In this document: positions 1 to 64,000 of the stretch, in pieces
Position numbering within the stretch: position 1 is the stretch's first letter
How the letters are laid out: each line of letters opens with the position of its first letter
DNA from: Verrucomicrobiia bacterium
Lineage (GTDB): Bacteria; Verrucomicrobiota; Verrucomicrobiia; Limisphaerales; JADLHS01
Assembly: GCA_026125285.1 (NCBI GenBank)
Contig: JAHCLO010000018.1
Coordinates: 62,001-126,000 of the forward strand
Length of the DNA: 64,000 nt
Reading direction: 5' to 3'
Program-made: the position numbers and the translations under genes
The notes under the pieces: generated by a model
Database searches by the model: none
What the model saw: only the letters and a program-made list of their open reading frames with translations
What the model was told of the DNA's origin: nothing

Positions 1-58
1 CGTAGCCGACTATTGGCAGACAGGCGTGACGCAGTCCACCCGCATCTCTCCCCATAAT

Positions 59-331
59 TCAGAGGCTTCCATATTGGATGCCTTCAAAAGTCCACCGCAA
101 AAGCGGCCGACCGAAACGCAGGACGACGGTCCATCCAGCAAGCGCCGCAATACCGAAAGCCCAGTCTCCCGTACAGAAAGCGAGGATTGCATAAATGGGC
201 AGCCCCGCAAATGCAGTTATGACCAAGAAAAGCACAGCCAATCCAAGTATCCAAACGAACGGTCCAAAGATCACAATGCGCCACAGCACGGCCCAAAGTC
301 CTCGCCAATCATTTTTCCTCAAGCCAGGCAT
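59..331 (-). CDS. small membrane protein, unknown function
   Basis: A 90-residue protein with two long hydrophobic stretches (about residues 10-45 and 50-72), so probably an integral membrane protein with two or three helices. It begins 7 bp after the stop codon of the larger membrane protein upstream on the same strand, so the two are probably co-transcribed. I do not recognise a family. Overlapping readings in other frames lack this membrane pattern. Confidence 0.5.
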   Translation of the reverse strand: MPGLRKNDWRGLWAVLWRIVIFGPFVWILGLAVLFLVITAFAGLPIYAILAFCTGDWAFGIAALAGWTVVLRFGRPLLRWTFEGIQYGSL

Positions 332-338
332 AGAACGA

Positions 339-1097
339 TCAATTCACCAATGGCGGCTCTTCCGTGACTGCCGAACTGCCAGGCGGCGTTGAGGGGCTGC
401 TCATTGGTCCGGCGCCTTCGGCCATGTTCTTCTGGCCGGCAAACCAGACATAGGCAGAAAGCGCACAAAGTGTGGCGAAAGCCGCAATCACATCAGTAAC
501 CAACGACATCGCCGCGTCAATGAGCCAGTGATCCAGCGCCGGGATGAACATGACGGGCACAACGACAAGAGCGATGGCCGCGAGGATCAGTCCCAAGAAC
601 ACGAGTCCCAAGAGGAAGACCTGCCAGAAATGCCCACGGGTGAGTTCAAAGCTCCGGCGCATAGCGGCGGAACCTGACACGCGCTCACAGACTGCAATCG
701 GTTCGACCAGGGCTAATCGGACGAGCAGGTAGATTCCCGGAAAGATCAAGAGGAGAAAGCCAAACACCAGCGTCAGTGCTGTCAGAAACCGTGTCCACCA
801 CATCCGTCCCCAAGATCTCACTCCGACATCCAGGGCCTCGCGAACGGAAGGACGCCGTCCGAGCCAGGAAGTGTAGCCGATAGAAATGACGCCCGCCGTG
901 GCGATGATGCCGAAGAAGTTATCCAAGAATTGAGCGAATTTGAAGGACCTTCGGAAGTCGTCACTATCGAATACAAAATAATCCATGTAGCTACTCAGCA
1001 GTTCCAGCGGCAGCCAGATGACCATCACGACGGCAGCGACTGTCCCGAAGTGCGTTCGATACAAGTCCCAAGCGTGTTTCAGAACTGCGGTGATCAT
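339..1097 (-). CDS. multi-pass membrane protein (glycerophosphoryl diester phosphodiesterase membrane-domain-like)
   Basis: A protein of about 252 residues with several hydrophobic segments. The N-terminus (MITAVLKHAWDLYRTHFGT) and the segment FELTRGHFWQVFLLGLVFLG resemble bacterial membrane proteins of the type annotated as glycerophosphoryl diester phosphodiesterase membrane domain or DUF975-like. I chose the internal ATG because the 24 residues upstream are not hydrophobic and look like read-through. It probably forms a two-gene unit with the small membrane protein that follows. No catalytic motif is visible, so the function is unknown. Confidence 0.6.
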   Translation of the reverse strand: MITAVLKHAWDLYRTHFGTVAAVVMVIWLPLELLSSYMDYFVFDSDDFRRSFKFAQFLDNFFGIIATAGVISIGYTSWLGRRPSVREALDVGVRSWGRMWWTRFLTALTLVFGFLLLIFPGIYLLVRLALVEPIAVCERVSGSAAMRRSFELTRGHFWQVFLLGLVFLGLILAAIALVVVPVMFIPALDHWLIDAAMSLVTDVIAAFATLCALSAYVWFAGQKNMAEGAGPMSSPSTPPGSSAVTEEPPLVN

Positions 1098-1309
1098 GAG
1101 GTCGGCGGAAGAGTATCGCTGGGACACTCCCGCAGCCAGACAAAGTTGAAGCGGACCTGGCACAGCCACTCTTCAGCCGTTTTTCAATGTTGTCGAGAAC
1201 GCCAGTTCCGGCCTACGCTCCAGCGACCTGAAGGCATGACATGGATGCCGCTTGTATCGAGCGCAACGCAATCGCTACATTCACCCGTCGTGGCAAACCT
1301 TGACCGTCC

Positions 1310-1774
1310 ATGAAAATCAAAGCAAAGCAGCCAGATAGCCAGCCCGCGCTCCCGATGAACCGCATCCTGGTGCCGGTGGATTTCTCCGCGCCCTCCAAAA
1401 AACTGGTCCCTTACGCGGCCGCGCTGGCGCGGAAGTGGGGCGCATCACTGGTCCTGTTGCACGTGGTGGAGCACATCAATGTCCCGACGCGCGTGGCTTA
1501 CGCCGCGACGGGTTTGCAGGACATTGTGCTGGCACGTGGACGAAAGTTGCTGGCGGAATTCGCGGCGCGGCTTGCGCCCACCGGCGTCAAGACCACGGAA
1601 GTCGTGCGGGTGGGCCGGCCCTGGCAGGAGATTGCCCGGACGGCCCGCAGTGAACGGGCCGATCTGATTGTTATCGCCACGCACGGGCACACCGGCCTCC
1701 AGCGGTTCATTTTGGGCAGCACGGCCGAGCGGGTGTTGCGGCACGCCGCTTGTCCGGTGCTCGTGGTGCGTTAA
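1310..1774 (+). CDS. universal stress protein, UspA family
   Basis: A single-domain UspA protein of 154 residues, slightly longer than the usual 140-150. The family hallmarks are present: an N-terminal strand MNRILVPVDFS from residue 16, and near the C-terminus the ATP-binding pattern G-x2-G-x9-G-S (GHTGLQRFILGS) followed by VLRHAACPVLVV. Met16 could be the true start, because the first 15 residues lie outside the fold. A tandem-domain Usp follows 22 bp downstream in the same direction. Such proteins are cytoplasmic stress-survival factors that often bind ATP; the specific role here cannot be read from sequence. Confidence 0.9.
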   Translation: MKIKAKQPDSQPALPMNRILVPVDFSAPSKKLVPYAAALARKWGASLVLLHVVEHINVPTRVAYAATGLQDIVLARGRKLLAEFAARLAPTGVKTTEVVRVGRPWQEIARTARSERADLIVIATHGHTGLQRFILGSTAERVLRHAACPVLVVR

Positions 1775-1796
1775 CCCAAGTATCACCGTCCTGAGC

Positions 1797-2723
1797 ATGA
1801 AAGCCAAAACCCGCCCCACTTCGACACGAACCACCTCGCCACCGGCGCTCGAATTCAATGCGATTCTCGTGCCCGTGGATTTCTCGCCGCGATCACGCCG
1901 CGCGACGCAGTACGCGGCCGCCCTGGCGCAACAATTCGACGCCGCCCTGGAACTCTTGTTTGTCCTGGAACCGCTGCCGACCGATTCCATGTTGGAACGG
2001 CCCCAGCGAACCCGCGGGGACACGGAACTCGCCCGGAGAGCGGAAACCATGCTGCGGGAACTGGCACAAACGGAAGTCCCGTCCGGCGTGCGCGCGACCA
2101 CTCGGGTCCGGCGCGGTAAGGCCGCCCCCGAAATCATCGCGACCGCGCAACAAGGGCAATCCGACCTCATTGTGCTTTCCAGCCACGGTTACTCCGGCGT
2201 GCAAAGGCTGTTGCTCGGCAGCACCGCGGAACAGGTCGTGCGGCACGCACCCTGCAGCGTGCTTACATTGCGCGAACACGCCGCGGCGCCGACGCGTATC
2301 CGGCGGATACTGGCGCCAGTGGATTTTTCGCCCGCTTCGCGCGCGGCGCTCCGCTACGCCGTGGAATTTGCCGGCCTGTTTGACGCCGACCTGACAGTGT
2401 TCCACGCCGTCCTCTCGCTTCCGCCGCCTCGCCGGTTGTCGGCTTTTGCCCGGGGACTCGAGGTGGAAGCTCTCAAGCAAGCACGCGAGGACCTCGCCAC
2501 GCTGGTCAAGACCAAGGTCTGCGGAGCAATACCAGTGGCCACCAAGATTGCGGCGGGCGTTCCGCGCGATGCCATCGTTCGCGTGGCCGGACGATTGAAA
2601 ACGGACCTGATCATCATGGCCACGCAAGGGAAGAAGGGACTGGAGCGCTGGGTCATGGGCAGCACTGCGGAACTTGTGGTGCGCCACGCGCCTTGCCCGG
2701 TGCTGGTGCTGCGGCCCGGTTGA
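1797..2723 (+). CDS. tandem-domain universal stress protein
   Basis: A 308-residue protein with two complete UspA domains, about residues 19-160 and 165-308. Each starts with a short strand (FNAILVPVDFS; RILAPVDFS) and ends with the nucleotide-binding pattern (GYSGVQRLLLGS; GKKGLERWVMGS) and RHAPC-VL. The frame is open further upstream, but that part overlaps the preceding usp gene in a different frame, so the ATG after the previous stop is the better start. Both domains keep the ATP-binding glycines. It is probably co-transcribed with the single-domain paralog just upstream. Confidence 0.9.
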   Translation: MKAKTRPTSTRTTSPPALEFNAILVPVDFSPRSRRATQYAAALAQQFDAALELLFVLEPLPTDSMLERPQRTRGDTELARRAETMLRELAQTEVPSGVRATTRVRRGKAAPEIIATAQQGQSDLIVLSSHGYSGVQRLLLGSTAEQVVRHAPCSVLTLREHAAAPTRIRRILAPVDFSPASRAALRYAVEFAGLFDADLTVFHAVLSLPPPRRLSAFARGLEVEALKQAREDLATLVKTKVCGAIPVATKIAAGVPRDAIVRVAGRLKTDLIIMATQGKKGLERWVMGSTAELVVRHAPCPVLVLRPG

Positions 2724-2791
2724 CCCACACCAAAGTCAACCCTCGGTGAGTTTGGTACCACGCAAGCCCTGGAGTAGAACGCCGTCTCCCA

Positions 2792-3574
2792 CTACTGCTC
2801 GGCTCGACCTTCGTCTTGCGAGATTTCGTAGGCAAGGAGATAGTGCCGGCCCCCCTTGACCCATTTCACCGAGCCGTCGCACATCTGCATGTTTACCCCG
2901 TGCGCGCCGTGATTGTCATTGCGGTCGGGATAATTGTTTCTGGCGCCTGGCCCTTTGCGGTCGCCATCGAACATCAGGTAAATATCCGATGGGCCAAACA
3001 CCATGCCGCGCAAGCCAAAGGTGTTGTATTGATGCACCCAGCGGCTGACGCTGCGCTCGGTCTTGCGGGTGGTCCAGTTCATGAACGCGTTGATTTCATA
3101 ACTGACGCCGCGCAGGTCCACGTCGGCGGAACGGGAACTCAGCGCGCGCTTGTATTCCGCCTGCCGTGTCAAATCAATCAGGACCACCCGCCCGGCGTAA
3201 TTCGGTCCCCGGTTGGTGCTGATAAAGTTGTCAGTGGAGGGGCAGACAAAAACCGAACGCGCGAGCGCGCCCGAAATGTAATCTGGATACAGCCAGGTCA
3301 GGTCATCGCTGCCGTCGGTGGGCGTGCCCGAAAGCCAGCCGCCGGAATTGTCCGCCGCATACATCATCGAACCGAGGCCCATCTGCTTGAGGTTGCTGCG
3401 GCACACCGTGCGTTTGGATTTCTCGTTCGCCCCGGCGAGAGCCGGCAGCAGCATGGCCGCCAGGATGGCGATGATGGCAATGACCACCAGCAATTCGATG
3501 AGGGTGAAGGCGCGATTGCCGGTCAATTGCCGCCGGAAGGCGCGGCGACGAGGATTGGGATTCGACTTTCGCAT
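2792..3574 (-). CDS. pseudopilin-like protein with prepilin cleavage/methylation motif and C-terminal DGSV motif
   Basis: 260 residues. A basic N-terminus is followed by the type IV prepilin signal [20 protein letters not shown] (cleavage expected before Phe, with Glu at +5) and a hydrophobic helix to about residue 47. The C-terminus carries [15 protein letters not shown], the H-x9-DG pattern seen in the very numerous secreted pseudopilin-like proteins of Planctomycetes and Verrucomicrobia. It should be handled by a prepilin peptidase and anchored in the cytoplasmic membrane. It is distant in sequence from the two pseudopilins at 50.7 and 53.6 kb. It is divergent from the sulfatase gene that follows; a functional link is not shown. 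Confidence 0.85.
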
Positions 3575-3781
3575 GATTTAAGGTTAGCCATGAGCACGGA
3601 CTGGTTTCTCGGCAACTTCATTAAAATGCTGGCGACCCAGCTTGTGCCGCAGCCGGCGCTGTTTGTCAATGGCAGACAACGCCCAGACAACGCCCGTGGC
3701 AGATAAGGCCCAGATTAATGCCCCACAATGGCAACTGCTTGTCACCCTTCGTTGTCCCTGCCAGACTGCGCCCGATTTGTC

Positions 3782-5266
3782 ATGCAAGTCCTGCTCCGAC
3801 TTCTGCTGCTGTGGTGGGTTTGCGCTTGGGGAACTCACCTACGCGCCGCCCCGAACCCCAACGTCCTTTTCATCGCCATTGACGATCAGAACGATTGGAT
3901 TGGTCACCTGGACGGACATCCGTTGGCAAAGACGCCGAACCTTGATCGGCTCGCCGCGCGCGGGACCACCTTCCTGAACGCGCACGTGCAAAGTCCGCTC
4001 TGCAATCCTTCGCGCACCAGCCTGATGCTCGGACTGCGCCCGACCACGACCGGCATTTACGGGTTGTCGCCGTGGTTTCGCAATCTGGACGCGTGGAGAG
4101 AGCGCGTCACGTTGCCACAGCACTTCAAGGCACACGGTTATCGCACCTTCACCAGCGGGAAGATTTATCACGGCGGCGTCGGTGGGCCGGAAAGGCAAAA
4201 GGTGGAATTTGATGTGTGGGGACCCGCTGGAGGTATTGGCGCGAGGCCGGAGAAAAAACTCATTGGTCCGACGCCCATGGGCAACAATCCGCTGATGGAC
4301 TGGGGCGTGTTTCCGCATCGCGACGAGGACAAGGGCGATTATCAGGTCGCGAGCTGGACCATCGAACAACTCAAGGCCGCGCCCCAGGACCAGCCGTTCT
4401 TCATCGCCGCCGGATTCTTCCTGCCGCACGTCCCGTGTTACGCCACGCAGCCGTGGTTCGATTTGTATCCAGACGACGACCGCGTGTTGCCGAAGATCAA
4501 ATCCGACGATCGCAATGACACGCCGCACTTCTCCTGGTATCTGCATTGGGAGTTACCGGAGCCGCGGTTGAAATGGGTCCAGGAAAATAATCAATGGCGC
4601 AACCTCGTCCGCAGTTATCTCGCCTGCACGAGTTTCGTGGACGCGCAAGTGGGCCGGCTTCTCGACACGCTCAATGAAACCGGCCTCGCGACCAACACCA
4701 TCGTGGTGGTCTGGGGCGATCACGGCTGACATCTCGGCGAGAAAGGCATCACCGGCAAGAACACGCTTTGGGAACGTTCGACGCGCGTGCCGCTCATCTT
4801 CGCTGGCCCTGGCGTGACGCAAGGCGGACGCTGTAAGCAGCCCGTGGAGTTGCTCGATATTTATCCGACGCTCATCGAACTCTGTGGCCTCACGCCGCGC
4901 ACCGATCTCGAAGGCCTCAGTCTCGCACCTCAACTGAAGAACGCCGCTGCCCTGCGCGAACGTCCCGCCGTCACCTCGCACAATCAGGGTAATCACAGTG
5001 TCCGCAGCGAACGCTGGCGTTACATCTGTTACGCGGACGGCAGCGAAGAACTTTACGATCACCTAACCGATCCGACCGAGTGGACCAACCTCGCAGGGAA
5101 ACCCGAGCACGCCGCAGTCATCACCGAGCACAAAAAATGGTTGCCGAAGCCCGACGCACCGCCCGCACCCGGCAGTGCGCATCGTGTGTTGACCTACGAC
5201 CAGGCAACGGACGAAGCGGTTTGGGAAGGCAAAGTTGTGAGGCGCGCGGATCCCATTCCGGAATGA
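3782..5266 (+). pseudogene. sulfatase (iduronate-2-sulfatase-like) interrupted by an in-frame TGA
   Basis: Secreted arylsulfatase-family protein. A signal peptide (MQVLLRLLLLWWVCAWGTHLRA) precedes the metal-binding start of the fold (NVLFIAIDDQNDW). The formylglycine signature C-x-P-S-R is present as CNPSR, followed by TSLMLGLRPTTTGIYG. At 4727-4729 a TGA falls inside the conserved active-site motif GDHG-W-HLGE, where relatives have Trp. The same frame stays open and clearly sulfatase-like for another 178 codons (HLGEKGITGKNTLWERSTRVPL to the end). A single TGG to TGA change would explain this. It may be a fresh nonsense mutation, a sequencing error, or rare read-through. I chose the internal Met because it starts the signal peptide. 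Confidence 0.85.
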
Positions 5267-5300
5267 AACCAATTGCGCACAACCACTGCGAACCACGCGA

Positions 5301-7208
5301 ATGTTGAAATTTTTTGCCAACTTTGGCGTCGGCCTGACCACGCTCAACGTGGCTGTGGCCGCGGAGAAACCCAACATTCTGTGGCTGACCAGCGAGGATC
5401 ACGGGCCGGAAATGGGCTGTTACGGCGACGCCAACGCGCGCACGCCGAACGTGGACGCACTCGCCGCAAAGGGAATGTTGTTCACGCGCGTCTGGTCCAC
5501 CGCGCCGGTCTGCGCGCCGGCACGCACGGCGATCATCTCCGGCCTGTACCCCTCCAGCAGCGGCGGCCTTCACATGCGTTCGATGGTCGCGCTGCCGGCC
5601 GAATTGAAATTGTATCCGCAATTTCTCCGCGAGGCCGGCTACTATTGCGTGAACAACAGCAAGGAAGATTACAACGTCCGCAAACCCGCCGGGTTGTGGG
5701 ATAGTTCTTCCGGCAACGCGCATTGGCGCAATCGCACCGCCGGCCAGCCCTTCTTCGCCATTTTCAATTCCACCAAGAGCCACGAGAGCCAGATTCGCAC
5801 GCGCCCTCACCAGCCGATTGCTAATCCCGCGAAGATGCGCGTGCCAGCTTATCATCCGAACACGCCCGAAGTGCGGCAGGATTGGGCGCAGTATTACGAC
5901 AAGGTAAGCGAGGCGGACGCTGACGCCGGCCGACGCTTGCAGGAACTGGAGGACGCGGGGCTGGCGGCGGACACGATTGTCTTTTACTACGGCGATCACG
6001 GCAGCGGCATGCCGCGCAGCAAACGCTGGCCGTCCGACTCTGGCTTGAGCGTTCCGCTGGTGGTTTACTTTCCGGAAAAATGGAAACACCTCGCGCCGAA
6101 GGAATATCAGGCAGGCAGCAAATCGGATCGCCTGGTAAGTTTTGTGGACCTCGCGCCCACGCTATTGAGTATTGTGGACATCAGGCCGCCCGAGTGGATG
6201 CAAGGGCACGCCTTCGCTGGTCCGCATCAGACTGAGCCACCCGTGTTTCTCTTTGGCGAGCGCGGACGCATGGATGAACGCATGGACCTGGTGCGTAGCG
6301 TCACCGATGGCCGCTATGTTTATCTGCGCAATTTCTTTCCGCACGTCTCGCAGGCCCAACGCGTGGCTTATCAATTTGAAACGCCCACCACACGCGTCTG
6401 GCGCGAGCTGTTCGATCAGGGCAAAACCACGGAGGCGCAGTCCATCTTTTGGCGCGTACCCAAAGCGCCAGAGGAACTTTACGATCTGCAAACCGACCCC
6501 GACGAAGTCCGCAATCTCGCCAACTCGCCCCCGCACAGCGCCATACTGGAAAAACTCCGCGCAGCCCAGCGCGACCACTTGTTCAAGATTCGCGATGTCG
6601 GCGTTTTGCCGGAGGGCGAACTTCATTCCCGCTCGCAAGGCAGCACGCCCTACGAACTGGCCCGCGATGAAGCAAAGTATCCGTTGAAACGTATCGTCGC
6701 CACGGCGGAACTGGCGTCGAACCTCCAGCCGGATGCACTGCCGGAATTGAGAAAGCTGTTAACCGACCCTGACAGCGCCGTGCGTTACTGGGCCGCGCTC
6801 GGATTCCTAATGCGCGGGCAGAGTGCCGCGCAGCAAAACGAGGACACGATGCGCGCCGCGCTCAAGGACGCTTCGCCTTATGTCCGAATCGTCGCCGCCG
6901 AAGCACTCGGTCTGCATGGCCAGGAAAGAGATCGCGCGTCAGCACTGACAGTCTTGCGCGAACTCGCTCCTCCGGAGAAGAATGGCGTGTTTGTCTCCAT
7001 GTCCGCGCTTGCGGCGATTGAAGCCTTGGGTGAAAAAGCTGCGTCGCTGCACGAATTCATCCGCGGCCTCAATCCGAACGGCCCATCGCCCGATGCGCGC
7101 TTCGACAGCTACGTGCCGCGTTTGATTCAGAACATTGCCCCGCCCGATGCCGCCCCCGCGCGCAAAGCGAAAGGCAAGGCCGCGAAGCAATCGCCTCAAA
7201 CTCCCTAA
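5301..7208 (+). CDS. secreted sulfatase with C-terminal HEAT-like repeats
   Basis: 635 residues. A signal-like N-terminus is followed by KPNILWLTSEDHGPEMGCYG, the metal-binding opening of the alkaline-phosphatase-like fold. The formylglycine motif is CAPARTAIISG (C-x-P-x-R), and YYGDHGSGMPRSKRW matches the second active-site region. After the sulfatase domain (to about residue 480) comes an alpha-helical tail with HEAT-like units such as LPELRKLLTDPDSAVRYWAALG and ALKDASPYVRIVAAEALG. This architecture is common in Verrucomicrobia and Planctomycetes, where heparan/algal polysaccharide-type sulfatases are abundant. The substrate cannot be assigned. It follows the interrupted sulfatase by 34 bp, in the same direction. 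Confidence 0.9.
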   Translation: MLKFFANFGVGLTTLNVAVAAEKPNILWLTSEDHGPEMGCYGDANARTPNVDALAAKGMLFTRVWSTAPVCAPARTAIISGLYPSSSGGLHMRSMVALPAELKLYPQFLREAGYYCVNNSKEDYNVRKPAGLWDSSSGNAHWRNRTAGQPFFAIFNSTKSHESQIRTRPHQPIANPAKMRVPAYHPNTPEVRQDWAQYYDKVSEADADAGRRLQELEDAGLAADTIVFYYGDHGSGMPRSKRWPSDSGLSVPLVVYFPEKWKHLAPKEYQAGSKSDRLVSFVDLAPTLLSIVDIRPPEWMQGHAFAGPHQTEPPVFLFGERGRMDERMDLVRSVTDGRYVYLRNFFPHVSQAQRVAYQFETPTTRVWRELFDQGKTTEAQSIFWRVPKAPEELYDLQTDPDEVRNLANSPPHSAILEKLRAAQRDHLFKIRDVGVLPEGELHSRSQGSTPYELARDEAKYPLKRIVATAELASNLQPDALPELRKLLTDPDSAVRYWAALGFLMRGQSAAQQNEDTMRAALKDASPYVRIVAAEALGLHGQERDRASALTVLRELAPPEKNGVFVSMSALAAIEALGEKAASLHEFIRGLNPNGPSPDARFDSYVPRLIQNIAPPDAAPARKAKGKAAKQSPQTP

Positions 7209-7221
7209 TCACCGGAGTGAA

Positions 7222-7473
7222 ATGTTTATGCAGATCCTCGCGCGAATCCTGCCCGTCACGCTGTTACTTTGGTTTCTCACGCCTGCTATCGCAGCGAACT
7301 CCAAACCCAACGTGCTGTTCATCATCTCGGATGACTTGAACAACTTCCTCGGCGCCTACGGCGAACCGCAGTGCATCCAACTGCTGGAAAGGAAAGCCGA
7401 TACCAGGAAGCCCTGCATACTCCGCACCTGCCACCCTGTCGAGACGCAAGAATCGCGGCGAGCCTGCGGCTGA
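7222..7473 (+). pseudogene. third sulfatase, truncated after about 50 residues
   Basis: Starts 13 bp after the previous sulfatase with a signal peptide (MFMQILARILPVTLLLWFLT) and the diagnostic sulfatase opening KPNVLFIISDDLNNFLGAYG. Around position 7370 the similarity to sulfatases ends, and the remaining 30 or so codons are Arg/Cys-rich and look like non-coding DNA read in frame. No C-x-P-x-R motif or later sulfatase segment follows. A dispersed repeat begins about 20 bp after the ORF ends. The gene was probably the third member of a sulfatase operon before an insertion or deletion removed its body. Confidence 0.75.
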
Positions 7474-7479
7474 GGGAGT

Positions 7480-7891
7480 ATCAGAAACGAAGTTCGCACT
7501 TTGCGCCTGTGAATCGTAGCCGCCGACGTGAGTCAGCTCTGACTTCCCTTTCCACTTCAGATGGTGCGGACTCACGTCCGCTGCTACAACATGGGAAGCT
7601 GTGACCAATCCCAGATTGGACACGCATTGGATCCATGAACAGCATGCTGCACACCTCTGGCCGGCAGATCAAATTCCTTTGTCTTCAGTGAGACCTGTCG
7701 GCGGGACGCACGGCAGCACGTTGAGGTTCACGATAAGCGGTGCGGGACCCAAACCGACAGGCTTTCCGGCGCCACGGGCCTTACACCCACTTTCCCACAG
7801 GCCAAGCGAGATGGAAGGGATGCTCGGCGCGAACACACGCTCACACAAACTCACGCGCTCTCCGCGCCTCAGAGCTAACGCATCTCCGTCA
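7480..7891. other. non-coding stretch behind the truncated sulfatase
   Basis: Apart from the family A repeat at its start, I see no convincing gene in this interval. Short open frames on both strands have no recognisable motif or signal peptide. It probably replaces the deleted body of the third sulfatase. Confidence 0.5.
7489..7590 (+). repeat. dispersed palindromic repeat, family A (copy 1)
   Basis: Contains AATCGTAGCCGCCGACGTGA and, about 50 bp later, GCGGACTCACGTCCGCTGCT. A second copy lies reversed at 40391-40500 inside the ABC permease gene. The two copies match at 32 of 36 positions over the first block and 20 of 22 over the second. Here the copy lies just behind the broken sulfatase. 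Confidence 0.7.
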
Positions 7892-8221
7892 TCACGGCAG
7901 CAACTGGCCGTCGCCGCTGAGATATCGAGTCATGACCGCGTAGCATATTAAGATACCGAACCCAATAATCCATACAATCCAAGTAACTATGACCCGCTGA
8001 AAGCTGCGGCGATGAAGATATGCCATGTGCTCATCATTGTGACGCAACTCCTGCACTGCCTTCGCCCACGCCGACCGATCACGAGAAGGCGGAAACAAGC
8101 CCTTTCTGAAAAGACAAAGCTGTTGTCGTACTATGAAGCTTGCGCCGATCGCAAACGGGATCCCGAACACCACTGCCGCACAAATGATCGCAGGAACACT
8201 ATGTGTCGAGTCCTCATTCAT
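7892..8221 (-). CDS. small membrane protein, unknown function
   Basis: 109 residues with two clear membrane helices: residues about 9-28 (VPAIICAAVVFGIPFAIG) and 76-97 (VIVTWIVWIIGFGILICYAV). The cytoplasmic loop between them is charged. The ATG lies 2 bp after the stop of the preceding membrane protein gene, so the pair is almost certainly one transcriptional unit. I recognise no family. Confidence 0.55.
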   Translation of the reverse strand: MNEDSTHSVPAIICAAVVFGIPFAIGASFIVRQQLCLFRKGLFPPSRDRSAWAKAVQELRHNDEHMAYLHRRSFQRVIVTWIVWIIGFGILICYAVMTRYLSGDGQLLP

Positions 8222-8223
8222 GC

Positions 8224-8532
8224 TTAGTCCAAATCGTCATACACTCGCTTGCCCGTGTCGTATAAAATAGTGCAAAACACTCGCCGCCCGAGCCATACGA
8301 TCGCAAAGACTGCGCATCCCCAGAAAACGCTGATCAACCATAACGAGTCCGCTCTCGGAAAAAATAACACCTCCACAGCAGTATCGAAGACCGGATCAAA
8401 CCAAGAGGTGTCTCCGTGGATCCGAGGCATCCTGCGCCCAGAAGCGACGGCAAGTGCTAGTGATGCCAGCGTGGAGTGAAGAACTGCAAATCCAGCAATC
8501 AAAGCAACTGGGATGCAGATGCGGCGATACAT
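8224..8532 (-). CDS. small membrane protein, unknown function
   Basis: About 102 residues from the chosen ATG. It begins with a positively charged tip and a hydrophobic helix (MYRRICIPVALIAGFAVLHS) and has a second helix near residues 65-82 (SLWLISVFWGCAVFAIVWLG). The frame extends 77 codons further upstream, but that part has no membrane or domain pattern, so the internal start is preferred. It is paired with the small membrane protein directly downstream. No function can be assigned. Confidence 0.5.
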   Translation of the reverse strand: MYRRICIPVALIAGFAVLHSTLASLALAVASGRRMPRIHGDTSWFDPVFDTAVEVLFFPRADSLWLISVFWGCAVFAIVWLGRRVFCTILYDTGKRVYDDLD

Positions 8533-8768
8533 ACGCGGCCTACCGTGGAGTGAGCGACAGCTTTGAGTGAAGTTTAGCGTCATATTTCTGTGGCCAGAGA
8601 ATGCTGGTTCGGTAACACTTTGTTTGGCCATGATTGCTGCAAAGTCATGCGGTTTTGTTCGCTTATCACGGAACAAAGACGACAGCGGCTCAAACGTCGT
8701 TTGCCATCGTGGCGACGGTAAATCTGCGGTCTTGGATTGTCCAGCGGGGAATCGCGCGCCCAACCGAT

Positions 8769-8897
8769 ATGAACTGTCTTAAATCTCCACGCGGGTTCGT
8801 TGCGTTAACCGTGTTTCTGTTGGTGAGCGCGCCCGGGCCGTCTGCGGTCGTGTCGCAAACCAATCCGCCCGCATTGCCAACAGATTGTGTCAGTTGA
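8769..8897 (+). CDS. possible small secreted peptide or remnant of a TolC-like N-terminus
   Basis: 42 codons: a signal-peptide-like start (MNCLKSPRGFVALTVFLLVS) followed by QTNPPALPTDCVS and a stop. In Verrucomicrobia, TolC-like proteins often begin with a signal peptide and a similar Pro-rich segment before the first helix, so this could be a beheaded outer membrane protein. Nothing downstream continues such a protein. The rest of the interval 8533-9044 shows no other gene. Confidence 0.25.
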   Translation: MNCLKSPRGFVALTVFLLVSAPGPSAVVSQTNPPALPTDCVS

Positions 8898-9044
8898 AGT
8901 TGGCATTGCTTCAATTGCTGCAATGAGGTGGGAAGGCGCGAGATGGACAAGTGCCCAAAATGGGCACTCCGCGATTTGCCACGGTGACTGACCCCGTCTA
9001 ATGTTCAGCCAAATACGAAACCGCGAGCCAGTTATCGCCCCAGG

Positions 9045-9659
9045 ATGAAATCAGCCGTCACCGCCAAAGCCAAGAAATCCAGGATAAGAGTTGCGCCAAT
9101 CTGCCCATCCCGGTTTTCTCCAGCCGCGCCGCTCGAAGGCTATGAGGCCTGCAAAAGAGAGGTGGCGGTGTGTATGGGGCGCTTCTTTGTTCGATACTTC
9201 ACGCGCCTGTATCATGAATTCGAGGGCGATCTGGCTCTGATTATTGTCCTGGGCGAGATCGGCCATCACAACACTTGCCAGTTATTCGCCGCCAGGAATC
9301 CGCAGGGGAGCCGGCACCACGCGTTCGGAGACACAGCTGAAGGCTGGAATCAGCTCGTCCCCTGCAATGCATTTTCTTTGAGTGCCGCCACCGGGATTCC
9401 GCGCGAGACCGTCCGCAGGAAGATTGCCACCTTGGTCAAGCGCGGCTGGATCAAACGCAACGACAGAGGCGAAGTATTCATAGTCCCAGCAGTGGGTGAA
9501 CATTTCATGCCGGACTTCAACCTGCAGGTTCTGCGGGAAATCCTGGCGCTAGGTGATGAACTCGGCGCACTCCTGGCGAAAGGAAGGCGGGCGACACGTG
9601 ATTCAGCACAAGAACCAGGCAAACGGGCTAACCCCGAGCTCCCCACCAGAATGGCCTAA
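9045..9659 (+). CDS. winged-helix transcriptional regulator, probable local regulator of the efflux operon
   Basis: 204 residues. Residues about 110-160 form a helix-turn-helix with wing: SLSAATGIPRETVRRKIATL followed by VKRGWIKRNDRGEVFIVP. This matches the DNA-binding half of Crp/MarR-like wHTH proteins. The N-terminal part (residues 40-100) is helical without a recognisable ligand domain. The gene lies 240 bp upstream of, and points the same way as, an RND efflux operon, where regulators of that operon are commonly found; the link is inferred from position only. The last 30 residues are Arg/Ala/Pro-rich and likely disordered. Confidence 0.7.
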   Translation: MKSAVTAKAKKSRIRVAPICPSRFSPAAPLEGYEACKREVAVCMGRFFVRYFTRLYHEFEGDLALIIVLGEIGHHNTCQLFAARNPQGSRHHAFGDTAEGWNQLVPCNAFSLSAATGIPRETVRRKIATLVKRGWIKRNDRGEVFIVPAVGEHFMPDFNLQVLREILALGDELGALLAKGRRATRDSAQEPGKRANPELPTRMA

Positions 9660-9899
9660 CATTCCAATCCGATGAACGAACCCCAGCCTGCCCTGAACCG
9701 TCACAAATTTGCTCCGCCAGCCCCTGAACCAAGGCCTTGCATTAACCACCACGCCGTTGATCACCCAGACCTGCTTCCAAGCATCAAGGCGTCGTCGCCG
9801 GACAGAATTGTCGGGGCGCACTTCCGAGACAGCGCCCTAACCTCACGTGGCAAGCAACCCTTCGTAGTATCTCAATCTCTCAATGACACAGAACCCTCA

Positions 9900-11144
9900 A
9901 TGCCTTTTTTGCCGAAACAACCCGGACACAAACCCACCGCACCTCGTCAGACTCGTCCCCTGCACGCGATACGTGAACTCTGGAATCGCGGTTGCCGGGT
10001 TTCCAGCTTCATCGGCCTCCTGGGTCTGGCCGGCGGCCTGACGGGATGCAGCGATGCTCCATCGCCACCGCAGGGCTTTGCCCAGCCGGTGGTCGCCGCT
10101 CCGGTGCTGGTTCGCGACCAACCGATCTATGTCGAGAACATCGGGCAGACGCGTGGGGCGCAGGATGTGGAGATTCGGGCTCGGGTGGCGGGCTTCCTCG
10201 AGTCGGTGAACTTCACGGAAGGCACGTTCGTCACCAACGGCATGTTGCTTTACACGATTGATGCCGCTCCGTTCCGGGCCGCGCTTGCTCAGGCGCACGG
10301 CCTGCTCGCGCAAGCGGAGGCGACGTGGCAAAAATCTCAGCGCGACACAAATCGCCTTGGACCGCTCTGGGAGAAGAACGCCATCTCGCGGCAGCAATAC
10401 GACGATGCTGTGGCCGCCGAGCGCGCTTCGGCCGCCAATGTGCAGGCCGCCCAAGCCGCGGTGGACACGGCCAGAATCCAACTGGATTACACCACGATTC
10501 ATGCGCCCATTGACGGGATCGTCGGCAAGACTGAAGTGAAGGCCGGCAATCTGGTCGGCCAGGGCCAGGCCACCTTGCTCACCACGATCTCCAGCGTGGA
10601 CCCCATCCGGTTGCGTTTCAGCGTGAGCGAACGGGACTACCTTGCTTGGCGGCGCACCCACAGCCTCGCCCAACCCGTAACGGAGAAAGCGAGGGGCGAA
10701 TTTGAACTCCTTCTCGCCGATGGCACCATGCATCCTCACCGCGGGGACATTGTCTTTGCGGATCGGGAGGTGGATGCCCGCACGGGGACGCTGCTCTTGG
10801 AGGTGGCGTTTCCCAACCCGGAGCGGATTGTTCGCCCGGGGCAGTTCGGACGCGTGCGCTTTCCACTGGAGATAATTCCTGACGCGGTGCTGGTGCCGCA
10901 GCGCGCGGTGCAGGAACTGCAGGCCAATTTCTCGGTGTTCATCGTGACGCCGGAGAACACGGCCCAAACGCGCCGGATCGAACCCGGCCCGCGCGTGGGC
11001 CCGCTCCTGGTTGTTCGTTCCGGACTACAGGCTGGAGACAAAGTTGTGATTGAAGGCATTCAGAAACTGCAGGACAGGATGCCCCTGGCAGTCACCTGGA
11101 CGAACCTCGCATCCACCGTGAGCGTCGCCGGTGACCCGCCTTGA
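9900..11144 (+). CDS. RND efflux periplasmic adaptor (membrane fusion lipoprotein)
   Basis: About 414 residues from the chosen ATG. The lipobox LAGGLTGC puts the lipidated Cys near residue 50, so the N-terminus is longer than usual; an upstream ATG at 9672 would add 76 residues without signal character. The lipoyl/barrel-sandwich halves are VEIRARVAGFLESVNFTEGT and LDYTTIHAPIDGIVGKTEVK, and the coiled-coil hairpin between them is Ala/Gln-rich. These are the hallmarks of AcrA/MexA-type adaptors that connect an inner membrane RND pump to an outer membrane channel. It is the first gene of the efflux operon. Confidence 0.9.
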   Translation: MPFLPKQPGHKPTAPRQTRPLHAIRELWNRGCRVSSFIGLLGLAGGLTGCSDAPSPPQGFAQPVVAAPVLVRDQPIYVENIGQTRGAQDVEIRARVAGFLESVNFTEGTFVTNGMLLYTIDAAPFRAALAQAHGLLAQAEATWQKSQRDTNRLGPLWEKNAISRQQYDDAVAAERASAANVQAAQAAVDTARIQLDYTTIHAPIDGIVGKTEVKAGNLVGQGQATLLTTISSVDPIRLRFSVSERDYLAWRRTHSLAQPVTEKARGEFELLLADGTMHPHRGDIVFADREVDARTGTLLLEVAFPNPERIVRPGQFGRVRFPLEIIPDAVLVPQRAVQELQANFSVFIVTPENTAQTRRIEPGPRVGPLLVVRSGLQAGDKVVIEGIQKLQDRMPLAVTWTNLASTVSVAGDPP

Positions 11145-11200
11145 GGCGTTTGTTCTCCGACATTGTGCATCAGACTGTGAACCTCAGACTTCCCTAAACG

Positions 11201-14200
11201 ATGGCCAACTTTTTCATCCGCCGGCCCGTGGTGGCCATGGTCATCTCGATCCTGCTGGTGCTGGTCGGGACGGCGGCATTGCTCCAGTTGCCGGTCGAGC
11301 AATACCCGCAACTGGCCCCGCCCAACATTCAGGTGACTGCCACGTATCCGGGGGCCAGCGCTGAGGCGGTCGAGCAATCCGTTGCCACGCCCATCGAGCA
11401 GCAGGTCAATGGCGTGGACAACATGCTCTACATGAAATCGCTCAATTCGAGCGACGGGCGCGTGTTGCTGAACGTGACCTTCCAAGTCGGCACGGACCTC
11501 GACGTGGCGAATACGCTCACGCAGAACCGCGTGGCGCAGGCGCAGTCCCGCCTCCCGCAGGAGGTCGTCCAGCAGGGCGTGACGGTAAAGAAGGTCAATC
11601 CATCCATCCTGATGGTCGTATCCCTCTACTCGCCCCAGGGCACGTACGACGACTTGTTCCTCAACAACTACGCGGTGCTGAACGTGAAGGACGCGCTGCT
11701 CCGCGTGAAGGGGGTTTCGCAGGTGGAACTCGCCGGCGGCGCGGAATACGGCATGCGCATCTGGCTCGCGCCCGACAAGCTGGCGGCGCTGGAATTGACG
11801 CCAGCCGACGTGATTGGCGCCATCAAGCAACAGAACATCCAGGCGCCCGCCGGCCAGATCGGCGCGTCGCCTTCACGGCTGGATCAGGAGTTCACCTATA
11901 CCGTCCGCGCCCCGGGCCGGTTCAGCACGCCGGAGGAGTTCGGCGAAATTCTCGTGCGCACGACCGATGAAGGACGTCAGGTGCGCGTAAAGGACGTGGC
12001 GCGAGTGGAATTGGGCGGGGAGTTCTACAAGTCGTTCGGCGCCTTTAACGGCCGGCCCGCCGGCGTCCTGCTGATCTATCTGCTGCCGGGCGCGAACCAA
12101 ATTGAAAGCGCCGCGGGCATTTATTCAACGCTCGACGAGCTTAAACGTTTCTTTCCCGACGACGTGGATTACGCAATCAGCTATGACACCACGCCCGCCG
12201 TGCGCGAATCCATCAAGGGGATTGTCCACACGCTCTTTGAGGCGGTGGTGCTGGTGGTGCTGGTCGTTTTCATTTTCCTCCAGAACTTCCGCGCCACGTT
12301 CATCCCGCTGCTGGCCGTGCCGGTGTCTCTGCTTGGCACGTTTGCCATGTTCCCGCTGCTCGGCTTCTCGGTGAACACGCTCTCGCTCTTCGGCATGGTA
12401 CTGGCCATCGGAATCGTGGTGGACGACGCCATCGTTGTGGTCGAAGCCGCGATGCATCATATCGAACACGGCATGTCTCCGAAGGACGCGACCGTGCAGG
12501 CGATGAAGGAAGTTTCCGGGCCGGTCATCGGCATCGGTCTCATTCTCGCGTCGGTGTTCATTCCGGTGGCCTTCCTCGGCGGGTTGGTGGGTCAGCTTTA
12601 CCAGCAGTTTGCACTCACCATTGCCATCGCGGTGCTCATCTCAGCCTTCAACGCCCTGTCCCTCAGCCCGGCGCTGGCGGCGCTGCTGCTCAAGCCGCAT
12701 TCCGCCGGCAAGGGATGGCTCGGAAGATTTTTCGGCGGCTTCAATCGGATGTTTGAGGCCACCACCAATGGCTACGTGCGCATTGCGGCCATGCTGGCGC
12801 GCAAGGCCGTGTTGAGCTTGGTCATCCTCGGCGTCGTAACCGCCGGGGCGGGCGGCTTCGCAAAGATCATCCCCGGCGGCTTTGTCCCGGAAGAGGACCA
12901 GGGCATTCTGATGGTGAACGTGCAGTTGCCCAACGGCGCGTCCCTGGAACGCACGAAACAGGTTTGCCGCAAGGTGGACGCGATCCTCGAAGCGACGCCC
13001 GGGGTCGAGCGCTTCAATGTCATTGGCGGCATGTCCTTTCTGAGCGCCACCTACACGCCGAACGCCGCTTCCTACTTTGTCCGGCTCAAGGACTGGAAGG
13101 AGCGCAAAACGCCGGAGACCTGCATGGAGGGCATCTTGAAACGGTTGGGCGGGCAGTTGATGGCGCTGCCGGACTGCATCGCGTTTCCGTTCACCCCGCC
13201 GACCTTGCCGGGGTTCGGGGCGGCCGGTGGGTTTAGTTTCGTACTGCAGGACCGCAGCGGCACGCTCAGTGTAGCCGAGTTGGGCCAGGAAGCGTTCCGC
13301 TTCATGGCCGAAGCCCGCAAGCGTCCGGAACTAACCGGCCTGTTTACCGTGTTTGATCCGCGTTCGCCTCAGATTGAACTCGATCTGGATCGCGAGAAGG
13401 TCAGCAAGCTCGGCGTTCCCATCAACGACGTGTTCAATACCCTGCAAGCCTCGCTCGGAGGCGCGTATGTGAACGACTTCAACCGTTTTGGCCGCCTGTA
13501 TCGCGTCTTCGTGCAGGCGGAAGCCGATTTCCGGCAGAAACCGGAGGACATCGGCCAGTTCCATGTGCGCAGTGCGACCACGGGAGAAATGATTCCGCTC
13601 TCCACGTTGGTTACGGTGAAGCCCGTTTCCGGCACGGAACTCACCACGCGCTATAACCTGCTCCGCTCCGTGGAGATGAGCGGGAGCGCCGCGCCGGGCT
13701 ATAGTTCCGCGCAGGCCATGAAGGCGTTGGAGGAAGTGGCCGCTCAAGTCCTGCCGCGCGAGATGGGGCATGATTTCACCGGCTTGTCGTATCAGGAAAA
13801 GAACGCGCCGAGTCCGCTGCCCACATTCGTGCTGGCCGTGGTGTTCGTGTTCCTGCTGCTGGCCGCGCTTTACGAAAGCTGGTCGCTGCCCTGGAGCGTG
13901 CTGCTTGGCACGCCGCTCGTGGCACTGGGCGCATTCTTTGGGGTGTGGTTGCGCGGTTTCGACAACAACGTCTTTGTGCAGATCGGCCTCGTCATGCTCA
14001 TTGGTCTGGCGGCGAAAAACGCGATCCTGATTGTCGAGTTCGCGAAGATGAAGAAGGAAGAGGGCAGGACCGTGCTCGACGCCGCGGTGGAAGCGGCCCG
14101 ACTGCGTTTTCGCCCGATTCTGATGACGGCGTTCGCGTTCATCATGGGCGTCGTGCCGCTGATGCTGGCTAGCGGTTCCGGCGCCAATTCGCGGCAAATC

Positions 14201-14371
14201 ATGGGGTCGGCGGTGTTCTCGGGAATGTTGATCGCGACCCTTGCCGGCGTATTTATCATCCCCGCGCTCTATGTGGTCGTGGAAAAACTCAGCGGCGGGG
14301 ACAAGGCCGGGTCGAAGTCCGCTTCCGCGCCGCCTGCCGCCGGGCATGGGGCGAAAGGAGGTGCAGCGTGA
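11201..14371 (+). CDS. RND multidrug efflux permease, HAE-1 (AcrB-like) family
   Basis: 1056 residues, the normal length for AcrB-type pumps. It begins MANFFIRRPVVAMVISILLV with the FI-RPV signature. The expected arrangement is visible: TM1, a porter loop (IEQQVNGVDNMLYMKS), the central helices with the proton-relay region (GMVLAIGIVVDDAIVVVEAA, containing the two Asp of TM4), a second periplasmic loop and TM7-12 (GLAAKNAILIVEFA). It is a drug/proton antiporter of the inner membrane. The last codons overlap the GTG start of the outer membrane factor gene. Confidence 0.95.
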   Translation: MANFFIRRPVVAMVISILLVLVGTAALLQLPVEQYPQLAPPNIQVTATYPGASAEAVEQSVATPIEQQVNGVDNMLYMKSLNSSDGRVLLNVTFQVGTDLDVANTLTQNRVAQAQSRLPQEVVQQGVTVKKVNPSILMVVSLYSPQGTYDDLFLNNYAVLNVKDALLRVKGVSQVELAGGAEYGMRIWLAPDKLAALELTPADVIGAIKQQNIQAPAGQIGASPSRLDQEFTYTVRAPGRFSTPEEFGEILVRTTDEGRQVRVKDVARVELGGEFYKSFGAFNGRPAGVLLIYLLPGANQIESAAGIYSTLDELKRFFPDDVDYAISYDTTPAVRESIKGIVHTLFEAVVLVVLVVFIFLQNFRATFIPLLAVPVSLLGTFAMFPLLGFSVNTLSLFGMVLAIGIVVDDAIVVVEAAMHHIEHGMSPKDATVQAMKEVSGPVIGIGLILASVFIPVAFLGGLVGQLYQQFALTIAIAVLISAFNALSLSPALAALLLKPHSAGKGWLGRFFGGFNRMFEATTNGYVRIAAMLARKAVLSLVILGVVTAGAGGFAKIIPGGFVPEEDQGILMVNVQLPNGASLERTKQVCRKVDAILEATPGVERFNVIGGMSFLSATYTPNAASYFVRLKDWKERKTPETCMEGILKRLGGQLMALPDCIAFPFTPPTLPGFGAAGGFSFVLQDRSGTLSVAELGQEAFRFMAEARKRPELTGLFTVFDPRSPQIELDLDREKVSKLGVPINDVFNTLQASLGGAYVNDFNRFGRLYRVFVQAEADFRQKPEDIGQFHVRSATTGEMIPLSTLVTVKPVSGTELTTRYNLLRSVEMSGSAAPGYSSAQAMKALEEVAAQVLPREMGHDFTGLSYQEKNAPSPLPTFVLAVVFVFLLLAALYESWSLPWSVLLGTPLVALGAFFGVWLRGFDNNVFVQIGLVMLIGLAAKNAILIVEFAKMKKEEGRTVLDAAVEAARLRFRPILMTAFAFIMGVVPLMLASGSGANSRQIMGSAVFSGMLIATLAGVFIIPALYVVVEKLSGGDKAGSKSASAPPAAGHGAKGGAA
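14354..14361 (+). promoter_or_regulatory. strong ribosome binding site before a GTG start
   Basis: AAAGGAGG lies inside the end of the pump gene, 6 bp before GTG at 14368. The GTG overlaps the pump's TGA stop (GTGA), which indicates translational coupling and decides the start of the outer membrane factor. Confidence 0.75.
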
Positions 14372-15789
14372 ACCGGGTGTTTTCAGTTTGCTGCCTGGGC
14401 GCGGCACTGCTCTGCGGCTGCACAATGGGGCCGAACTACCAGCGCCCGGAAGTCACAACCCCGGCGGGCTGGCGCACGCCGGTTTCAACGGCGGACTCAC
14501 TGGCCAACCTGGCTTGGTGGGACTTTTACCAGGACCCAACGCTGACAAATCTCATCGCCACCGCGCTGGCCAACAATCACGACCTGCGCCTTGCCGCGGC
14601 ACGAATTGAGGAAGCCATGGCCGGTTACCGGGCGCAACGCGCGTTGTTCCTCCCTGCTTTGGACGCTTCCGGAAACTGGACGCGCACCCGTTCCGGCTAC
14701 ACCGGCGCGACCGGCAACAACTTCGATGTCTTCGGTCTGCTTTCGTATGAAGTGGATGTGTGGGGACGCCTGCGCCGCCTCACCGAGGCGTCCCGCGCCC
14801 AACTGCTCGCCAGCGAGGAAGGCCGCAGAGCAGTTTACATCGGTCTGGTCGCCAGCGTGGCGGTGAACTACTTCAACCTGCGCGCGTTGGATGAGCAACT
14901 GGAGATTGCCCGTCACACGCTCGCCACGCGCACCAATTCGCTCGAACTCACGCGCATCAAGCTCTCCGAGCAGGATGGCAAAGGCTTCGGCATTGTTTCC
15001 GAATTGGATGTGAAGCAGGCCGAAACCCAGGTCCACACGGCTCGGGCAACGATCGCGAGTCTGGAGCGCGCCGTTGCCATCGCCGAGAACGGATTAAGCG
15101 TCTTGCTCGGCAAAAATCCCGGGCCAATCGAACGCGGCGCACCGCTCGCTGGTCAGCGGCAACCCATGGAAATCCCCGCCGGCTTGCCCTCCGAGCTTCT
15201 GGTGCGTCGTCCGGACCTTCGCGCCGCGGAACAAAACCTCATCACCGCCAACGCCAACATTGGCGCGGCGCGCGCGGCGTATTTCCCAACGATTTCGCTC
15301 ACGGCGGCGCTGGGACTGCAAAGCCTTGAACTGGACGATTTGTTTCATCCCGGCCTTTCCCGGGCCTGGAAATTTGCGCCGCAAATCGCCGGCCCCGTCT
15401 TTCGCGGTGGACAAATTCGCGCGGGCGTGCGCGCTTCGGAGGCCCGGCAGCAGGCCGCGCTGGCCACGTATGAACAGGCGATTCAGAGCGCGTTTCGTGA
15501 AGTGGACGACGCGCTGGTCAGCGTCGCCAAACTGCGCGAACAACTCAGCGCGCAGGAAGCCAATCTCGCCGCCGAGCGCCAGCGCCTGGAACTCTCGCGT
15601 CTGCGTTACGAAGGCGGCGTGGCCAGTTATAGTGACGTGCTCGATGCGGAGCGATTTGCGTTTAGCGCCGAACTGGATGCCGTCAACACCCGCGCCGAGC
15701 TTTTGTCCGCCGTTGCGCAACTCTACAAGGCGCTGGGCGGTGGCTGGGACCGCATGGCAACGGCTCCTTTCAACACGGCCCGGCCGTGA
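14368..15789 (+). CDS. outer membrane efflux lipoprotein, NodT/OprM family
   Basis: 473 residues starting at GTG. The lipobox LLCGCTMGPNYQRPEV is typical of NodT-family outer membrane factors. Two outer-membrane-efflux-protein repeats follow: the region around LAWWDFYQDPTLTNLIATAL and NNHDLRLAAARIEEA, and the second half with RRPDLRAAEQNLITANANIG and GPVFRGGQIRAGV. It forms the trimeric channel that docks with the adaptor and pump encoded just upstream, so the three genes make a complete tripartite exporter. The substrate is unknown. Confidence 0.93.
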   Translation: MNRVFSVCCLGAALLCGCTMGPNYQRPEVTTPAGWRTPVSTADSLANLAWWDFYQDPTLTNLIATALANNHDLRLAAARIEEAMAGYRAQRALFLPALDASGNWTRTRSGYTGATGNNFDVFGLLSYEVDVWGRLRRLTEASRAQLLASEEGRRAVYIGLVASVAVNYFNLRALDEQLEIARHTLATRTNSLELTRIKLSEQDGKGFGIVSELDVKQAETQVHTARATIASLERAVAIAENGLSVLLGKNPGPIERGAPLAGQRQPMEIPAGLPSELLVRRPDLRAAEQNLITANANIGAARAAYFPTISLTAALGLQSLELDDLFHPGLSRAWKFAPQIAGPVFRGGQIRAGVRASEARQQAALATYEQAIQSAFREVDDALVSVAKLREQLSAQEANLAAERQRLELSRLRYEGGVASYSDVLDAERFAFSAELDAVNTRAELLSAVAQLYKALGGGWDRMATAPFNTARP

Positions 15790-15822
15790 TGTAATCGCGA
15801 TGAAAACCAAATGCCTCGAACC

Positions 15823-16242
15823 ATGAAACCCGAACACTTGCGTGCGCTCACCAATCACTTTCAGGATGTGCGCCTGATCAGCCTGCGGAATTGGAAGGTC
15901 GCTGCTGAAATTGAACCCCGCGATGTGGGCGGCCCTTACGTCGTGCTGCAGGAGGGTTACGACCCGCAGGACTTGCAGATGCGAGGCGATGAGTTTCTGT
16001 TGGGACGGTCGGGCCAATGGTTATCCACGGGCCTGTTCCTGAAGTTGCCGGTGGAATTGCGCCGGGCGGAGTTTGTTTTCGGCACCGCGGCTGAAGTCAT
16101 GAAGGCACTCGAAACCCTTCCCGGTCGCGCTTTGGTTTGGCGAACCGGTTACGAGACTTCTCTGGCACCGGAAGTATCGCAGGACGAACTCAACACTGCC
16201 TTCCTTTTCGCAAGACAGAATTCGGCATGCGGCGATGCTTGA
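15823..16242 (+). CDS. conserved-looking hypothetical protein
   Basis: About 139 residues, cytoplasmic, no signal peptide or membrane helix. It starts MKPEHLRALTNHFQDVRLIS; a Met four codons upstream is also possible. Mixed alpha/beta composition and normal codon use suggest a real gene. It lies 33 bp after the outer membrane factor in the same direction and may be the last gene of the efflux operon. I recognise no family. Confidence 0.55.
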   Translation: MKPEHLRALTNHFQDVRLISLRNWKVAAEIEPRDVGGPYVVLQEGYDPQDLQMRGDEFLLGRSGQWLSTGLFLKLPVELRRAEFVFGTAAEVMKALETLPGRALVWRTGYETSLAPEVSQDELNTAFLFARQNSACGDA

Positions 16243-16403
16243 GACGGACAAACGGCCTGATTGGTTCGCTGCAGGATCGCCCAATCCCGAGGAAGGGAAG
16301 ATAACCTGATTTATCCGGTTGAGGCGAACCGGCCTGAATGCCTGACCGGCAAAAAGGCTCAATCTTCCGGGAGATTTGTTTCCATGGCGCGACGTTGAGG
16401 GTT

Positions 16404-17741
16404 CTACAATTGCCAACCTTCCCGATAGGGTCTGCGGATAAACTTGTCGGCCTCGGGCGCGTTGGTTGCTTTCATTTGCTGCGCATCCCAAACCAGTTTC
16501 TTGCCGACGCGATAAGCCACGTTGCCCAAGTGATTGGCTTCAGTCAGCCAGCCGGAGTATTCGAAATTGGCGCTGCATGATTTACCGGTCTTGCAGGCGT
16601 GCAGCCATTCCTCATGATGACCGGACACGCGCGGGATCGTGGGTGAGGGTCGTTCAAATCCCGCAAACTCCTTCTCTGGCAATAGCACGTGCTTGAAGTA
16701 ATCGGAAAGAATCATGCCCTTGCGACCGATGAACAGACAACCGCTGTCCCACTTGGGAATGTCGCCGCTTCTCCAAATGTCCGGTTTGTTTTCACCTTGA
16801 TGCCAGGTGAGTTTCACGGGCGGCATGTCGCCGCGGGCGCCGTATTCGTAGGTGGCGCTCATCGAGGCGGGCGCGATTTCCGGATGCGGCGGCGGCCCGC
16901 TGGCTTCGATGGTCAGTGGCGCTTGCAGCTTGAGCGCCCAGAAAGCGAGATCGTTCCAATGGCTGCCCAGGTCACTCATCGTGCCGCTGCCAAAATCCCA
17001 CCAGCGATACCACTTCGGGCCGGGGAAATAGACGTTGTTGAACGGACGAAACGGCGCCGGGCCCAGCCAGAGATCCCAGTCCAATCCTTCCGGCACGGGA
17101 TGGGTTTCCGTTGGTCGTTCCGTCACAAACACGATGTCCTTGTGTTGCTTCGCGTCGGCCTCGCTCTGTAATCCCCACGCCCGCCCCACCCAGACATGCG
17201 CCTCATGCACCGGCCCGATGATGCCGCTCTGCACCAATTCGACGACCTGCCGGTAATTCTCCGTCGCATGAATCTGAACGCCCATCTGCGTGACGACCTT
17301 GGCCTGGGCCGCGGCTTCACGAACCTTCCGCGCTTCCCAGATATTGTGTGTGAGCGGCTTCTCGCAATAGACGTGTTTGCCGAGTTGGAGCGCGGGCATG
17401 GTGGCAAAGGCGTGCGTGTGCTCGCAGGTGCTCACGACCACGCCGTCAAACTCCTTGGCGTGATCGAACACTTTCCGAAAATCGGTAAACTTGCGCGCCT
17501 GCGGAAACTTCTTCGCGGCTGCGTCGAGGCTTCTGGCGTTAACGTCGCAGAGCGCGACGATGTTTTCCGAGGCGACGGCCTGGAGATTGCCGCCGCCGCG
17601 TCCACCGGTGGCAATGATGGCGAGGTTGAGTTTGTTGTTGAGGTTCTGTCCGCGCACGAATGCCGGCGCCACGCCGACGATTGCGGCGGTGGTGAGCAGC
17701 TTGCGGGTGAATTGGCGGCGGGTGAGGAGGGTGGGTTTCAT
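16404..17741 (-). CDS. Tat-exported Gfo/Idh/MocA family oxidoreductase
   Basis: About 445 residues. The N-terminus has a twin-arginine signal ([20 protein letters not shown]) ending near AFVRG, so the folded protein is probably exported with its cofactor. The NAD(P)-binding Rossmann part ([20 protein letters not shown]) and the family signature [14 protein letters not shown] (EKP motif with the catalytic-region Lys) are clear. The C-terminal alpha/beta domain includes [20 protein letters not shown]. Such Tat-exported family members are abundant in Planctomycetes and Verrucomicrobia and act on sugars or sugar derivatives. The frame extends 23 codons upstream but without Tat features. Confidence 0.9.
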
Positions 17742-17773
17742 AATTTGATTTGAACTTGGCGATACGGCGCTCT

Positions 17774-18136
17774 TTACGTGTCTTCGCCGTCGCTCGCTGG
17801 GAATAAGCACGCAAATTCAGCATCAGAAATCGGTTTCAGCCCAAAACGTGCAACGATCGGATCAGGCACTCGATACATCGCTGACATCCCCTCTTCCATG
17901 CACGCCGAACACAAGGCAACGATATCTTCGCTGGCGGGAATCCGATAGCATTTTGGCGACCATGTGCTCAAGTACCAAGTGTCGGATTGGAGGGACAGCC
18001 AGAAGCTATTACCACGAATTGGCCACACTGGGCCTCGCTGGGTCGAAACGATCAACTGGTCGGGGTTACTCTGCTGTGTGATCAAACCGACCGCGTTAAG
18101 CGCGTCAGCCAAAGTTGAGTACTTTCCGTAGCTCAC
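17774..18136 (-). CDS. hypothetical protein
   Basis: 120 residues starting [20 protein letters not shown], soluble, with Trp-rich middle ([20 protein letters not shown]). It lies 32 bp upstream of the Tat-exported oxidoreductase start, in the same direction, yet shows no relation to it. Composition looks coding. I recognise no family; SMI1/immunity-like or orphan proteins of this size are possible but unsupported. Confidence 0.5.
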
Positions 18137-18239
18137 ATTTGCGTCAAGAGAGTCAAGTCAACGCTGGCGTTATGGGCGCCAACCACACGCAGTGTATCCC
18201 ACGGGCCACCGTGTGCAAGGGTTCATGCGCGGCAGCGGA

Positions 18240-18540
18240 GGCGACTACATTTCCACCAGCCGTCCCACACACCGGAGGGTTTTGGACTGCGCCAGTCCTC
18301 TGGCGCTTTTGATCGCGCGCCTGCCTCCGAAAGCGCCGGAAGACCGGCGCACTCCAAGACGCTTCGTGCCCGGGTTACGCCTCGGGCAAGCCTGCTCGAA
18401 TCCCAACGGGATTCCTTCCCAAAGCCCAGGGTTGCGCAGAGCGCGCTACCCTGGGTCAGCGCTCCCCAGAATTCTCCAGCCCCAACGGGGTTGTGGCTAC
18501 TTTGTATCCGCTCCCCGCACGATCCTTTCCGTGACCTCGA
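18240..18540. repeat. dispersed repeat cluster without genes
   Basis: Low-complexity palindromic material: CGCCAGTCCTCTGGCG, AGACCGGCGCACTCCAAGAC, TCCCAACGGGATTCCTTCCC, AAGCCCAGGGTTGCGCAGAG and CCCAACGGGGTTGTGG follow one another. Blocks of this kind recur many times in Verrucomicrobia genomes (from general knowledge, not checked here). No open frame in 18137-18948 has coding character. Confidence 0.5.
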
Positions 18541-18675
18541 CGTAGCGGCGGCTCGGCAGAGCACCGCCATTCCAACCCCAGCCAGTATGCGGCGTTCTAC
18601 CGAGACGCCGCTCCGGTTTATGGCCCGGATGCGCGTCCGCAGTTGAACGTGGGAGCTCTCCATGAACCGCGGCTC

Positions 18676-18743
18676 GGAGCGCGGACAGCCTTGTCCGCGT
18701 GAACCTCGGTATCGGAACTCGCGGACAAGGCTGTCCGCGCTCC
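18676..18743. repeat. near-perfect inverted repeat, 24-bp arms
   Basis: Left arm begins GGAGCGCGGACAGCCTTGTC and the right arm is its exact reverse complement, ending GACAAGGCTGTCCGCGCTCC, with a 20-bp spacer. As RNA it would form a long hairpin. No T-run follows, so it is more likely a dispersed palindromic element than a terminator. Confidence 0.75.
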
Positions 18744-18799
18744 GGGGTTCATGGCCCCAAGGCGCGTCCGTTCTCGGAGATCGAAGCTCTCCATTTACC

Positions 18800-18872
18800 G
18801 GAGCGCCGGTCTCCGACCCGGCGTGAACCTGCGTTTGCCCACCAACCCGCCGGGTCGGGAGACCGGCGCTCC
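18800..18872. repeat. inverted repeat, about 24-bp arms
   Basis: GGAGCGCCGGTCTCCGACCC at the left is mirrored by GGGTCGGGAGACCGGCGCTC at the right, around a spacer of about 24 bp. It lies 57 bp after the previous palindrome and is different in sequence, so two families sit side by side ahead of the TPR gene. Confidence 0.7.
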
Positions 18873-18948
18873 CATCGCGGGCCATGGGTTCAAACCGCGA
18901 AAGGTCGCTTCGGCAAAACTTATCCCTGACCCAAACACCTTTTGATTT

Positions 18949-20634
18949 ATGAAAACCAAACCCCTGAAAATCCTGGTTTACACTCTGGTCGCGCTCGTGC
19001 TGCTCACGGGCGGTGGTTATCTGGGCTGGCGCGCCTACAAATCGGCCCGTCAGACCCGGCTCGTCCAACAAGCCCGCGAGTACCTGGAGCAGTCCGAGCC
19101 GCGCAAAGCCCTGCTCAACCTGCAACGCGCGCTGCGTCATAATAACCGCGATGTCGAAGCGTGTCGTCTGATGGCCCAACTGGCGGAAGCCGGCCGTTCC
19201 CCCGCGGCGCTCATCTGGCGCAGCAAGGTCGTTGAACTCGCTCCGGGTTCGCTTGATGACCGCCTGGCCCTGGTCCAAACCGCCATGGCCTTTCGGGACC
19301 TCGCCACCGCCACCAACGCATTGGCGGGCATTGATGAAGCCGGCCGGCAGTCTGCCGCCTATCATAACATCGCCGGCACCGTTGCGGCCACCGCCAATCA
19401 ACCTCTCCAGGCCCAAGCGCATTTCCTCGAAGCTGCAAAATTGGAACCCCAGAACGTGGTCCCCCAGCTCAATCTGGCGGTGGTGCGGCTTCTGGGCACC
19501 AACGCCCAGGCTTTGGCGGAGGCCCGCGCTTCCCTACAGACGATTTCCGCCAACCCCACCAATGCCAGTGTGCGCTGTCAGGCCTTGCGCGAACTGGCCG
19601 TTGACGCCATGCGCCACCAACAACTGGACACGGCCCTGACGCTCTCGGGGCGGTTGTTGCAGGAAACCAACGCGGTCTTTCGCGACCGGCTCCTGCGCCT
19701 GGAAGTTCTGCATGTGATGCGAAGCCCGGAATTGGCCTCCACCCTGACCGGCTTCCAACACGAAGCCTCCACCAATGTCGGCAGCATCTCCGATCTGGCC
19801 CTCTGGCAGATACCCAAGCTCGGCCCCTCGGCCACTCTGAACTGGTTGCATTCCCTGCCGCCTGACCTGCAGACCAATCTGCCCGTGCCCCTGCTGGTGG
19901 CCGAATGTCAGGCCATGATCAAGGACTGGAAAGGACTCCAGGCTACGGTTGACGGCCAGCGCTGGGGCGATCTCGAACCCACGCGTTATGCGTACAAGTC
20001 GCGCTCGTTGCGGGAGCAATACTTGAGCAGCGCCGCCAAGGCGGAGTGGGAACTGGCCTTGAAAGCCGCCAACGAGCAGCGGACCGGCCTGGTCATGCTC
20101 CTGCGCCTGGCGGCTCAATGGAACTGGGAAAGCGAAGGGGAGGAGATCCTCTGGCTCATCGTCAACCGCTATCCTAATGAGAAGTGGGCCGTGCAGGCGC
20201 TCAGTCAGGCCCTGATCGCCAATGGTCGCACCCGCCCGCTGCTCAGTCTCTTCAGCCAGGAACTTAAACGTTCCCCCTCCGACCTCTCGATCAAGAACAA
20301 CCTCGCCATGACGGCTCTGCTGCTCGAAGCCAACGAGCTGAAACCCCATGACCTGGCCCGCGAAGTTTACGAGCAAGCGCCCACCAACGCCTCCTTCGCC
20401 TCCACTTACGCCTTCGCGCTCCATCTGCAAGGCAAGGACGCGGACGCCCTCAAGATCATGCAATCGCTCACGCCCAGGCAGCTTGAGGATCCCTCCATCG
20501 CCGGTTACTACGGCCTCATCCTTAAGGCAACCGGCGAGGGCGAAAAAGCGAAAGCCTACCTTAACTGGGCCTTCAAAGGCCCGCTGCTCCCCGAAGAGCG
20601 AAAACTCTTCGAGCGGGCCAAAGCCGGCGCCTGA
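18949..20634 (+). CDS. membrane-anchored TPR-repeat protein
   Basis: 561 residues. A single N-terminal membrane anchor (ILVYTLVALVLLTGGGYLGW) is followed by many degenerate tetratricopeptide units, for example ARYLEQSEPRKALLNLQRAL-type helices at residues 45-75 and AQAHFLEAAKLEPQNVVPQL near residue 155. The C-terminal part has further units (DALKIMQSLTPRQLEDPSIAGYYG). TPR scaffolds mediate protein-protein contacts; the partner is not evident. The gene is isolated, between a repeat cluster and transposase remains. Confidence 0.8.
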   Translation: MKTKPLKILVYTLVALVLLTGGGYLGWRAYKSARQTRLVQQAREYLEQSEPRKALLNLQRALRHNNRDVEACRLMAQLAEAGRSPAALIWRSKVVELAPGSLDDRLALVQTAMAFRDLATATNALAGIDEAGRQSAAYHNIAGTVAATANQPLQAQAHFLEAAKLEPQNVVPQLNLAVVRLLGTNAQALAEARASLQTISANPTNASVRCQALRELAVDAMRHQQLDTALTLSGRLLQETNAVFRDRLLRLEVLHVMRSPELASTLTGFQHEASTNVGSISDLALWQIPKLGPSATLNWLHSLPPDLQTNLPVPLLVAECQAMIKDWKGLQATVDGQRWGDLEPTRYAYKSRSLREQYLSSAAKAEWELALKAANEQRTGLVMLLRLAAQWNWESEGEEILWLIVNRYPNEKWAVQALSQALIANGRTRPLLSLFSQELKRSPSDLSIKNNLAMTALLLEANELKPHDLAREVYEQAPTNASFASTYAFALHLQGKDADALKIMQSLTPRQLEDPSIAGYYGLILKATGEGEKAKAYLNWAFKGPLLPEERKLFERAKAGA

Positions 20635-20669
20635 GGGTATTTCCCTGCCCACTAAACCTGAGCTCGTAG

Positions 20670-21460
20670 CAGGCCGTCGTCTGCGATCCGCGCCACAACC
20701 ATCACATCAGCCGCCACCACCACAAGTGTGACGAAGAGGATGGTTACGGTCTGGCCCATCTGCATCGGCTGGGAGACCTCAAGAAGGTCTGGCAGCCGAC
20801 CAATGACCAACGCGCGGTATTCAAGTGCGCCGTGCAAGCCTATCTGGACGCGGTGGTGCGCCAGACGGCGCTCAAACTTCAGCTCAAAGCGCACTATCGG
20901 CAGTGGGGTGTGATCCCACTGGCAGCAGCGTCTATAGCCGGAGCGCACGGGGCCAATGGCTCAAGCTGATCAAACCCCACGGGGTGCGCGCCCAACTGCA
21001 ACTGCTCTATGAGATGCTGGATGCGGCCTTGGAGGGGGAAGGCAAAGCGCGCCAGTTGATGGTGCGCTTGGGCCAGCCCTTTGAGGAAATCCGTCGATTG
21101 AACACGGTGCCTGGGGTGGGGCGCATCGGGGCGCATGTCTTCGTGGGCCTGATCCAGGAACCGGCCCGCTTTACGACCCAGCAGCAACTCTACCGCTACT
21201 GCCGGCTGGGCATCCGCGACCGTTCCAGCGACAACAAACCCCTGGGCTACCAGCGGCTGGATCCCCGCGGCCATGGTGTGTTGAAGGCGGTCAGTTACCG
21301 GGCATGGCTGGCGGCGATGAAGTGCCGCAGGGGCGCGGTTTATGAGTTTTATTGCCAGTCGCTGGAACGGATCGGGGGCACCGTCCATGCGCGGTTGAAT
21401 ACCCAGCGCAAGATCCTCGGCACCCTGCTGACCCTCTGGAAGCAGGGGGGGAGTGTTTGA
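20670..21460 (+). pseudogene. IS110-family transposase fragment, frameshifted and lacking its N-terminus
   Basis: The first frame reads VCDPRHNHHIS...CDEEDGYGLAHLHRLGDLKKVW, the end of the DEDD domain of IS110-type recombinases. Near 20915 the reading shifts: HYRQWGVIP continues in the next frame as TGSSVYSRSARGQWLKLI, as if one base were missing. The remainder holds the C-terminal transposase_20 domain with the HhH-like VPGVGRIGAHVFVG and the region LYRYCRLGIRDRSSDNKPLG. The N-terminal catalytic Asp region is absent. It lies immediately after the TPR gene. Confidence 0.8.
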
Positions 21461-22166
21461 GGCCAAACGCTTTCTCGGAAACGCCCCTCAACCCGCCGCG
21501 AAGGTCTCGTGCGACTGAAGCGATGCGAGTGCCGCAGGGCTCAACGGTCCGGCGGCGGCGCGGATCCGGGAGGCCGGGAGAGGCCCCAACGTTCGGCTTA
21601 GACCCTGGCAACAGGAGTTCCCGTAGCTGGCTGGTCCCCTGGCCCGACAACTCCCCATTGACCCTGGACCGGGTTGGCCCAGCGCCCGAGTCCCCCATGT
21701 GTGCCTGAGCGCGTTCACCGAAGCGCACGGTCGTGTGAATCCGCGGAATCTGCCGCCCAAGTCCTGACAGCCAACAGAAAACGGCATCGGCGCATCCGGC
21801 CACACGCTTTCGACGGTCGTCCTGCGAAGTCAAAAGATTCTTTGGCTTTCGCTGGGGCGAAACTATGTCTTGACCTCGCTTTTCATGTGTGCGCCGACGT
21901 GAGGAGAACCAGAGCCTCAAAAAAAGGCGGCATGAGGCCAATGAACTGCCTAGCCTGAGCAGCGTTCTGGAGTTGTGCGTGCGGCATGGTCGAAATTAAA
22001 CCTGGTGTTAACAACCCGTTGAGGAGATTGGCTTCGCTGCGTCGCAGAGGCATGATTTGGTGAGTGCAGGCATTTCCATGGCTGCATATCCCGCTTGGCA
22101 GGTTTGTCTTGTTAAAAGAACAACATACGCGGCGAGCACGCATGGCTTTGGGAACACCCAAACGCT
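21461..22166. other. non-coding interval between two IS110-type transposase genes
   Basis: No convincing gene. Open frames here are antisense or out-of-frame readings without motifs. The last 200 bp, up to the ATG of the next IS110 transposase, probably hold the left end of that element, where IS110-group elements encode the bridge RNA. I could not define the element's boundary by eye. Confidence 0.4.
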
Positions 22167-23486
22167 ATGAAAAATCCATTGGACCTTCCGATTCTTAACC
22201 CCCACGCCGCCGGTGTCGATGTGGGCAGTGAAAAGTTCTTTGCCTCCGTGGGCGGCCAGGAACCCAAAGTATTTCTCACCGTCACCGCACAGATGCGTGA
22301 GCTCTGCCGCTATTTCCAGGCGCAGGGCGTATGTACCGTGGCCCTGGAGGCGACCGGAGTTTACTGGATCAATCTTTATGGCGCTTTGGAGGAAGCTGGA
22401 ATGGAAGTGCTCGTGGTCAATGGGGCGCATTGCCGCAACTTTCCGGGGCGCAAAACCGACATGAAGGATTGCCAGTGGTTGGCGGTGCTGCACGCACACG
22501 GTTTGTTGACCAGCGGATTTGTGCCGCCGGGCGACATCCGCCGGCTGCGGGACTACCTGCGGCTGCGCGACGACTTGGTGAGCATGGCGGCGCAGCACGT
22601 GCAGCACCTGCAAAAGGCGCTGGATCGGCTCAACGTGAAACTGCACGTCGTGATCAGCGACATCACTGGAGTCAGCGGCCTGAAGATCATCAAAGCCATT
22701 CTGGCCGGAGAACGGACGCCCGAGAAACTGATCGAACTGTGCGACGCGCAGATTCTCAAAACCAAGCGCGCGGCGGTGCTCGAATCATTGCGCGGACTCT
22801 GGCGCAAGGAACCCCTCTTCGGGCTGGAATTGGCCCTTGAGAGCTACGAGAGTTATCAAAAACAAATCGCCCGGTGCGACGAGCGGATCGCCGAAGTGAT
22901 CGGGCAACTGCGCGGCGGCAAACCGACGCCGGAGTTGGGTCCGAAAACGGAGCTGCGGCACAACGCGATGATCATGGACGATCTGCAACGCAGCCTGGCA
23001 CAGATCTACGGTAAAGACCTGACCCAACTGCCGTGCCTCAACCAATCCACCGTGACGATGTTACTAGCCGAGATTGGCCAGGACATGAGCCGGTGGAAGG
23101 ACTGGCGGCACTTTGGCAGTTGGATGGCGGTGGCGCCGAGCAGCGCGCAGAGTGGCAAACGCAGGCGGCGGGAGAAACGTTATCTCAATCGGGCGGGACG
23201 GATACTCTGTCGCGCTGTGCAGTGTATGGCCGTGGGCAAGCACACGTGGCTGGCCAGCTTTTACCGGAGAATCCGAGCCAAACGCGGCGCGAAGGTGGCG
23301 ATCACAGCAGCGGCTTACAAACTGGCCAAACTGATCTACCTGGTGCTGACGCAAGGCTGGGAATACGTCGAAGCGGGCATTGCCAAGTATCAAGCGAGAG
23401 TTCGCCAACAGCAGCTCAAAGCCTTGCAGAAGCTGGCCCGCGAACTCGATTTTGTGTTGCTGCCCAAAGCACTGGCCACGAACTGA
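22167..23486 (+). CDS. IS110-family transposase (DEDD/serine recombinase)
   Basis: 439 residues, complete. The N-terminal RuvC-like DEDD domain shows HAAGVDVGSEKFFASV (first Asp), VALEATGVYWINLYGALEEA (Glu) and GRKTDMKDCQWLAVLHAHGL (paired Asp). The C-terminal transposase_20 domain shows LNQSTVTMLLAEIGQDMSRW and MAVAPSSAQSGKRRRREKRY, where the nucleophilic Ser of the family lies. IS110 recombinases are guided by a bridge RNA encoded next to the gene. No duplicated target site is expected for this family, so the element ends cannot be read from flanks. Confidence 0.92.
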   Translation: MKNPLDLPILNPHAAGVDVGSEKFFASVGGQEPKVFLTVTAQMRELCRYFQAQGVCTVALEATGVYWINLYGALEEAGMEVLVVNGAHCRNFPGRKTDMKDCQWLAVLHAHGLLTSGFVPPGDIRRLRDYLRLRDDLVSMAAQHVQHLQKALDRLNVKLHVVISDITGVSGLKIIKAILAGERTPEKLIELCDAQILKTKRAAVLESLRGLWRKEPLFGLELALESYESYQKQIARCDERIAEVIGQLRGGKPTPELGPKTELRHNAMIMDDLQRSLAQIYGKDLTQLPCLNQSTVTMLLAEIGQDMSRWKDWRHFGSWMAVAPSSAQSGKRRRREKRYLNRAGRILCRAVQCMAVGKHTWLASFYRRIRAKRGAKVAITAAAYKLAKLIYLVLTQGWEYVEAGIAKYQARVRQQQLKALQKLARELDFVLLPKALATN

Positions 23487-24037
23487 AGAAAAATAAATTA
23501 CAACCTTAACGGGCAACCGTTCATTGGCAGGCGGAAGACGTTGCAGCTCAGGGGAATCCGCCTCCTCACGTCGGCGGCTACCAAGGGCAGGTTCGTGGGA
23601 AGAAAGGGCTGGCTATTCCACGCAGGGATTCCTGGAGGCGCTGCGCCAAACAGAGCCGCGCGCCAGAGTCAGGGTCATTCGACGGAGTGATGGGTGACGG
23701 GAAGCATGGTGCTTCTGCCACTCATTTCGGCCAGTTTCCCGTGATCAAGCCTGGGGTGGCGGCCCCGGTTTCACCTTGTCGTTTTTTACTTTCCTTGGTT
23801 CGTGAAGTCTTCCCCACTTCACGGAACTGCTTTCCGGGTTCCAACGCTGCTTTTGGCTGTCTCCTGATTTCAGGCCATCCCCTTCCGCGTCCGGCCCTTC
23901 ACCCTCTTTCCGTTCATGTCCCAAATGTGAACGAAGATGTCCCAACATGGGATAGATTCCACGCAGTTAAATGAGGTTGAATCACCCCGTTCGCACAATT
24001 GTGCAATTACAACCACGAACCCAGAAAGGTTAGAAGT
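23487..24037. other. non-coding interval upstream of a PEP-CTERM gene
   Basis: I see no gene. The first part is probably the right end of the IS110 element. The last 120 bp carry two ATGTCCCAA boxes and the probable promoter of the PEP-CTERM gene, with a purine-rich site (CCAGAAAGG) before its ATG. Confidence 0.4.
23916..23945 (+). promoter_or_regulatory. direct-repeat operator candidate ATGTCCCAA x2, 21-bp period
   Basis: ATGTCCCAA occurs at 23916-23924 and again at 23937-23945, exactly 21 bp (two helical turns) apart, about 93 bp upstream of the first PEP-CTERM gene. The same arrangement with the same spacing is found upstream of the second PEP-CTERM gene at 28.7 kb. This suggests a shared activator site; the binding protein is not known. 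Confidence 0.55.
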
Positions 24038-24808
24038 ATGAGAGTAACGAAAACAACGAAGCTGGTCTTGGGTGCTGCCCTAGCAGTCGCAGCTTCATAC
24101 ACATCGCAGGCGGCGTTAAGCCAGTTGAGCATTAGTCATTACGCAGGCTCGGGTTATAGCTTTGGCTTGACGGTCCAAGGGACGTCTCAGACATCCTATG
24201 CTGTGGCCTTCTCAGCCAGTTTGCAATCTGGCGATCCATTGCCCACGGGACATTCAAGTCCATTCACAACCTTCTGCCTTGATATTGACACTACATTGGC
24301 AAATGGGTGGTGGCAATCGGGGAGCTTCAGTGAAGTGCCTCTGACCTCGGACACCGGAAAAGTGCGTCAAGGGGTGGCCAGCCTGCAATACGCCGCACAA
24401 CTCTATCAAACGTTCGCAGGAACCATTCCCGCCGGCGGCTGGACTAGTGCTCAGAAGGCAGAAGGTTCTGCCTTGCAGTTGGCCATCTGGGAAGTGCTTT
24501 ACGAGTACGGGACCGCTGGTGCATTCAACTTGAGCAGCGGACCTGGCTTCACCGTCACGAGCGGAGATTCAGCCATTCGAGCCCGTGCGCAAGACATGTT
24601 GGATTCCCTGACGTTCGGCGCTCCAGACACCAGCTTGAGCACGACCTTCTGGAATGCGGCCAACGCAGACGGATCAGCACGCAGTAGTCAGGATCTGATT
24701 GGTCCAATGACGCCAATTCCTGAGCCTACAACGTGCATCGCTGGTGCGCTTCTGCTGCTTCCTTTCTTGGGCAGCACGCTTCGCGTATGGCAGAAACGCC
24801 AGAGTTGA
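24038..24808 (+). CDS. PEP-CTERM sorting domain protein
   Basis: 256 residues from the ATG at the start of the signal peptide (MRVTKTTKLVLGAALAVAAS, cleavage near SQA-A). The body contains AIWEVLYEYGTAGAFNLSSG, a pattern common in PEP-CTERM proteins of this type. The C-terminus has the exosortase signal PIPEPTTCIAGALLLLPFLG followed by the basic tail RVWQKRQS. Such proteins are exported and cleaved by an exosortase, usually with exopolysaccharide production; no exosortase gene lies in this window. The frame also opens 13 codons earlier. Confidence 0.88.
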   Translation: MRVTKTTKLVLGAALAVAASYTSQAALSQLSISHYAGSGYSFGLTVQGTSQTSYAVAFSASLQSGDPLPTGHSSPFTTFCLDIDTTLANGWWQSGSFSEVPLTSDTGKVRQGVASLQYAAQLYQTFAGTIPAGGWTSAQKAEGSALQLAIWEVLYEYGTAGAFNLSSGPGFTVTSGDSAIRARAQDMLDSLTFGAPDTSLSTTFWNAANADGSARSSQDLIGPMTPIPEPTTCIAGALLLLPFLGSTLRVWQKRQS

Positions 24809-24829
24809 TACTCCAGGCAGTTCTTGATC

Positions 24830-24862
24830 AAGGGCCGGCCAATCCAGGCCGGTCCTTTTTTT
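24830..24862 (+). terminator. intrinsic terminator behind the PEP-CTERM gene
   Basis: AAGGGCCGGCC, loop AATCCA, GGCCGGTCCTT: an 11-bp stem with one G-T wobble followed by a run of T. It lies 22 bp after the stop codon and should end that transcript before the next gene. Confidence 0.85.
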
Positions 24863-24965
24863 CTGGTCCTTTTTTTCTTGTGGTAGATGGTGGGCCGCAA
24901 AATCATGGCTGCAGCAAGCGCAAAAGGACATTTGGGGGCTAATGTGAGCCACCCAGCGTGTACAT

Positions 24966-27689
24966 GTGAAAGGATTCCAGCACAAACCAACCGCGTGTTG
25001 CGAGATCGTGGCAGCGATTGGAGTCGCGGTGACCATGTCGGTGCAGGCTCAGTCCGTGTCGAATTATGCGGTGCGTATCAGTGCTTCTGTGCATTCAAGT
25101 CCGCCGCAAATCAAGTTGTCCTGGCCCTCAGACTCACCCTCGGCCAGTTATACGATATATCGGAGAGAGACTCAGAATGCGTCTTGGGATGGAGGCACTG
25201 TGCTTGGCATCGGTGCCGTGGACTATTTTGAAACAGACGCGGTTATCGGCAACGGTGTGGAATACCACGTTTACAAGAGCGCGGTTGCCTCGGGTGACGG
25301 GTACATTTTTGCGGGCATCGAGTTGCCGCTCGTGGAGTCGCGAGGGAAAGTGGTGCTGGTGGTGGACAACAGCTTCACGACGTCGCTTTCGAACGAGTTG
25401 TCTCGCTTGGAGCAGGACTTGCTGGGCGACGGATGGAGGGTGCTACGGCATGACGTACCGCGCATGGCAGTGGATCCGGCAGACACGAGTTCAAGCGTCT
25501 GGATGGCGCGCTCGAACGAACTGGCCAGCGTCAAGGCGTTGATCAAGGCGGACTATGATGCGGATCCCGAGAACGTGAAAGCTGTGCTGCTAGTGGGCCG
25601 GGTGCCGGTACCATACTCGGGTGACATTTACCCTGACCAGCACACTCAACACCGCGGCGCCTGGCCAGCCGATGTCTTTTACGCGGATATGGACGGCGCG
25701 TGGCCAGACACAAACGTCAACCGAACAAGTGCCGATGACCCAAGAAATCGAAACGTCCCCGGTGACGGCAAGTTCGACCGGAGCACGATCCCATCAAACG
25801 TGGAACTGCAGATCGGACGAGTTGATTTCGCGAACCTAACAGCATTCTCGGTGAGCGAGACGGAACTACTGCGCCGGTATTTGAACAAGCACCATGCTTT
25901 TCGTCACAAGGTCTTCACTGCGGAACGCCGTGGGTTGATTGACGATCATCTGGGCATCAGCACCAGTGAGGCACTGGCCGCGAACGGCTGGAGGGATTTC
26001 GCCGCATTCTTTGGCGCCAGCAATACGGTCGCGGGTGATTGGCTCAACACTTTAGCAACTCAAAGTTACCTCTGGGGTTACGGCTGCGGTGCGGGCACTT
26101 ACACAGGCTGTTCAGGCGTGGCTACGACCTCGCAACTGGCCACCAGTGATCCACGGGTGGTGTTTACCATGTTGTTCGGAAGTTATTTTGGTGATTGGGA
26201 TTCGCCCAACAACCTGCTGCGTGCCGCGATTGCCACCACCAATTACACGTTGACCTGCGCGTGGGTGGGAAGACCATTCTGGTATCATCACCACATGGCA
26301 CTGGGTGAGACTATTGGCTTCAGCACGCGCGTGAGTCAAAACAACGATGGGTTCGATGGCTACTGGGGCGTTGGACTTAACCGCATGGTTCACATCGCCC
26401 TCATGGGCGACCCCACACTCCGCATGCACATCGTCGGGCCGCCGGCCACTCTGGAGGCCGTTAGCGATCCAGGCGGAGTGAAGCTGACCTGGAATCCTTC
26501 GACGGACGACGTGCTCGGGTATCACGTTTATCGCTCGACGAATGCCGCCGGTCCATTCACGCGGCTCAACACGTCGTTGATCACGGACACGGACTACCTT
26601 GATCCCGAGGTGGGCACGAATGTCTATATGGTGCGGGCGGTGAAGTTGGAGGTGAGCGGCAGCGGCAGTTACTACAACGCCAGCCAGGGCATTTTCCAAT
26701 CGTTCACTCCCCTCCCCCTGCCCGTGTTGACCATCACCGCCCAGTCCACCAGCAAGGTGTATGGCGCGCCGTTGCCGGAGTTGATCGCCGTTTATAACGG
26801 GTTCATGGGTGAGGACGGTCCGGAGGACCTGACGCCACCGCCGGTGCTGGCAACCACCGCCACCGCCGCCAGTCCGGTGGGCAGTTATCCCATCACCGCC
26901 AGCGGCGCCGGCAGCGTGAATTACTCCATTCAATATGAGGCGGGCACGCTGTCGGTGACACCGGCGGCGCTGACGATCACGGTCCAGAACACGAACAAGC
27001 CGTATGGCGCACCGCTGCCGGCCTTCACCCCGCTTTACGACGGCCTGGTCAATGGCGACAGCGCAACGGACCTGGATTCGCCGCCGGTGTTGAGCACGCC
27101 CGCCACGGTGGAAAGTCCGGTGGGCACTTATCCGATTACAGTCGGCGGGGCGGCGGACCTGAATTACAACATCACTATCAATGAGGGCACGCTCACCGTT
27201 GACCCGTCCCCGCTGGTCGTGATGGCGGATGACCAGCGTCGGGCTTACGGTCAGGCTAATCCGGTCTTCACCCTGAGCTATGACGGGTTTGTCAACCAAG
27301 ACGATGCCAGCGACCTGGACAGTCTGCCGACGGCCAGCACGACGGCCACGAGGGCCAGTCCGCCCGGTGATTACGTCATTACGGTGACGGGTGGGGCGGC
27401 GCAGAATTATACGCTGCATCCGGTCAATGGCACGCTGACGGTCACCAATCCGCCAGTGCCCGCGATTACCGGGGTTGAGTTGACCAACGGTTGGGCGGTG
27501 ATCACCTGGAAAACCGTGGCTGGGCTGAACTACCGCCTTCAGTATAAAGGCGAATTGGCCGAAACCCCGTGGCTGGACGAAACCCCGGATGTGCCGGCCA
27601 CCGGCCCCATAGCCAGCGGCACGAATGTGGTGGGTGAAGCGACGCACCGGTTTTACCGGGTCCTGTTGGTGCCGCCGGACCCGGATTGA
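24966..27689 (+). CDS. large secreted protein: C25 (gingipain)-like peptidase region, fibronectin-like domain and three MBG repeats
   Basis: 907 residues. The N-terminus is hydrophobic and signal-like (CCEIVAAIGVAVTMSVQAQS). Residues about 115-500 resemble the C25 caspase-like fold: GKVVLVVDNSF, KAVLLVGRVPVPYSG, a His-containing segment HTQHRGAWPADVFYADMDG near residue 225 and YGCGAGTYTGC near residue 373, then ALMGDPTLRMHI. His225 and Cys373 are possible catalytic residues, not proven. A fibronectin type III-like domain follows (VKLTWNPSTDDVLGYHVYRS), then three MBG units (residues 590-830, each with YG-PLP-F...YDG and GTL-V). It lies between two PEP-CTERM genes. Confidence 0.75.
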   Translation: MKGFQHKPTACCEIVAAIGVAVTMSVQAQSVSNYAVRISASVHSSPPQIKLSWPSDSPSASYTIYRRETQNASWDGGTVLGIGAVDYFETDAVIGNGVEYHVYKSAVASGDGYIFAGIELPLVESRGKVVLVVDNSFTTSLSNELSRLEQDLLGDGWRVLRHDVPRMAVDPADTSSSVWMARSNELASVKALIKADYDADPENVKAVLLVGRVPVPYSGDIYPDQHTQHRGAWPADVFYADMDGAWPDTNVNRTSADDPRNRNVPGDGKFDRSTIPSNVELQIGRVDFANLTAFSVSETELLRRYLNKHHAFRHKVFTAERRGLIDDHLGISTSEALAANGWRDFAAFFGASNTVAGDWLNTLATQSYLWGYGCGAGTYTGCSGVATTSQLATSDPRVVFTMLFGSYFGDWDSPNNLLRAAIATTNYTLTCAWVGRPFWYHHHMALGETIGFSTRVSQNNDGFDGYWGVGLNRMVHIALMGDPTLRMHIVGPPATLEAVSDPGGVKLTWNPSTDDVLGYHVYRSTNAAGPFTRLNTSLITDTDYLDPEVGTNVYMVRAVKLEVSGSGSYYNASQGIFQSFTPLPLPVLTITAQSTSKVYGAPLPELIAVYNGFMGEDGPEDLTPPPVLATTATAASPVGSYPITASGAGSVNYSIQYEAGTLSVTPAALTITVQNTNKPYGAPLPAFTPLYDGLVNGDSATDLDSPPVLSTPATVESPVGTYPITVGGAADLNYNITINEGTLTVDPSPLVVMADDQRRAYGQANPVFTLSYDGFVNQDDASDLDSLPTASTTATRASPPGDYVITVTGGAAQNYTLHPVNGTLTVTNPPVPAITGVELTNGWAVITWKTVAGLNYRLQYKGELAETPWLDETPDVPATGPIASGTNVVGEATHRFYRVLLVPPDPD

Positions 27690-27847
27690 GCGAACAGTCA
27701 GCGGGTCCAAGTGGCCTCACGCCCCCCAACGGGTAACGCCAGGGGGCCAAACGACGCGATGTGCTTCCCGTAATCCTGGACTCAGGCACCCAATCCGCTC
27801 CGGCAAATCGCCGGTCACCACAGGGGTGCTCTTGATCTCCCACCAGG

Positions 27848-27886
27848 AAAAAACAAACAAGCCGGTGTTGACAGCCGACCTGCTTG
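27848..27886 (-). terminator. probable intrinsic terminator (minus strand)
   Basis: Read on the minus strand: CAAGCAGGTCGGCTGTCAAC then ACCGGCTTG followed by TTTGTTTTTT. The stem is imperfect (AAGC-GGT/ACC-GCTT) but the T-run is clear. It lies just behind the second PEP-CTERM gene. Confidence 0.5.
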
Positions 27887-27923
27887 CGTCCTGAACGGAC
27901 TATGAGAAACCACCGACCCTTGA

Positions 27924-28631
27924 TTAGCTTGGGCGTTGTTTGCGGAGAAACCGGATCATGCTCATGCCGAACGGCAGCAGCAGCAGCGAACCGGCGACCA
28001 TCGTGGTGGGTTCCGGCACCGGTGCGGCGTAGTAGAACCCCCCGTACACGTCGCTATGAGTACCGCTCCCGTAGTCGTAGAGGTTGTCGAAACTATTGAG
28101 AGCAATCCAAGTTGAGCCTTGCAGTGCAAAGAATTCCAACAGCACCGAATAAGGTTGGCCTGAAGAATTATCCACCACCGCACCCAGGGCCGCTGCCTGG
28201 GCGAGGGTAAAACCAGAAACCGAGCCGGCGTTGACCCAAGAAACTGCACCACTCGTGATGGTTGCTGTGAACCTCGTGGAAGTGGAAGTTGTGGTGAACG
28301 GAGTGTTCCAATAAGTTGCTGTGCCGGTCCAGATCGCTGTACTTCCGGAGATGGAACTAAAAGTCATTGGCCCGCCGCCAGCGGACAAGGACGAGGACAC
28401 AGCTCCGTATGCGGCTGGTCCCCAATACAACTCCGAAAAGGACGCAGGGTTGAAGCCAGAATAGGAGAAGGTCCTTCCCCCCGGGTCGGCCGGGCTTGAC
28501 CCACTGGAACTGAATCCATTTCCCCCCGGGGCCGGGTATGTCGGACCTACCAGTGCCGCATGGGAATTGATGACTCCAAGGGCGGTTAGCAATACTGTAG
28601 CAAGGTAAACGGAGGTGTGTTTATGTTTCAT
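27924..28631 (-). CDS. PEP-CTERM sorting domain protein
   Basis: 235 residues starting MKHKHTSVYLATVLLTALGV, a signal peptide ending near SHA-A. The mature part is Ser/Gly/Thr-rich and unrelated to known enzymes. The C-terminus carries VPEPTTMVAGSLLLLPFGMS and a basic tail RFLRKQRPS, the exosortase recognition signal, close in sequence to that of the plus-strand PEP-CTERM gene at 24.0 kb. The frame continues 20 codons upstream, without signal features. It is convergent with the C25/MBG protein gene. Shared upstream boxes suggest coordinate regulation with the first PEP-CTERM gene. Confidence 0.88.
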   Translation of the reverse strand: MKHKHTSVYLATVLLTALGVINSHAALVGPTYPAPGGNGFSSSGSSPADPGGRTFSYSGFNPASFSELYWGPAAYGAVSSSLSAGGGPMTFSSISGSTAIWTGTATYWNTPFTTTSTSTRFTATITSGAVSWVNAGSVSGFTLAQAAALGAVVDNSSGQPYSVLLEFFALQGSTWIALNSFDNLYDYGSGTHSDVYGGFYYAAPVPEPTTMVAGSLLLLPFGMSMIRFLRKQRPS

Positions 28632-28709
28632 GTTTGATAAGTGTGTTTTTGGTGATTTTCGGGAACACCAGTCTTGTCTCACAAGGAACAAAAACTGTCT
28701 ATGTAGCCC

Positions 28710-28738
28710 TGGGACATCTTATATCACTTTCTGGACAT
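28710..28738 (-). promoter_or_regulatory. direct-repeat operator candidate ATGTCC(C)A x2, 21-bp period
   Basis: On the minus strand ATGTCCAG is followed 21 bp later by ATGTCCCA, about 79 bp upstream of the PEP-CTERM gene's ATG. Sequence, spacing, orientation and distance all match the pair at 23.92-23.95 kb. Confidence 0.5.
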
Positions 28739-28739
28739 G

Positions 28740-29414
28740 GAGATGCAACCTTGGATGGGGTGTTTCAGGATGGCCGAAATAGCACGCAACGAAACAGTAG
28801 TAAGCCAAGAAGGGAAAGCCACCGGCTGCGGTTTCACAATTCCGCTTCTGCATCAAGCTAGGGCTTGTCACTTCCATCTTTCCCCACGAGGTGGCATGAC
28901 CGCTGCGGTTCTGGCGATGCGATGCTCCTCTCGGAATACTGGCCTCACGGATTCCGGTTCAGGTCAGGTCGCGTTCCTGCCAAATCCTTGCGGGCGGGCG
29001 CAGGGTGTTTTTTCCTCCGAAGGCTTTGCGGATGTCCTACGCGGGGCATGACGCAAACACGTCATGGCTCGCCGTGGTCAGCCCCGGAATAGCCACTGTT
29101 TTCGAGGCTTGGAGCGATCACCACCACCATGCCGTGCGTGAACTTTTGTAGGGCCAGTGTCGGATTGACTTCAAGGGGGGCAGAGCTAACTTGCCTCATC
29201 TGAATACGCCACCTGATATTCAAAGCTTGGTTGCGGTCCATCCGCAGTAGCGGGTGGTACGCGCCAATGAGCGTGTGCTGCCGGGCTCAAAGTTTGGCCC
29301 GCGGGCAACCAGTGGTGTGCAGAGAGAGGCGAGGGTGTGAGGCGCACGCTTTCGGGAGTGGCTCTGTGGAGCCGCAGACAATTTCGGTGAACGCTGGCAA
29401 GAGAACAACACAGT
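28740..29414. other. intergenic interval before the response regulator
   Basis: I see no gene or clear structure here. Open readings are short and lack motifs. It must contain the promoter of the response regulator that follows. Confidence 0.4.
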
Positions 29415-30095
29415 ATGGCAAAAGATTTGACGGGTGCGCCCGTTGCATCAACCAAACGGATTTTCATTGTCGAGGACCATCCGGTCTTTCGTGAGGGCTT
29501 GACGCAGATTCTCAATCGGGAGGCGGGGCTGGCCGTCTGTGGCGCGGCGGGCAATGCCACACAGGCGCGGAAGGCGATTGCCAAGCTCCAACCAGACTTG
29601 GTGTTGGTGGACATCGGATTACCGGGCAAGAGCGGACTGGAGTTGATCAAGGAAATCCGGGCCCAGGACAAGACGGTGAAGCTGCTGGTGGTTTCCATGC
29701 ATGATGAGGCCCTCTATGCCGACCGGGTGCTGCGGGCGGGCGGCGATGGTTACATCATGAAGCAGGAGGATCCGGAAGAGATCGTCCACGCCATCCGGGA
29801 TGTTTTGAAGGGACATATTTACGTCAGCGAGGAGGTCTTTGCCGTCATTGCGAAGCCTCATCCCAAAGGCTCGCGCAAGATGGACATCAGGGCGCTGGAT
29901 CAACTGACGGATCGCGAATTGGAAATTCTGGAAAGCTTCGGTCGGGGACGGTCCCATCAGGACATCGCCCGGCAAATGAAGTTGACCGTTGCGCAGGTGG
30001 TCGCCCACGCCACGCGGATTCAAAAGAAGCTGTCTTTGCCGAGTGCCAATGCGCTGATCCGTTACGCCGTTTGCTGGGTGGAGTCGGGCGTGTGA
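29415..30095 (+). CDS. NarL/FixJ (LuxR-type) response regulator
   Basis: 226 residues. The receiver domain (residues 15-130) has the acidic pair in IFIVEDHPVFREGL, the phospho-acceptor Asp in LVLVDIGLPGKSGLELI, the Thr/Ser in LLVVSMHDEAL and Lys in GYIMKQEDPEEI. The C-terminal LuxR-type helix-turn-helix is LTDRELEILESFGRGRSHQD and IARQMKLTVAQVVAHATRIQ. It lies tail-to-tail with a giant hybrid histidine kinase whose HisKA_3 core is of the type that phosphorylates NarL-family regulators, so the two probably form a pair. Confidence 0.92.
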   Translation: MAKDLTGAPVASTKRIFIVEDHPVFREGLTQILNREAGLAVCGAAGNATQARKAIAKLQPDLVLVDIGLPGKSGLELIKEIRAQDKTVKLLVVSMHDEALYADRVLRAGGDGYIMKQEDPEEIVHAIRDVLKGHIYVSEEVFAVIAKPHPKGSRKMDIRALDQLTDRELEILESFGRGRSHQDIARQMKLTVAQVVAHATRIQKKLSLPSANALIRYAVCWVESGV

Positions 30096-30226
30096 GATGC
30101 TGGCGCGCGAAGGAGCTGGCGCCCTTGCCCCATTCCGAGCATCGGTCGGAGGGGACTTTCGCTTCTCCTTGCCACCCACAAAACCGCCACCGCAAACTCC
30201 CGGCTGGATTAGCCACGCGGACAGAT

Positions 30227-33200
30227 TCAAATCAGGCTTCCACCAGGCGAGGCAGATTCGTCGCGCTCCGGCCCGGGGACACGGATGGTGATGATGGTCC
30301 CGTGCCCGGGCTTGGACTCAACGTCACACGTTCCCTCCAATAACGCCGCCCGCTCGCGCAGGTTGGCAAGTCCCACTCGGCCGCGCCGGCTTCGGGCGAC
30401 TTTGAGCCGCCGGGGATTGAAACCGCGCCCGTCATCCTGGATTCTCATGACGATGGCGCCGTCCTGAAGCACCAGTCTCAGGTGCGCGGATTTGGCCCGG
30501 GCGTGTTTCTCCACATTGGTCAGGGCTTCCTGCAGGATGCGGAAGAGATTCAGTTCCATGGCGGGAGGCAGCCGCTCGAGGTCACGCCCAATCCAGCATT
30601 TCACGGCCAGACCGGTCCGGGCCTGGAACTCCTTGCAGAAATTCCGGCTGGCGGCGACTAGGCCCAGTTGGTCCAGGTCGGTGGGACGCAGATTATGGGC
30701 GATACGGCGGTTCTCCTCCAACGCTTGGACGAGCAGGCGGCCGCAACGGGCGAGGATTTCCCGGGCGGCGGGGAATTGCGCAGCCACACCGGTTTCCACA
30801 CTGCGCAGCCTCATCCTGGCGGACGCAATGACCTGGTTGACGCCATCGTGAAGTTCCCGGGCCACGCGCGAGCGCTCGGTTTCCTGGGCCTCAATGATGC
30901 GCCGGGAAACGCTGCGCAATTCGTCCTCGGTCTGTTTGGCTACGGTTAGGTCGCGGATGGTGGCGACCCAGTTCACCACCCGCCCCGTTCGGTCCTTGAT
31001 GGGGACAACATTGTGCTCGGCCGGAAACACCGTGCCATCCTTGTGTTTCACTGGATACTCAAAGTCACTCAACGCCCCCGTTTCCAGGACAGTCTGACGG
31101 AGATGCGCCCGGAAGTGCTCCGCGCCGGCTTCATCCCGCAGCAGAAAATCAGGCGAGCGCCCAATCAACTCGTCACGCGGGTAACCAAACATTTGGGTGG
31201 CGGCCGGATTGCAGTACACGATCGCAACCGGTTCGGTCTTCAGAATGAGAACCGCGGAGCGGAGGCTCTGCAGCGTCTTCTCGATCAATCGCTGGCTCGC
31301 TTCCAGCGACTGCTCGGCGCGAATGCGGGCGATGGCTCCGCCCGCCATGCTCGCGAGAGTATCCATGGCGTGCAGGGATTCTACGGGAATACTCTCGATC
31401 CTGTGCGAGCCCAAGCACAGCACAGCCACCACTCGTCCTTTGTGTTGCAGCGGGAGCAACTCCCGGGCCCGCAACCCTTCGTGCTGCAACTGCTCCACCA
31501 AGTCAACCATGGTGGTGTCGGGCTGATGAGACGGGGCCCGACTGATCTGCGCGGGCCGGCGCCGGGCCCGTTCAGCGAAGCGCGCGGAGAAACCCCGGTG
31601 GGCGACCAACTCCAAGACCGTCGCCGTGGCGTCCACCAGATACACGGCACTGCAGTCAATGCCGGGGTGGCGCAAGGCAAGGACCAGCAATTGTTCCGTC
31701 ACCGCTTTCAATTCGTTGGCGGAACTCAAAAAGATGCCGAAGTCGCGCTGGAACTGACGCACTTGTTCGGCCCACTTAAGCTCCGTGGTATCCACGGCCG
31801 TGCCTTCATAGAAGAGCACGCGCCCGTTGGAGTCGCGCACCACCCGCGCATTGACACTCATCCAAAATTGGCTGCCGTCCTTCCGGCGGTGTTTGGATTC
31901 AAACCGTTCGACCGAGCCCTGACGTTCCACGCTGCGCTTGAATTCCTCCCGCCGGGCCGGGTTCACAAACACCTGCCGCGCAATGTCGGTAATGCTCGCG
32001 ATCACTTCCGCGGGCGATTCATAGCCGAGGATGCGCGCCAGGGCGGGATTGACGCTCAGGTAGCGACCTTCCGGCGTGGACTGATAAATTCCCTCCACGG
32101 CGTTTTCAAAGATGCTGCGATATTTGGCTTCGGCGTCCCGCAACGCATGGGTGACTTCGACCCGGAGGAAGGCTTCGCTGCAATGGTTCGCGAGGGTCTG
32201 GAGCAACCGCAAGTCCGCCTTGGAATAGGCATTGGGCGAATAGCTTTGGATGGACAGGACGCCGATGGGCTTGCCACGGGAATAGATCGGAACATGCATC
32301 ATGCACTCCGAGCACCGATGGATGTCACCAAAGGGATGGTAGTCTACGGCCGTCGCAGTGTCAGGATTCCGGTTCGTGAGACGTGCCCCCTCGGCCAGGA
32401 TCGATCGCATGAGCGGGCTGGGAACTCGTTCAAGCTTGGAGATCTGCACGATTTGCCGCTGCCCGTTCAGAGTATCCAAAGTCAGGATCGGCAGGATCTG
32501 GTCATCCTTCGCGGAATACATGTGGACGTAGCCGGCATCCCAACCGAACAAGCCCGAGGCAATGTCGAGAATGACCCGGGCGGCATCATCGGCGTCAATG
32601 GCGGAGTTAAGCCGTTTACCCAACTGCTCAAAGGCGTCCCTCTGCCTGGCCGCCTGCTTTTGCTCGGTAATGTCCCGGGCCACACCGACGAGCCCCAGGG
32701 TCTTCCCCTCCTGGTTTTGGATGCGCGCGGTGTTGAGCGAGATCGGGAATTCGGTTCCGTCTTTTCGGCAATTCAGAACCTCCCCCTGCCAGCCGCCCAG
32801 GAGGGTCTCGTGATGAATCCGCTCGCAGAGCCCGGGCGGGTTCTTTGCCGAATAGAGGAAATCCGGAGTCCGGCCAACAACTTCCGCGAGTGAATAACCG
32901 TAGGTGGCCAGGAAGGACTGGTTGGCAAAGGTGAAGCGATTCCCAACATCGGTGATGCAGATCAACTCCCCGGTGCTCTGCATGGCGTTGGTCAGCCGCT
33001 TTGCTTCCTCTTCGAGTTTCCGGCGATCAGTAAGGTCCCGCGAAATGCCCATTACTGCCGTCACCTGGCCTTCCTGATCGCGCAACGGCAGGAGCCGGGT
33101 TTCAGTCCACCGCCGGTGGCCCAGATAGGAAATCCACCGTTCCTGCTGCACCGCTTCGCCCGACTCAAAGATCCGGCGCACAGTCTCCTTGTGGCGGCGG

Positions 33201-34153
33201 GCAATCTTCGCCGGGAACAGTTCCTCTTGAGCGCGCCCCAGCATGTCCGTACCCGCCACGTTGTACCAACGCGCGGCCGTTTGATTCACGTAGCGGAGCT
33301 TCGCCTCCCGATCCAGAATGAAAATGGCATCGGGCGATGATTCTGCCAGTTCGCGATAGCGTTCCTGGCTTGCCCGCAGCATCTCCTCGGCCTGTTTGCG
33401 CCCGCTAACATCCCGCACCACGCACACCACGCCCTCGGATCGGCCATGCGCATCTTGCATCACTGCAGCGCTGACCTCCACCTCGAGCGAACCGCCGCAC
33501 TTTTTGAGGAGGCGATACTCGCCGTGATGCACGAGGCCGCTCTCCAATGTGCGGGCCAGATCAGCCTTGATCTGGAGGTGATTCAAAGGCGGAGCGAAGT
33601 CAAAGACACTTCTTCCCACCAGCTCTTCCCGGTGGGTGTAGCCCAACATGGCCGCCGCCTGGGAATTGACGGCCAGCAACCGTCCTTGCGGATCCACCAA
33701 GCCGAAGGCATCCGGGAGCACCCCCAGCAACTGCCGATAGTGCTGTTCGCTAGCGCGCAGAGAAGTGGTCACGTGCCGCAAACGCAAGAGCGTCCGCACG
33801 CGCGCGAACAATTCTCCCAAGTGGATCGGTTTGGAGAGGTAATCATCGGCTCCGGCGGCGAGACCTTCAACCTTGTGCGGCGGCGTCTCCGCCGGCCCGG
33901 AGATCAGCACGACGACAACGTCCAGGAGCAACGGGTCCGATTTGATCTGTCGGCACACCTCCATCCCGTTGAGATCGGGAAGCTGGACATCCACCAGCAC
34001 CAGTTCCGGTCGTTGCTGCCGGGCGGTCTGCAGGGCCGCGTGCGCGGTCACCGCCTGCCAGACCTCATAACCTTCAGTGCGCAGGGCGGTGCAAAGCATC
34101 TCACGGATCCCAGCATCGTCGTCCACCACTAGAATGCGCACTGAATCGCTCAT
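30227..34153 (-). CDS. hybrid sensor histidine kinase with N-terminal receiver, five PAS and two GAF domains
   Basis: About 1308 residues starting MSDSVRILVVDDDAGIREML. Order of domains: receiver (Asp in LVLVDVQLPDLNGMEV, Lys in DDYLSKPIHLGELF), PAS (YRQLLGVLPDAFGLVDPQGR), PAS (YRELAESSPDAIFILDREAK), PAS (NAMQSTGELICITDVGNRFT), GAF (ILDIASGLFGWDAGYVHMYS), PAS (YRSIFENAVEGIYQSTPEGR), GAF (HPGIDCSAVYLVDATATVLE), PAS (LRSAVLILKTEPVAIVYCNP), HisKA_3 with phospho-acceptor His in ERSRVARELHDGVNQVIASA, and HATPase (QDDGRGFNP; GLANLRERAALLEG). No membrane helix is seen, so it is probably a cytoplasmic multi-signal sensor. The partner is likely the NarL-type regulator next to it. Confidence 0.93.
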   Translation of the reverse strand: MSDSVRILVVDDDAGIREMLCTALRTEGYEVWQAVTAHAALQTARQQRPELVLVDVQLPDLNGMEVCRQIKSDPLLLDVVVVLISGPAETPPHKVEGLAAGADDYLSKPIHLGELFARVRTLLRLRHVTTSLRASEQHYRQLLGVLPDAFGLVDPQGRLLAVNSQAAAMLGYTHREELVGRSVFDFAPPLNHLQIKADLARTLESGLVHHGEYRLLKKCGGSLEVEVSAAVMQDAHGRSEGVVCVVRDVSGRKQAEEMLRASQERYRELAESSPDAIFILDREAKLRYVNQTAARWYNVAGTDMLGRAQEELFPAKIARRHKETVRRIFESGEAVQQERWISYLGHRRWTETRLLPLRDQEGQVTAVMGISRDLTDRRKLEEEAKRLTNAMQSTGELICITDVGNRFTFANQSFLATYGYSLAEVVGRTPDFLYSAKNPPGLCERIHHETLLGGWQGEVLNCRKDGTEFPISLNTARIQNQEGKTLGLVGVARDITEQKQAARQRDAFEQLGKRLNSAIDADDAARVILDIASGLFGWDAGYVHMYSAKDDQILPILTLDTLNGQRQIVQISKLERVPSPLMRSILAEGARLTNRNPDTATAVDYHPFGDIHRCSECMMHVPIYSRGKPIGVLSIQSYSPNAYSKADLRLLQTLANHCSEAFLRVEVTHALRDAEAKYRSIFENAVEGIYQSTPEGRYLSVNPALARILGYESPAEVIASITDIARQVFVNPARREEFKRSVERQGSVERFESKHRRKDGSQFWMSVNARVVRDSNGRVLFYEGTAVDTTELKWAEQVRQFQRDFGIFLSSANELKAVTEQLLVLALRHPGIDCSAVYLVDATATVLELVAHRGFSARFAERARRRPAQISRAPSHQPDTTMVDLVEQLQHEGLRARELLPLQHKGRVVAVLCLGSHRIESIPVESLHAMDTLASMAGGAIARIRAEQSLEASQRLIEKTLQSLRSAVLILKTEPVAIVYCNPAATQMFGYPRDELIGRSPDFLLRDEAGAEHFRAHLRQTVLETGALSDFEYPVKHKDGTVFPAEHNVVPIKDRTGRVVNWVATIRDLTVAKQTEDELRSVSRRIIEAQETERSRVARELHDGVNQVIASARMRLRSVETGVAAQFPAAREILARCGRLLVQALEENRRIAHNLRPTDLDQLGLVAASRNFCKEFQARTGLAVKCWIGRDLERLPPAMELNLFRILQEALTNVEKHARAKSAHLRLVLQDGAIVMRIQDDGRGFNPRRLKVARSRRGRVGLANLRERAALLEGTCDVESKPGHGTIITIRVPGPERDESASPGGSLI

Positions 34154-34680
34154 GGCTCGCGGGAGTCTGGGCTGTTGCCAGCCTGCAACCCTCCGTAGAG
34201 CAGATACCGAAGCTGCCAGGTGGGCAAGCAGAAACTCCAGCGCTTCCGCAAAGGGGAGGGTTCGGAGCATTGACGTTCTGAGGATTGATGTTGCGTGCCG
34301 TGCAGCCCAGCCCCGACGTCATGTTCGTCCCGTCCGCGCGACCACCAGCGACACTGTTTCCGTGACCACCCCCACCGTCGTGGTTCATTTGGCAGCGAGC
34401 GGTGGACGCACCCACCCCAGAAGCCGCAACGCGGCCGCCGTCTCGTTTGACCCGGGCTGGATCGGCTCCACGTCCAGGATCACGCTGAACTCCGGCCCCT
34501 GCATCCGCGCGTACACTTGCGGGTGGTATTACTCGATGACCCGTTGCGTCTGGCCGGCAGCGTCCTGCACCGCCACTGTGGGCTGGCCGCAGGCGGGGCA
34601 GCCGAAGCAGGCCAAGTTGCAGGGGATCGTCAGCCGTGAGAGCCAGTGGCGTGTACCCGCTGAGAGGCAGGATCCTCACC
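34154..34680. other. degenerate interval upstream of the hybrid kinase
   Basis: No intact gene. On the minus strand, phrases such as FGCPACGQPTVAVQDAAGQT and VYARMQGPEFSVILDVEP look like remains of a coding region, but a stop codon separates them and no family is recognisable. Confidence 0.35.
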
Positions 34681-34953
34681 TTACCGATACATCGCTTCGA
34701 GAACTTTGCGGTCCCGCTCAAGCAGAATCCCGGCACGCTCGGTCGGTGAATCACACGCCTGCAATCGTCGGGTGGCCTCGGCATAGGCCGCCGCAATGAT
34801 CCGGCATTGTCTGGGCGTCAGTCGGTACCCGTGCAGCCTCTCGACCAATGACTCCAGCAGCTTCGGGCGTTCGTCGTTTCCCCGCTCGAACATGCGGACC
34901 ACGAACCCGTGGGTTACCGGCGCCGCCGCAAACCCAGACTCCAGCGCATCCAA
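34681..34953 (-). CDS. small helical protein, unknown (TTG start)
   Basis: 90 residues, mostly helical and charged: HGFVVRMFERGNDERPKLLE and LTPRQCRIIAAAYAEATRRL. The start would be TTG, overlapping the end of the membrane ORF upstream by about 40 bp in another frame. The amphipathic composition looks coding, but the neighbourhood is decayed, so it may be a remnant. Confidence 0.35.
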   Translation of the reverse strand: MDALESGFAAAPVTHGFVVRMFERGNDERPKLLESLVERLHGYRLTPRQCRIIAAAYAEATRRLQACDSPTERAGILLERDRKVLEAMYR

Positions 34954-35252
34954 AGCCCCATGATCCAGCCGCCGGCCAGGCCGATGCCAAAACCAAGCAG
35001 ACCCCAGTAAATTCCGCCCGCCGCCGCGCCGACGGCGAAGCTGCAGCGCGAGACGAGCAGAAGCAGCACATAGGCGTAGTCGGCGATTTTGCCGCGAACC
35101 GTCGGCAATCTGGGAATCTTCGGCAACAGGAAAGCGTGGCGGGCACGCTGTGGGTCAACCGCGAGGGCACCAGTGTCAGGTGGTCGCGAGGCAGGTTTCC
35201 GCCAATGGCCGCCGTCCCAAACCGCAATCCCTTTTCCAGCCGCGCCCAGCAA
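34914..35252 (-). CDS. possible membrane protein (TTG start), maybe a remnant
   Basis: Up to 112 residues. The C-terminal half has two hydrophobic stretches (ADYAYVLLLLVSRCSFAVGA and GIYWGLLGFGIGLAGGWIMG) and ends with a string of Arg. The N-terminal half has no clear pattern, so the true start is unknown. No family recognised. Confidence 0.3.
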   Translation of the reverse strand: MLGAAGKGIAVWDGGHWRKPASRPPDTGALAVDPQRARHAFLLPKIPRLPTVRGKIADYAYVLLLLVSRCSFAVGAAAGGIYWGLLGFGIGLAGGWIMGLWMRWSLGLRRRR

Positions 35253-35483
35253 TTCTCACGATAGACGGTTCGGTTGTGCGGGTTGGAGGAGGCTCGGGAA
35301 TTTTATGGGTGCTGGTGGCGGCGGTTTGAGGTTCTGCGGGCGGTGGAGGCAATGCGCGGCCCTCACGTCCTTATGGCGTGTTTTCTCCCGGCCTTGCCGG
35401 ATTCAGCTTTTTTGAATGGCGTACGGGCCTATTTCCAAGCCCCGCAGCATGAAATCCATCAGTTTCTCCCCAGCACCGCCACC

Positions 35484-35666
35484 TGCGATGTGATGGGCCG
35501 GACGCGGATCAAGACGGACGTAAGCGGCTACACGCTGACGTTCGATTACGACGCATTGGACCGGCTCACCAAAATTACATATCCCGACGGCAGCTTTCAG
35601 CAATTCACCTATGAACATCTGGATATGTCCGTCGTTCGCTGTCAGCGGCGGAATGAAAGTGGATGA
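35484..35666 (+). pseudogene. RHS/YD-repeat protein fragment
   Basis: About 60 codons spell a single RHS repeat: DVMGRTRIKTDVSGYTLTFD, YDALDRLTKITYPDGS and FQQFTYEHLDMSVV. RHS proteins are normally well over 1000 residues with dozens of these repeats. The open frame continues upstream to 35274 with no repeat character, and ends shortly after the fragment. It is a relic, adjacent to insertion sequences. Confidence 0.7.
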
Positions 35667-35817
35667 GAACAAGCGGTTTGAAATTCCGTTTTCTTCCGGG
35701 GCATTTTCTTAGAACACTTCACGCTGAAAGTTCTTCTTCCTTCTTCTGACTTCGTCTACTTGGCGGTCTTCTTTTCCGTTTTCTTGACTCCTGTATTCTT
35801 CGCAGGTTCGGCTCGTC

Positions 35818-36171
35818 ATGAGCCGCTCTTCAACCCGGCGAAAGTGCCGTCATTGCAGTAGATTTTTTCTTCCTGATCCACGCGCTGCAGATCGGCAACG
35901 GTATTGTTCGGGCCCGGATTGTCAGCAGGCCAGCCAGCTCGCCAGCCAGCGCCGCTGGCTCAGCAAAAACGGCAACGGCGATTACTTCCGCGGTCCCCGC
36001 GCTGTAGAGCGGGTGCAGGCCTGGCGCAAGCTCCATCCCGGTTACTGGCGTCGGCAGACCCCCTCGTCTCGCAAGGGTCAAGCTGCTGATAATCAACCCG
36101 CTAACCCCAGTCACTTCCTTCCTCGCTGTTTTCGGTGGAGCCGCTGGGTAGTCTGTCGGCATGACACCTGA
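35818..36171 (+). pseudogene. zinc-ribbon protein truncated by the ISL3 element
   Basis: Starts MSRSSTRRKCRHCSRFFLPD with two CxxC-like pairs (CRHC and YCSGPDC) and continues QRRWLSKNGNGDYFRGPRAV and AWRKLHPGYWRRQ. Proteins with this N-terminus are found near mobile elements in several phyla (general knowledge); their function is unknown. From about residue 100 (position 36118) the frame runs into the left inverted repeat of the ISL3 element, and the last 17 codons belong to the element, so the native C-terminus is missing. Confidence 0.6.
36118..36142 (+). repeat. left inverted repeat of the ISL3 element
   Basis: Matches the reverse complement of 37418-37442 at 22 of 25 bases. It lies about 20 bp before the transposase ATG and interrupts the zinc-ribbon reading frame. 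Confidence 0.85.
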
Positions 36172-37417
36172 GAAACTGTTTCATGAATTGCTGGGACTGG
36201 GATTGAACTGGGAAGCAATCGAAAGCCGATTCGAGCGGGAAAGCGGGACGGTCTTTTTGGAGATCCGCGAAACCCCGCGGTTGTGGGAGACGGTGCGCTG
36301 CCTTGAAGACGGGGGTCTGGCATTCTGTTACGATCACACCGAGGTATTGACGTGGCGGCATCTGAATGTCTTTCAACATCGCTGCGAGATCACCTGTCGG
36401 TTGCCCCGCGGGAAGTGTCGTCAGTGTGGGCAGGTGTTTCGGGGGCGACCGCCTTGGGAGGGTTTGAGCACGCACTTCACCAAGGAGTTTGAAGCTTTCG
36501 CACTGCTGCTCATGCGCGAGATGCCCATGAGCAAGGTGGGGGAAGTGGTCGGCGAAACTGACACGCGCCTGTGGCGGATGCTTTTCCGGCAGGTGGATGC
36601 CGCCTATGCCGAGGCCGATTTCAGCCAGGTCTGTTGTGTTGGGGTGGATGAGATGAGTGTGCGCAAGGGGCATGAGTATATCAGCGTGTTCGCCGATCTA
36701 GTGCGCAAACGGGTACTCTTTGCGACTGAAGGGAAGGATCATCAAGTGTGGCTGGACTTCGTGACGGCGTTGGAAAAGCACAATGGCCATCGGCACGCGA
36801 TTACGCAGGTGAGTATGGACATGAGTCCGGCCTATGAGAAAGGGGTGAAGGAAACCTGTCGCCACGCGCAGGTGGTGTTCGACAAGTTTCACGTGATTGC
36901 GCACGCCAACCAGGCGGTGGATGAAGTGCGCCGGGCGGAGGTGCGGCTGGGTGGGGCCGGCGTGTGGGAGGCCCTGCGGCAGAGCCAGTGGCTGTGGCGC
37001 AAAAATCCGGAGAACCTGACGGAGCAGGAAGCGGCGCGGCTGGCGCAGATCGACCAAAAGAGTTTGCGCACGGCCAAGGCGTATCAGATGCGGCTGGTGT
37101 TACAGGACATTTATCGGAGTGCGAGCGTCCTGGAGGCGCGGCGGCGGTTTCGGGTGTGGTGTCGCTGGGTGCGATGGGTGGCGCGGTTGCAGCCCAAAAA
37201 CTTGTTGCGCGCCATGGTGAAAGTGGCGGCGATGATCGAGCGCCATCTGGCTGGCATCCTGGCGCATTGGAAATGGGGTGTGACCAATGCGTTCATGGAG
37301 CGATTAAACAGCGTCTTCAGCGCGACCAAACGTAAGGCCCGTGGTTACCGCTCCACCACGCACCTCATCACCATGCTCTACTTCGTAGCCGGCAAGCTCC
37401 GCTTCCCCCAGTTCTGA
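36161..37417 (+). CDS. ISL3-family transposase
   Basis: 418 residues, full length. An N-terminal zinc-binding/HTH region (CRLPRGKCRQCGQVFRGRPP) precedes the DDE catalytic core: first Asp in VCCVGVDEMSVRKGHEYIS, second in ITQVSMDMSPAYEKGVKET, and Glu in WKWGVTNAFMERLNSVFSAT. The helical insertion between the second and third residues and the end motif KRKARGYRSTTHLITMLYF fit the IS204/IS1001/IS1165 group. Nothing suggests inactivation. Confidence 0.93.
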   Translation: MTPEKLFHELLGLGLNWEAIESRFERESGTVFLEIRETPRLWETVRCLEDGGLAFCYDHTEVLTWRHLNVFQHRCEITCRLPRGKCRQCGQVFRGRPPWEGLSTHFTKEFEAFALLLMREMPMSKVGEVVGETDTRLWRMLFRQVDAAYAEADFSQVCCVGVDEMSVRKGHEYISVFADLVRKRVLFATEGKDHQVWLDFVTALEKHNGHRHAITQVSMDMSPAYEKGVKETCRHAQVVFDKFHVIAHANQAVDEVRRAEVRLGGAGVWEALRQSQWLWRKNPENLTEQEAARLAQIDQKSLRTAKAYQMRLVLQDIYRSASVLEARRRFRVWCRWVRWVARLQPKNLLRAMVKVAAMIERHLAGILAHWKWGVTNAFMERLNSVFSATKRKARGYRSTTHLITMLYFVAGKLRFPQF

Positions 37418-37442
37418 GGCTCCACCGAAAATAGCGAAGAAC
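37418..37442 (-). repeat. right inverted repeat of the ISL3 element
   Basis: Immediately follows the transposase stop codon and mirrors the left repeat with three mismatches. It fuses directly to the beheaded epimerase-like frame. Confidence 0.85.
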
Positions 37443-37783
37443 CCAACAGGATCATTGATGCGATTGGGCCGGAAACATTTACCTATCGCGGACTGGTTCG
37501 CCAGATCGGCGAGAGCATCGGCAAACGGCGCCCCATCGTCTCCGCGCCTCCGACGCTGGCTTTGGCAGCGGGCTGGCTGATGGGCAAATTCACGCGAGAT
37601 GTGGTCATCACCCGCGAGGAAATTACCGGCTTGATGCAAGACTTGCTTTGCACCAATTCACGGCCGGCCGGCCAGACACGGCTCACCGACTGGGCAAGAG
37701 CAAACGCCGCCACACTGGGTCGCCAATACGCCAACGAACTGGCACGCCGCCGCAATCGCATCGCGCCTTACGACCGGCTATAG
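37441..37783 (+). pseudogene. C-terminal part of an NAD(P)-binding epimerase/NmrA-like protein, beheaded at the ISL3 end
   Basis: The frame that opens at the right end of the ISL3 element reads RIIDAIGPETFTYRGLVRQI, GKRRPIVSAPPTLALAAGWL and DVVITREEITGLMQDLLCTN. This is the substrate-domain half of atypical short-chain dehydrogenase/epimerase proteins (NAD(P)H-binding, NmrA-like). The Rossmann half with GxxGxxG is missing and is not found upstream of the element. About 112 codons remain, ending with a normal stop. Confidence 0.75.
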
Positions 37784-37800
37784 TCCGCTTCCGCCGGCAT

Positions 37801-39039
37801 TCAAGGAGACTCCCGAAACCGCACCGAGACTCTCTGTCCCGAATACGTCGGCTGCTGCGCCTGAACAATCTCACACAACACTTGCAAAGTTCGCGTGTCA
37901 ATGCGGGCCGATGTGTCGGGGTCAAACAATCGCTTCGGCCCAAACGCCGGCAATATCATCCGCACGCGCAAGCGGCCTGTCTCTCCCGGCGCGCCCAACG
38001 CGGTGAAGCTGCCTTCCGCTCCAACCCGAATCCGATACACGTCCGCCTCATGCACTTCGACGCGCACTTGGAGGCGTTCCGTGTCGGCCATACGCAAGAT
38101 CGGCGTCGGATAGTTCAGCAAGACTTGATCGCCCGCGCGGCGATGGAGTTGGAGGATCGTTCCTGCAAACGGCGCGCGCACTTCATGCAGTTCGTGATTC
38201 GCCCGCGCCACGGCCACTTCGGCGCGGGCGACGGCGACTTCCTCCGGCAACGGCCCGCGCTGCATCGCTTCAAGCTGCTTTTGCAGGCTGACCACTTGTT
38301 TCTTCAGGCTGTCCACCCGCTGCTGCCGCGCTTCCAAAACGTCATCCGACAAAACGCGCTCGGTCTTGAGCTTGCGGGCGCGCGCCAGTTCGCTTTCGGC
38401 AAATACCAATTCCGCTGCCAGCGCATCCCGCTGTGCGGCGGTGGCGGCGATTTCCTCCGCGCCGAATCCTGCCCGCACCCGCGCCAGTCGCGCTTCGGCC
38501 AGTTCCAATTGTGCCTTCTCGCGCCGCGCGTCCACCGTGGCCAGCAACGCGCCGGCCTCGACGCGCTCGCCCTCCTTCACGGATACGGACACGAGCGTGC
38601 CCGCCATCTGCGCCGACACGTCCACCTCGCCATCCACCGGCTCGACGCGACCCACGCAAACGAGGAAGGACGGCGAGTTCGTTGCCAACGTTCCGGCAAG
38701 GCTGGCCGGTGAATTTGTTCGCGCCCCGAGTGCCCATTGAATCGCCACCCAAGCGGCAATCGCAACAATGACGACGGCCACGGCCAGACCCACCTTCACA
38801 AACCCGCCACGCCGGGGCAGAGCGTATTTGAGCAATGCTCGTCGTCGCCGGGTGAGGTCACCCGGCCTACAGTCCAACGACAAACTTCCTCCTAAATGTA
38901 GGCCCGGTGCCCCCACCGGGCGATTGTTCAAAAACGCTTGCGGGTCACCCGGCCTACAAACACCTGTAGGCCGCGTGCCCCCACGCGGCGTTGGTTTTGA
39001 CGTCGTGTAGAACACCATTCGTTTCAGCCATCTATTCAT
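37801..39039 (-). CDS. HlyD/DevB-type membrane fusion protein of an ABC exporter
   Basis: 412 residues. The membrane helix (VKVGLAVAVVIVAIAAWVAI) is followed by the barrel-sandwich start (VDGEVDVSAQMAGTLVSVSV), a long coiled coil rich in Ala/Arg/Glu, and the return strand (HELHEVRAPFAGTILQLHRR). The ATG lies within the end of the ATPase gene (8-bp overlap) behind GGGAGG, which supports this start although the first 60 residues are unusual: they contain a family C palindromic repeat read in frame. It is the last gene of a five-gene operon and should link the permease to the outer membrane. Confidence 0.88.
   Translation of the reverse strand: MNRWLKRMVFYTTSKPTPRGGTRPTGVCRPGDPQAFLNNRPVGAPGLHLGGSLSLDCRPGDLTRRRRALLKYALPRRGGFVKVGLAVAVVIVAIAAWVAIQWALGARTNSPASLAGTLATNSPSFLVCVGRVEPVDGEVDVSAQMAGTLVSVSVKEGERVEAGALLATVDARREKAQLELAEARLARVRAGFGAEEIAATAAQRDALAAELVFAESELARARKLKTERVLSDDVLEARQQRVDSLKKQVVSLQKQLEAMQRGPLPEEVAVARAEVAVARANHELHEVRAPFAGTILQLHRRAGDQVLLNYPTPILRMADTERLQVRVEVHEADVYRIRVGAEGSFTALGAPGETGRLRVRMILPAFGPKRLFDPDTSARIDTRTLQVLCEIVQAQQPTYSGQRVSVRFRESP
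38849..38990. repeat. dispersed repeat family C, in frame inside the HlyD gene
   Basis: Variants of GGGTCACCCGGCCTACA and TGTAGGCCC/CGGTGCCCCCACCGGGCG alternate four times. On the minus strand this is translated as segments such as RPTGVCRPGDPQ and NNRPVGAPGLHLGG within the N-terminal cytoplasmic part of the adaptor. The reading frame is kept. Confidence 0.7.
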
Positions 39040-39709
39040 AGAGCCTCCCGTCTTGCAGTGTCAGCAAACGATCCGCGATGCGATGCAATCGGGCATCGTG
39101 CGTGGCGATGACCACCGCCACGCGCGTCTGCCGCGCCGCCTCCTGGATCAAGGACGCCAGCGCGTCGGCGGCGTGGGCGTCCAGTTGCGACGTCGGTTCG
39201 TCCGCCAGCAACACATCGGGCCGGGGCGCCAGCGCGCGGGCCAGCGCGGTGCGCTGTTTCTCACCGCCGCTCAACGTGCCCGGCAACTTGTCCGCCTTGG
39301 CCGCGATGCCGAGCAGTTGTAACGTCTCCGTCACCCGCCGCGCCTCCACGAGCTGTCGCTTGAGCCGCAAGCCCAGCGCGACGTTGTCCCGGACGCTCAA
39401 CGCCTCCACCAGATGAAAGTGCTGAAACACAAAGCCCAGATGCCGTCGCCGCGCCTCGGTGCGGGCCGCTTCGGAAGCCTGATTCAACTCCGTTCTGGCA
39501 AGGCGCACCTCGCCGGCATCGGCGCGCAGCAACACCCCGGCAATCTGGAGCAACGTCGTCTTGCCCGAACCGGACGGCCCTTGCAGCAATACGATTTCGC
39601 CGCACCGCACTTCCAGCGACAGCCCTTCCAGAACGCGCAGCGGGCCGGTCGGCTCGGTGAACGACTTGTGGACGCCACGCAATTCCAGAATGGCCGAGCC
39701 GTTGTTCAC
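39032..39709 (-). CDS. ABC transporter ATP-binding protein (DevA/LolD-like)
   Basis: About 225 residues. All nucleotide-binding motifs are present: Walker A LLQGPSGSGKTTLLQIAGVL, Q-loop region LGFVFQHFHLVEALSVRDNV, signature LSGGEKQRTALARALAPRPD, Walker B VLLADEPTSQLDAH and the H-loop ATHDARL. I chose GTG at 39709, whose GTGA overlaps the stop of the permease gene, instead of the longer frame that starts 42 bp earlier. The small size and motif spacing fit the MacB/LolD/DevA group that powers three-component exporters. It lies between permease and adaptor genes. Confidence 0.92.
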   Translation of the reverse strand: MNNGSAILELRGVHKSFTEPTGPLRVLEGLSLEVRCGEIVLLQGPSGSGKTTLLQIAGVLLRADAGEVRLARTELNQASEAARTEARRRHLGFVFQHFHLVEALSVRDNVALGLRLKRQLVEARRVTETLQLLGIAAKADKLPGTLSGGEKQRTALARALAPRPDVLLADEPTSQLDAHAADALASLIQEAARQTRVAVVIATHDARLHRIADRLLTLQDGRLYE

Positions 39710-40962
39710 GCGCGAAACGCCTCTGCCGGCTCCAGGTGAACCACCTTCCACAACGCCGGCACACAGGCCAGCGCCGACGCCAGCGCGATCAAACCCAGCA
39801 CTGCCAGCGCGGTCGTGGGTGAGATCACCACGGAAATGGTCGTGCGCGCCAGCGCCGCCAACGCCGCCGCCAGCGCAATGCCGGCCACCAGACTGCCTGC
39901 CACGAACATCACCCCCGCTTGGAGGCCGATGACGGCGGCAATCTCGCTGCCGGATGCCCCCAGCGCCTTCAGCGCCGCAAACACCGGCAGCTTTTGCACC
40001 GTCAGCAGGTAAAACGTCAGCAGCACGGTGAGAAAACCGACCAATGCTGCCAGCCCCGCCGAAAGAAACAGAATGGGACCAATCCCCGTGCGGCTTTCCC
40101 AGTAGTGCTGCGTCAGGTCATGCAAAGCGCGGGCGGTGAAAACATCGTGCTCCGGCAGAGCCTCCTGCAACCGTCCGGCCACCTGGTCCACGTCCGCTCC
40201 CGCTTGGCATCGGACGGCGACAAAACTCACATGCTGGGCCGGCAACCCGAGAAACCGCCGCGCATTGTCGAAGTCCGTGACCACGAGACAGGAAGTGCTG
40301 AACAGTTTCTTGCCCCGCACAAAGCCGACCACCTTCGCTCGCCGCCCGTGGATTTCCACCTCCGCGCGCGGTTGACTCGCGGTGAATTCCGTGGCAGCGG
40401 ACGTCAGTCCGCTCCATCTCTCTTCGGGAGAAGTCAGAGCCGACTCACGTCGGTTGCTACGATTGAGGAGTTCAGAGCGCGAAGCGAAGTGCGGAACTTT
40501 CACGCCCAGTTTGGCGGCTGCTTTTTCGTCCACGAGCACGTGCCCGTCGGGTCGGAGCAACGCGCCCGCGTTCTCGAACGGAACGCCGAAATCGAAGCGG
40601 ATGCCCTCGTCAAACTCAATACCCAAGACTTGCACGCTCTCCTTGGCTCCGGTGCCGGGGATGCGCCACTTGCTCCAGTCGAACACCACCCGCGCGGCGG
40701 ACGCCACGCCTGGCACATTGCGGGCCTGCCAATACGCCGCGTCATCGAGGTGGACCGCGTAATCGAAACTCAACAACGCCTGGGGCGCAATCCACAGGTC
40801 CGCGTCAAACGAATCCTGTACGACGGTGATGTCTCGCTTGAAACCGAAATAGAACCCGGATTGCAGAAAAACCAAGAACAGCGCCAACGAAATCCCGAAA
40901 CCTGCCCCAGCGTAGCGAATTGGTTCGTGTCCCATCATTTTCACCGCGGTAAGTCTGAGCAT
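39706..40962 (-). CDS. ABC transporter permease, DevC/FtsX type, with in-frame repeat insertion
   Basis: About 418 residues from MLRLTAVKMMGHEPIRYAGA. One N-terminal helix (GFGISLALFLVFLQSGFYFG) is followed by a large periplasmic domain and three C-terminal helices (GPILFLSAGLAALVGFLTVL; GVMFVAGSLVAGIALAAAL; ALAVLGLIALASALACVPAL), the FtsX/MacB layout. The end resembles cyanobacterial DevC. In the periplasmic domain a stretch of about 30 residues (NRSNRRESALTS...ERWSGLTSAAT) is encoded by a family A palindromic repeat and is unlikely to be native. The gene lies 5 bp after the HAD phosphatase gene. Confidence 0.88.
   Translation of the reverse strand: MLRLTAVKMMGHEPIRYAGAGFGISLALFLVFLQSGFYFGFKRDITVVQDSFDADLWIAPQALLSFDYAVHLDDAAYWQARNVPGVASAARVVFDWSKWRIPGTGAKESVQVLGIEFDEGIRFDFGVPFENAGALLRPDGHVLVDEKAAAKLGVKVPHFASRSELLNRSNRRESALTSPEERWSGLTSAATEFTASQPRAEVEIHGRRAKVVGFVRGKKLFSTSCLVVTDFDNARRFLGLPAQHVSFVAVRCQAGADVDQVAGRLQEALPEHDVFTARALHDLTQHYWESRTGIGPILFLSAGLAALVGFLTVLLTFYLLTVQKLPVFAALKALGASGSEIAAVIGLQAGVMFVAGSLVAGIALAAALAALARTTISVVISPTTALAVLGLIALASALACVPALWKVVHLEPAEAFRA
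40391..40500 (-). repeat. dispersed palindromic repeat, family A (copy 2), in frame inside the permease gene
   Basis: Reversed relative to the copy at 7489-7590 and about 90 percent identical in its two conserved blocks. On the coding strand it is read through without a stop and adds about 36 residues to the periplasmic domain. Confidence 0.75.
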
Positions 40963-40967
40963 AATGG

Positions 40968-41654
40968 TCACCAGTCGATAAGTTCTCTGGGGATTCCCCT
41001 TTCCAAGTCCAGAATTCGCCAATGCCGCTCGCGCGCCACACGAGCGAGACGTTGGGTGGGATTAACTACCACTGGATGGCCCACCCAAGAGAGCAACTCA
41101 ACATCAGAAATGTGATCGCCGTACGCGTAGCATCGCTCAGGTGCATAACCGCGCGCCACACACAGTTGTTCAATCAACTGCCGCTTACCGCTGCCGTAAG
41201 GCTCAGGCGTCTCCCGCGCACCAGTTAGAACGCCTCCTTGCTCCATAAGTCGTGTGGCCACGACGAACTCAATCCCAAGAAAGTTGGCCAAGGGCATTGC
41301 CAACGATTCGAGAGCAGAGGTCACCAAGATTACTGCGTGTCCGTTGCGCCGATGACTGTCCAGCAACTTTGAGGCAAAGCTCCGAATTCGGCGACTCATG
41401 CACCCGTCAAAGAACTGTTGCCCGAACTCTGCCAGTTCTGTGGCTGACGTGCCTTGGAACAAATCGAAACCTGCATCGCGAAGTCGCCGCGCATCTTTTG
41501 TTAATCCCGCCACATAAGCCGCATAACGAAAGAAAACCAAGGAAGAACGAAGCAGGCGCGCTCGGCGAGTTTTTAGACACCACAAAAGAAACGAGAGCTG
41601 AGATTCGCCTCGCAAAAGCGTGCCATCCATATCAAAGAAAGCAGCTGCCGTCAT
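40968..41654 (-). CDS. HAD-IB family phosphatase
   Basis: 228 residues. HAD motif I is AAFFDMDGTLLRGESQLSFL, motif II the Thr/Ser in AVILVTSALESLAMPLANFL, and motif III/IV the Lys and Asp pair in YGSGKRQLIEQL and CYAYGDHISDVELLSWVGHP. This is the subfamily of phosphoserine-phosphatase-like and CicA-type enzymes; several members are fused to or paired with PlsC acyltransferases and may act on lipid phosphates. Its ATGA overlaps the stop of the acyltransferase gene, so translation is coupled. The exact substrate is unknown. Confidence 0.9.
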   Translation of the reverse strand: MTAAAFFDMDGTLLRGESQLSFLLWCLKTRRARLLRSSLVFFRYAAYVAGLTKDARRLRDAGFDLFQGTSATELAEFGQQFFDGCMSRRIRSFASKLLDSHRRNGHAVILVTSALESLAMPLANFLGIEFVVATRLMEQGGVLTGARETPEPYGSGKRQLIEQLCVARGYAPERCYAYGDHISDVELLSWVGHPVVVNPTQRLARVARERHWRILDLERGIPRELIDW

Positions 41655-42355
41655 TGTTGGCTTCCATCTCTCTCCCTGCGCGTGCGCCGCACGATCGCGT
41701 AAGCCCGATTGATTGAATCTTCGACCAAAGTCATGTCTTCCTCAGAACCGTTCGGGTTAATTGGCGGCAGAAAATGCACGGACAAACCAATTCGATGCAA
41801 AGTCGGCAATTTCCTGTGCGGCGGCCACACCTCCCAGAATCCACAAAGCGCGACGGGAACAATGCACGCATTACTCTTTCGTGCGAGCGTAGCAGCGCCA
41901 CAGAACAACGGATACTTTTCGCCAGTCCGACTGCGCGTGCCTTCCGGGAAAATGCAAACAGCAGGAGGTGAATTATCGTTGGTGCGGCTCAACGTTTTCA
42001 CAGTCAAGCTGACAGCTTGCGTGCGAGACGCCTCGTCAAAAACAATGGCTCCTCGCGAGCGAGCGAGTGCGGCAAATAGTGGATTGCGGACAACCTTCCG
42101 CTTGGCAAGAAAAGTCACATGCCGACCGAACTTCCTGCGACAGATCACATCCAGCAATAGCCAATCGAGGTAACTGCTGTGATTGGGAGTGATTACTACG
42201 GGGGAACACGGCAGCGTACCGTGAACGGTTCCGCGATTCCACCGCCAGAGGAATAGCCAGAAGCACAATTCGAATAGGGCGTACACGATCGTGCCCGCCA
42301 GTCTTTGCCACACCGTCGTCGCTTGGTATTGTAAAACTTTCCCGTTGGGTTTCAT
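41651..42355 (-). CDS. plsC: 1-acyl-sn-glycerol-3-phosphate acyltransferase-like protein
   Basis: About 234 residues. An N-terminal hydrophobic segment (LAGTIVYALFELCFWLFLWR) precedes the acyltransferase motifs: NHSSYLDWLLLDV (the H-x4-D catalytic dyad), KRKVVRNPLFAALARSRGAI and FPEGTRSRTGEKYPLFCGAA. The family transfers fatty acyl groups to lysophosphatidate or similar lysolipids at the membrane. I chose the ATG at MKPNGKVLQYQ, since the longer frame upstream runs through palindromic repeats. It heads the five-gene operon with a HAD phosphatase and a DevCAB-like exporter, hence a role in making an exported lipid is inferred. Confidence 0.88.
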   Translation of the reverse strand: MKPNGKVLQYQATTVWQRLAGTIVYALFELCFWLFLWRWNRGTVHGTLPCSPVVITPNHSSYLDWLLLDVICRRKFGRHVTFLAKRKVVRNPLFAALARSRGAIVFDEASRTQAVSLTVKTLSRTNDNSPPAVCIFPEGTRSRTGEKYPLFCGAATLARKSNACIVPVALCGFWEVWPPHRKLPTLHRIGLSVHFLPPINPNGSEEDMTLVEDSINRAYAIVRRTRRERDGSQQ

Positions 42356-42694
42356 TCCGTGCGTTGAATCGCACAGCCTTGCCCTGCCCAAACAGAATGG
42401 GGCGCACTTACTTGCGCCCCGTATCGGGCACGTGGATGCCCTTGAGAGAACGCTTTCGGCACGCCCCGGGTGGGGCGTGCTTCCAGCGCTGCCTCTCAAG
42501 CGAAATTTCCACGTTTCGATACGGACAGCAGCCGAAGCTACGCAAAGTTATGTTTGTAAAAAGTTCTGGTCGTTAATTCTCGTTTTGGTTTCTGACGGGA
42601 TTGAGAGCAGCCGGGCGGGGAGCGGTTGCAAAGCCGGGAATTGCGCCTGATTTGCCCGCTTGTTGCCGGCAACGCCGTGGTGTATTCTGCGGCC
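42356..42694. other. intergenic interval with palindromes and direct repeat copy 1
   Basis: No gene. Contains the hairpins GGGGCGCACTTACTTGCGCC (near 42408) and GCACGCCCCGGGTGGGGCGT (near 42460), and the first copy of the direct repeat that also occurs behind the toxin genes. Confidence 0.5.
42528..42574 (+). repeat. direct repeat D, copy 1 (left of toxin-antitoxin genes)
   Basis: Begins GCAGCCGAAGCTACGCAAAG and ends GTTCTGGTCGTT. A diverged copy with the same ends lies at 43492-43539. The two enclose the antitoxin and toxin genes. The core GCAGC-CGAA-GCTGC of copy 2 is palindromic. Confidence 0.65.
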
Positions 42695-42919
42695 ATGAAG
42701 CTTCTGGAACGCATTACAGTCGAGCCGGGCAAGTGCGGCGGGCGTCCGTGCATCCGCGGGATGCGCATCCGCGTGACGGACGTGCTCGGCATGTTGGCCG
42801 AGGGCGTGCCGCACGAGGAAATACTGCGCGATTTTCCGTATCTCGAACCGGATGACATCAAAGCGGCGCTGGCCTACGCCGCGCGGCAATCCGACCACGC
42901 GGTCCTACAGCCGGCGTGA
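42695..42919 (+). CDS. DUF433 antitoxin-like protein
   Basis: 74 residues: LLERITVEPGKCGGRPCIRG, then MRIRVTDVLGMLAEGVPHEE and ILRDFPYLEPDDIKAALAYA. This is the DUF433 domain, a small winged-helix-type protein that occurs as the antitoxin next to DUF5615 PIN-like toxins. I chose the internal ATG, as the 23 codons upstream lack any similarity. Its stop codon overlaps the GTG start of the toxin gene (GTGA). Confidence 0.9.
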   Translation: MKLLERITVEPGKCGGRPCIRGMRIRVTDVLGMLAEGVPHEEILRDFPYLEPDDIKAALAYAARQSDHAVLQPA

Positions 42920-43249
42920 ACTTCCTCGTTGATGCGCAACTCCCGCCGGCGCTCGCGCGGTGGATTGCCAGCCAGGGGCATGAGGCCACACACGTCTTCG
43001 ATCTGGGCTTCCACACCGCCGATGATCCAGTGATTTGGGGAGCGCGCCCGTAACGAGCAGTCGGTCATTATCAGCAAGGATGAGGATTTTGTTGACCACT
43101 GGCTCTTGAGCGACCGGCCGGTCGCGCTCATTTGGATTCGCAAAGGGAATTGTTCAAACCGCGCCTTGCTGGCCTGGCTCGAACCCTTGTGGCCGGATGC
43201 CCTCAAGCGGCTGGAGCAGGGAGAAAAGTTCATCGAGCTCCGGGCGTAG
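42916..43249 (+). pseudogene. DUF5615 PIN-like toxin, frameshifted
   Basis: Starts at GTG: NFLVDAQLPPALARWIASQG, HEATHVFDLGFHTADDPVIW, the N-terminal acidic half of a PIN-like nuclease of the DUF5615 type. In the run of G at 43037-43040 there is one base too many, giving GARP and a stop. One frame over, the protein resumes as ERARNEQSVIISKDEDFVDH (with the conserved KDEDF) and runs to FIELRA at 43249. Toxin loss with a retained antitoxin is a common outcome; a sequencing error is the other explanation. Confidence 0.8.
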
Positions 43250-43447
43250 AACATTGTTTGCTGGTATGACGCGTGGGAGCACCCGGAAATCCCAACGTTG
43301 AACGCCACGTTTCCGCATCACAAGCACTGCCTGCCGAACCTCCGCGAAAACCGCGCGCCCGCGCCCGGAATCAGTTTCACGGCCCCGAACGTGGAGGTGG
43401 TCTTACCGGACGTGCGCCGTGCGCGGGTTGCGCAAGGTGACGATTGA
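43250..43447 (+). pseudogene. remnant of a TumE/DUF6516-like toxin
   Basis: The frame directly after the PIN toxin stop reads CWYDAWEHPEIPTLNATFPH, HKHCLPNLRENRAPAPGISF and NVEVVLPDVRRARVAQGDD before a stop. Phrases like YD...HPE-PT...PHHKH are typical of the C-terminal half of DUF6516 (TumE) proteins. There is no start codon or N-terminal half, so this is a fragment. The assignment rests on a short motif only. Confidence 0.4.
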
Positions 43448-43491
43448 TTCGATTGGTGGGGGTTGGAGACGGGGCGAAATTTGCGAGACCC

Positions 43492-43539
43492 GCAGCCGAA
43501 GCTGCGCAAAATTATTCTGAGTGAATCGTTCTGGTCGTT
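43492..43539 (+). repeat. direct repeat D, copy 2 (right of toxin-antitoxin genes)
   Basis: GCAGCCGAAGCTGCGCAAAA ... GTTCTGGTCGTT, in the same orientation as 42528-42574. Conserved flanking bases (GCGAAATTT) extend the similarity about 20 bp upstream in both copies. Confidence 0.65.
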
Positions 43540-43634
43540 TCCGCGTTGCCTGATACCGAATTCACTCGAAACCATGTAGGGTCACTCCTACCTTCGCATG
43601 TCATCGTGACCTGACGCCGTGCCAACACCGTACG

Positions 43635-45221
43635 ATGAGTGAAAATGTCAAAATTGAATTGCTGCCGCTGGGCAAGACGCTCGAAGTGGAACGCGGCACG
43701 CCTTTACAGGATTTGCTCTTTGCGCATGGGGTTGAGTTTCCCTGCGGCGGACGCGGACGCTGCAAGGGCTGCAAAGTCAAAGTCCTCGTCGGCACATTGC
43801 CGATCACCGACGAAGACCGCAAGAAACTGACGAGTACCGAGTTGGCGGACGGCTGGCGGCTTGCGTGCCGCAGTCGGGCCGAAGGCGATTTGCAGCTCGA
43901 ACTCGCGCAATGGGAAGCAACCATCCTGACAGACGACACGGTGTTCGATTTCACACCGCAGGACGGGTTGGGCGTTGCGATTGATCTCGGCACGACGACG
44001 ATCGTGGCGCAACTGCTGGACCTGCGTACCGGCCACGTCCTGGCGGTGCGAACGGCACTCAACCGCCAGGCGCAACACGGCGCGGACATCATGAGCCGCG
44101 TGGAGTTCGCCGTGGCTGGCGGCGGACAGGCACAATTGAAAAGGCTCATACGCGAACAAGTTGGCGAACTTGTCCAGGAACTGCTCGGCGTCAATGCGGC
44201 GTCAGGTAGGGTGCGTCACTCCGTGCGCGCCGCAATACCGCAAGCCGACAACGGCGCGCGCGGAGTGACGCGCCCTACCAGTGCCGCGGATTTGAAACAC
44301 ATCGTCCTCGTTGGCAACACAGTCATGCACCACCTGTTTTGCGGCGTCAGTGTCGAACCGCTGTCGCATTATCCATTTGCGCCAATGGACGACGGATTGC
44401 GCGTGTTAACCGCCGATGACCTGGGCTGGAAGGTGGACGCTACGGTGTCAGTCCGTTTTCTTCCGTGCCTCGGTGGATTTGTCGGCAGCGACATTCTGGC
44501 CGGTGTGCTGGCCATTAAACTGCACGAGCGTGAAGCGCTGGTGGCGTTGGTGGACCTCGGCACGAACGGCGAAATTGTCGTCGGCAACCGCGAACGAATG
44601 TTGTGCGCCTCGACGGCGGCGGGTCCAGCGTTCGAAGGCGCGCGCATCTGGATGGGCATGCGCGCCGTGACCGGGGCGATTTCCGAGGTGCATATCGCGG
44701 ATGGCGGATTGCACTGTCACGTGTTGGGCAACGCCGCGCCGCGCGGCATCTGCGGCAGCGGTCTTGTGGATACAGTGGCGGGTGCGCTGGAACTGGGCTG
44801 GGTTAAACCGAACGGCAGGCTGGCCAACGGCAGCGATTTCACGCTCGCCGGGCCAGTGAAGGTCTCGCAGACGGACATACGCGAACTCCAACTCGCCAAA
44901 GGCGCCATTGCCGCCGGACTTGAAGTGCTGCTCCGCCAATGGGGTGCGACGAAAGCAGACTTGACGCGGGTTTATCTGGCCGGCGCGTTCGGCAATTACA
45001 TCAACCTCACCAGCGCGCGGCGGATCGGGCTGCTGGATTTTCCGGCGGACAACATTCAGCCTGCAGGTAACACCGCTTTGCTGGGAGCGAAGCTGGCGTT
45101 GTTTGGATTGCGTGAACACGACGCGGATTATCCCGACTTGCGGCGCAAGATCAGCCACGTCTCATTGCACGAAGACCCGCACTTCCAGAAAACCTACGTG
45201 GAGCAGATGACTTTCCCGTAG
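43635..45221 (+). CDS. RACo-like [2Fe-2S]/ASKHA ATPase (DUF4445), corrinoid-protein reductive activator type
   Basis: 528 residues. The N-terminal ferredoxin domain has the cluster ligands in FPCGGRGRCKGCKVKVLVG and the fourth Cys in WRLACRSRAEGD. The ASKHA-type ATPase part follows: GVAIDLGTTTIVAQLLDLRT, HIVLVGNTVMHHLFCGV, ALVALVDLGTNGEIVVGN and RGICGSGLVDTVAGALELGW, and near the end VYLAGAFGNYINLTSARRIG. The family reactivates Co(II) corrinoid cofactors of methyltransferases at the cost of ATP. Between the first ATPase segments, about 26 residues (GRVRHSVRAAIPQADNGARG plus six) come from a palindromic repeat inserted in frame. No corrinoid methyltransferase is visible nearby. Confidence 0.92.
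   Translation: MSENVKIELLPLGKTLEVERGTPLQDLLFAHGVEFPCGGRGRCKGCKVKVLVGTLPITDEDRKKLTSTELADGWRLACRSRAEGDLQLELAQWEATILTDDTVFDFTPQDGLGVAIDLGTTTIVAQLLDLRTGHVLAVRTALNRQAQHGADIMSRVEFAVAGGGQAQLKRLIREQVGELVQELLGVNAASGRVRHSVRAAIPQADNGARGVTRPTSAADLKHIVLVGNTVMHHLFCGVSVEPLSHYPFAPMDDGLRVLTADDLGWKVDATVSVRFLPCLGGFVGSDILAGVLAIKLHEREALVALVDLGTNGEIVVGNRERMLCASTAAGPAFEGARIWMGMRAVTGAISEVHIADGGLHCHVLGNAAPRGICGSGLVDTVAGALELGWVKPNGRLANGSDFTLAGPVKVSQTDIRELQLAKGAIAAGLEVLLRQWGATKADLTRVYLAGAFGNYINLTSARRIGLLDFPADNIQPAGNTALLGAKLALFGLREHDADYPDLRRKISHVSLHEDPHFQKTYVEQMTFP
44205..44280. repeat. dispersed palindromic repeat, family B (copy 1), in frame inside the RACo-like gene
   Basis: Two 27-bp arms (44205-44231 and 44253-44279) that are reverse complements with two mismatches, starting GGTAGGGTGCGTCACTCCGT, around a 21-bp centre. 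Copy 2 at 49069-49144 matches 25 of 27 bases of the left arm. Confidence 0.85.
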
Positions 45222-45348
45222 CGCCAAAGCAGTCGGAACTTGATTCGCGTCAAAGCCGATGGGGCGCATCTGGGCAATAAATGACATTGGAATGACAAAA
45301 TCAGTGTGGCCGATCTGGCAGACAACGTCGAGGATGGCCGCAGGTATC

Positions 45349-45651
45349 ATGAAAACCGAGCCGATGCACCACGAATCTGGAAGCGAAACTGAAAGCGCCC
45401 TCCGGTGTGAAGTGTGCCCGCTCAGTTGCGTGAAGGCGGGCGTGGCCGTGCGCATCAAACGGCTCTGCGCCGCGCCGGAGGTTCAGGAACGTCTGCGCGA
45501 AATTGGCCTGTGCGAGGAACGAGTCATCCGCCTGCTGACCAGCCATACTAACTTCATTTGCCAGGTCTGTAACGCGCGGCTCGCCATCAGCGAGCAACTT
45601 GCACGGTTGATCATGGTTGAGCCGATGCCCGCGCCGGTTGCATCTCGGTGA
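45349..45651 (+). CDS. feoA: FeoA domain protein with N-terminal Cys motif
   Basis: 100 residues. After a hydrophilic N-terminus comes CEVCPLSCVKAGVAVRIKRL and the FeoA/SH3-like core VQERLREIGLCEERVIRLLT with FICQVCNARLAISEQLARLI. FeoA assists the FeoB ferrous iron transporter; here no FeoB is next to it, and the extra Cys (CEVCPLSC; CQVC) may bind metal. It ends inside the 3' end of the oppositely oriented GltD-like gene (41-bp convergent overlap). The frame also opens 30 codons upstream, without similarity. Confidence 0.8.
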   Translation: MKTEPMHHESGSETESALRCEVCPLSCVKAGVAVRIKRLCAAPEVQERLREIGLCEERVIRLLTSHTNFICQVCNARLAISEQLARLIMVEPMPAPVASR

Positions 45652-47053
45652 GATACCGGTGAATTCCGGCGGCGGCCCGACGGCCGTCGCGCACTGCGTG
45701 GACCACCAGGCTCGGCCCGCGCACCACGTCGCCACCGGCAAACACACCCGCCACGTTGGTCATCGAATTCGCATCTGTCTTCGTCGCACCCCATTCATTG
45801 ACGGCAATCCGTGACAGGTCGCTCTCCGGCGGAAACGGCACGGGATCGAAGCCGTAAGCCACCAGGATCAAATCCGCCGGCAGGGTGACTTCCGAACCGG
45901 GCACAACGCGTGGCCGGCGCCTGCCCGATGCGTCCGGCTCGCCCAGTTCCATGCGGGCACAACGCACGGCGGTGACTTCACCACTAGTGTTGCCTTCAAT
46001 CGCGAGGGGATTGGTGAGGAACATGAAGCGCGCGCCTTCCTCGAGGGCGTTGTAGTATTCCTTCCGGCTGCCCGGCATGTTGGCGAGATCGCGACGATAG
46101 ACACAGAGAGTCTCCACGGCCCCGCAACGGATGGCCGTCCGCAGACAGTCCATGGCCGTGTCGCCTCCGCCCAACACGATCACGCGCTTGCCCTTCACTG
46201 CCACCGGTGGCAGATCCAATCCGATAGGTGCGTTCTTCTGCGCGAGGAAGGGCAAGCCCTGGTAAACGCCCTTCAAGCCCGCGCCCGGAACGTCGAGCAG
46301 CTTGGGCTTCAGCGCGCCAATGCCCAGGAACACAGCGTCAAACTCCTTCAGCAAGGTATCGAGATTGACATCTCGGCCAACGGTGAGGCCCGCCTTGAAC
46401 TGAACACCCTGCCGCTTGAGGATGTTAACCCGCCGTTGCACCACGGTCTTCTCCAGTTTGAATGCCGGGATGCCGTACATCAGCAACCCGCCCGGCAGCA
46501 GTTGCGATTCAAACACCGTGACGGTATAGCCGAGCTTCGACAATTCGTCCGCGCACGCCAATCCGCCCGGCCCGGCGCCGACAATGGCCACGGTTTTGCC
46601 ATTGGGGGATACCTGGTGAATCGGCACGGCACCGCGCGCCAGGGCGTATTCATTGATGAACTTCTCGATGGCCCCGATGCAAATGGGCTCTTCCGGACTG
46701 TGAATTACACAAGCGCCCTCGCACAACTTTTCCTGCGGACAAACGCGCGGACATATCTCCGGCATGTTGCTCGTCGCGCGGGACAGTTCGGCGGCCTCCA
46801 GGAAATGGCCTTCGGCGGCGAGCGCCAGCCACTCGGGAATTCGGTTGTTGAGCGGGCAACCTTCGACGCAGGCCGGCGAGGCGCATTGCACACAGCGGCT
46901 CGCTTGCTCGCGGATCGTCGCTTCGTCGAAGAGGGAGTAGATTTCGTGAAAGTCGCTGACACGATCTTCGGCCGCGCGCTTGGGCGGGTCGCGACGTTCA
47001 ATCTCGCGCCAGGCGTAACGGGCCTGACCGGTGGGCGGAGGTTGCTGGCTCAT
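45611..47053 (-). CDS. GltD-like NADPH-dependent oxidoreductase (glutamate synthase small-subunit family)
   Basis: 480 residues. The N-terminal Fe-S region is typical: EQASRCVQCASPACVEGCPL and PEICPRVCPQEKLCEGACVI. Then come the FAD-binding motif VAIVGAGPGGLACADELSKL, VFESQLLPGGLLMYGIPAFK, and the NADPH-binding VIVLGGGDTAMDCLRTAIRC, with a final FAD contact VFAGGDVVRGPSLVVHAVRD. The family includes GltD, PreT and NfnB. There is no large glutamate synthase subunit next to it, so GltD is not certain. I chose the Met at MSQQPPPTGQ. Confidence 0.88.
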   Translation of the reverse strand: MSQQPPPTGQARYAWREIERRDPPKRAAEDRVSDFHEIYSLFDEATIREQASRCVQCASPACVEGCPLNNRIPEWLALAAEGHFLEAAELSRATSNMPEICPRVCPQEKLCEGACVIHSPEEPICIGAIEKFINEYALARGAVPIHQVSPNGKTVAIVGAGPGGLACADELSKLGYTVTVFESQLLPGGLLMYGIPAFKLEKTVVQRRVNILKRQGVQFKAGLTVGRDVNLDTLLKEFDAVFLGIGALKPKLLDVPGAGLKGVYQGLPFLAQKNAPIGLDLPPVAVKGKRVIVLGGGDTAMDCLRTAIRCGAVETLCVYRRDLANMPGSRKEYYNALEEGARFMFLTNPLAIEGNTSGEVTAVRCARMELGEPDASGRRRPRVVPGSEVTLPADLILVAYGFDPVPFPPESDLSRIAVNEWGATKTDANSMTNVAGVFAGGDVVRGPSLVVHAVRDGRRAAAGIHRYLTEMQPARASAQP

Positions 47054-47069
47054 AGGCGCGCAATCTACT

Positions 47070-48089
47070 TCAACTCCCGCCGCCAAGGAAAGCTTTCACC
47101 ATGCTCTCCAGCACGCCGATCCAGGCGGGATGCTCGTTCAGGCAGGGAATGCGCGTGAACTCCTTGCCACTGGCCTTCATAAAATCTTCGCAGCCGCGCA
47201 TGCCGATTTCCTCGATGGTTTCGAGACAATCCGAAACGAACGCCGGGCAAATGACCATCATCTTCTTCTTGCCTTCCTGCGCCAGCCGCACCAGTTCGTA
47301 ATCCGTGTAGGGTTTAAGCCACGGGTCCTTGCCGAGGCGCGACTGGAAGGAGACGGAGTATTTCTCCTTCGGTATCCCGGCCCGTTCCACAAAGGCGGCG
47401 GTGGTGGCCAGGCATTGCGCGCGGTAACACCTGGCGTGTGCCGGACTGGCGACTTCACAGCAATTCTCCACCTTCAAGCAATGACAGCCCGTCGGGTCCG
47501 ACTTGCGCAAATGGCGCTCCGGAATGCCGTGATAGCTGAACAACAAATGATCGTAGTCCTGCTTCAGAAAACTCTCCGTGCTGGCCACCAGTGCCGCGAT
47601 GAAATCGGGATGATCGTAATACGGCGGTTGCACCGTGAGTTTCATCCCGGGCGCGAACCTGGCCGCGACCTCCTGCACGCGCACCACGGCGGTTTCGTAG
47701 CTCGACATCGCGTAGTGCGGAAACAGCGGAATCAACAGCACATCATCCACCCCTTTGCTGAGGAGTTGCTTCACGGCAAACTCTATTGAGGGATTCTGAT
47801 AACGCATCGCCAGTTCCACCGGCACGCTCACGCGTTGCTGGAGCGCCGCCTGGACATGTTTGCTGGTGACCACGAGCGGCGAGCCGTCCTTGGTCCAGAT
47901 TTTCTCGTAGGCGTGGCCGGATTCCGCCGGACGTTTGATGAGGATCATGCCGACGACGAAGCGGCGCAGCAGCCAGGGCGTGTCAATCACCCGCTCGTCC
48001 ATCAGGAACTCGTTCAGGTACCGGCGCACGTCCGGCACGGACGGCGAATCCGGCGACCCCAGATTGACCAGCAGTATTCCTTTGCTCAT
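47070..48089 (-). CDS. hemH: ferrochelatase
   Basis: 339 residues. It inserts Fe2+ into protoporphyrin IX. The N-terminus GILLVNLGSPDSPSVPDVRR, the catalytic His in HLLFSYHGIPERHLRKSDPT and the conserved Glu region FVSDCLETIEEIGMRGCEDF are present. After the His motif is a Cys-rich loop (GCHCLKVENCCEVASPAHAR followed by CYRAQC), as in the bacterial ferrochelatases that carry an internal [2Fe-2S] cluster. The gene ends 16 bp before the GltD-like gene. Protoporphyrinogen oxidase, the preceding step, is encoded about 7 kb further on, on the same strand. Confidence 0.95.
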   Translation of the reverse strand: MSKGILLVNLGSPDSPSVPDVRRYLNEFLMDERVIDTPWLLRRFVVGMILIKRPAESGHAYEKIWTKDGSPLVVTSKHVQAALQQRVSVPVELAMRYQNPSIEFAVKQLLSKGVDDVLLIPLFPHYAMSSYETAVVRVQEVAARFAPGMKLTVQPPYYDHPDFIAALVASTESFLKQDYDHLLFSYHGIPERHLRKSDPTGCHCLKVENCCEVASPAHARCYRAQCLATTAAFVERAGIPKEKYSVSFQSRLGKDPWLKPYTDYELVRLAQEGKKKMMVICPAFVSDCLETIEEIGMRGCEDFMKASGKEFTRIPCLNEHPAWIGVLESMVKAFLGGGS

Positions 48090-48261
48090 GCGTTTCGCGG
48101 AATCAACAAACCATTGAATGAGCGCAAGACTACAACTCGCAAACGCGCCAAGTCACGTCAGAACAAGGCGACAGTGGCTTGATCAGGGACGAGGACGAAA
48201 TGGCAATTTGGACTTTCCCTACACGCTCTCAGACGTGCTGAGGCGCGTTCGGCTTTTGGGT

Positions 48262-49062
48262 TCAGCCCGGTGCCGACTCCTTTGCGGCTTCAAGTGGAAG
48301 TTGAGCGAGTGATTCCTTGTTGCCCGGCAGGTGAATAATGGCCGGGCGAACGGCCAGCGCGGCTTCAGCACGCACCGGATGCCGCCATTGCCAAGATTCA
48401 CCATTCGGTATCGCTGTCTGGAATTGGCCTTCTACATCACTGGCCCACAATTCCGGGTGCGCGGCCAGGAGATGAGCCTCCGGGTCCGCGCAGAGGATTT
48501 GCATCGCGTAACCCAGCGCCTCGTCTGCGCCCATCTTCAGACCGGACAGTTTGGCTTCCTGCACGAACTGCATCGCCAGTTCATACACTTCTTCAATGGC
48601 CTCGCGGTGAACGACCCAAAACGCGCTCCGCGAGAGATATACCGCGTTGATCACACCCGCCTGCCGGAAAAGCTCGCGTAGCCGAAAGCACGAGCGCCCG
48701 CGCCATTCACGATCCTCCGTCAGGGCGGACAAGTTGACTTCCAGCGGCACATGGATCGGCGAGCGGCCCAGGCAGGCCAGCACGTCCACCGGATTCCGCA
48801 CAAACATCGTGTCCGCGTCCAGCCAGATGAAGTAGTCGAACAGCAATTTGCTCATGCCCACTTTCAGGTAGTGGAGCTTGAACAGGCCATCCGCCTTGTC
48901 GCACTGGTAGGCGTCGTAACACTCACAACCGGCGAGTGGCCGGTCGGTCAGAACGTGGAATTCCTTGAACACACCGCAGGCTCGCGCTGTGCGCACGCAA
49001 TGCTCCATCATCGCGCCATACGGGCCGTCGGCCACCGACCAATAGCAATACTTCGCGCTCAT
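48262..49062 (-). CDS. putative glycosyltransferase (GT-A fold with DxD-type motif)
   Basis: 266 residues. The segment KLLFDYFIWLDADTMFVRNP has the DAD motif of GT-A enzymes, preceded by KEFHVLTDRPLAGCECYDAY. The C-terminal half has GADEALGYAMQILCADPEAH and RPAIIHLPGNKES, as in galactosyltransferase-like or nucleotide-diphospho-sugar transferase families. No membrane helix or signal peptide. It lies behind a GT4-type glycosyltransferase on the same strand, separated by a palindromic repeat, so both may act on the same glycan. Confidence 0.65.
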   Translation of the reverse strand: MSAKYCYWSVADGPYGAMMEHCVRTARACGVFKEFHVLTDRPLAGCECYDAYQCDKADGLFKLHYLKVGMSKLLFDYFIWLDADTMFVRNPVDVLACLGRSPIHVPLEVNLSALTEDREWRGRSCFRLRELFRQAGVINAVYLSRSAFWVVHREAIEEVYELAMQFVQEAKLSGLKMGADEALGYAMQILCADPEAHLLAAHPELWASDVEGQFQTAIPNGESWQWRHPVRAEAALAVRPAIIHLPGNKESLAQLPLEAAKESAPG

Positions 49063-49068
49063 GTTCAG

Positions 49069-49144
49069 GTGGGGCGCGTCACTCCGTGCGCGCCGTTATG
49101 CGTTGGTCTGGCCCACGGCGCGCAGAGGACTGCGCGCCCTACCA
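49069..49144. repeat. dispersed palindromic repeat, family B (copy 2), intergenic
   Basis: Fills the gap between two glycosyltransferase genes: left arm GGTGGGGCGCGTCACTCCGT, right arm ending GACTGCGCGCCCTACC. It is homologous to the repeat inside the RACo-like gene at 44.2 kb. Confidence 0.8.
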
Positions 49145-49146
49145 AC

Positions 49147-50190
49147 TCAAAAACTCAACGCCTCGATCCAGCAGCGCCGATGCGCCTCAGGATTGCACAA
49201 CTGTTCCCGCGCGTACTCGGCGCCCTGCCGGCTGATCTTCATCCGATACGGGTGATTCTCGTACAACTCCCGCACCGTGGCTTTGAACTCGCGATATTCC
49301 CGGCAGATGAACCCGCTCTCGCCATGCACCATCAGCTTGTGGAACTGGTGCCCGGCGGGCACCACCGGCACCGCGCCCGTCAACATGGCCTCCACCACCG
49401 CGCGCCCCCACGATTCCTTGATGCGATGGCCCAGCGGATACAGAAACACGTCCAGGCTGTAGAGAAACTTGAGCGCCGATTCCTTCTGCGCGGACAGCAG
49501 TTCCCATTGCGGCCCGAAGCGATGCCAGCGGTATTGCTTCTGCAAATCCTGACTCCACGCCATGACGCGGTAACGCACGTCGGGCAAACCGAGTTCTTCG
49601 TAAAACACCGGAAAATCCAGCGGATACTTCTTGAGGTCCGGTCGCGAGAGCCGGCCGAGTGTGAACACCGGATTCCGCCGCTCGCGCCAGGCGTAATCGT
49701 CCGGGTCAATGTAATTGCCGGTCTGGAACGACGGCACGCCGCGATACATTTCTTCAAAAGCTTTGGCCTGAAACTCGGAGACGAACAACACGCGGTCAAT
49801 CAAGCCTTCTTTCACGGCTTCGGCTTCGCCTTTGAACGCCCACATCATTTCGTTGGACCAGACCAGCTTCAATCCGCGCGCTTTCAATTCCCGCGCGCGG
49901 CCGGACGTAAAGAACTCACCGTCACAAATCCCGAGCGCCACGCCGTCCAGTTGCCTGGGCAAATCCTTGAGCAGCGTGTACGGCAGGCCGTACGGCTGCA
50001 AAACCTGCCGCAGCTTGCTGTCCTTGAAATAACGGATGTCCGGCAGCACGACCGTGATCTTGAAATCGTTTCGCAACAGCCGCAGCAAATGCAGAATCTT
50101 GGTCGAGGCGCCGCCAATGCGGCCAGGCACACCGATCAGATACAACTTTGGCAAGTGGTTGTTAGAAGCCTGCCCGGCGAGAGACTGCAT
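49147..50190 (-). CDS. glycosyltransferase, GT4-like (GT-B fold)
   Basis: 347 residues. N-terminal domain: KLYLIGVPGRIGGASTKILH with the Gly-rich acceptor loop. C-terminal domain: NPVFTLGRLSRPDLKKYPLD, SLDVFLYPLGHRIKESWGRA and VVEAMLTGAVPVVPAGHQFH, the E-x7-E region of GT-B enzymes (ESWGRAVVEAM). It transfers a sugar from a nucleotide donor to an unknown acceptor in the cytoplasm. The stop codon borders the family B repeat. Confidence 0.85.
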   Translation of the reverse strand: MQSLAGQASNNHLPKLYLIGVPGRIGGASTKILHLLRLLRNDFKITVVLPDIRYFKDSKLRQVLQPYGLPYTLLKDLPRQLDGVALGICDGEFFTSGRARELKARGLKLVWSNEMMWAFKGEAEAVKEGLIDRVLFVSEFQAKAFEEMYRGVPSFQTGNYIDPDDYAWRERRNPVFTLGRLSRPDLKKYPLDFPVFYEELGLPDVRYRVMAWSQDLQKQYRWHRFGPQWELLSAQKESALKFLYSLDVFLYPLGHRIKESWGRAVVEAMLTGAVPVVPAGHQFHKLMVHGESGFICREYREFKATVRELYENHPYRMKISRQGAEYAREQLCNPEAHRRCWIEALSF

Positions 50191-50343
50191 AGGTTAAAGC
50201 GACTTCGCATGTGCGCGATAACATCACACTTCCGACATGACAGCTCCCCCGAAACGGCGTATGGAATTCCCGTACCCGTCTTGACATACTCCCCTGCCCG
50301 GCGGTCGGTTGCGGTCCTCAGCGTGTTGCCTCAAGTAACGGAT

Positions 50344-50631
50344 TCACGAAGGTTCCCAACAGCACCAAACATAGGCATAGTATGGTGGAAAGAGAGGATC
50401 ATAAGTGGGATTTGCGCAGTCCCTCCCAACAGGACAGCACCAGTAAACCGTGCCTCCGAACCTAGGATGAGGCGCTGAACAGAGATGTTCACTACCTCCA
50501 CACGTCAGTGTGGTGTCGGCGACAGAATGCGATGTGCAATCCGCAGCCCACACCACCGAACTTACCAGAAGCCCCGTCGCGACTGTTGCCGCCAAGGAAC
50601 TGGGTCTGAACAATTTCTTCAGTTTGCTCAT
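50344..50631 (-). CDS. small secreted eight-cysteine protein, paralog 2 (new family candidate)
   Basis: 95 residues. Signal peptide: KKLFRPSSLAATVATGLLVS, cleavage near WAA-D. The mature part of about 65 residues has eight Cys in the order C-x11-C-x6-C-x13-CC-x5-C-x17-CC, and ends WCCWEPS. The paralog at 53.2 kb has the same pattern with similar spacing and an almost identical signal peptide. Both follow a pseudopilin gene. Four disulfides or a metal site are possible. I recognise no described family. It is the last gene of the cluster. Confidence 0.75.
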   Translation of the reverse strand: MSKLKKLFRPSSLAATVATGLLVSSVVWAADCTSHSVADTTLTCGGSEHLCSAPHPRFGGTVYWCCPVGRDCANPTYDPLFPPYYAYVWCCWEPS

Positions 50632-50687
50632 ACTTTCTTTCTTTCCTGCTCGTGGTTCACGCCGAACTTCTGGTTGGAGCAGCCGTT

Positions 50688-50699
50688 CTCCACTTGGAG
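50688..50699. promoter_or_regulatory. conserved palindrome in the pseudopilin/Cys-protein spacer (copy a)
   Basis: CTCCACTTGGAG, with surrounding GGAGCAGCCGTT and CGG. The same position in the other module carries CTCCGTCCGGAG, and the decayed third module has CTCCACCTGGAG. It may be an operator or an RNA hairpin between the two genes. Confidence 0.4.
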
Positions 50700-50748
50700 C
50701 GGTCGCAAGTGCGTTCGGTGATCACCATGAGAATCAAGTTTGCAGTTT

Positions 50749-51774
50749 TCATTGCAGCCCTGGCCGCTTCAGCGGCGGCCTGTAATCCTTATGCCAGTAC
50801 AACTGCCACAGGTTGTCCAACTTCACCAACTCCACATGGCCGTCATACATCGCCATATTCACTGCACCCGGGAAAGGCTGGTTAACCGGCCAATCCGTGC
50901 GCACCGAACTGGGCCGCCGCCCGTGCCGCGGAATGGTAAAATTATAGATTCCCTTGAATTGGGCAACTCGCCCCGTTGGCGCGAGATCAGGCGCGGTGTC
51001 CCAGGCTCGTGGCGCAGCGGTAGGCGAGACACCATCGCCGGAGATGGGGGTGGATGCCGGCCGCACAATATCGCTTTCGGCGCTGAATGATTCCGCCAAA
51101 AGAACCAGGGTTTGTGACTGAACCGCGTAGGCGGGATAGCGGCGAACGCGTGCGGCCGTGACGAACCAATGATTGAAAGTATAACTGCCCATGCGCAGGT
51201 CAGGCTTCAGCACCGGCTCCGTCCCGCCATCGGCTTCCCACTTGTCTGCTTCCACCCAGGCCGAACGATATGTACCACTCACGAATTTGTCCCACGGCGG
51301 AAGCGAAGCAGCCGGGACCTGGCCAACCGGCGCACCCGGGCAAATCCACGCCCTTCCGGGCCGCCCCAGGTCCTCGCAGTACCAATCGTGAACCGCTGTT
51401 CCGTCCAGCCTCCCGTCGCCCGCATCGTCCGCGGCCATGCGGTAACTGAATAGGATCTGACGTTGGTTGCTCTGGCATTGCACTTGATGCGCCTTTTGCT
51501 TGGCGCGGCTTATCGCCGGCAGCAGCAGCGCCGCCAAAATCGCGATGATGGCAATCACCACCAGCAACTCGATGAGTGTAAAGGCCGTGCCACAGCCCTT
51601 TTGAAGTATCTTTTTTGCCAACAATCGGCCATGTGTCGGAGCCCGGCCTTCAGGTTGCTTCAATTCACAAACGCGAGCAGTTGCAGAACTCTTCTGCGTC
51701 GGTTGGCGATACGCACCCTCACACGGCGTCAATGCCGCGCCCCGCTCCTGCTTCATCTGTCGGTTTCGGCGCAT
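50749..51774 (-). CDS. pseudopilin-like protein of the Cys-protein module, paralog 2
   Basis: Up to 341 residues; ATG at 51774, 3 bp after the MauE stop, or the Met six codons later. A long N-terminal extension of about 60 residues precedes the prepilin signal [20 protein letters not shown], unusual for pilins, so a later start is possible. The C-terminal half has [20 protein letters not shown] and [20 protein letters not shown] ending [16 protein letters not shown]. It is closely related along its whole length to the pseudopilin at 53.6 kb. It should be inserted in the inner membrane and processed by a prepilin peptidase. The eight-Cys protein gene follows. Confidence 0.85.
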
Positions 51775-51777
51775 GAG

Positions 51778-52248
51778 CTAGAGAGTGCTGCAGCCCGGGG
51801 CCGCGGCAGCAACGGCTTTGGGCGCTGCCGACGACTTGCAGTAATAATCGTAGGCAAACTTAAGCAACCACAGGATGGCGACGTTGCGGCCCACACCAAA
51901 CAGCGCATCGGCGCGGTTGGACTTGAACAAACCCGACAGACCCAGACAGCCGCACGCGGGCGGATTCGCCAAGGTCGAGAGATACCAGAGAAACAGCGTA
52001 AACGCGAACATCACGCCCGTGGCTGCCCACCACCCGAACTTCAAATCCAATTTGAACAGCAGGATGATGCCCAGATACAACTCGATGGCAGTCACGGTCG
52101 CAATCATGACAACCGCCAGCCGCTCCGGCAGGTCCAACGCCACCAGGGCCATGGTCGCCTCGCCGGGATACAGCAGCTTGTAGAAACCGGAGTAGATGAA
52201 CAACAGCCCGACCAGTATCGGCGTCCATTTGCCAAGCAAGCGCAGCAT
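51778..52248 (-). CDS. MauE/DoxX-like membrane protein with CGCLG motif
   Basis: 156 residues with four hydrophobic segments: WTPILVGLLFIYSGFYKLLY, LAVVMIATVTAIELYLGIIL, WAATGVMFAFTLFLWYLSTL and NVAILWLLKFAYDYY. The loop after the third holds NPPACGCLGLSG, with Cys99 and Cys101. MauE-type proteins share this layout and CGC motif and are needed for disulfide formation in the Cys-rich small subunit of methylamine dehydrogenase. Start chosen at the ATG behind AAAGGA. Its place between two genes for eight-Cys secreted proteins suggests a matching role here; no mau genes are present. Confidence 0.82.
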   Translation of the reverse strand: MLRLLGKWTPILVGLLFIYSGFYKLLYPGEATMALVALDLPERLAVVMIATVTAIELYLGIILLFKLDLKFGWWAATGVMFAFTLFLWYLSTLANPPACGCLGLSGLFKSNRADALFGVGRNVAILWLLKFAYDYYCKSSAAPKAVAAAAPGCSTL

Positions 52249-52258
52249 GGGGTCCTTT

Positions 52259-53140
52259 CTAAAACGGAATGTGCAGACCAAGCCACGAATCCGAAATCAT
52301 TCGACACAGTGCCCACTCCTGGTCCTCGGGCAACCAACCCAGGCAAAGATAGACCGGACCAGCCTTCTCGCCGTTGTATGACTGGGCGAAAAAGCTCAAC
52401 TGGAAAAAGAGGGATTTCTCGCCAGAAGCGGTTCGCTGGTCTTTCAGTGCCGGATACACGAAACCAGGATTCATTGCTTCCGTCGCCGTTGTCCAGCCTT
52501 TGCGCACGCTCCCTTGGAGCAGTGCCATCGGCGAGTTCGTGGCGCAGGTCGCGGCAGCCACGTTTTCGAGACAGATGCCGGTGAGGCCCGTCACGCTCAA
52601 ACCGCCTTCCGCACCGTAAAGTTTCTCCCAAACTGCGCGCGTAACTTGCAACCCGTCTGTTTCATCTCGGGACAGCGGTTCAGAAGCGGGTTGGAGTTGT
52701 GCGTCAGGGGGCTGGCTGGCGCCGGACAAAATCAACTTTGTCGAGCGCGACGCGTTAAATCGGAAGTGAAGCGCCTCGGTCTTCAGTCGGCAGTATTCCC
52801 CCAGACCCGGAGCAACGAGATACTGGAGAACCTCGTCCAGCCGTGACTGCAATTTGGTTCGCTGGAGGTCCGACAAACTCAACCCGGCCCAATCAATCTT
52901 CGCCAAAAGCGCGTCCGTGGCGCCCCCGTAGCTGGCGTTCGTATAGGGCAAAGCCTTCCACGCCGCCTCGATTTCGCGAGCACGCACGCTCGCCGCCTTC
53001 TGCGCCAGCTTGTTCCGTTCTTCCGCGTATCGCCCACGCCAAGCGACATGGGCGACAGCGGTGACCAACGCAACGACTGCGAGGAGCGTGGCGTGAAGGC
53101 GGAGGCTGGCCAGGTTTTGCATGACGCGGGAACTAACCAT
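52259..53140 (-). CDS. membrane-anchored protein of the Cys-protein cluster, unknown function
   Basis: About 293 residues; the frame opens at 53182, and Mets at 53140 or 53122 both precede the single N-terminal anchor LHATLLAVVALVTAVAHVAW. The rest is extracytoplasmic: a helical stalk (ERNKLAQKAASVRAREIEAA) and a mixed domain ending WLPEDQEWALCRMISDSWLG. It contains few Cys, so it is not another copy of the small protein. The stop lies 10 bp before the MauE-like start. I recognise no domain. Confidence 0.7.
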   Translation of the reverse strand: MVSSRVMQNLASLRLHATLLAVVALVTAVAHVAWRGRYAEERNKLAQKAASVRAREIEAAWKALPYTNASYGGATDALLAKIDWAGLSLSDLQRTKLQSRLDEVLQYLVAPGLGEYCRLKTEALHFRFNASRSTKLILSGASQPPDAQLQPASEPLSRDETDGLQVTRAVWEKLYGAEGGLSVTGLTGICLENVAAATCATNSPMALLQGSVRKGWTTATEAMNPGFVYPALKDQRTASGEKSLFFQLSFFAQSYNGEKAGPVYLCLGWLPEDQEWALCRMISDSWLGLHIPF

Positions 53141-53193
53141 GAAAATGTGCGAAAAGGGAAAACGCCTCTTCGCGATTCGCAAGACGCCCCGGC

Positions 53194-53493
53194 TTATGAA
53201 TCAGGATGCGGGCAACACCACCCGTACCTGTTACCATTCCAGTCTGGCCCGGTAACACCTCCACAAATGGGCTTGTTATTGGGGCAACAATAGTAAGTGA
53301 GTTCGCTGTGGCCGTCGAGGCCCTGGCACAGCGTCTCGGTCTGGCCGCAGCCGGGAAAGGTCTGCCACCAAGCAAAGGCCGACGTTGATGTGCATTCATC
53401 GGCCACAGCAAGTGCCACACTGCTCGCTAGCAATCCTGTGGCAACGGTTGCTGCCAATGCACTTGGGCTGAAGAGTCTTTTGATCTTGTTCAT
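53194..53493 (-). CDS. small secreted eight-cysteine protein, paralog 1 (new family candidate)
   Basis: 99 residues. Signal peptide IKRLFSPSALAATVATGLLA, cleavage near ALA-V. The mature part has eight Cys arranged C-x14-C-x6-C-x12-CC-x6-C-x15-CC and ends YGWCCPHPDS. The C-C-x(n)-C-x(n)-CC core and the WCC end are shared with the paralog at 50.3 kb, while most other residues differ, as expected for a disulfide-rich scaffold under divergence. The mature peptide is neutral to acidic. It lies downstream of a pseudopilin gene and upstream of the anchored protein and MauE. Confidence 0.75.
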   Translation of the reverse strand: MNKIKRLFSPSALAATVATGLLASSVALAVADECTSTSAFAWWQTFPGCGQTETLCQGLDGHSELTYYCCPNNKPICGGVTGPDWNGNRYGWCCPHPDS

Positions 53494-53549
53494 TCTGTTG
53501 TTCCTTTGTTTTCAAGATTGGTCCTGCCAAGCGACCTCCGGCAACCGGT

Positions 53550-53561
53550 CTCCGTCCGGAG
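53550..53561. promoter_or_regulatory. conserved palindrome in the pseudopilin/Cys-protein spacer (copy b)
   Basis: CTCCGTCCGGAG followed by CGGCTGTC, placed between pseudopilin paralog 1 and the eight-Cys gene. It corresponds in position to 50688-50699. Confidence 0.4.
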
Positions 53562-53620
53562 CGGCTGTCTTGTGGATAACCTGCCATTGACCAATCATGT
53601 GATTGAGTTCTGGCCATTCT

Positions 53621-54571
53621 TCATAGCCCAGGCCGCCTTGCGGGCGGCTTGTAGTCTTTGTGCCAAGACAACCGCCAAAGGTCGTCCAACTTCACCAATT
53701 CAACATGGCCGTCGAACATAGCGACATTGATTGCGCCCGGCATCGGTTGATTGCCCGGCCAGGAGGGTGGCATCGCGTTGGGTCGCCGGCCATGGCGCGG
53801 AATCGTGAAGCTGGCCATGCCGATGGGCAACGGTGCGGCCAAGTTCGATGCCGGGAGGTCCCGCGCCGTGGGATAGGCCCACCAAATGATTCCGTCTCCC
53901 AGCACCGGCGTGGTTGCCGGCGCGGCGATTTCTCCCTCAGTGGCGAACTCGTACGGCGGGGGCATGAATTGGCTTTGGCGTGCCCAGATGGGATACCGTC
54001 GAAACCGGGCGGCATGTAGGAGGTAATAGTTGACCGTGTAGCTGGCCGACCGCGGATTCGGGCCGTTGACCGGACGATTGCCACCATCTTGTTCAAAAAC
54101 AGAGTTGGTCCACGCGGCGCGCACGGTTCCCAAGGCCTGAAACAGGTTTGGCTGGCCGCCGCTGATGGCCAGCGGGTCATTCATGCTGGGTGCGCCCGGG
54201 CAAATCCAACCCGAATTCGCCCGCCCCTGTTCCTCCTGGTACCAATCCACCACTTCGGGCACGTCCAGCCGCCCATTGCCACCATCCTCCACCCGGATTC
54301 GGTAGCTTAGGTGAATCTGCTTCTGATTGCTGAGACAGACCGTCTGGTGCGCTTTGAGTTTGGCCCGGCTCAACGCCGGCAGCAGCAGCGCCGCCAAGAT
54401 CGCGATGATGGCAATTACCACGAGCAGTTCAATCAGGGTAAAGGCACTCTGACGCGCAACCGGGGGAGGGGTTGAAGCTACTCTTTTTCCTAGAGGCCCG
54501 GAACGGAAGCCTGCGATGGGCAAGCGTGCTTCTGGCATATCGGCTGGGGTTCGCCGTTGAACTACAAGCAT
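53621..54571 (-). CDS. pseudopilin-like protein of the Cys-protein module, paralog 1
   Basis: About 316 residues from the ATG at 54571 (Met 11 codons later also possible; the open frame begins at 54724). The prepilin signal is [20 protein letters not shown]. The mature part shows [40 protein letters not shown] and, at the end, [20 protein letters not shown] followed by [15 protein letters not shown]. It is the paralog of the gene at 50.7 kb, especially from the pilin helix to the C-terminus. Presumed first intact gene of the cluster. Confidence 0.85.
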
Positions 54572-54704
54572 GGTGCCGCCAAAAAACAAAAAAAAGTCAA
54601 CCCGATCTTTGGGAGATTTTAGGTCCATGCAACTGTCGCGTGCAGCAACGTGCTCCTTGTCCCGCGGTCCCGCTCGGGATCTCTCTGGTTTGGAAGCAGC
54701 CTTG

Positions 54705-54716
54705 CTCCACCTGGAG
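54705..54716. promoter_or_regulatory. conserved palindrome beside the decayed third pseudopilin (copy c)
   Basis: CTCCACCTGGAG with the same surroundings (AGCAGCC on one side, CGG on the other) as copy a. It lies about 40 bp downstream of the decayed third pseudopilin on the minus strand, as in the intact modules. Confidence 0.4.
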
Positions 54717-54756
54717 CGGGTCAAATTCCGCGCACGCCCTGACCGTGAAGATTCAA

Positions 54757-54857
54757 TGCAAACCAGATCGCTTCACCGGTGGCGTGAGGTCCTTGTGCCA
54801 AGACAAAGCCCGATGTTTGTGTAGCCTCATCAACTCGACATGCCCGTCACAAAACCC
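54757..54857 (-). pseudogene. C-terminal remnant of a third module pseudopilin
   Basis: On the minus strand about 33 codons read FCDGHVELMRLHKHRALSWH then [13 protein letters not shown] and a stop. This matches the last residues of both intact pseudopilins ([24 protein letters not shown]). Nothing of the pilin helix or body remains upstream, where the sequence passes into the spacer before the protoporphyrinogen oxidase gene. It shows that the module once existed in at least three copies. Confidence 0.7.
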
Positions 54858-54949
54858 TCGCTCGCAGGGCGCTATTCTGCCCTGGACTTGTTACTGAGTG
54901 GTGCCAAAGGTCTTTGGTCCAAGCGGAATTTACGGTCAGGCCAATCGGT

Positions 54950-56338
54950 TTAACCCAAGTGAGGAGACAGATGGTTTTCAATCCGATCCGCCGCACTGCA
55001 CCCGGAAACTATGGAATCACTCAGCGAGACTCCGTCCCGATAATGGCCGGCAAAAAAGAATCCCGGGGCCTTGGCTTCGATGTCATTCATCAAGTCCTTG
55101 AAGCGGCCGTAACCCACGTTGTATTGCGGGATCGCCTTCGGGTACGGCACAGAATGTTGGAACGTGGGCCGACCCCGCACGCCGAGCAACACGCGCAAAT
55201 CAGCGCAGACCAGTTCGACCAGCTTTTCCTCGGACAGCGACGCCAGTTCCGGATAACGTTCACCACCGATGTAACTGGTCAGTGTGAGATGCCCCGCCGG
55301 CGCGCGATTGGGGAACAGCGACGACGAGAATATCGTGCCGAGAATTTTGAAGCCCTCGATCTTGGGGATCAACATGCCGAAACCCTGACATGGATGCGCC
55401 ACGTCTTCACGGCGGAAGCCCAGCACCAGGCTGGCCACCGGCGGGTAATGAATTTCTGCCAAGGCCGTCCATTCTACTGGGCGGCCATCGCAGGTCAGGC
55501 GAATCTCCGGCAGGGCGTAGGTTGGGCTGCAAAACAGCACCGCGCCGTGTTCCGTCTCCACATTCGTTCCCTTCGTGCGGCCGGTGACGATCCATCGGTC
55601 CTGCTTGCGCTCGACGGCGCTGACCCGGCAGCAGCAACGCAACGCTCCCCCCAGATGTTGACCGAGCGTATCCGTGAGCACCTGCAGACCTTCATCAAAG
55701 GAAAACTTCGGGGCGCGGTCCTTGGCGATCTCGCCGCGCCGCTTGCGCTCCCGGGCGCCGAAAATCTGCCCTTTGATCATCGAACCGTAATTGTCCTCCA
55801 AAGCCTTGAGCTTCGGAAAGGCGTGCGTCACGGAAAGTTTGTACGGGTCGCCCGCGTATATGCCCGCCACGAGCGCATCAATGGCATGGTCCAGAAACTC
55901 TTGATTGAACCGCCGCACCACAAACTGCGCGATGCTTTCCTCGACGCCGTCGCGCCGTCGCGGAACGAAAGGCTCGCGCAACACCGCGAGCTTGGCTTTC
56001 AGCGTGAACAAGTCGGTGGAGAAGAACCCCAACGGCGACCCCGGCATGGCGATGGGCCGCCGATAACGCACTAAGTATCGCGCCGAAGCCGTTGGATCGG
56101 GATCAAGCCGGCGCGACTGCAAGCCCGCATCTGTGACGAGTTGGCCAATCTTGGGCGAGGTTTCGAGCAGGGTATTCGGGCCGAACTCCGCGAGATAGCC
56201 ATCCTGCCGCAGCGATTGAATCACGCCGCCGACGCGACTGCCGGCTTCATACACGGTAACGGGAATCCCTTTGCGCTTGAGATAGAATCCCGCCGTTAGT
56301 CCCGTGATGCCGGCGCCGATGATGGCGACTGATTTCAT
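54950..56338 (-). CDS. hemG: protoporphyrinogen oxidase (FAD-dependent)
   Basis: 462 residues. It oxidises protoporphyrinogen IX to protoporphyrin IX. FAD-binding start MKSVAIIGAGITGLTAGFYL; then VYEAGSRVGGVIQSLRQDGY and EFGPNTLLETSPKIGQLVTD, characteristic of the HemY-type oxygen-dependent enzyme. The C-terminus closes with PGFFFAGHYRDGVSLSDSIV and SGCSAADRI. It supplies the substrate for the ferrochelatase encoded at 47-48 kb on the same strand, but the two are separated by the glycosyltransferase and Cys-protein clusters. Confidence 0.93.
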   Translation of the reverse strand: MKSVAIIGAGITGLTAGFYLKRKGIPVTVYEAGSRVGGVIQSLRQDGYLAEFGPNTLLETSPKIGQLVTDAGLQSRRLDPDPTASARYLVRYRRPIAMPGSPLGFFSTDLFTLKAKLAVLREPFVPRRRDGVEESIAQFVVRRFNQEFLDHAIDALVAGIYAGDPYKLSVTHAFPKLKALEDNYGSMIKGQIFGARERKRRGEIAKDRAPKFSFDEGLQVLTDTLGQHLGGALRCCCRVSAVERKQDRWIVTGRTKGTNVETEHGAVLFCSPTYALPEIRLTCDGRPVEWTALAEIHYPPVASLVLGFRREDVAHPCQGFGMLIPKIEGFKILGTIFSSSLFPNRAPAGHLTLTSYIGGERYPELASLSEEKLVELVCADLRVLLGVRGRPTFQHSVPYPKAIPQYNVGYGRFKDLMNDIEAKAPGFFFAGHYRDGVSLSDSIVSGCSAADRIENHLSPHLG

Positions 56339-56431
56339 TCTGAAGTGCAAGATTTCCGTGACGCAAGTTCCCCAGTCGAGTGCAAAGGTGCGGTCAGATC
56401 AGTGACGCATGACACGGGGTTGCCGATGGTT

Positions 56432-57325
56432 TCAACGATCTGCCACCGGTTTGATACCGGCAATGAGCTGCTCCAACCGCCGCCCATACTCGACAAAGTT
56501 CTTCCGCATCGCGTCCTCGTTGCTGGTCTTCGACTGCGCATCGTGGAAGACGACGACCATGTGCGGTTCGATGCTGATGCCCGCCTCGTAACCGCGCGCG
56601 AAGGCGTCCTTCAAAATGTCGCGCACGCGGCCATTGCCTTCGCCGGGCCAATTGTAGTCGGCGTCGTTCTTCGCCGGATTCCAGGTGGCATCCTTGATGT
56701 GGATGTGGACGACGTGGTCGCGAACGTGCTCCCAGAATTCCCAAGGGTCCTGTTTCGGCCAGGGTTTGGGCTTGCTGCGGTCGGGATTGAAGATGGGGTT
56801 GGCGGTGTCAAAAACCCACTTGAGACCAGGGCATTTGTCCAGCAACTCCAATGCGTGCTGCCAGCTCATGCCGCCGTGGTTCATGCAATTCTCGTGAACT
56901 GGCTGCAAGCCTTCGTCCAGGAACATCTTGGTCACCTCGCGCACCCGTTCAAAAACCACCGTCGGAATCTTGAACTCCTCGTCGCCGGGTTTGAAGCTCA
57001 TCACGCGAATGTATTTCGCGCCGGTTCGTTTCATGCGCGGGATGGCGCGCTTGACCTCCGCGAGCGTCACCTCGAACGGCGTCTCCACGGTTTTGGCCCA
57101 GTTCATGATGGTGGAGCCAAAGCAGTAAGGCTGGATGCCGGCGTCCTCCAGCTTCTTCACGGCGAGATCAAACGCGGCGTCCGGGATGTCGTGGAAATTC
57201 GCCTTCGCGTAGCCCGGCACTTCAATGCCGCGCGGTTCGAGGTGTTTCCACCCAAGCTCGTGTGCGGCTTGAATCTGGCCGTCAATGGTGTTGGCGCCTT
57301 CGTCGCCGATGCCCATGAGTTTCAT
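56432..57325 (-). CDS. sugar phosphate isomerase/epimerase (AP endonuclease 2-like TIM barrel)
   Basis: 297 residues. Barrel strands and metal ligands are visible: QAAHELGWKHLEPRGIEVPG, PVHENCMNHGGMSWQHALEL (Glu/His), LKWVFDTANPIF (Asp), RDHVVHIHIKDATWN (His) and GYEAGISIEPHMVV (Glu). Such proteins convert sugars or myo-inositol derivatives using a divalent metal. It is a typical companion of Gfo/Idh/MocA oxidoreductases, one of which is encoded 0.8 kb further upstream. The substrate is unknown. Confidence 0.9.
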   Translation of the reverse strand: MKLMGIGDEGANTIDGQIQAAHELGWKHLEPRGIEVPGYAKANFHDIPDAAFDLAVKKLEDAGIQPYCFGSTIMNWAKTVETPFEVTLAEVKRAIPRMKRTGAKYIRVMSFKPGDEEFKIPTVVFERVREVTKMFLDEGLQPVHENCMNHGGMSWQHALELLDKCPGLKWVFDTANPIFNPDRSKPKPWPKQDPWEFWEHVRDHVVHIHIKDATWNPAKNDADYNWPGEGNGRVRDILKDAFARGYEAGISIEPHMVVVFHDAQSKTSNEDAMRKNFVEYGRRLEQLIAGIKPVADR

Positions 57326-57448
57326 AGTGAGAGGATTCTAACCTCAGCGGGCGCGGTTGGACACGAAGAAAATTTTTCGCGATGGAGGAGTTGTAGCGCT
57401 TTGCCACGACGATGGGCTGCCATTATCCCTCGGAGGAGCTATTCATTC

Positions 57449-58060
57449 TCACCAGCAACGGTACACATAGGCCGGCGGCAGGTTGCGCCAGATGATCGGG
57501 GTCAGTTCAACGCGCTCGAAGTTGCGGAACATCAATTTGCGAAACCGCAGGGTGGTGGGAAACCAGCGCGCGTGAACATACGCAAACGCCACAAACTGCC
57601 CGTCCGGCGTGAGCGATTCGAGCATGGCTCTGAAGACCCGATCCTGCAGCGCGGGCAGCATGTTGCCCCACGCCAGGCCGCTGACGATGCAATCCGCGCG
57701 CTTGTGCCCCAGGTAGCGCGGCAGAAATTCCGCGGAATCATGAATGGTCCGGCACCGGGGAAACCGTCGGCGCAACACCTCGATGTTGGTGTCACTGATT
57801 TCAAACGCCAGCAATTGCCCGCGGCTGTCCAATCGTTCCAGCAACAACTCTGTGAAGGAGCCGGTGCCGGGCCCCAGTTCCACCACTGTGCTCGACGGCG
57901 CAAAAGCGCAACTATCCACCACAGCCCGCGATAACGCCGCCGAACTTGGCCAGCATGCGCCCACGGTGAAGGGCTCGCGCAGGAACGCTTGGACGAACCG
58001 CAGGGGTGAATCCGGCGTCGCGGCTTCCGTCGCGGCCTGCCCCGCATGGTCGGGTATCAT
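57449..58060 (-). CDS. SAM-dependent methyltransferase, phospholipid N-methyltransferase-like
   Basis: 203 residues from MIPDHAGQAA. Motif I is TVVELGPGTGSFTELLLERL (SAM-binding Gly-rich loop), followed by LLAFEISDTNIEVLRRRFPR, and ADCIVSGLAWGNMLPALQDR in the place of motif IV. The N-terminal FVQAFLREPFTVGACWPSSA is typical of PmtA-like and rRNA-adenine-dimethylase-like membrane lipid methyltransferases. The frame runs 56 codons further upstream without similarity. No neighbour confirms the substrate. Confidence 0.8.
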   Translation of the reverse strand: MIPDHAGQAATEAATPDSPLRFVQAFLREPFTVGACWPSSAALSRAVVDSCAFAPSSTVVELGPGTGSFTELLLERLDSRGQLLAFEISDTNIEVLRRRFPRCRTIHDSAEFLPRYLGHKRADCIVSGLAWGNMLPALQDRVFRAMLESLTPDGQFVAFAYVHARWFPTTLRFRKLMFRNFERVELTPIIWRNLPPAYVYRCW

Positions 58061-58103
58061 AATCAAGTAGGTTGAACTAAGGGCTGTTAGGATATCTTCC
58101 ACT

Positions 58104-59255
58104 TCACCGCCGGAACGAACTGGCAAAATCTGTCGCTTCCACCGGCACGACTTTCTTCTGCACCTTCGATTCGGCGATGAGCTGGTTGAGCTTCTTCTCC
58201 CAGCCGGTACTGTCCATCGGCAATTCAATCGTTTCGTTCACCAGGGAGGAATAAACCATCACGTTGGCCAGTTCGACCGAGTGGATGCCCTCCGCGCCCG
58301 GCGCGATGAGCGGTTCGCCGTCCAGGATCGCGTTCACGAAATTCCGGACCATGATGGCGTGCGGGATGACCGCATTCTCAAACGGAATCTCGATGTTCCA
58401 CACGTCCGGCTTCACGAAGCCCTGTTTCGCCGCCTGGCTGAATTGGATCATGTCCGCCTCGTTGCGCGTGAAGGAGATTCGGTTGTTCTCCATGACCAAC
58501 CGGCCCAACGTGCCGACGATCTCGAAGCGGTTCGTGCCCGGCGCTTCGCCGGTGGAGCTGACGAACACACCGGTCGCGCCGTTCGCCCACTCCAGGTAAG
58601 CCGTGACGCTGTCCTCAACTTCGATCTGGTGAAAGCGTCCCAGTTGGCAGAACCCGCGCACCCTTTTCGGCATGCCCACGAGCCATTGCAGCGTGTCGAG
58701 GTTGTGCAGGCATTGGTTGAGCAACACGCCGCCGCCTTCGCCTTTCCACGTCGCGCGCCAGCCGCCGCTGGCGTAGTATGCCTCCGTCCGATACCAGTCC
58801 GTATTGATCCAGTTGACGCGGACGATCTGGCCGAGGTCCCCGTCTTGAATCAACTTGAGGACTTTCTGGTAGCGCGGCTCGGTGCGCAGTTGAAACATGC
58901 CGCCGAAAACGACCTTGGGATGTTCCCGGCTGGCCGCGATGAGCCGCTCCGCGTCCGCCTTGTGCGAGGAGATCGGTTTCTCGACCATCGCGTGAACGCC
59001 AGCCTTCAGCGCCGCGATCCCGAGCGTCGTGTGTTGAAAATGCGGCGTGGCTATGATGACCGCGTCCACTTCGCCGGATTGGATGAGCGCCTCGCCGTCG
59101 GTGAACGCCTTGAGCGGTTTATAGCGGTCCAACGGCGCGACGGCGTCGCACACCGCAACAAGTTCGCAACGATTGACTTTCTTGTTCTGGAGATAGTCGG
59201 CATGGTACCTGCCGATGTTGCCCATGCCGATGATGCCAAGTCGCACGTTTTCCAT
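58104..59255 (-). CDS. Gfo/Idh/MocA family oxidoreductase
   Basis: 383 residues. NAD(P)-binding start VRLGIIGMGNIGRYHADYLQ; family signature MVEKPISSHKADAERLIAAS with the EKP motif; then GGWRATWKGEGGGVLLNQCL and HNLDTLQWLVGMPKRVRGFC (conserved HNLD). No Tat signal, so cytoplasmic, unlike the relative at 16.4 kb. With the sugar isomerase on the same strand, it may act in inositol or uncommon-sugar catabolism. The methyltransferase gene between them is unrelated. Confidence 0.92.
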   Translation of the reverse strand: MENVRLGIIGMGNIGRYHADYLQNKKVNRCELVAVCDAVAPLDRYKPLKAFTDGEALIQSGEVDAVIIATPHFQHTTLGIAALKAGVHAMVEKPISSHKADAERLIAASREHPKVVFGGMFQLRTEPRYQKVLKLIQDGDLGQIVRVNWINTDWYRTEAYYASGGWRATWKGEGGGVLLNQCLHNLDTLQWLVGMPKRVRGFCQLGRFHQIEVEDSVTAYLEWANGATGVFVSSTGEAPGTNRFEIVGTLGRLVMENNRISFTRNEADMIQFSQAAKQGFVKPDVWNIEIPFENAVIPHAIMVRNFVNAILDGEPLIAPGAEGIHSVELANVMVYSSLVNETIELPMDSTGWEKKLNQLIAESKVQKKVVPVEATDFASSFRR

Positions 59256-59333
59256 GGGCTGGAGTGTAATGGTCTGAATTCGCCTGCCCAGACGAATCTT
59301 AGCGGTGCGGGATCACCGTCCTGGCGAAGGCCG

Positions 59334-60848
59334 TTAACCTGCCGCCTGGGGCAGTCTCACGATGAAGCTCGATCCTGCATCCGGCGCGCTTTGCACTTCG
59401 ATGTCGCCACCATGGGCATCCACGATGGCCTTGCAGATGGCCAGGCCCAAACCCGTCCGGCCCCGGGCAGCAGTGCGCGATTTGTCCGCGCGATAAAATC
59501 GCTCGAAGATATGTGGCAAATCTTCCGCGGCGACGCCCGGACCGTTGTCAGCCACCGTCAAGACGACGTTGGTGGCTGAGGGAACGGTGCGAACCCGCAC
59601 CTCGCCCGCCACCTGGTTGTAACGGATCGCGTTGGTCAGCAGATTGGTGACAACCTGCCCGAGGCGGACTTCGTCGCCCAGCACCCGACCAGGCGCGAGG
59701 TCGCAATGAACCTGCACCCCTTTTTCCGCCGCCAGTGGCCGAACCAGTTCTGCGGAGGCACGGACAATCTCCGCCAAGTCCACCGGCTCGTGGCGCAACT
59801 TTTCCTGGCCGGCATCGAAACGCGCCAGTTCGAGCAACGACTCGGTGAGCCGACGCATTTGTTGGGCGGTCTCGAGGCAGGCTTCGAGGGTTTCGCGATA
59901 CTCTTCCGCACTCCGCGGCCGGGCGAGGGTGGTTTGCGCCTCGGACAACAACACCGCGATGGGCGTGCGCAATTCGTGCGAGGCGTCGGCGGTGAATTGT
60001 TTCTGCTGGGCGAAAGCGGATTCCAGTCGCGCGAACGTGGAATTCAACACTCCCGCCAGTTGCCCCAATTCATTTTCCGTGTCCGCCACACTGATGCGTT
60101 CGGCCAGATTGCCGCCGGAGATGCGACTGGCGGTGGCGCTGATGTCCTGCAACGGACGCAGGGCGCGGCTGGCGATAAACCAGCCTCCGCCCAGTCCCAG
60201 CGCGAGCACGCTCAAGCCGGCGCCGACGAGCATCAACGCAAAGCCGCGCAGCGCTTCCCGTTCGGCGGCGATGGATTTGCCCACCAGCACCGCCCGGCCT
60301 TCGCGATTGTAATCGTAAGCCTCCCGGTGCCCGTCCCGCGTGCGGAAATGCGGGCCGCTGTCGGGAGTGGTTGCCGGGGGGCGCGACAGATCGGTTGGCG
60401 CGTTGGTGGAGGCGTGGAGGCGCGTCCCCTCGGCGTTCCAAACGAGGAAGTACGTCGCGCCCTGTTGGTCTTCGCCCAGCAGGCGCTCCAAATCGGGCGG
60501 CAATGGCAGGCCAATTCCGCCGGCCGAGTTGGTCGCCTCCCAGGGCGGAACAAAAGGCGGTCGCCGTTCGTCGGGAGTGTAAGGCGGAAAGCCATCAAAC
60601 GACCCCGGCGGCCCGCCACCCCGGCGGTCGCGCCCGGATTCAAAAGGCGGTCGGCCGCCGCGAATAAACTGGGGGCCACGCATGACACGGGCCAGGCCTT
60701 CCACGCGCGGAGCGAGCCGTTCGTCCACCTGCCGCAACTGCCGGGTGCGATACACCTCGAAGGTCGCGATGCCAAAGCCGCTCAACGTGCAGATCAGCAG
60801 AAACGCGAACCACAACTGCAACCGCCAGCGGATGGATTTGGTGAACAT
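59334..60848 (-). CDS. sensor histidine kinase, CusS/QseC-like
   Basis: 504 residues. Helix 1 (LQLWFAFLLICTLSGFGIAT), a Pro/Arg-rich periplasmic domain of about 170 residues, helix 2 (LMLVGAGLSVLALGLGGGWF), HAMP (RALRPLQDISATASRISGGN), HisKA with the phospho-acceptor His in FTADASHELRTPIAVLLSEA, and HATPase with the N, G1 and G2 boxes (LLTNAIRYNQ; VADNGPGVAAEDLPHIFERF; GRTGLGLAICKAIVDAHGG). Its gene follows the response regulator by about 120 bp; that gap contains a small palindromic repeat (CCGAAATCC/GGATTTCGG). The signal is unknown. Confidence 0.93.
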   Translation of the reverse strand: MFTKSIRWRLQLWFAFLLICTLSGFGIATFEVYRTRQLRQVDERLAPRVEGLARVMRGPQFIRGGRPPFESGRDRRGGGPPGSFDGFPPYTPDERRPPFVPPWEATNSAGGIGLPLPPDLERLLGEDQQGATYFLVWNAEGTRLHASTNAPTDLSRPPATTPDSGPHFRTRDGHREAYDYNREGRAVLVGKSIAAEREALRGFALMLVGAGLSVLALGLGGGWFIASRALRPLQDISATASRISGGNLAERISVADTENELGQLAGVLNSTFARLESAFAQQKQFTADASHELRTPIAVLLSEAQTTLARPRSAEEYRETLEACLETAQQMRRLTESLLELARFDAGQEKLRHEPVDLAEIVRASAELVRPLAAEKGVQVHCDLAPGRVLGDEVRLGQVVTNLLTNAIRYNQVAGEVRVRTVPSATNVVLTVADNGPGVAAEDLPHIFERFYRADKSRTAARGRTGLGLAICKAIVDAHGGDIEVQSAPDAGSSFIVRLPQAAG

Positions 60849-60967
60849 GAGTGGTCAAAGTCCGAAATCCGAAATCCAGGGTCGAAACGCTCGAATCCAA
60901 CCTTTGGCTGCCGCTCGGAACCTGGCGTGCGCAGTTCTTCCGGGATTTGGATTTCGGGTTTCAGATT

Positions 60968-61618
60968 TCATTCGACGCAATAGCCCTGGCCGCGGCGGGT
61001 GGTCACCAGATCGCGTCCGAGTTTCTTCCGGATGCCAAACACATGCACGTCGAGCAGGTTCGAGAGCGTGTCGTCGCTTTCGTCAAACAGGTGTTCGTAA
61101 AGCTCGGTGCGGCTGACGACCTTTCCGCGATGCAGCGCGAGGTATTCGAGGATGGCGTATTCACGCGCGGTCAGCACGATCGGTTGGCCAGCGCGGGTGA
61201 CGGCGCGGGCGCGGGTGTCAATGCGCACGTCGCCCACTTGCAGCGCCGGCCGGACCTGCCCGGCGGACCGACGGATCAGCGCGCGCAACCGGGCGAGCAA
61301 CTCGTCCAGATCGAACGGCTTGATGAGATAATCGTCCGCGCCGGTATCCAGTCCGCGCACCCGGTCCTTGGGGGCGTCGCGGGCGGTGAGCATGAGCACG
61401 GGAGTGCGTTTCTGTTTGCGCAGGCGGTCCAGGACCTCCCAGCCATCCAGCCCGGGCAGCATGATGTCGAGCACGATGGCGTCGTAGTCGTAAGTCTCGG
61501 CCTTGAACAAGCCATCGTCGCCGGCTTCCGCCGTGTCCACCGCGTAACCTTCCTCGCGCAGGGCCTTGGCCAGGTTGCGCAGGAGGCGCGGCTCGTCTTC
61601 AACCACCAGAATTCTCAT
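60968..61618 (-). CDS. OmpR-family response regulator
   Basis: 216 residues starting MRILVVEDEPRLLRNLAKAL. Phospho-acceptor Asp in DAIVLDIMLPGLDGWEVLDR, Lys in GADDYLIKPFDLDELLARLR; C-terminal winged helix ending DVHVFGIRKKLGRDLVTTRR GQGYCV as in CusR/QseB. I chose the Met at the start of the receiver strand; the frame opens 9 codons earlier. The sensor kinase gene follows. Upstream, between this gene and the VTC operon, are two pairs of TTAAG repeats that could be its binding sites. Confidence 0.92.
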   Translation of the reverse strand: MRILVVEDEPRLLRNLAKALREEGYAVDTAEAGDDGLFKAETYDYDAIVLDIMLPGLDGWEVLDRLRKQKRTPVLMLTARDAPKDRVRGLDTGADDYLIKPFDLDELLARLRALIRRSAGQVRPALQVGDVRIDTRARAVTRAGQPIVLTAREYAILEYLALHRGKVVSRTELYEHLFDESDDTLSNLLDVHVFGIRKKLGRDLVTTRRGQGYCVE

Positions 61619-61653
61619 GGCGCACTTGTCAGCGCATTGTGCCACCGGCTGGA

Positions 61654-61710
61654 TTAAGGCGCGATTAAGATATTTCCCTTGGAATTATTGGCGGCTTAAC
61701 GATGGCTTAA
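61654..61710. promoter_or_regulatory. two TTAAG direct-repeat pairs, 11-bp period, in the divergent promoter
   Basis: On the plus strand TTAAG at 61654 and 61665; on the minus strand the same repeat at 61695-61699 and 61706-61710. Within each pair the distance is exactly 11 bp, as in binding sites of OmpR/PhoB-type dimers. The pairs face opposite ways, one toward each divergent transcript. Confidence 0.55.
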
Positions 61711-61830
61711 TCGTGGCAGTGGCAAACTGTGGGCGTGAGAATGATTGAACGAAGCCACCACCGCCGGCCGCCAACCGCTCGCGAGCGCGCGGCCATGGCG
61801 GGGCAAGCCACAACTCCAATCACCTGAACC

Positions 61831-62565
61831 ATGTCGCCCTCCATTGACAGTCGGGAAAATCGGGAGTTCGCCTCGGAACTGAAGTTCCTGGTCAGTCCCG
61901 CGCTGGCCGAACAAATCCGCGGTTGGGCGCGCACGCAGCTCGCGCCCGATCCTTACGCCGAGCGCGCGACCGGCGACGGATACCGAATCACGAGTCTCTA
62001 CTTTGACACGGAGCAGTTTGACGTGTTTCATCGCCGCGGTTCGTATGGCCGGAGCAAGCTGCGCATCCGGCGCTACGGTTCGGGCGCGGTGGCTTTCCTG
62101 GAACGCAAACTCAAGACCCGCGGGTTGCTCACCAAACGGCGCTCGATCGTAAAGCTCGATGAACTCGCGCGCCTGACCGAAACCGAGGCCAGCCGGGATT
62201 GGGCGGGTTATTGGTTTCATCGGCGGCGCCTCGCGCGCCGGCTGAATCCCGTCTGCCAGATTTCGTACTGCCGGACAGCGCGGGTGGCGATGACCGCCTA
62301 CGGCCCGATTCGATTGACGCTGGATGAGGAGTTGTGCGCGTTGCCGGCGGCGGGAATGTGGTTCGACGAGCGCGAGGCGTTGCCGATCCTGAATGATCAC
62401 ATCATCCTCGAACTGAAGTTTCGCTACGGGATGCCGGCGTTGTTCAAATATCTGGTCGAAGAATTTGCCCTCACGCCGCGGCCGTTCTCCAAATATCGGC
62501 AGGCGGCCGCAACCTTGGAACTGGTCGGAGCGTCTGAGTCCGTTGACGAAAGCGTTCCCCATTGA
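61831..62565 (+). CDS. VTC-domain (polyphosphate polymerase-like) protein
   Basis: 244 residues. The tunnel-domain pattern is present: REFASELKFLVSPALAEQIR, DGYRITSLYFDTEQFDVFHR, SYGRSKLRIRRYGSGAVAFL, ERKLKTRGLLTKRRS and, at the end, IILELKFRYGMPALFKYLVE. Basic residues (R-x-R, K, ELK) line the channel in yeast Vtc4, which makes polyphosphate from ATP. Bacterial members are linked to DUF4956 and CotH genes, exactly as here. The catalytic activity of the bacterial form is inferred. Confidence 0.9.
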   Translation: MSPSIDSRENREFASELKFLVSPALAEQIRGWARTQLAPDPYAERATGDGYRITSLYFDTEQFDVFHRRGSYGRSKLRIRRYGSGAVAFLERKLKTRGLLTKRRSIVKLDELARLTETEASRDWAGYWFHRRRLARRLNPVCQISYCRTARVAMTAYGPIRLTLDEELCALPAAGMWFDEREALPILNDHIILELKFRYGMPALFKYLVEEFALTPRPFSKYRQAAATLELVGASESVDESVPH

Positions 62566-62569
62566 AGCC

Positions 62570-63256
62570 ATGCCGGATTTCCTGACAACCACGTTGCTGA
62601 ACGGCCCGGAGATTTCACCCGCGGTGGTGCTGACGCGACTGTGCGTGGCAGCGGTGCTGGGCGGAGTGGTGGCCTGGGTGTATCGGCGCACGCGCCGGGT
62701 GGCGGAGATTTCGTCGTCGTTTCCCGTGACGCTCGTGTTGCTGGCGATTCTCATTGCGATGGTCACGCAGGTCATCGGCGACAATGTGGCCCGCGCGTTC
62801 AGTTTGGTGGGCGCGCTTTCGATCGTGCGGTTTCGCACGGTGGTGCGCGACACCCAGGACACGGCGTATGTCATTTTTGCGGTGGTCGTCGGCATGGCGG
62901 TGGGCGCGAATGATTTCTGGGTGGGCGTCATCGGCATCGGGGTCGTGGGTTTCGCCGCGTACCTGATGATGGTGCGGGCGAAAGTGTTCAGCGCGGCGCA
63001 TCCGGCCTATCGCCTGAGTCTGCGGGTTGGGCTGGGCCACGATCTCGACCAGTTGCTCGGGGGCACGCTCAACACGCATTTGCAGGAGCGCGAGTTGATG
63101 TCGGTGGCCACCGGGAAGCAAGGCGCGATGCTGGATGTCACCTACGAAGCGCGACTGCGCCAGGGCGGCTCGGCCGATGAACTGGTCAAGGCCCTGAACC
63201 GGATTGACGGCGTGCAAAGTGTGCGATTTGAACGCCGGGATTTTAACGGGGATTGA
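62570..63256 (+). CDS. DUF4956 membrane protein
   Basis: 228 residues from the ATG 4 bp behind the VTC-domain gene. Helices: AVVLTRLCVAAVLGGVVAWV, TLVLLAILIAMVTQVIGDNV, DTAYVIFAVVVGMAVGANDF and FWVGVIGIGVVGFAAYLMMV. The signature VARAFSLVGALSIVRFRTVV between helices 2 and 3 is highly characteristic. The C-terminal soluble part (DVTYEARLRQGGSADELVKA) resembles an ACT/ferredoxin-like fold. Function unknown; constantly paired with VTC-domain proteins. Confidence 0.92.
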   Translation: MPDFLTTTLLNGPEISPAVVLTRLCVAAVLGGVVAWVYRRTRRVAEISSSFPVTLVLLAILIAMVTQVIGDNVARAFSLVGALSIVRFRTVVRDTQDTAYVIFAVVVGMAVGANDFWVGVIGIGVVGFAAYLMMVRAKVFSAAHPAYRLSLRVGLGHDLDQLLGGTLNTHLQERELMSVATGKQGAMLDVTYEARLRQGGSADELVKALNRIDGVQSVRFERRDFNGD

Positions 63257-63277
63257 ACCGCACGAAGCAACCATGCC

Positions 63278-64000
63278 ATGAAACTCACCTTTCCACCGAT
63301 TATGAAAATGAACTCCACCTTGGTCCCAAGCATCGCCCTGGTGGCGGTGTTATCATTAGCTCTCGCCACGTTTGCGCAGACGCCGCCCAATCCGCGCCCG
63401 GGCGACCGCGGATTTCCACCGGGCCGCGGACCGGGCTTCGATGGGCCGCCACCGTTTGGTCCGGGCGGAGGGTTCGGGCCCGGGGGGCCGGGCGGCCCCG
63501 GCGGCATGATGCAGGAAACGAAGCTGGTCAAGCAGTTCGACCAGGACGGCGACAAGCGGTTGAACAACGAAGAGCGCAAGGCCGCGCGGGAATACCTCAC
63601 TAAGGAACGCGCGAATCGCGGTCCCGGTGGTCCGGGTGGCCGCCGGGGCGGCTTCGGTCCCCGAGGTGAAATGCAGGAGCCGGCGCAGCCGGGACAGAAA
63701 CTCTCGCCGGCAGACGTGAAGTCCTTTCCTGATGCGCCCGCGTATGACCTGACGATTTTGCGGACGTTCTTCCTGGAGTTCGAGAATGCGGATTGGGAGA
63801 AGGAACTTGCGGATTTCAGCAACACGGACGTGGAAGTCCCGGCCAAGCTGACGGTGGACGGAAAGGTTTATCAGGACGTGGGGGTGCATTTCCGCGGGAT
63901 GTCGTCGTTGATGATGGTATCGGAGGGGCGCAAGCGTTCGTTGAACTTGTCGCTCGATTGGGTTCACGAGAAGCAGAACCTGGGCGGCTATCGCACGTTC
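63278..64000 (+). CDS. CotH kinase family protein with N-terminal EF-hand (partial, runs off the window)
   Basis: At least 241 residues. A signal peptide around STLVPSIALVAVLSLALATF (Met at 63302 or 63308 also possible starts) is followed by a Gly/Pro/Phe-rich low-complexity region and a canonical EF-hand loop FDQDGDKRLNNEE, then another Gly/Arg-rich stretch. From about residue 150 CotH features begin: LSPADVKSFPDAPAYDLTIL, FENADWEKELADFSNTDVEV and VGVHFRGMSSLMMVSEGRKR. CotH proteins are atypical kinases; the active site would lie beyond the end of the window. Confidence 0.88.
   Translation, partial: MKLTFPPIMKMNSTLVPSIALVAVLSLALATFAQTPPNPRPGDRGFPPGRGPGFDGPPPFGPGGGFGPGGPGGPGGMMQETKLVKQFDQDGDKRLNNEERKAAREYLTKERANRGPGGPGGRRGGFGPRGEMQEPAQPGQKLSPADVKSFPDAPAYDLTILRTFFLEFENADWEKELADFSNTDVEVPAKLTVDGKVYQDVGVHFRGMSSLMMVSEGRKRSLNLSLDWVHEKQNLGGYRTF

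Follow-up and report, generated by a model that had tools for sequence, protein, structure and literature searches.

The repeat within the permease gene

How a repeated stretch of DNA comes to lie in frame in the gene for a membrane protein is the question raised by positions 40391-40500 of the window, as we call the whole stretch of 64,000 nucleotides from a Verrucomicrobiia bacterium that was analysed. An earlier note on this DNA had placed a repeat there, reversed relative to a partner at 7489-7590. Our analysis indicates, with a probability that we put at about 85%, that the segment is a REPIN, one of a family of dispersed repeats that occurs order-wide in Limisphaerales-type Verrucomicrobiota, spreads as non-autonomous mobile DNA and, within genes, is kept in frame. 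The features at the locus are as follows.

40391..40460, no strand assigned: head-to-head GTAG REP dimer of subfamily I, 70 bp, near-palindromic (census, BLAST family, dimer pattern, DNA fold)
40391..40414, plus strand: REP unit, GTGG-tagged hairpin with a degenerate GTAG head (sequence; head with 1 mismatch)
40437..40460, minus strand: REP unit, GTAG-tagged hairpin CCGAC-GTGA-GTCGG (sequence; head with 1 mismatch; fold)
40461..40484, minus strand: outer flank common to intergenic long-form copies (profile score 14.6)
40363..40494, minus strand: entire stretch of 44 codons that is extra in comparison with DevC-like homologs (alignment, 8/14 gapped, 6 ambiguous)
39706..41022, minus strand: MacB/DevC-like ABC permease ORF with the insert, exact start codon uncertain (Pfam)
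39032..39751, minus strand: ABC ATPase gene beside the permease (PF00005)
37801..39039, minus strand: HlyD-type membrane fusion protein gene beside the ATPase (PF13437)

The 70 bp at 40391-40460 form a near-palindrome made of two facing GTAG-headed hairpins, that is, a head-to-head REP dimer (REPIN); the earlier note had recognised the repeat while missing this architecture. Its halves are GTGGCAGCGGACGTCAGTCCGCTC (plus strand) and GTAGCAACCGACGTGAGTCGGCTC (minus strand), separated by a spacer of 22 bases; one head is GTAG, the other the degenerate GTGG, and the copy is 2 bases off the strict dimer pattern of the family. DNA folding gave a small hairpin beside the tetranucleotide head in each half (z -2.09 against 200 shuffles), the short imperfect palindrome beside the head being the CCGAC-GTGA-GTCGG hairpin in one case and its partner hairpin in the other.

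Both originally proposed spans contain their dimers, at 40391-40460 and 7516-7587, and extend on one side into outer sequence, which includes 24 bases common to intergenic copies. Specifically, the 24 bases preceding the GTAG head of the permease copy (40461-40484), scored against a profile of seven intergenic copies, exceed all 20000 random 24-mers of the window, and the flank of the copy at 7516 likewise lies above all of them. Among the 24 in-gene subfamily I copies the permease copy is alone in reaching such a score, the other 23 being far below, and its opposite side fits the long-form profile weakly (p 0.03). Since the flank at 40461-40484 fits the intergenic profile, the permease holds the long form, at least on one side.

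The remaining repeat features of the window are these.

7516..7587, no strand assigned: partner REP dimer, 72 bp, outside any coding-like ORF (same architecture as 40391-40460)
7492..7515, plus strand: outer flank of the partner, same long form (profile score 16.9)
23565..23581, minus strand: lone head of sister subfamily II (GTAGCCGCCGACGTGAG), no partner head seen (head census)

That the two window copies are real and reversed relative to each other is borne out by an inverted pair of 54 nt, 80% complementary. Just upstream of the partner dimer a presumably sulfatase-like start (KPNVLFIISDDLNNFLGAYG, 7215-7460) is cut short. The family had been called a second, unrelated one, which may be partly wrong: the sister-subfamily head at 23581 has the same GTAG end and GACGTGAG core.

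The host permease and its homologs

The permease matches MacB_PCD at aa 42-173 and FtsX at aa 321-432, and these two domains, with ATPase and HlyD genes adjoining, identify it as a MacB/DevC-like exporter permease. The insert, at aa 177-220, falls between the two Pfam matches, which agrees with the in-frame insertion in the extracytoplasmic domain that had been proposed, and the reading frame used is open through the repeat, with no stop, as also stated at the outset.

The suggested alignment with homologs was carried out. Eight of the 14 aligned permease homologs (L071-L074 and L080-L083) have no counterpart of that length between ...LGVKV and EVEIHGRRAKVVGF, while the other six (L070 and L075-L079) have other native sequence at this place, where the alignment is ambiguous; the repeat peptide occurs in 0/14, and conservation of the segment as part of the domain was not seen among them. 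Measured against the cleanly aligned homologs, the extra protein comes to about 44 codons and not to the 36 residues first claimed. The dimer is spanned by 24 of these codons, and the remainder lies outside it, in sequence that is in part common to intergenic copies. The empty site rests on distant homologs, six of the 14 aligning other sequence there, because no close ortholog was found: matches occur in 15 of 57 genomes, the own genome included, and those in the others are 25-32% identical. A contig scan with the permease gave 145 pattern stretches and no relative by tblastn, and the search for solved structures gave no convincing relative (best E 0.11).

The six homologs with other sequence at the insert place would be in keeping with a segment native to this permease subfamily and merely repeat-like. 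We consider this extremely improbable, given that the genome has 43 matches to this DNA, that unrelated proteins contain the same peptide and that eight of the 14 homologs lack a counterpart. A further reading, that the permease is decaying and that its in-frame state is luck after a recent insert had inactivated it, is unlikely. There is indeed no close ortholog to show constraint, and the 44 codons of the insert exceed the 19-30 codons spanned by dimers in other genes; but codon usage is coding-like on both sides of the insert (0.28 and 0.23 per codon), the ATPase and HlyD neighbours are intact, 0/91 dimers of the genome lie in a visibly broken gene and the single alaS of the genome itself bears an insert. 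The alignments support an insertion of about 44 residues in a loop of the extracytoplasmic domain, presumably exposed. The permease protein is probably still made and may act as a transporter, with an insert that is likely to be neutral or nearly neutral.

A dispersed repeat family with two subfamilies

The genome of origin (7.16 Mb in 79 contigs) was searched for further copies. A 99-bp query gave 43 matches, the best after self with E 1.7e-20. The head pattern GTAGCNGCNGACGTNAG occurs at 205 sites against 0 for the reversed control, the head motif GTRGCNGCNGACGTNAG (with GTRGC) at 220 against 1 for the reversed-pattern control, and the paired pattern at 50 head-to-head sites, each found on both strands, against 0. 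Units of the family have an unpaired GTAG tetranucleotide at one end, and the heads lie outside in head-to-head dimers.

Two subfamilies could be told apart. Subfamily I, to which both window dimers belong, reads GTAGCAGCSGACGTGAGTCSGCTC; the sequence of subfamily II is GTAGCCGCCGACGTGAGGAGGCGGA, and most of its copies are exactly 71 bp long. Head and core (GACGTGAG core, GTAG end) are common to both. The motif was present in 12/12 family genomes examined and in 71/116 genomes of the order.

Copies within genes

From stretches of the own genome we collected 91 distinct dimers, and the reading frames around each were scored on stop codons and on codon usage, for which 26 long ORFs of the window served as the training set. 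By these measures 31/91 dimers lie in frame in coding-like ORFs. To be counted in this class, a dimer had to lie in an ORF that runs through it without a stop and whose codon usage is coding-like before and after it. Since openness was a condition of that class, the absence of broken genes (0/91), and not openness itself, is the independent evidence. If any frame and phase were hit alike, about 2/9 of gene hits would stay open, and 31 open against 0 broken would have a probability of 5.6e-21, a figure that depends on a crude definition of a broken gene and counts paralogous copies (L020, L021, L106, L025) as independent. Independent in-gene events number fewer than 31, some copies being paralogous duplicates.

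The subfamilies differ in how often they lie in genes: 24/50 dimers for subfamily I and 7/41 for subfamily II in the 91-dimer set, which was in part chosen by similarity to the permease copy. In the pattern-only set, comprising 49 of the 50 paired sites, the counts are 13/22 versus 2/27 (Fisher p 1.3e-4). Random 71-bp windows were scored as in-frame coding in 850 of 2000 draws. The in-gene rate of subfamily I is close to this random rate; it therefore has no preference for genes, and an enrichment there was rejected, while subfamily II avoids genes. Lengths of 1 modulo 3 are found in 17/24 genic subfamily I copies versus 8/26 elsewhere. Length modulo 3 alone was rejected as what separates the subfamilies, 3/7 genic subfamily II copies having the common length of 71. 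With regard to phase, the repeat is in itself permissive: of the three phases at its head, the sole one that is always closed is that in which GTAG yields the stop TAG. Translation of in-frame repeats would give segments like SNRRESALTSPEER.

Nineteen host ORFs were scanned with Pfam, and the following were named.

Alanyl-tRNA synthetase (L118)
MutS (L036), two dimers
UvrA (L065), two dimers
EPSP-synthase-type protein (L139)
Ser/Thr kinases (L020, L025, L038)
Pnkp (L109) and Hen1 (L030)
Cas3 (L116)
Eco57I-type methylases (L110, L117)
DNA methylase (L122), two dimers
AcrB-type pump (L114)
Solute-binding protein (L027), two dimers
DUF1015 protein (L055)
Rax2-type propeller protein (L026)

Host ORFs L123 and L143 had no Pfam match. 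The peptide motif does turn up in unrelated proteins, as had been anticipated: kinases, MutS, UvrA, Cas3 and others. The inserts are absent from solved relatives of MutS, UvrA and the kinase; in the AlaRS search against solved relatives, the two printed alignments stop short of the insert. For alaS and mutS one match each was found in the own genome at E<=1e-30, so that an insert is present in the only alaS gene seen, a gene expected to be essential. In-frame insertion is common in this genome, also in essential genes.

Two host loci have peculiarities of their own. The UvrA-type ORF (L065:1-3015) consists of C-terminal UvrA sequence followed by N-terminal UvrA sequence, in a tandem or fused arrangement, and holds several repeat-derived insertions, one of them between the ABC signature and Walker B. 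The RNA-repair genes for Pnkp and Hen1 lie about 5 kb apart on contig C78, with an in-frame dimer in both.

Empty sites and recurrent loops in MutS and AlaRS

At the first MutS site the own gene has 60 more bases than 9 aligned relatives, and since the own dimer measures 70 bp, some target sequence must have changed there. At the second site, a dimer of subfamily I is common to relatives L167 and L172, and GTAG-type palindromes of other kinds are present in other relatives, while at the third, judged by eye, different palindromic units occur in most of 10 relatives. In alaS, relatives L147-L150 are about 48 bases shorter where the own gene has its dimer, a place occupied in L151 by a different GTAG-like unit.

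The MutS loop between the VPND motif and GPN, before Walker A, measures 34-71 residues in all 11 family members (L166-L176). In a wider collection of 80 MutS loci, 62 gave an ORF, 9 of these without a loop match, and the loop was 17-18 residues long in 45 of the 53 measured; two of the eight longer ones repeat family members already counted (L184 as L169, L185 as L171). The longest exact inverted repeat of the family loops was greater than in all 50 shuffles in 5/11 cases. We also observed that this loop differs between lineages of the family and is often palindromic in DNA.

These loops, taken with the common insertion codons of kinase paralogs, could mean that in this bacterial family REP dimers are a recurrent, position-specific source of protein loops, insertion or retention being directed to particular protein sites and perhaps tuning repair; we put this forward as a rather doubtful proposal. 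A separate reading is selection for the inserted peptides, in which REP dimers tune repair and stress proteins and the retained copies are adaptive. Different repeats do fill the same MutS loops in relatives, the hosts include MutS, UvrA, Pnkp and Hen1, and a similar speculation for repair genes appears in the accessible part of PMC3733652. The hosts as a whole, however, are very mixed (kinases, Cas3, a permease, a solute-binding protein, DUF1015), and inserts in the same loop differ in sequence between species, which fits tolerance better than a selected sequence, so that we hold adaptive retention to be distinctly improbable.

Possible routes of mobilisation

For the non-autonomous element favoured here, copies would most likely spread in the form of single-stranded hairpins on which an HUH transposase of the RAYT type acts. 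A copy in a gene would survive only if the frame stays open and the landing loop is tolerant, and at the present locus a long-form copy would have landed in a loop of the permease extracytoplasmic domain.

The own genome has 11 PF01797 (Y1-transposase) genes; four were scanned, and one (L007) scored over the NCBIfam cut-off for REP-associated tyrosine transposase. A subfamily I/II head (<=2 mismatches) was found at 0/11 of these loci, with 1.3-2.4 kb scanned on each side. In 11 related genomes, 0/20 RAYT-like loci had a paired subfamily I/II copy; tagged hairpins of other families, one or more per locus, were present at 17 of these 20, a count made with no chance control. Of 30 better-matching Y1 loci in the related genomes, 4 had a related head, one of them (L281) with a pair about 1 kb from the gene. 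Single tagged hairpins of other families lie close to L004, L005 and L006. As a separate observation, the RAYT-like genes L007, L008 and L263 stand near several GTAG/GGAG-tagged hairpins of other REP families and are candidate REPtrons.

The kinase paralogs L020 and L021 are 81% identical, yet a mismatch-free tract of 164 nt runs over one insert; between L020 and L106 the insert differs at 6/90 bases (93% identical) in genes that are 74% identical, and the differences start 1-3 bases outside it. The same-codon inserts of the three paralogs are thus far more alike than the surrounding genes, as if recently copied or homogenised, and gene conversion may help to spread copies.

Movement independent of a RAYT, through an IS200-type TnpA or through recombination or gene conversion between copies, is accordingly worth weighing, and we regard it as possible, if somewhat improbable. 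A cognate RAYT for subfamilies I and II was not found at the own and related loci listed above, an IS200-type gene is present in the own genome, and the identical tract of L020 and L021 and the insert of the third paralog point the same way. Against this, a GTAG head, a hairpin and head-to-head pairing form the pattern tied to RAYTs in the accessible part of PMC3733652, and RAYT-like loci of related genomes commonly have a tagged hairpin of another family at hand, in the uncontrolled count given above.

Relation to known repeats

REPINs, in the description of Bertels and Rainey from 2011, are reportedly inverted pairs of REPs scattered through a single genome, and are said to lie mainly outside genes and to be linked to a RAYT nearby. 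For subfamilies I and II no such adjacency was found here.

GTAG REP families, with head-to-head dimers, RAYT association and in-frame intragenic REPs, are known from Di Nocera et al. 2013 (PMC3733652). According to the accessible part of that paper, intragenic GTAG REPs are most numerous in Opitutus terrae, another verrucomicrobium, both of whose uvrA genes hold double insertions; different REPs occupy about the same recB site in two Xanthomonas species; and RAYT loci flanked by the same repeat are frequent but not obligatory, and may be lacking altogether. The present family resembles those described there, in particular those of O. terrae, in its unpaired GTAG end, short stem-loop, head-to-head dimers, verrucomicrobial dispersal and in-frame insertion in ORFs, uvrA included. 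It differs from the families of that text in having a long form with a conserved outer flank, and in that subfamily II, unlike subfamily I, hardly ever enters genes. Rickettsia palindromic elements (RPE), as presented in the same source, are likewise palindromic and in frame in many unrelated proteins, but they are CGTC-tagged or longer and belong to obligate intracellular hosts; the heads of the family studied here read GTAG, and the CGTC tag is absent from them.

Because in-frame intragenic GTAG REPs are on record in the accessible part of PMC3733652, this kind of event is already known. The present results contribute a new family, or a new occurrence in another group, set beside the 24 families of that paper by description and not by sequence, and, beyond the known kind, the contrast between subfamilies, the long form and the MutS loop series. 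A search of the literature by title found no paper on the subfamily I/II repeats, a result that leaves their absence from the literature unproven. Throughout a whole bacterial family, proteins contain peptides encoded by mobile DNA, those of single-copy alaS and mutS among them. The inserts are natural maps of insertion-tolerant sites and a caution for annotators and modellers, and two matched subfamilies, one entering genes and the other not, provide a means to ask what lets a REP live in coding DNA.

Other repeat types in host genes

A second repeat type (GGAGCGCCGAC...GTCGGC and its inverse) lies in frame at the third MutS site of L166 and in L030, giving peptides like ADLEIG, and resembles hairpins near the RAYT of L008. 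In addition, the Eco57I-type methylase ORF L110 contains, at about aa 400-480, a proline/glycine-rich, repeat-like stretch that perhaps belongs to another repeat family.

Follow-up and report, generated by a model that had tools for sequence, protein, structure and literature searches.

A REP doublet within the RACo-like gene

In this study, we analysed a 64-kb stretch of DNA from a Verrucomicrobiia bacterium of the order Limisphaerales (hereafter the window). Its plus strand contains a RACo-like gene (43635-45221) with an open reading frame of 528 codons, whose product comprises Fer2, RACo middle and RACo C-terminal ASKHA ATPase domains. A palindromic element of 75 bp (44205-44279, plus strand) lies in frame within this gene and encodes the 25 residues GRVRHSVRAAIPQADNGARGVTRPT. 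The two arms of the palindrome (44205-44232 and 44252-44279) are 28 nt each, 93% complementary and 19 nt apart; the fold energy of the corresponding RNA has a z-score of -9.4, and none of 200 dinucleotide shuffles was as good (0/200). The initial annotation had reported a hairpin in frame at this place, and this description holds, the ORF being open throughout.

Each arm carries one repetitive extragenic palindrome (REP) of a family here designated B. The left REP (44206-44231, plus strand) consists of a GTAG tag and a self-complementary stem, and the right REP (44253-44278, minus strand) is its inverted counterpart. Between them lies a spacer of 21 nt (44232-44252), which is unlike the spacers common to the 77-bp intergenic doublets described below. 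The family B arm, present in many exact copies, is GTAG followed by GGCGCGTCACTCCGTGCGCGCC, that is, GTAG + GGCGCG-T-CAC-TCC-GTG-CGCGCC, in which the stem is self-complementary. As REPINs are defined as two inverted REPs around a spacer (PMC3116915), and each arm is a self-complementary GTAG-tagged REP in an inverted pair around the 21-nt spacer, the RACo palindrome is a REPIN. A search of Rfam over positions 43000-50000 gave no match.

Comparison with homologs that lack the insertion had been proposed as a check by the initial annotation. When 15 proteins were aligned, the RACo orthologue from the same genus (81% identical) was devoid of the insert with its frame intact, and the net difference was 28 residues, of which 25 are encoded by the element. 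The closest solved relative, PDB 3zyy, aligns on both sides but leaves the insert itself unaligned. An AlphaFold model built from the same 15-protein alignment gave pLDDT values below 50 for residues 192-212, a segment preceded by a long helix (164-190) and followed by a strand (220-227), and the insert is thus predicted to be a disordered loop. With respect to the ends of such elements in the genes compared, the net insert ranged from 25 to 28 codons relative to empty orthologues, and the flanking codons differed when examined for a target-site duplication; the boundaries are therefore not fixed to the base.

A second copy had been noted in the window at 49069, and it is indeed intergenic: an element of 49069-49142 occupies the gap between two minus-strand ORFs resembling glycosyltransferases (49147-50190 and 48262-49062). 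Its left arm (49069-49094, plus strand) is the same REP, family B with the tag GTGG, but the right arm (49117-49142, minus strand) is a distinct REP, so that the element is a B+ A- heterodimer and not a plain copy. This second REP family, A (GTAGGGCGCGCAGTCCTCTGCGCGCC), is related to B but distinct and has 17 matches in the genome. Two further palindromes of the window belong to other families, namely K (a GGAGCGCGGACAGCCTTGTCCGCG doublet, 18675-18744) and D (GTAGCCGCCGACGTGAGG, 7516-7587).

Copy number and distribution of family B

By chance, 0.12 matches to the arm pattern were expected in the 64-kb window, and three were found. Allowing no more than one mismatch, we identified 85 + 95 (about 180) matches to the B arm core in the 7.16-Mb genome, compared with 0 for the reversed control, as well as 25 perfect doublets. 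The proposal that the palindrome is a dispersed element that inserts in frame is borne out by these numbers, together with the in-frame copies in several genes described below. Several features of the GTAG REP class were found in family B: a short palindromic stem with an unpaired GTAG tag, high copy number, and a dispersed, mostly intergenic location. Covariation within the arms of family B was not above permutation. In its sister family F (GTAGGGTCGTCGC), 41 distinct arms yielded 21 compensated pair cells versus a permutation maximum of 12, a count that is inflated by related copies. Compensatory changes in F, not in B, support the putative folding of each arm as a hairpin of its own.

When this genome and its relatives were sampled, family B was detected in 25 of 57 genomes. 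The number of matches per genome was uneven, with 287 in G004, 135 in G007, 88 in G053 and five in G001, which belongs to the same genus. In an exact-pattern scan of named genomes, all matches listed were labelled Verrucomicrobia, mostly subdivision 3, Limisphaerales or Pedosphaera, and a few Akkermansia. Repeats of family B have spread among Limisphaerales-type Verrucomicrobia. Other families that occupy loops shared with B, F and E (GTAGTGGCACAGGCGTCT), are real dispersed repeats as well: for F, 70 copies were counted in G008, 29 in G110 and 0 in this genome, and for E, 37 in G005 and 22 in this genome. The copy lists of F in G008 and of E in G005 contain the very copies found in the MqnE gene.

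Intergenic and in-gene doublets

The census of elements was based on a 527-kb sample around listed copies, which is biased to exact-core copies and first contigs, and in which genes were called by our own codon-usage scores instead of annotation. Among the 83 elements of this sample, 47 were inverted (+-) doublets (49 B+B- at a looser threshold); with A/B heterodimers added, inverted pairs were commoner than singles, as in the REPIN class. The majority of doublets lay outside coding regions and were mainly 76-78 bp, typically 77 bp, many of them with one of two spacer types. In-gene doublets were mostly 69-74 bp, had unrelated spacers, and many were A/B heterodimers. A length below 75 bp was found for 11 of 12 in-gene doublets versus seven of 49 elsewhere (Fisher P = 8e-7). 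Because the two classes do not have their spacers in common, the in-gene doublets are not simply recent copies of the intergenic class.

About a dozen in-frame gene copies were present in the 527-kb sample. Besides RACo, their hosts, as assigned by Pfam/NCBIfam, include LeuRS, PriA, MqnE, NuoM, a DNA methylase and two protein kinases, each with an insert in its activation loop. The NuoM site was empty in G001, G005 and G008. The encoded peptide and the reading frame of the element vary from one host gene to another. The frame was kept in 12 of 13 elements with both flanks coding on one strand (the 12 include two paralogues and one doubtful element, L216), and in 14 of 15 (P = 2e-6) when two elements just below the score threshold were added. 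Hence, the random disruption of frames that the initial annotation had named as refuting evidence was not seen in the sampled copies. Purging of insertions that break the frame would produce such an excess, which alone is no proof of an insertion bias.

Several of these host genes carry more than one element. In the LeuRS gene, a second in-frame palindrome of another family (GCGGCGCCTCGGCC..., L110:9246-9311) lies beside the B doublet. One protein kinase gene (L072) has two in-frame palindromes of different families: the N-lobe region holds one of family E (3108-3222), and the activation loop holds an A/B doublet (3452-3524). The DNA methylase region (L228:3374-6477; G000:C4, about 85.6-88.7 kb) is repeated in tandem about three times with a period of 1493 bp, with A/B REPs in the coding frame of each unit. 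We considered whether this 1.5-kb tandem repetition might be a RAYT with its REPs; this was rejected, as it is a DNA methylase gene with REPs and no transposase.

Different repeat families at the same loop

The MqnE site was surveyed in 196 genomes of the order, of which 180 had a match, some of these matches being paralogues. The site was uninterrupted in roughly 140 of the 180 genomes, and 30 orthologues that were read had it empty. Among the inserts that were read, about 20 held a palindrome above the shuffle maximum; these palindromes were mostly GTAG- or GGAG-tagged, and according to our own grouping they represent at least seven REP families, for example, F in G008, E in G005 and D in G010. 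At one locus (L360), two elements occur in succession. Between REP families at this one site, the flanking codons differ and the peptides are unrelated. The family B inserts of G004, G073 and this genome have similar spacers, and may therefore share an origin or have been transferred. The two other genes showed a comparable pattern: the RACo site holds family D in G004 and G010, and the LeuRS site holds family C (GTAGGGCAGGCGTCT) in G008 and, in degenerate form, in G001. The initial annotation had regarded the same peptide in other genera as an observation that would speak against it; that peptide is absent there, but several of the orthologues hold a REPIN of another family at the site.

Long compound inserts were also observed at five MqnE loci (L347, L350, L343, L340 and L345), with outer arms of the GGAG type and inner palindromes. 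They look like insertions nested within one another at this loop.

When orthologues of MqnE, LeuRS and RACo were scanned for palindromes of any kind, every strong one inside the aligned gene coincided with the site occupied in this genome, and the rest of the gene had none, although these genes had been picked because they already carried an insert, and tolerance of the loop predicts an identical pattern. One explanation is that target sequence, replication-fork geometry or DNA structure steers insertion to these positions, so that a few loops would be recurrent landing sites, directed and not merely tolerated, with at least seven GTAG/GGAG families at one MqnE codon position and others in LeuRS and RACo. 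The fact that the MqnE inserts read split the gene at one place across the order fits such steering. However, a single site is used by REP families with different arms, and its flanking codons differ; taken together with the way the genes were chosen, this makes directed insertion rather unlikely in our assessment.

Another possibility is that each loop inherited one ancient REPIN, the arms of which were later replaced by those of REP families active at the time. The MqnE inserts are concentrated in some taxonomic families, being present in all members of f1 read except G007 and in 3/3 of f15; the occurrence of A/B heterodimers and of in-gene spacers unrelated to the intergenic ones could be explained in the same way. 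On the other hand, the inserts cluster only weakly by taxonomic family (P about 0.02), and the site is empty in most genomes of the order. Spacers of different families at the same site are no more alike than those at different sites (best score 7 versus 8), and an apparent spacer similarity that we had considered as a sign of arm overwriting was rejected, as it was not above background. We consider this turnover of an inherited element somewhat less probable still than directed insertion.

It might also be assumed that selection acts on the peptide or the mRNA hairpin, for instance because it slows translation or modifies the enzyme, given that the hosts include essential-type genes (LeuRS, PriA and NuoM) and the activation loop of two kinases. 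Such a function is quite improbable because frames and peptides differ: both the peptide sequence and the reading frame of the element change from gene to gene, and different families encode unrelated peptides at the same site. Moreover, the RACo gene of the same genus has an intact frame without any insert. An assembly artefact or a chimeric read is the least credible of the explanations and can hardly be true. The compared genomes are draft assemblies, many probably derived from metagenomes, but the ORF is open across the insert, and this architecture recurs at many loci as well as in independent genomes.

Overall, we regard it as very probable that these elements are best explained as REPINs that were mobilised in the RAYT manner and survive in permissive loops where the frame is kept. 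In the literature, Y1 transposases called RAYTs are regarded as the enzymes that move REPs and REPINs in trans (PMC3733652, PMC3116915, PMC6006769). B-type REPs would likewise be moved in trans by RAYTs via single-stranded DNA, and most insertions that land in genes would be purged. The survivors would reside in surface loops or linkers that tolerate 24-28 added residues with the frame kept. If tolerant loops are few, the same loops would be reached by different REPIN families in different lineages. A benefit to the host is unnecessary for explaining the data. The loops hit by many repeat families provide a natural test between steering of repeats into genes and their survival where proteins tolerate them.

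Relationship to known REP systems and Y1 transposases

GTAG REPs located within genes and in frame have been described previously, with the highest number in the verrucomicrobium Opitutus terrae (PMC3733652). The suggestion that such elements are undescribed in Verrucomicrobia must therefore be withdrawn, as the GTAG REPs within Opitutus terrae genes were published in 2013. Like family B, the GTAG superfamily and its Opitutus terrae members have a GTAG/GTGG tag, a short stem, high copy number, a mostly intergenic location and frequent inverted doublets, and Opitutus terrae also has in-frame copies that add 20-30 residues in conserved genes (PMC3733652). The arm sequence of family B is its own; it may equal that of one of the 24 published families, such as GTAG-20 (PMC3733652). 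It was also reported that two Xanthomonas species have different REPs at about the same recB site, and an insertion into a flexible linker or loop was suggested to be potentially neutral (PMC3733652). The recB case is a precedent for the same-loop pattern; apart from it, the order-wide reuse of one loop by several families goes beyond that account.

The REPINs of Pseudomonas and E. coli resemble family B in their inverted REPs, less conserved spacer, predicted single long hairpin and excess of doublets over singles, but they are described as extragenic and tied to a particular RAYT (PMC3116915), whereas B has an in-frame gene class and no RAYT was found for it among the Y1 loci read. The likeness to Rickettsia palindromic elements that had been pointed out is valid for their behaviour, since those are also short palindromes of several families lying in frame in conserved proteins. 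It does not extend to the sequence: RPE-4 and RPE-6 belong to a CGTC-tagged superfamily (PMC3733652), in contrast to the GTAG tag of B, and neither a sequence relation nor shared descent emerged here.

In a literature search that mostly excluded subscription papers, no paper joined Pedosphaera with repetitive extragenic palindromes, and nothing on REPs or palindromes in Opitutus terrae was retrieved beyond PMC3733652. Within this literature, we found no description of the sequence of family B, of its in-gene class or of a recurrence of inserts across the order at a single MqnE codon position. The data reveal a lineage in which selfish repeats have repeatedly added peptides to core enzymes. With regard to annotation, unusual inserts of 25 residues in proteins of Verrucomicrobia, such as VGRVTPCAP...GAHGVTRPT and similar ones, derive from repeats.

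With regard to the transposase, no B or A REP was located within 1.5 kb of the Y1 transposase matches read in ten genomes, nine of which are B-rich; these included all 11 Y1_Tnp loci of this genome (assembly about 95% complete), while several in G004 and G016 were left out. A cognate RAYT for B was not found near any of these matches. G053 (97% complete) had no Y1_Tnp match at all despite its 88 B matches, which implies that B persists or has spread without a visible transposase in that genome. Other GTAG/GGAG REP families were found flanking three Y1 genes of this genome, namely E at L040, J at L038 and K at L037.
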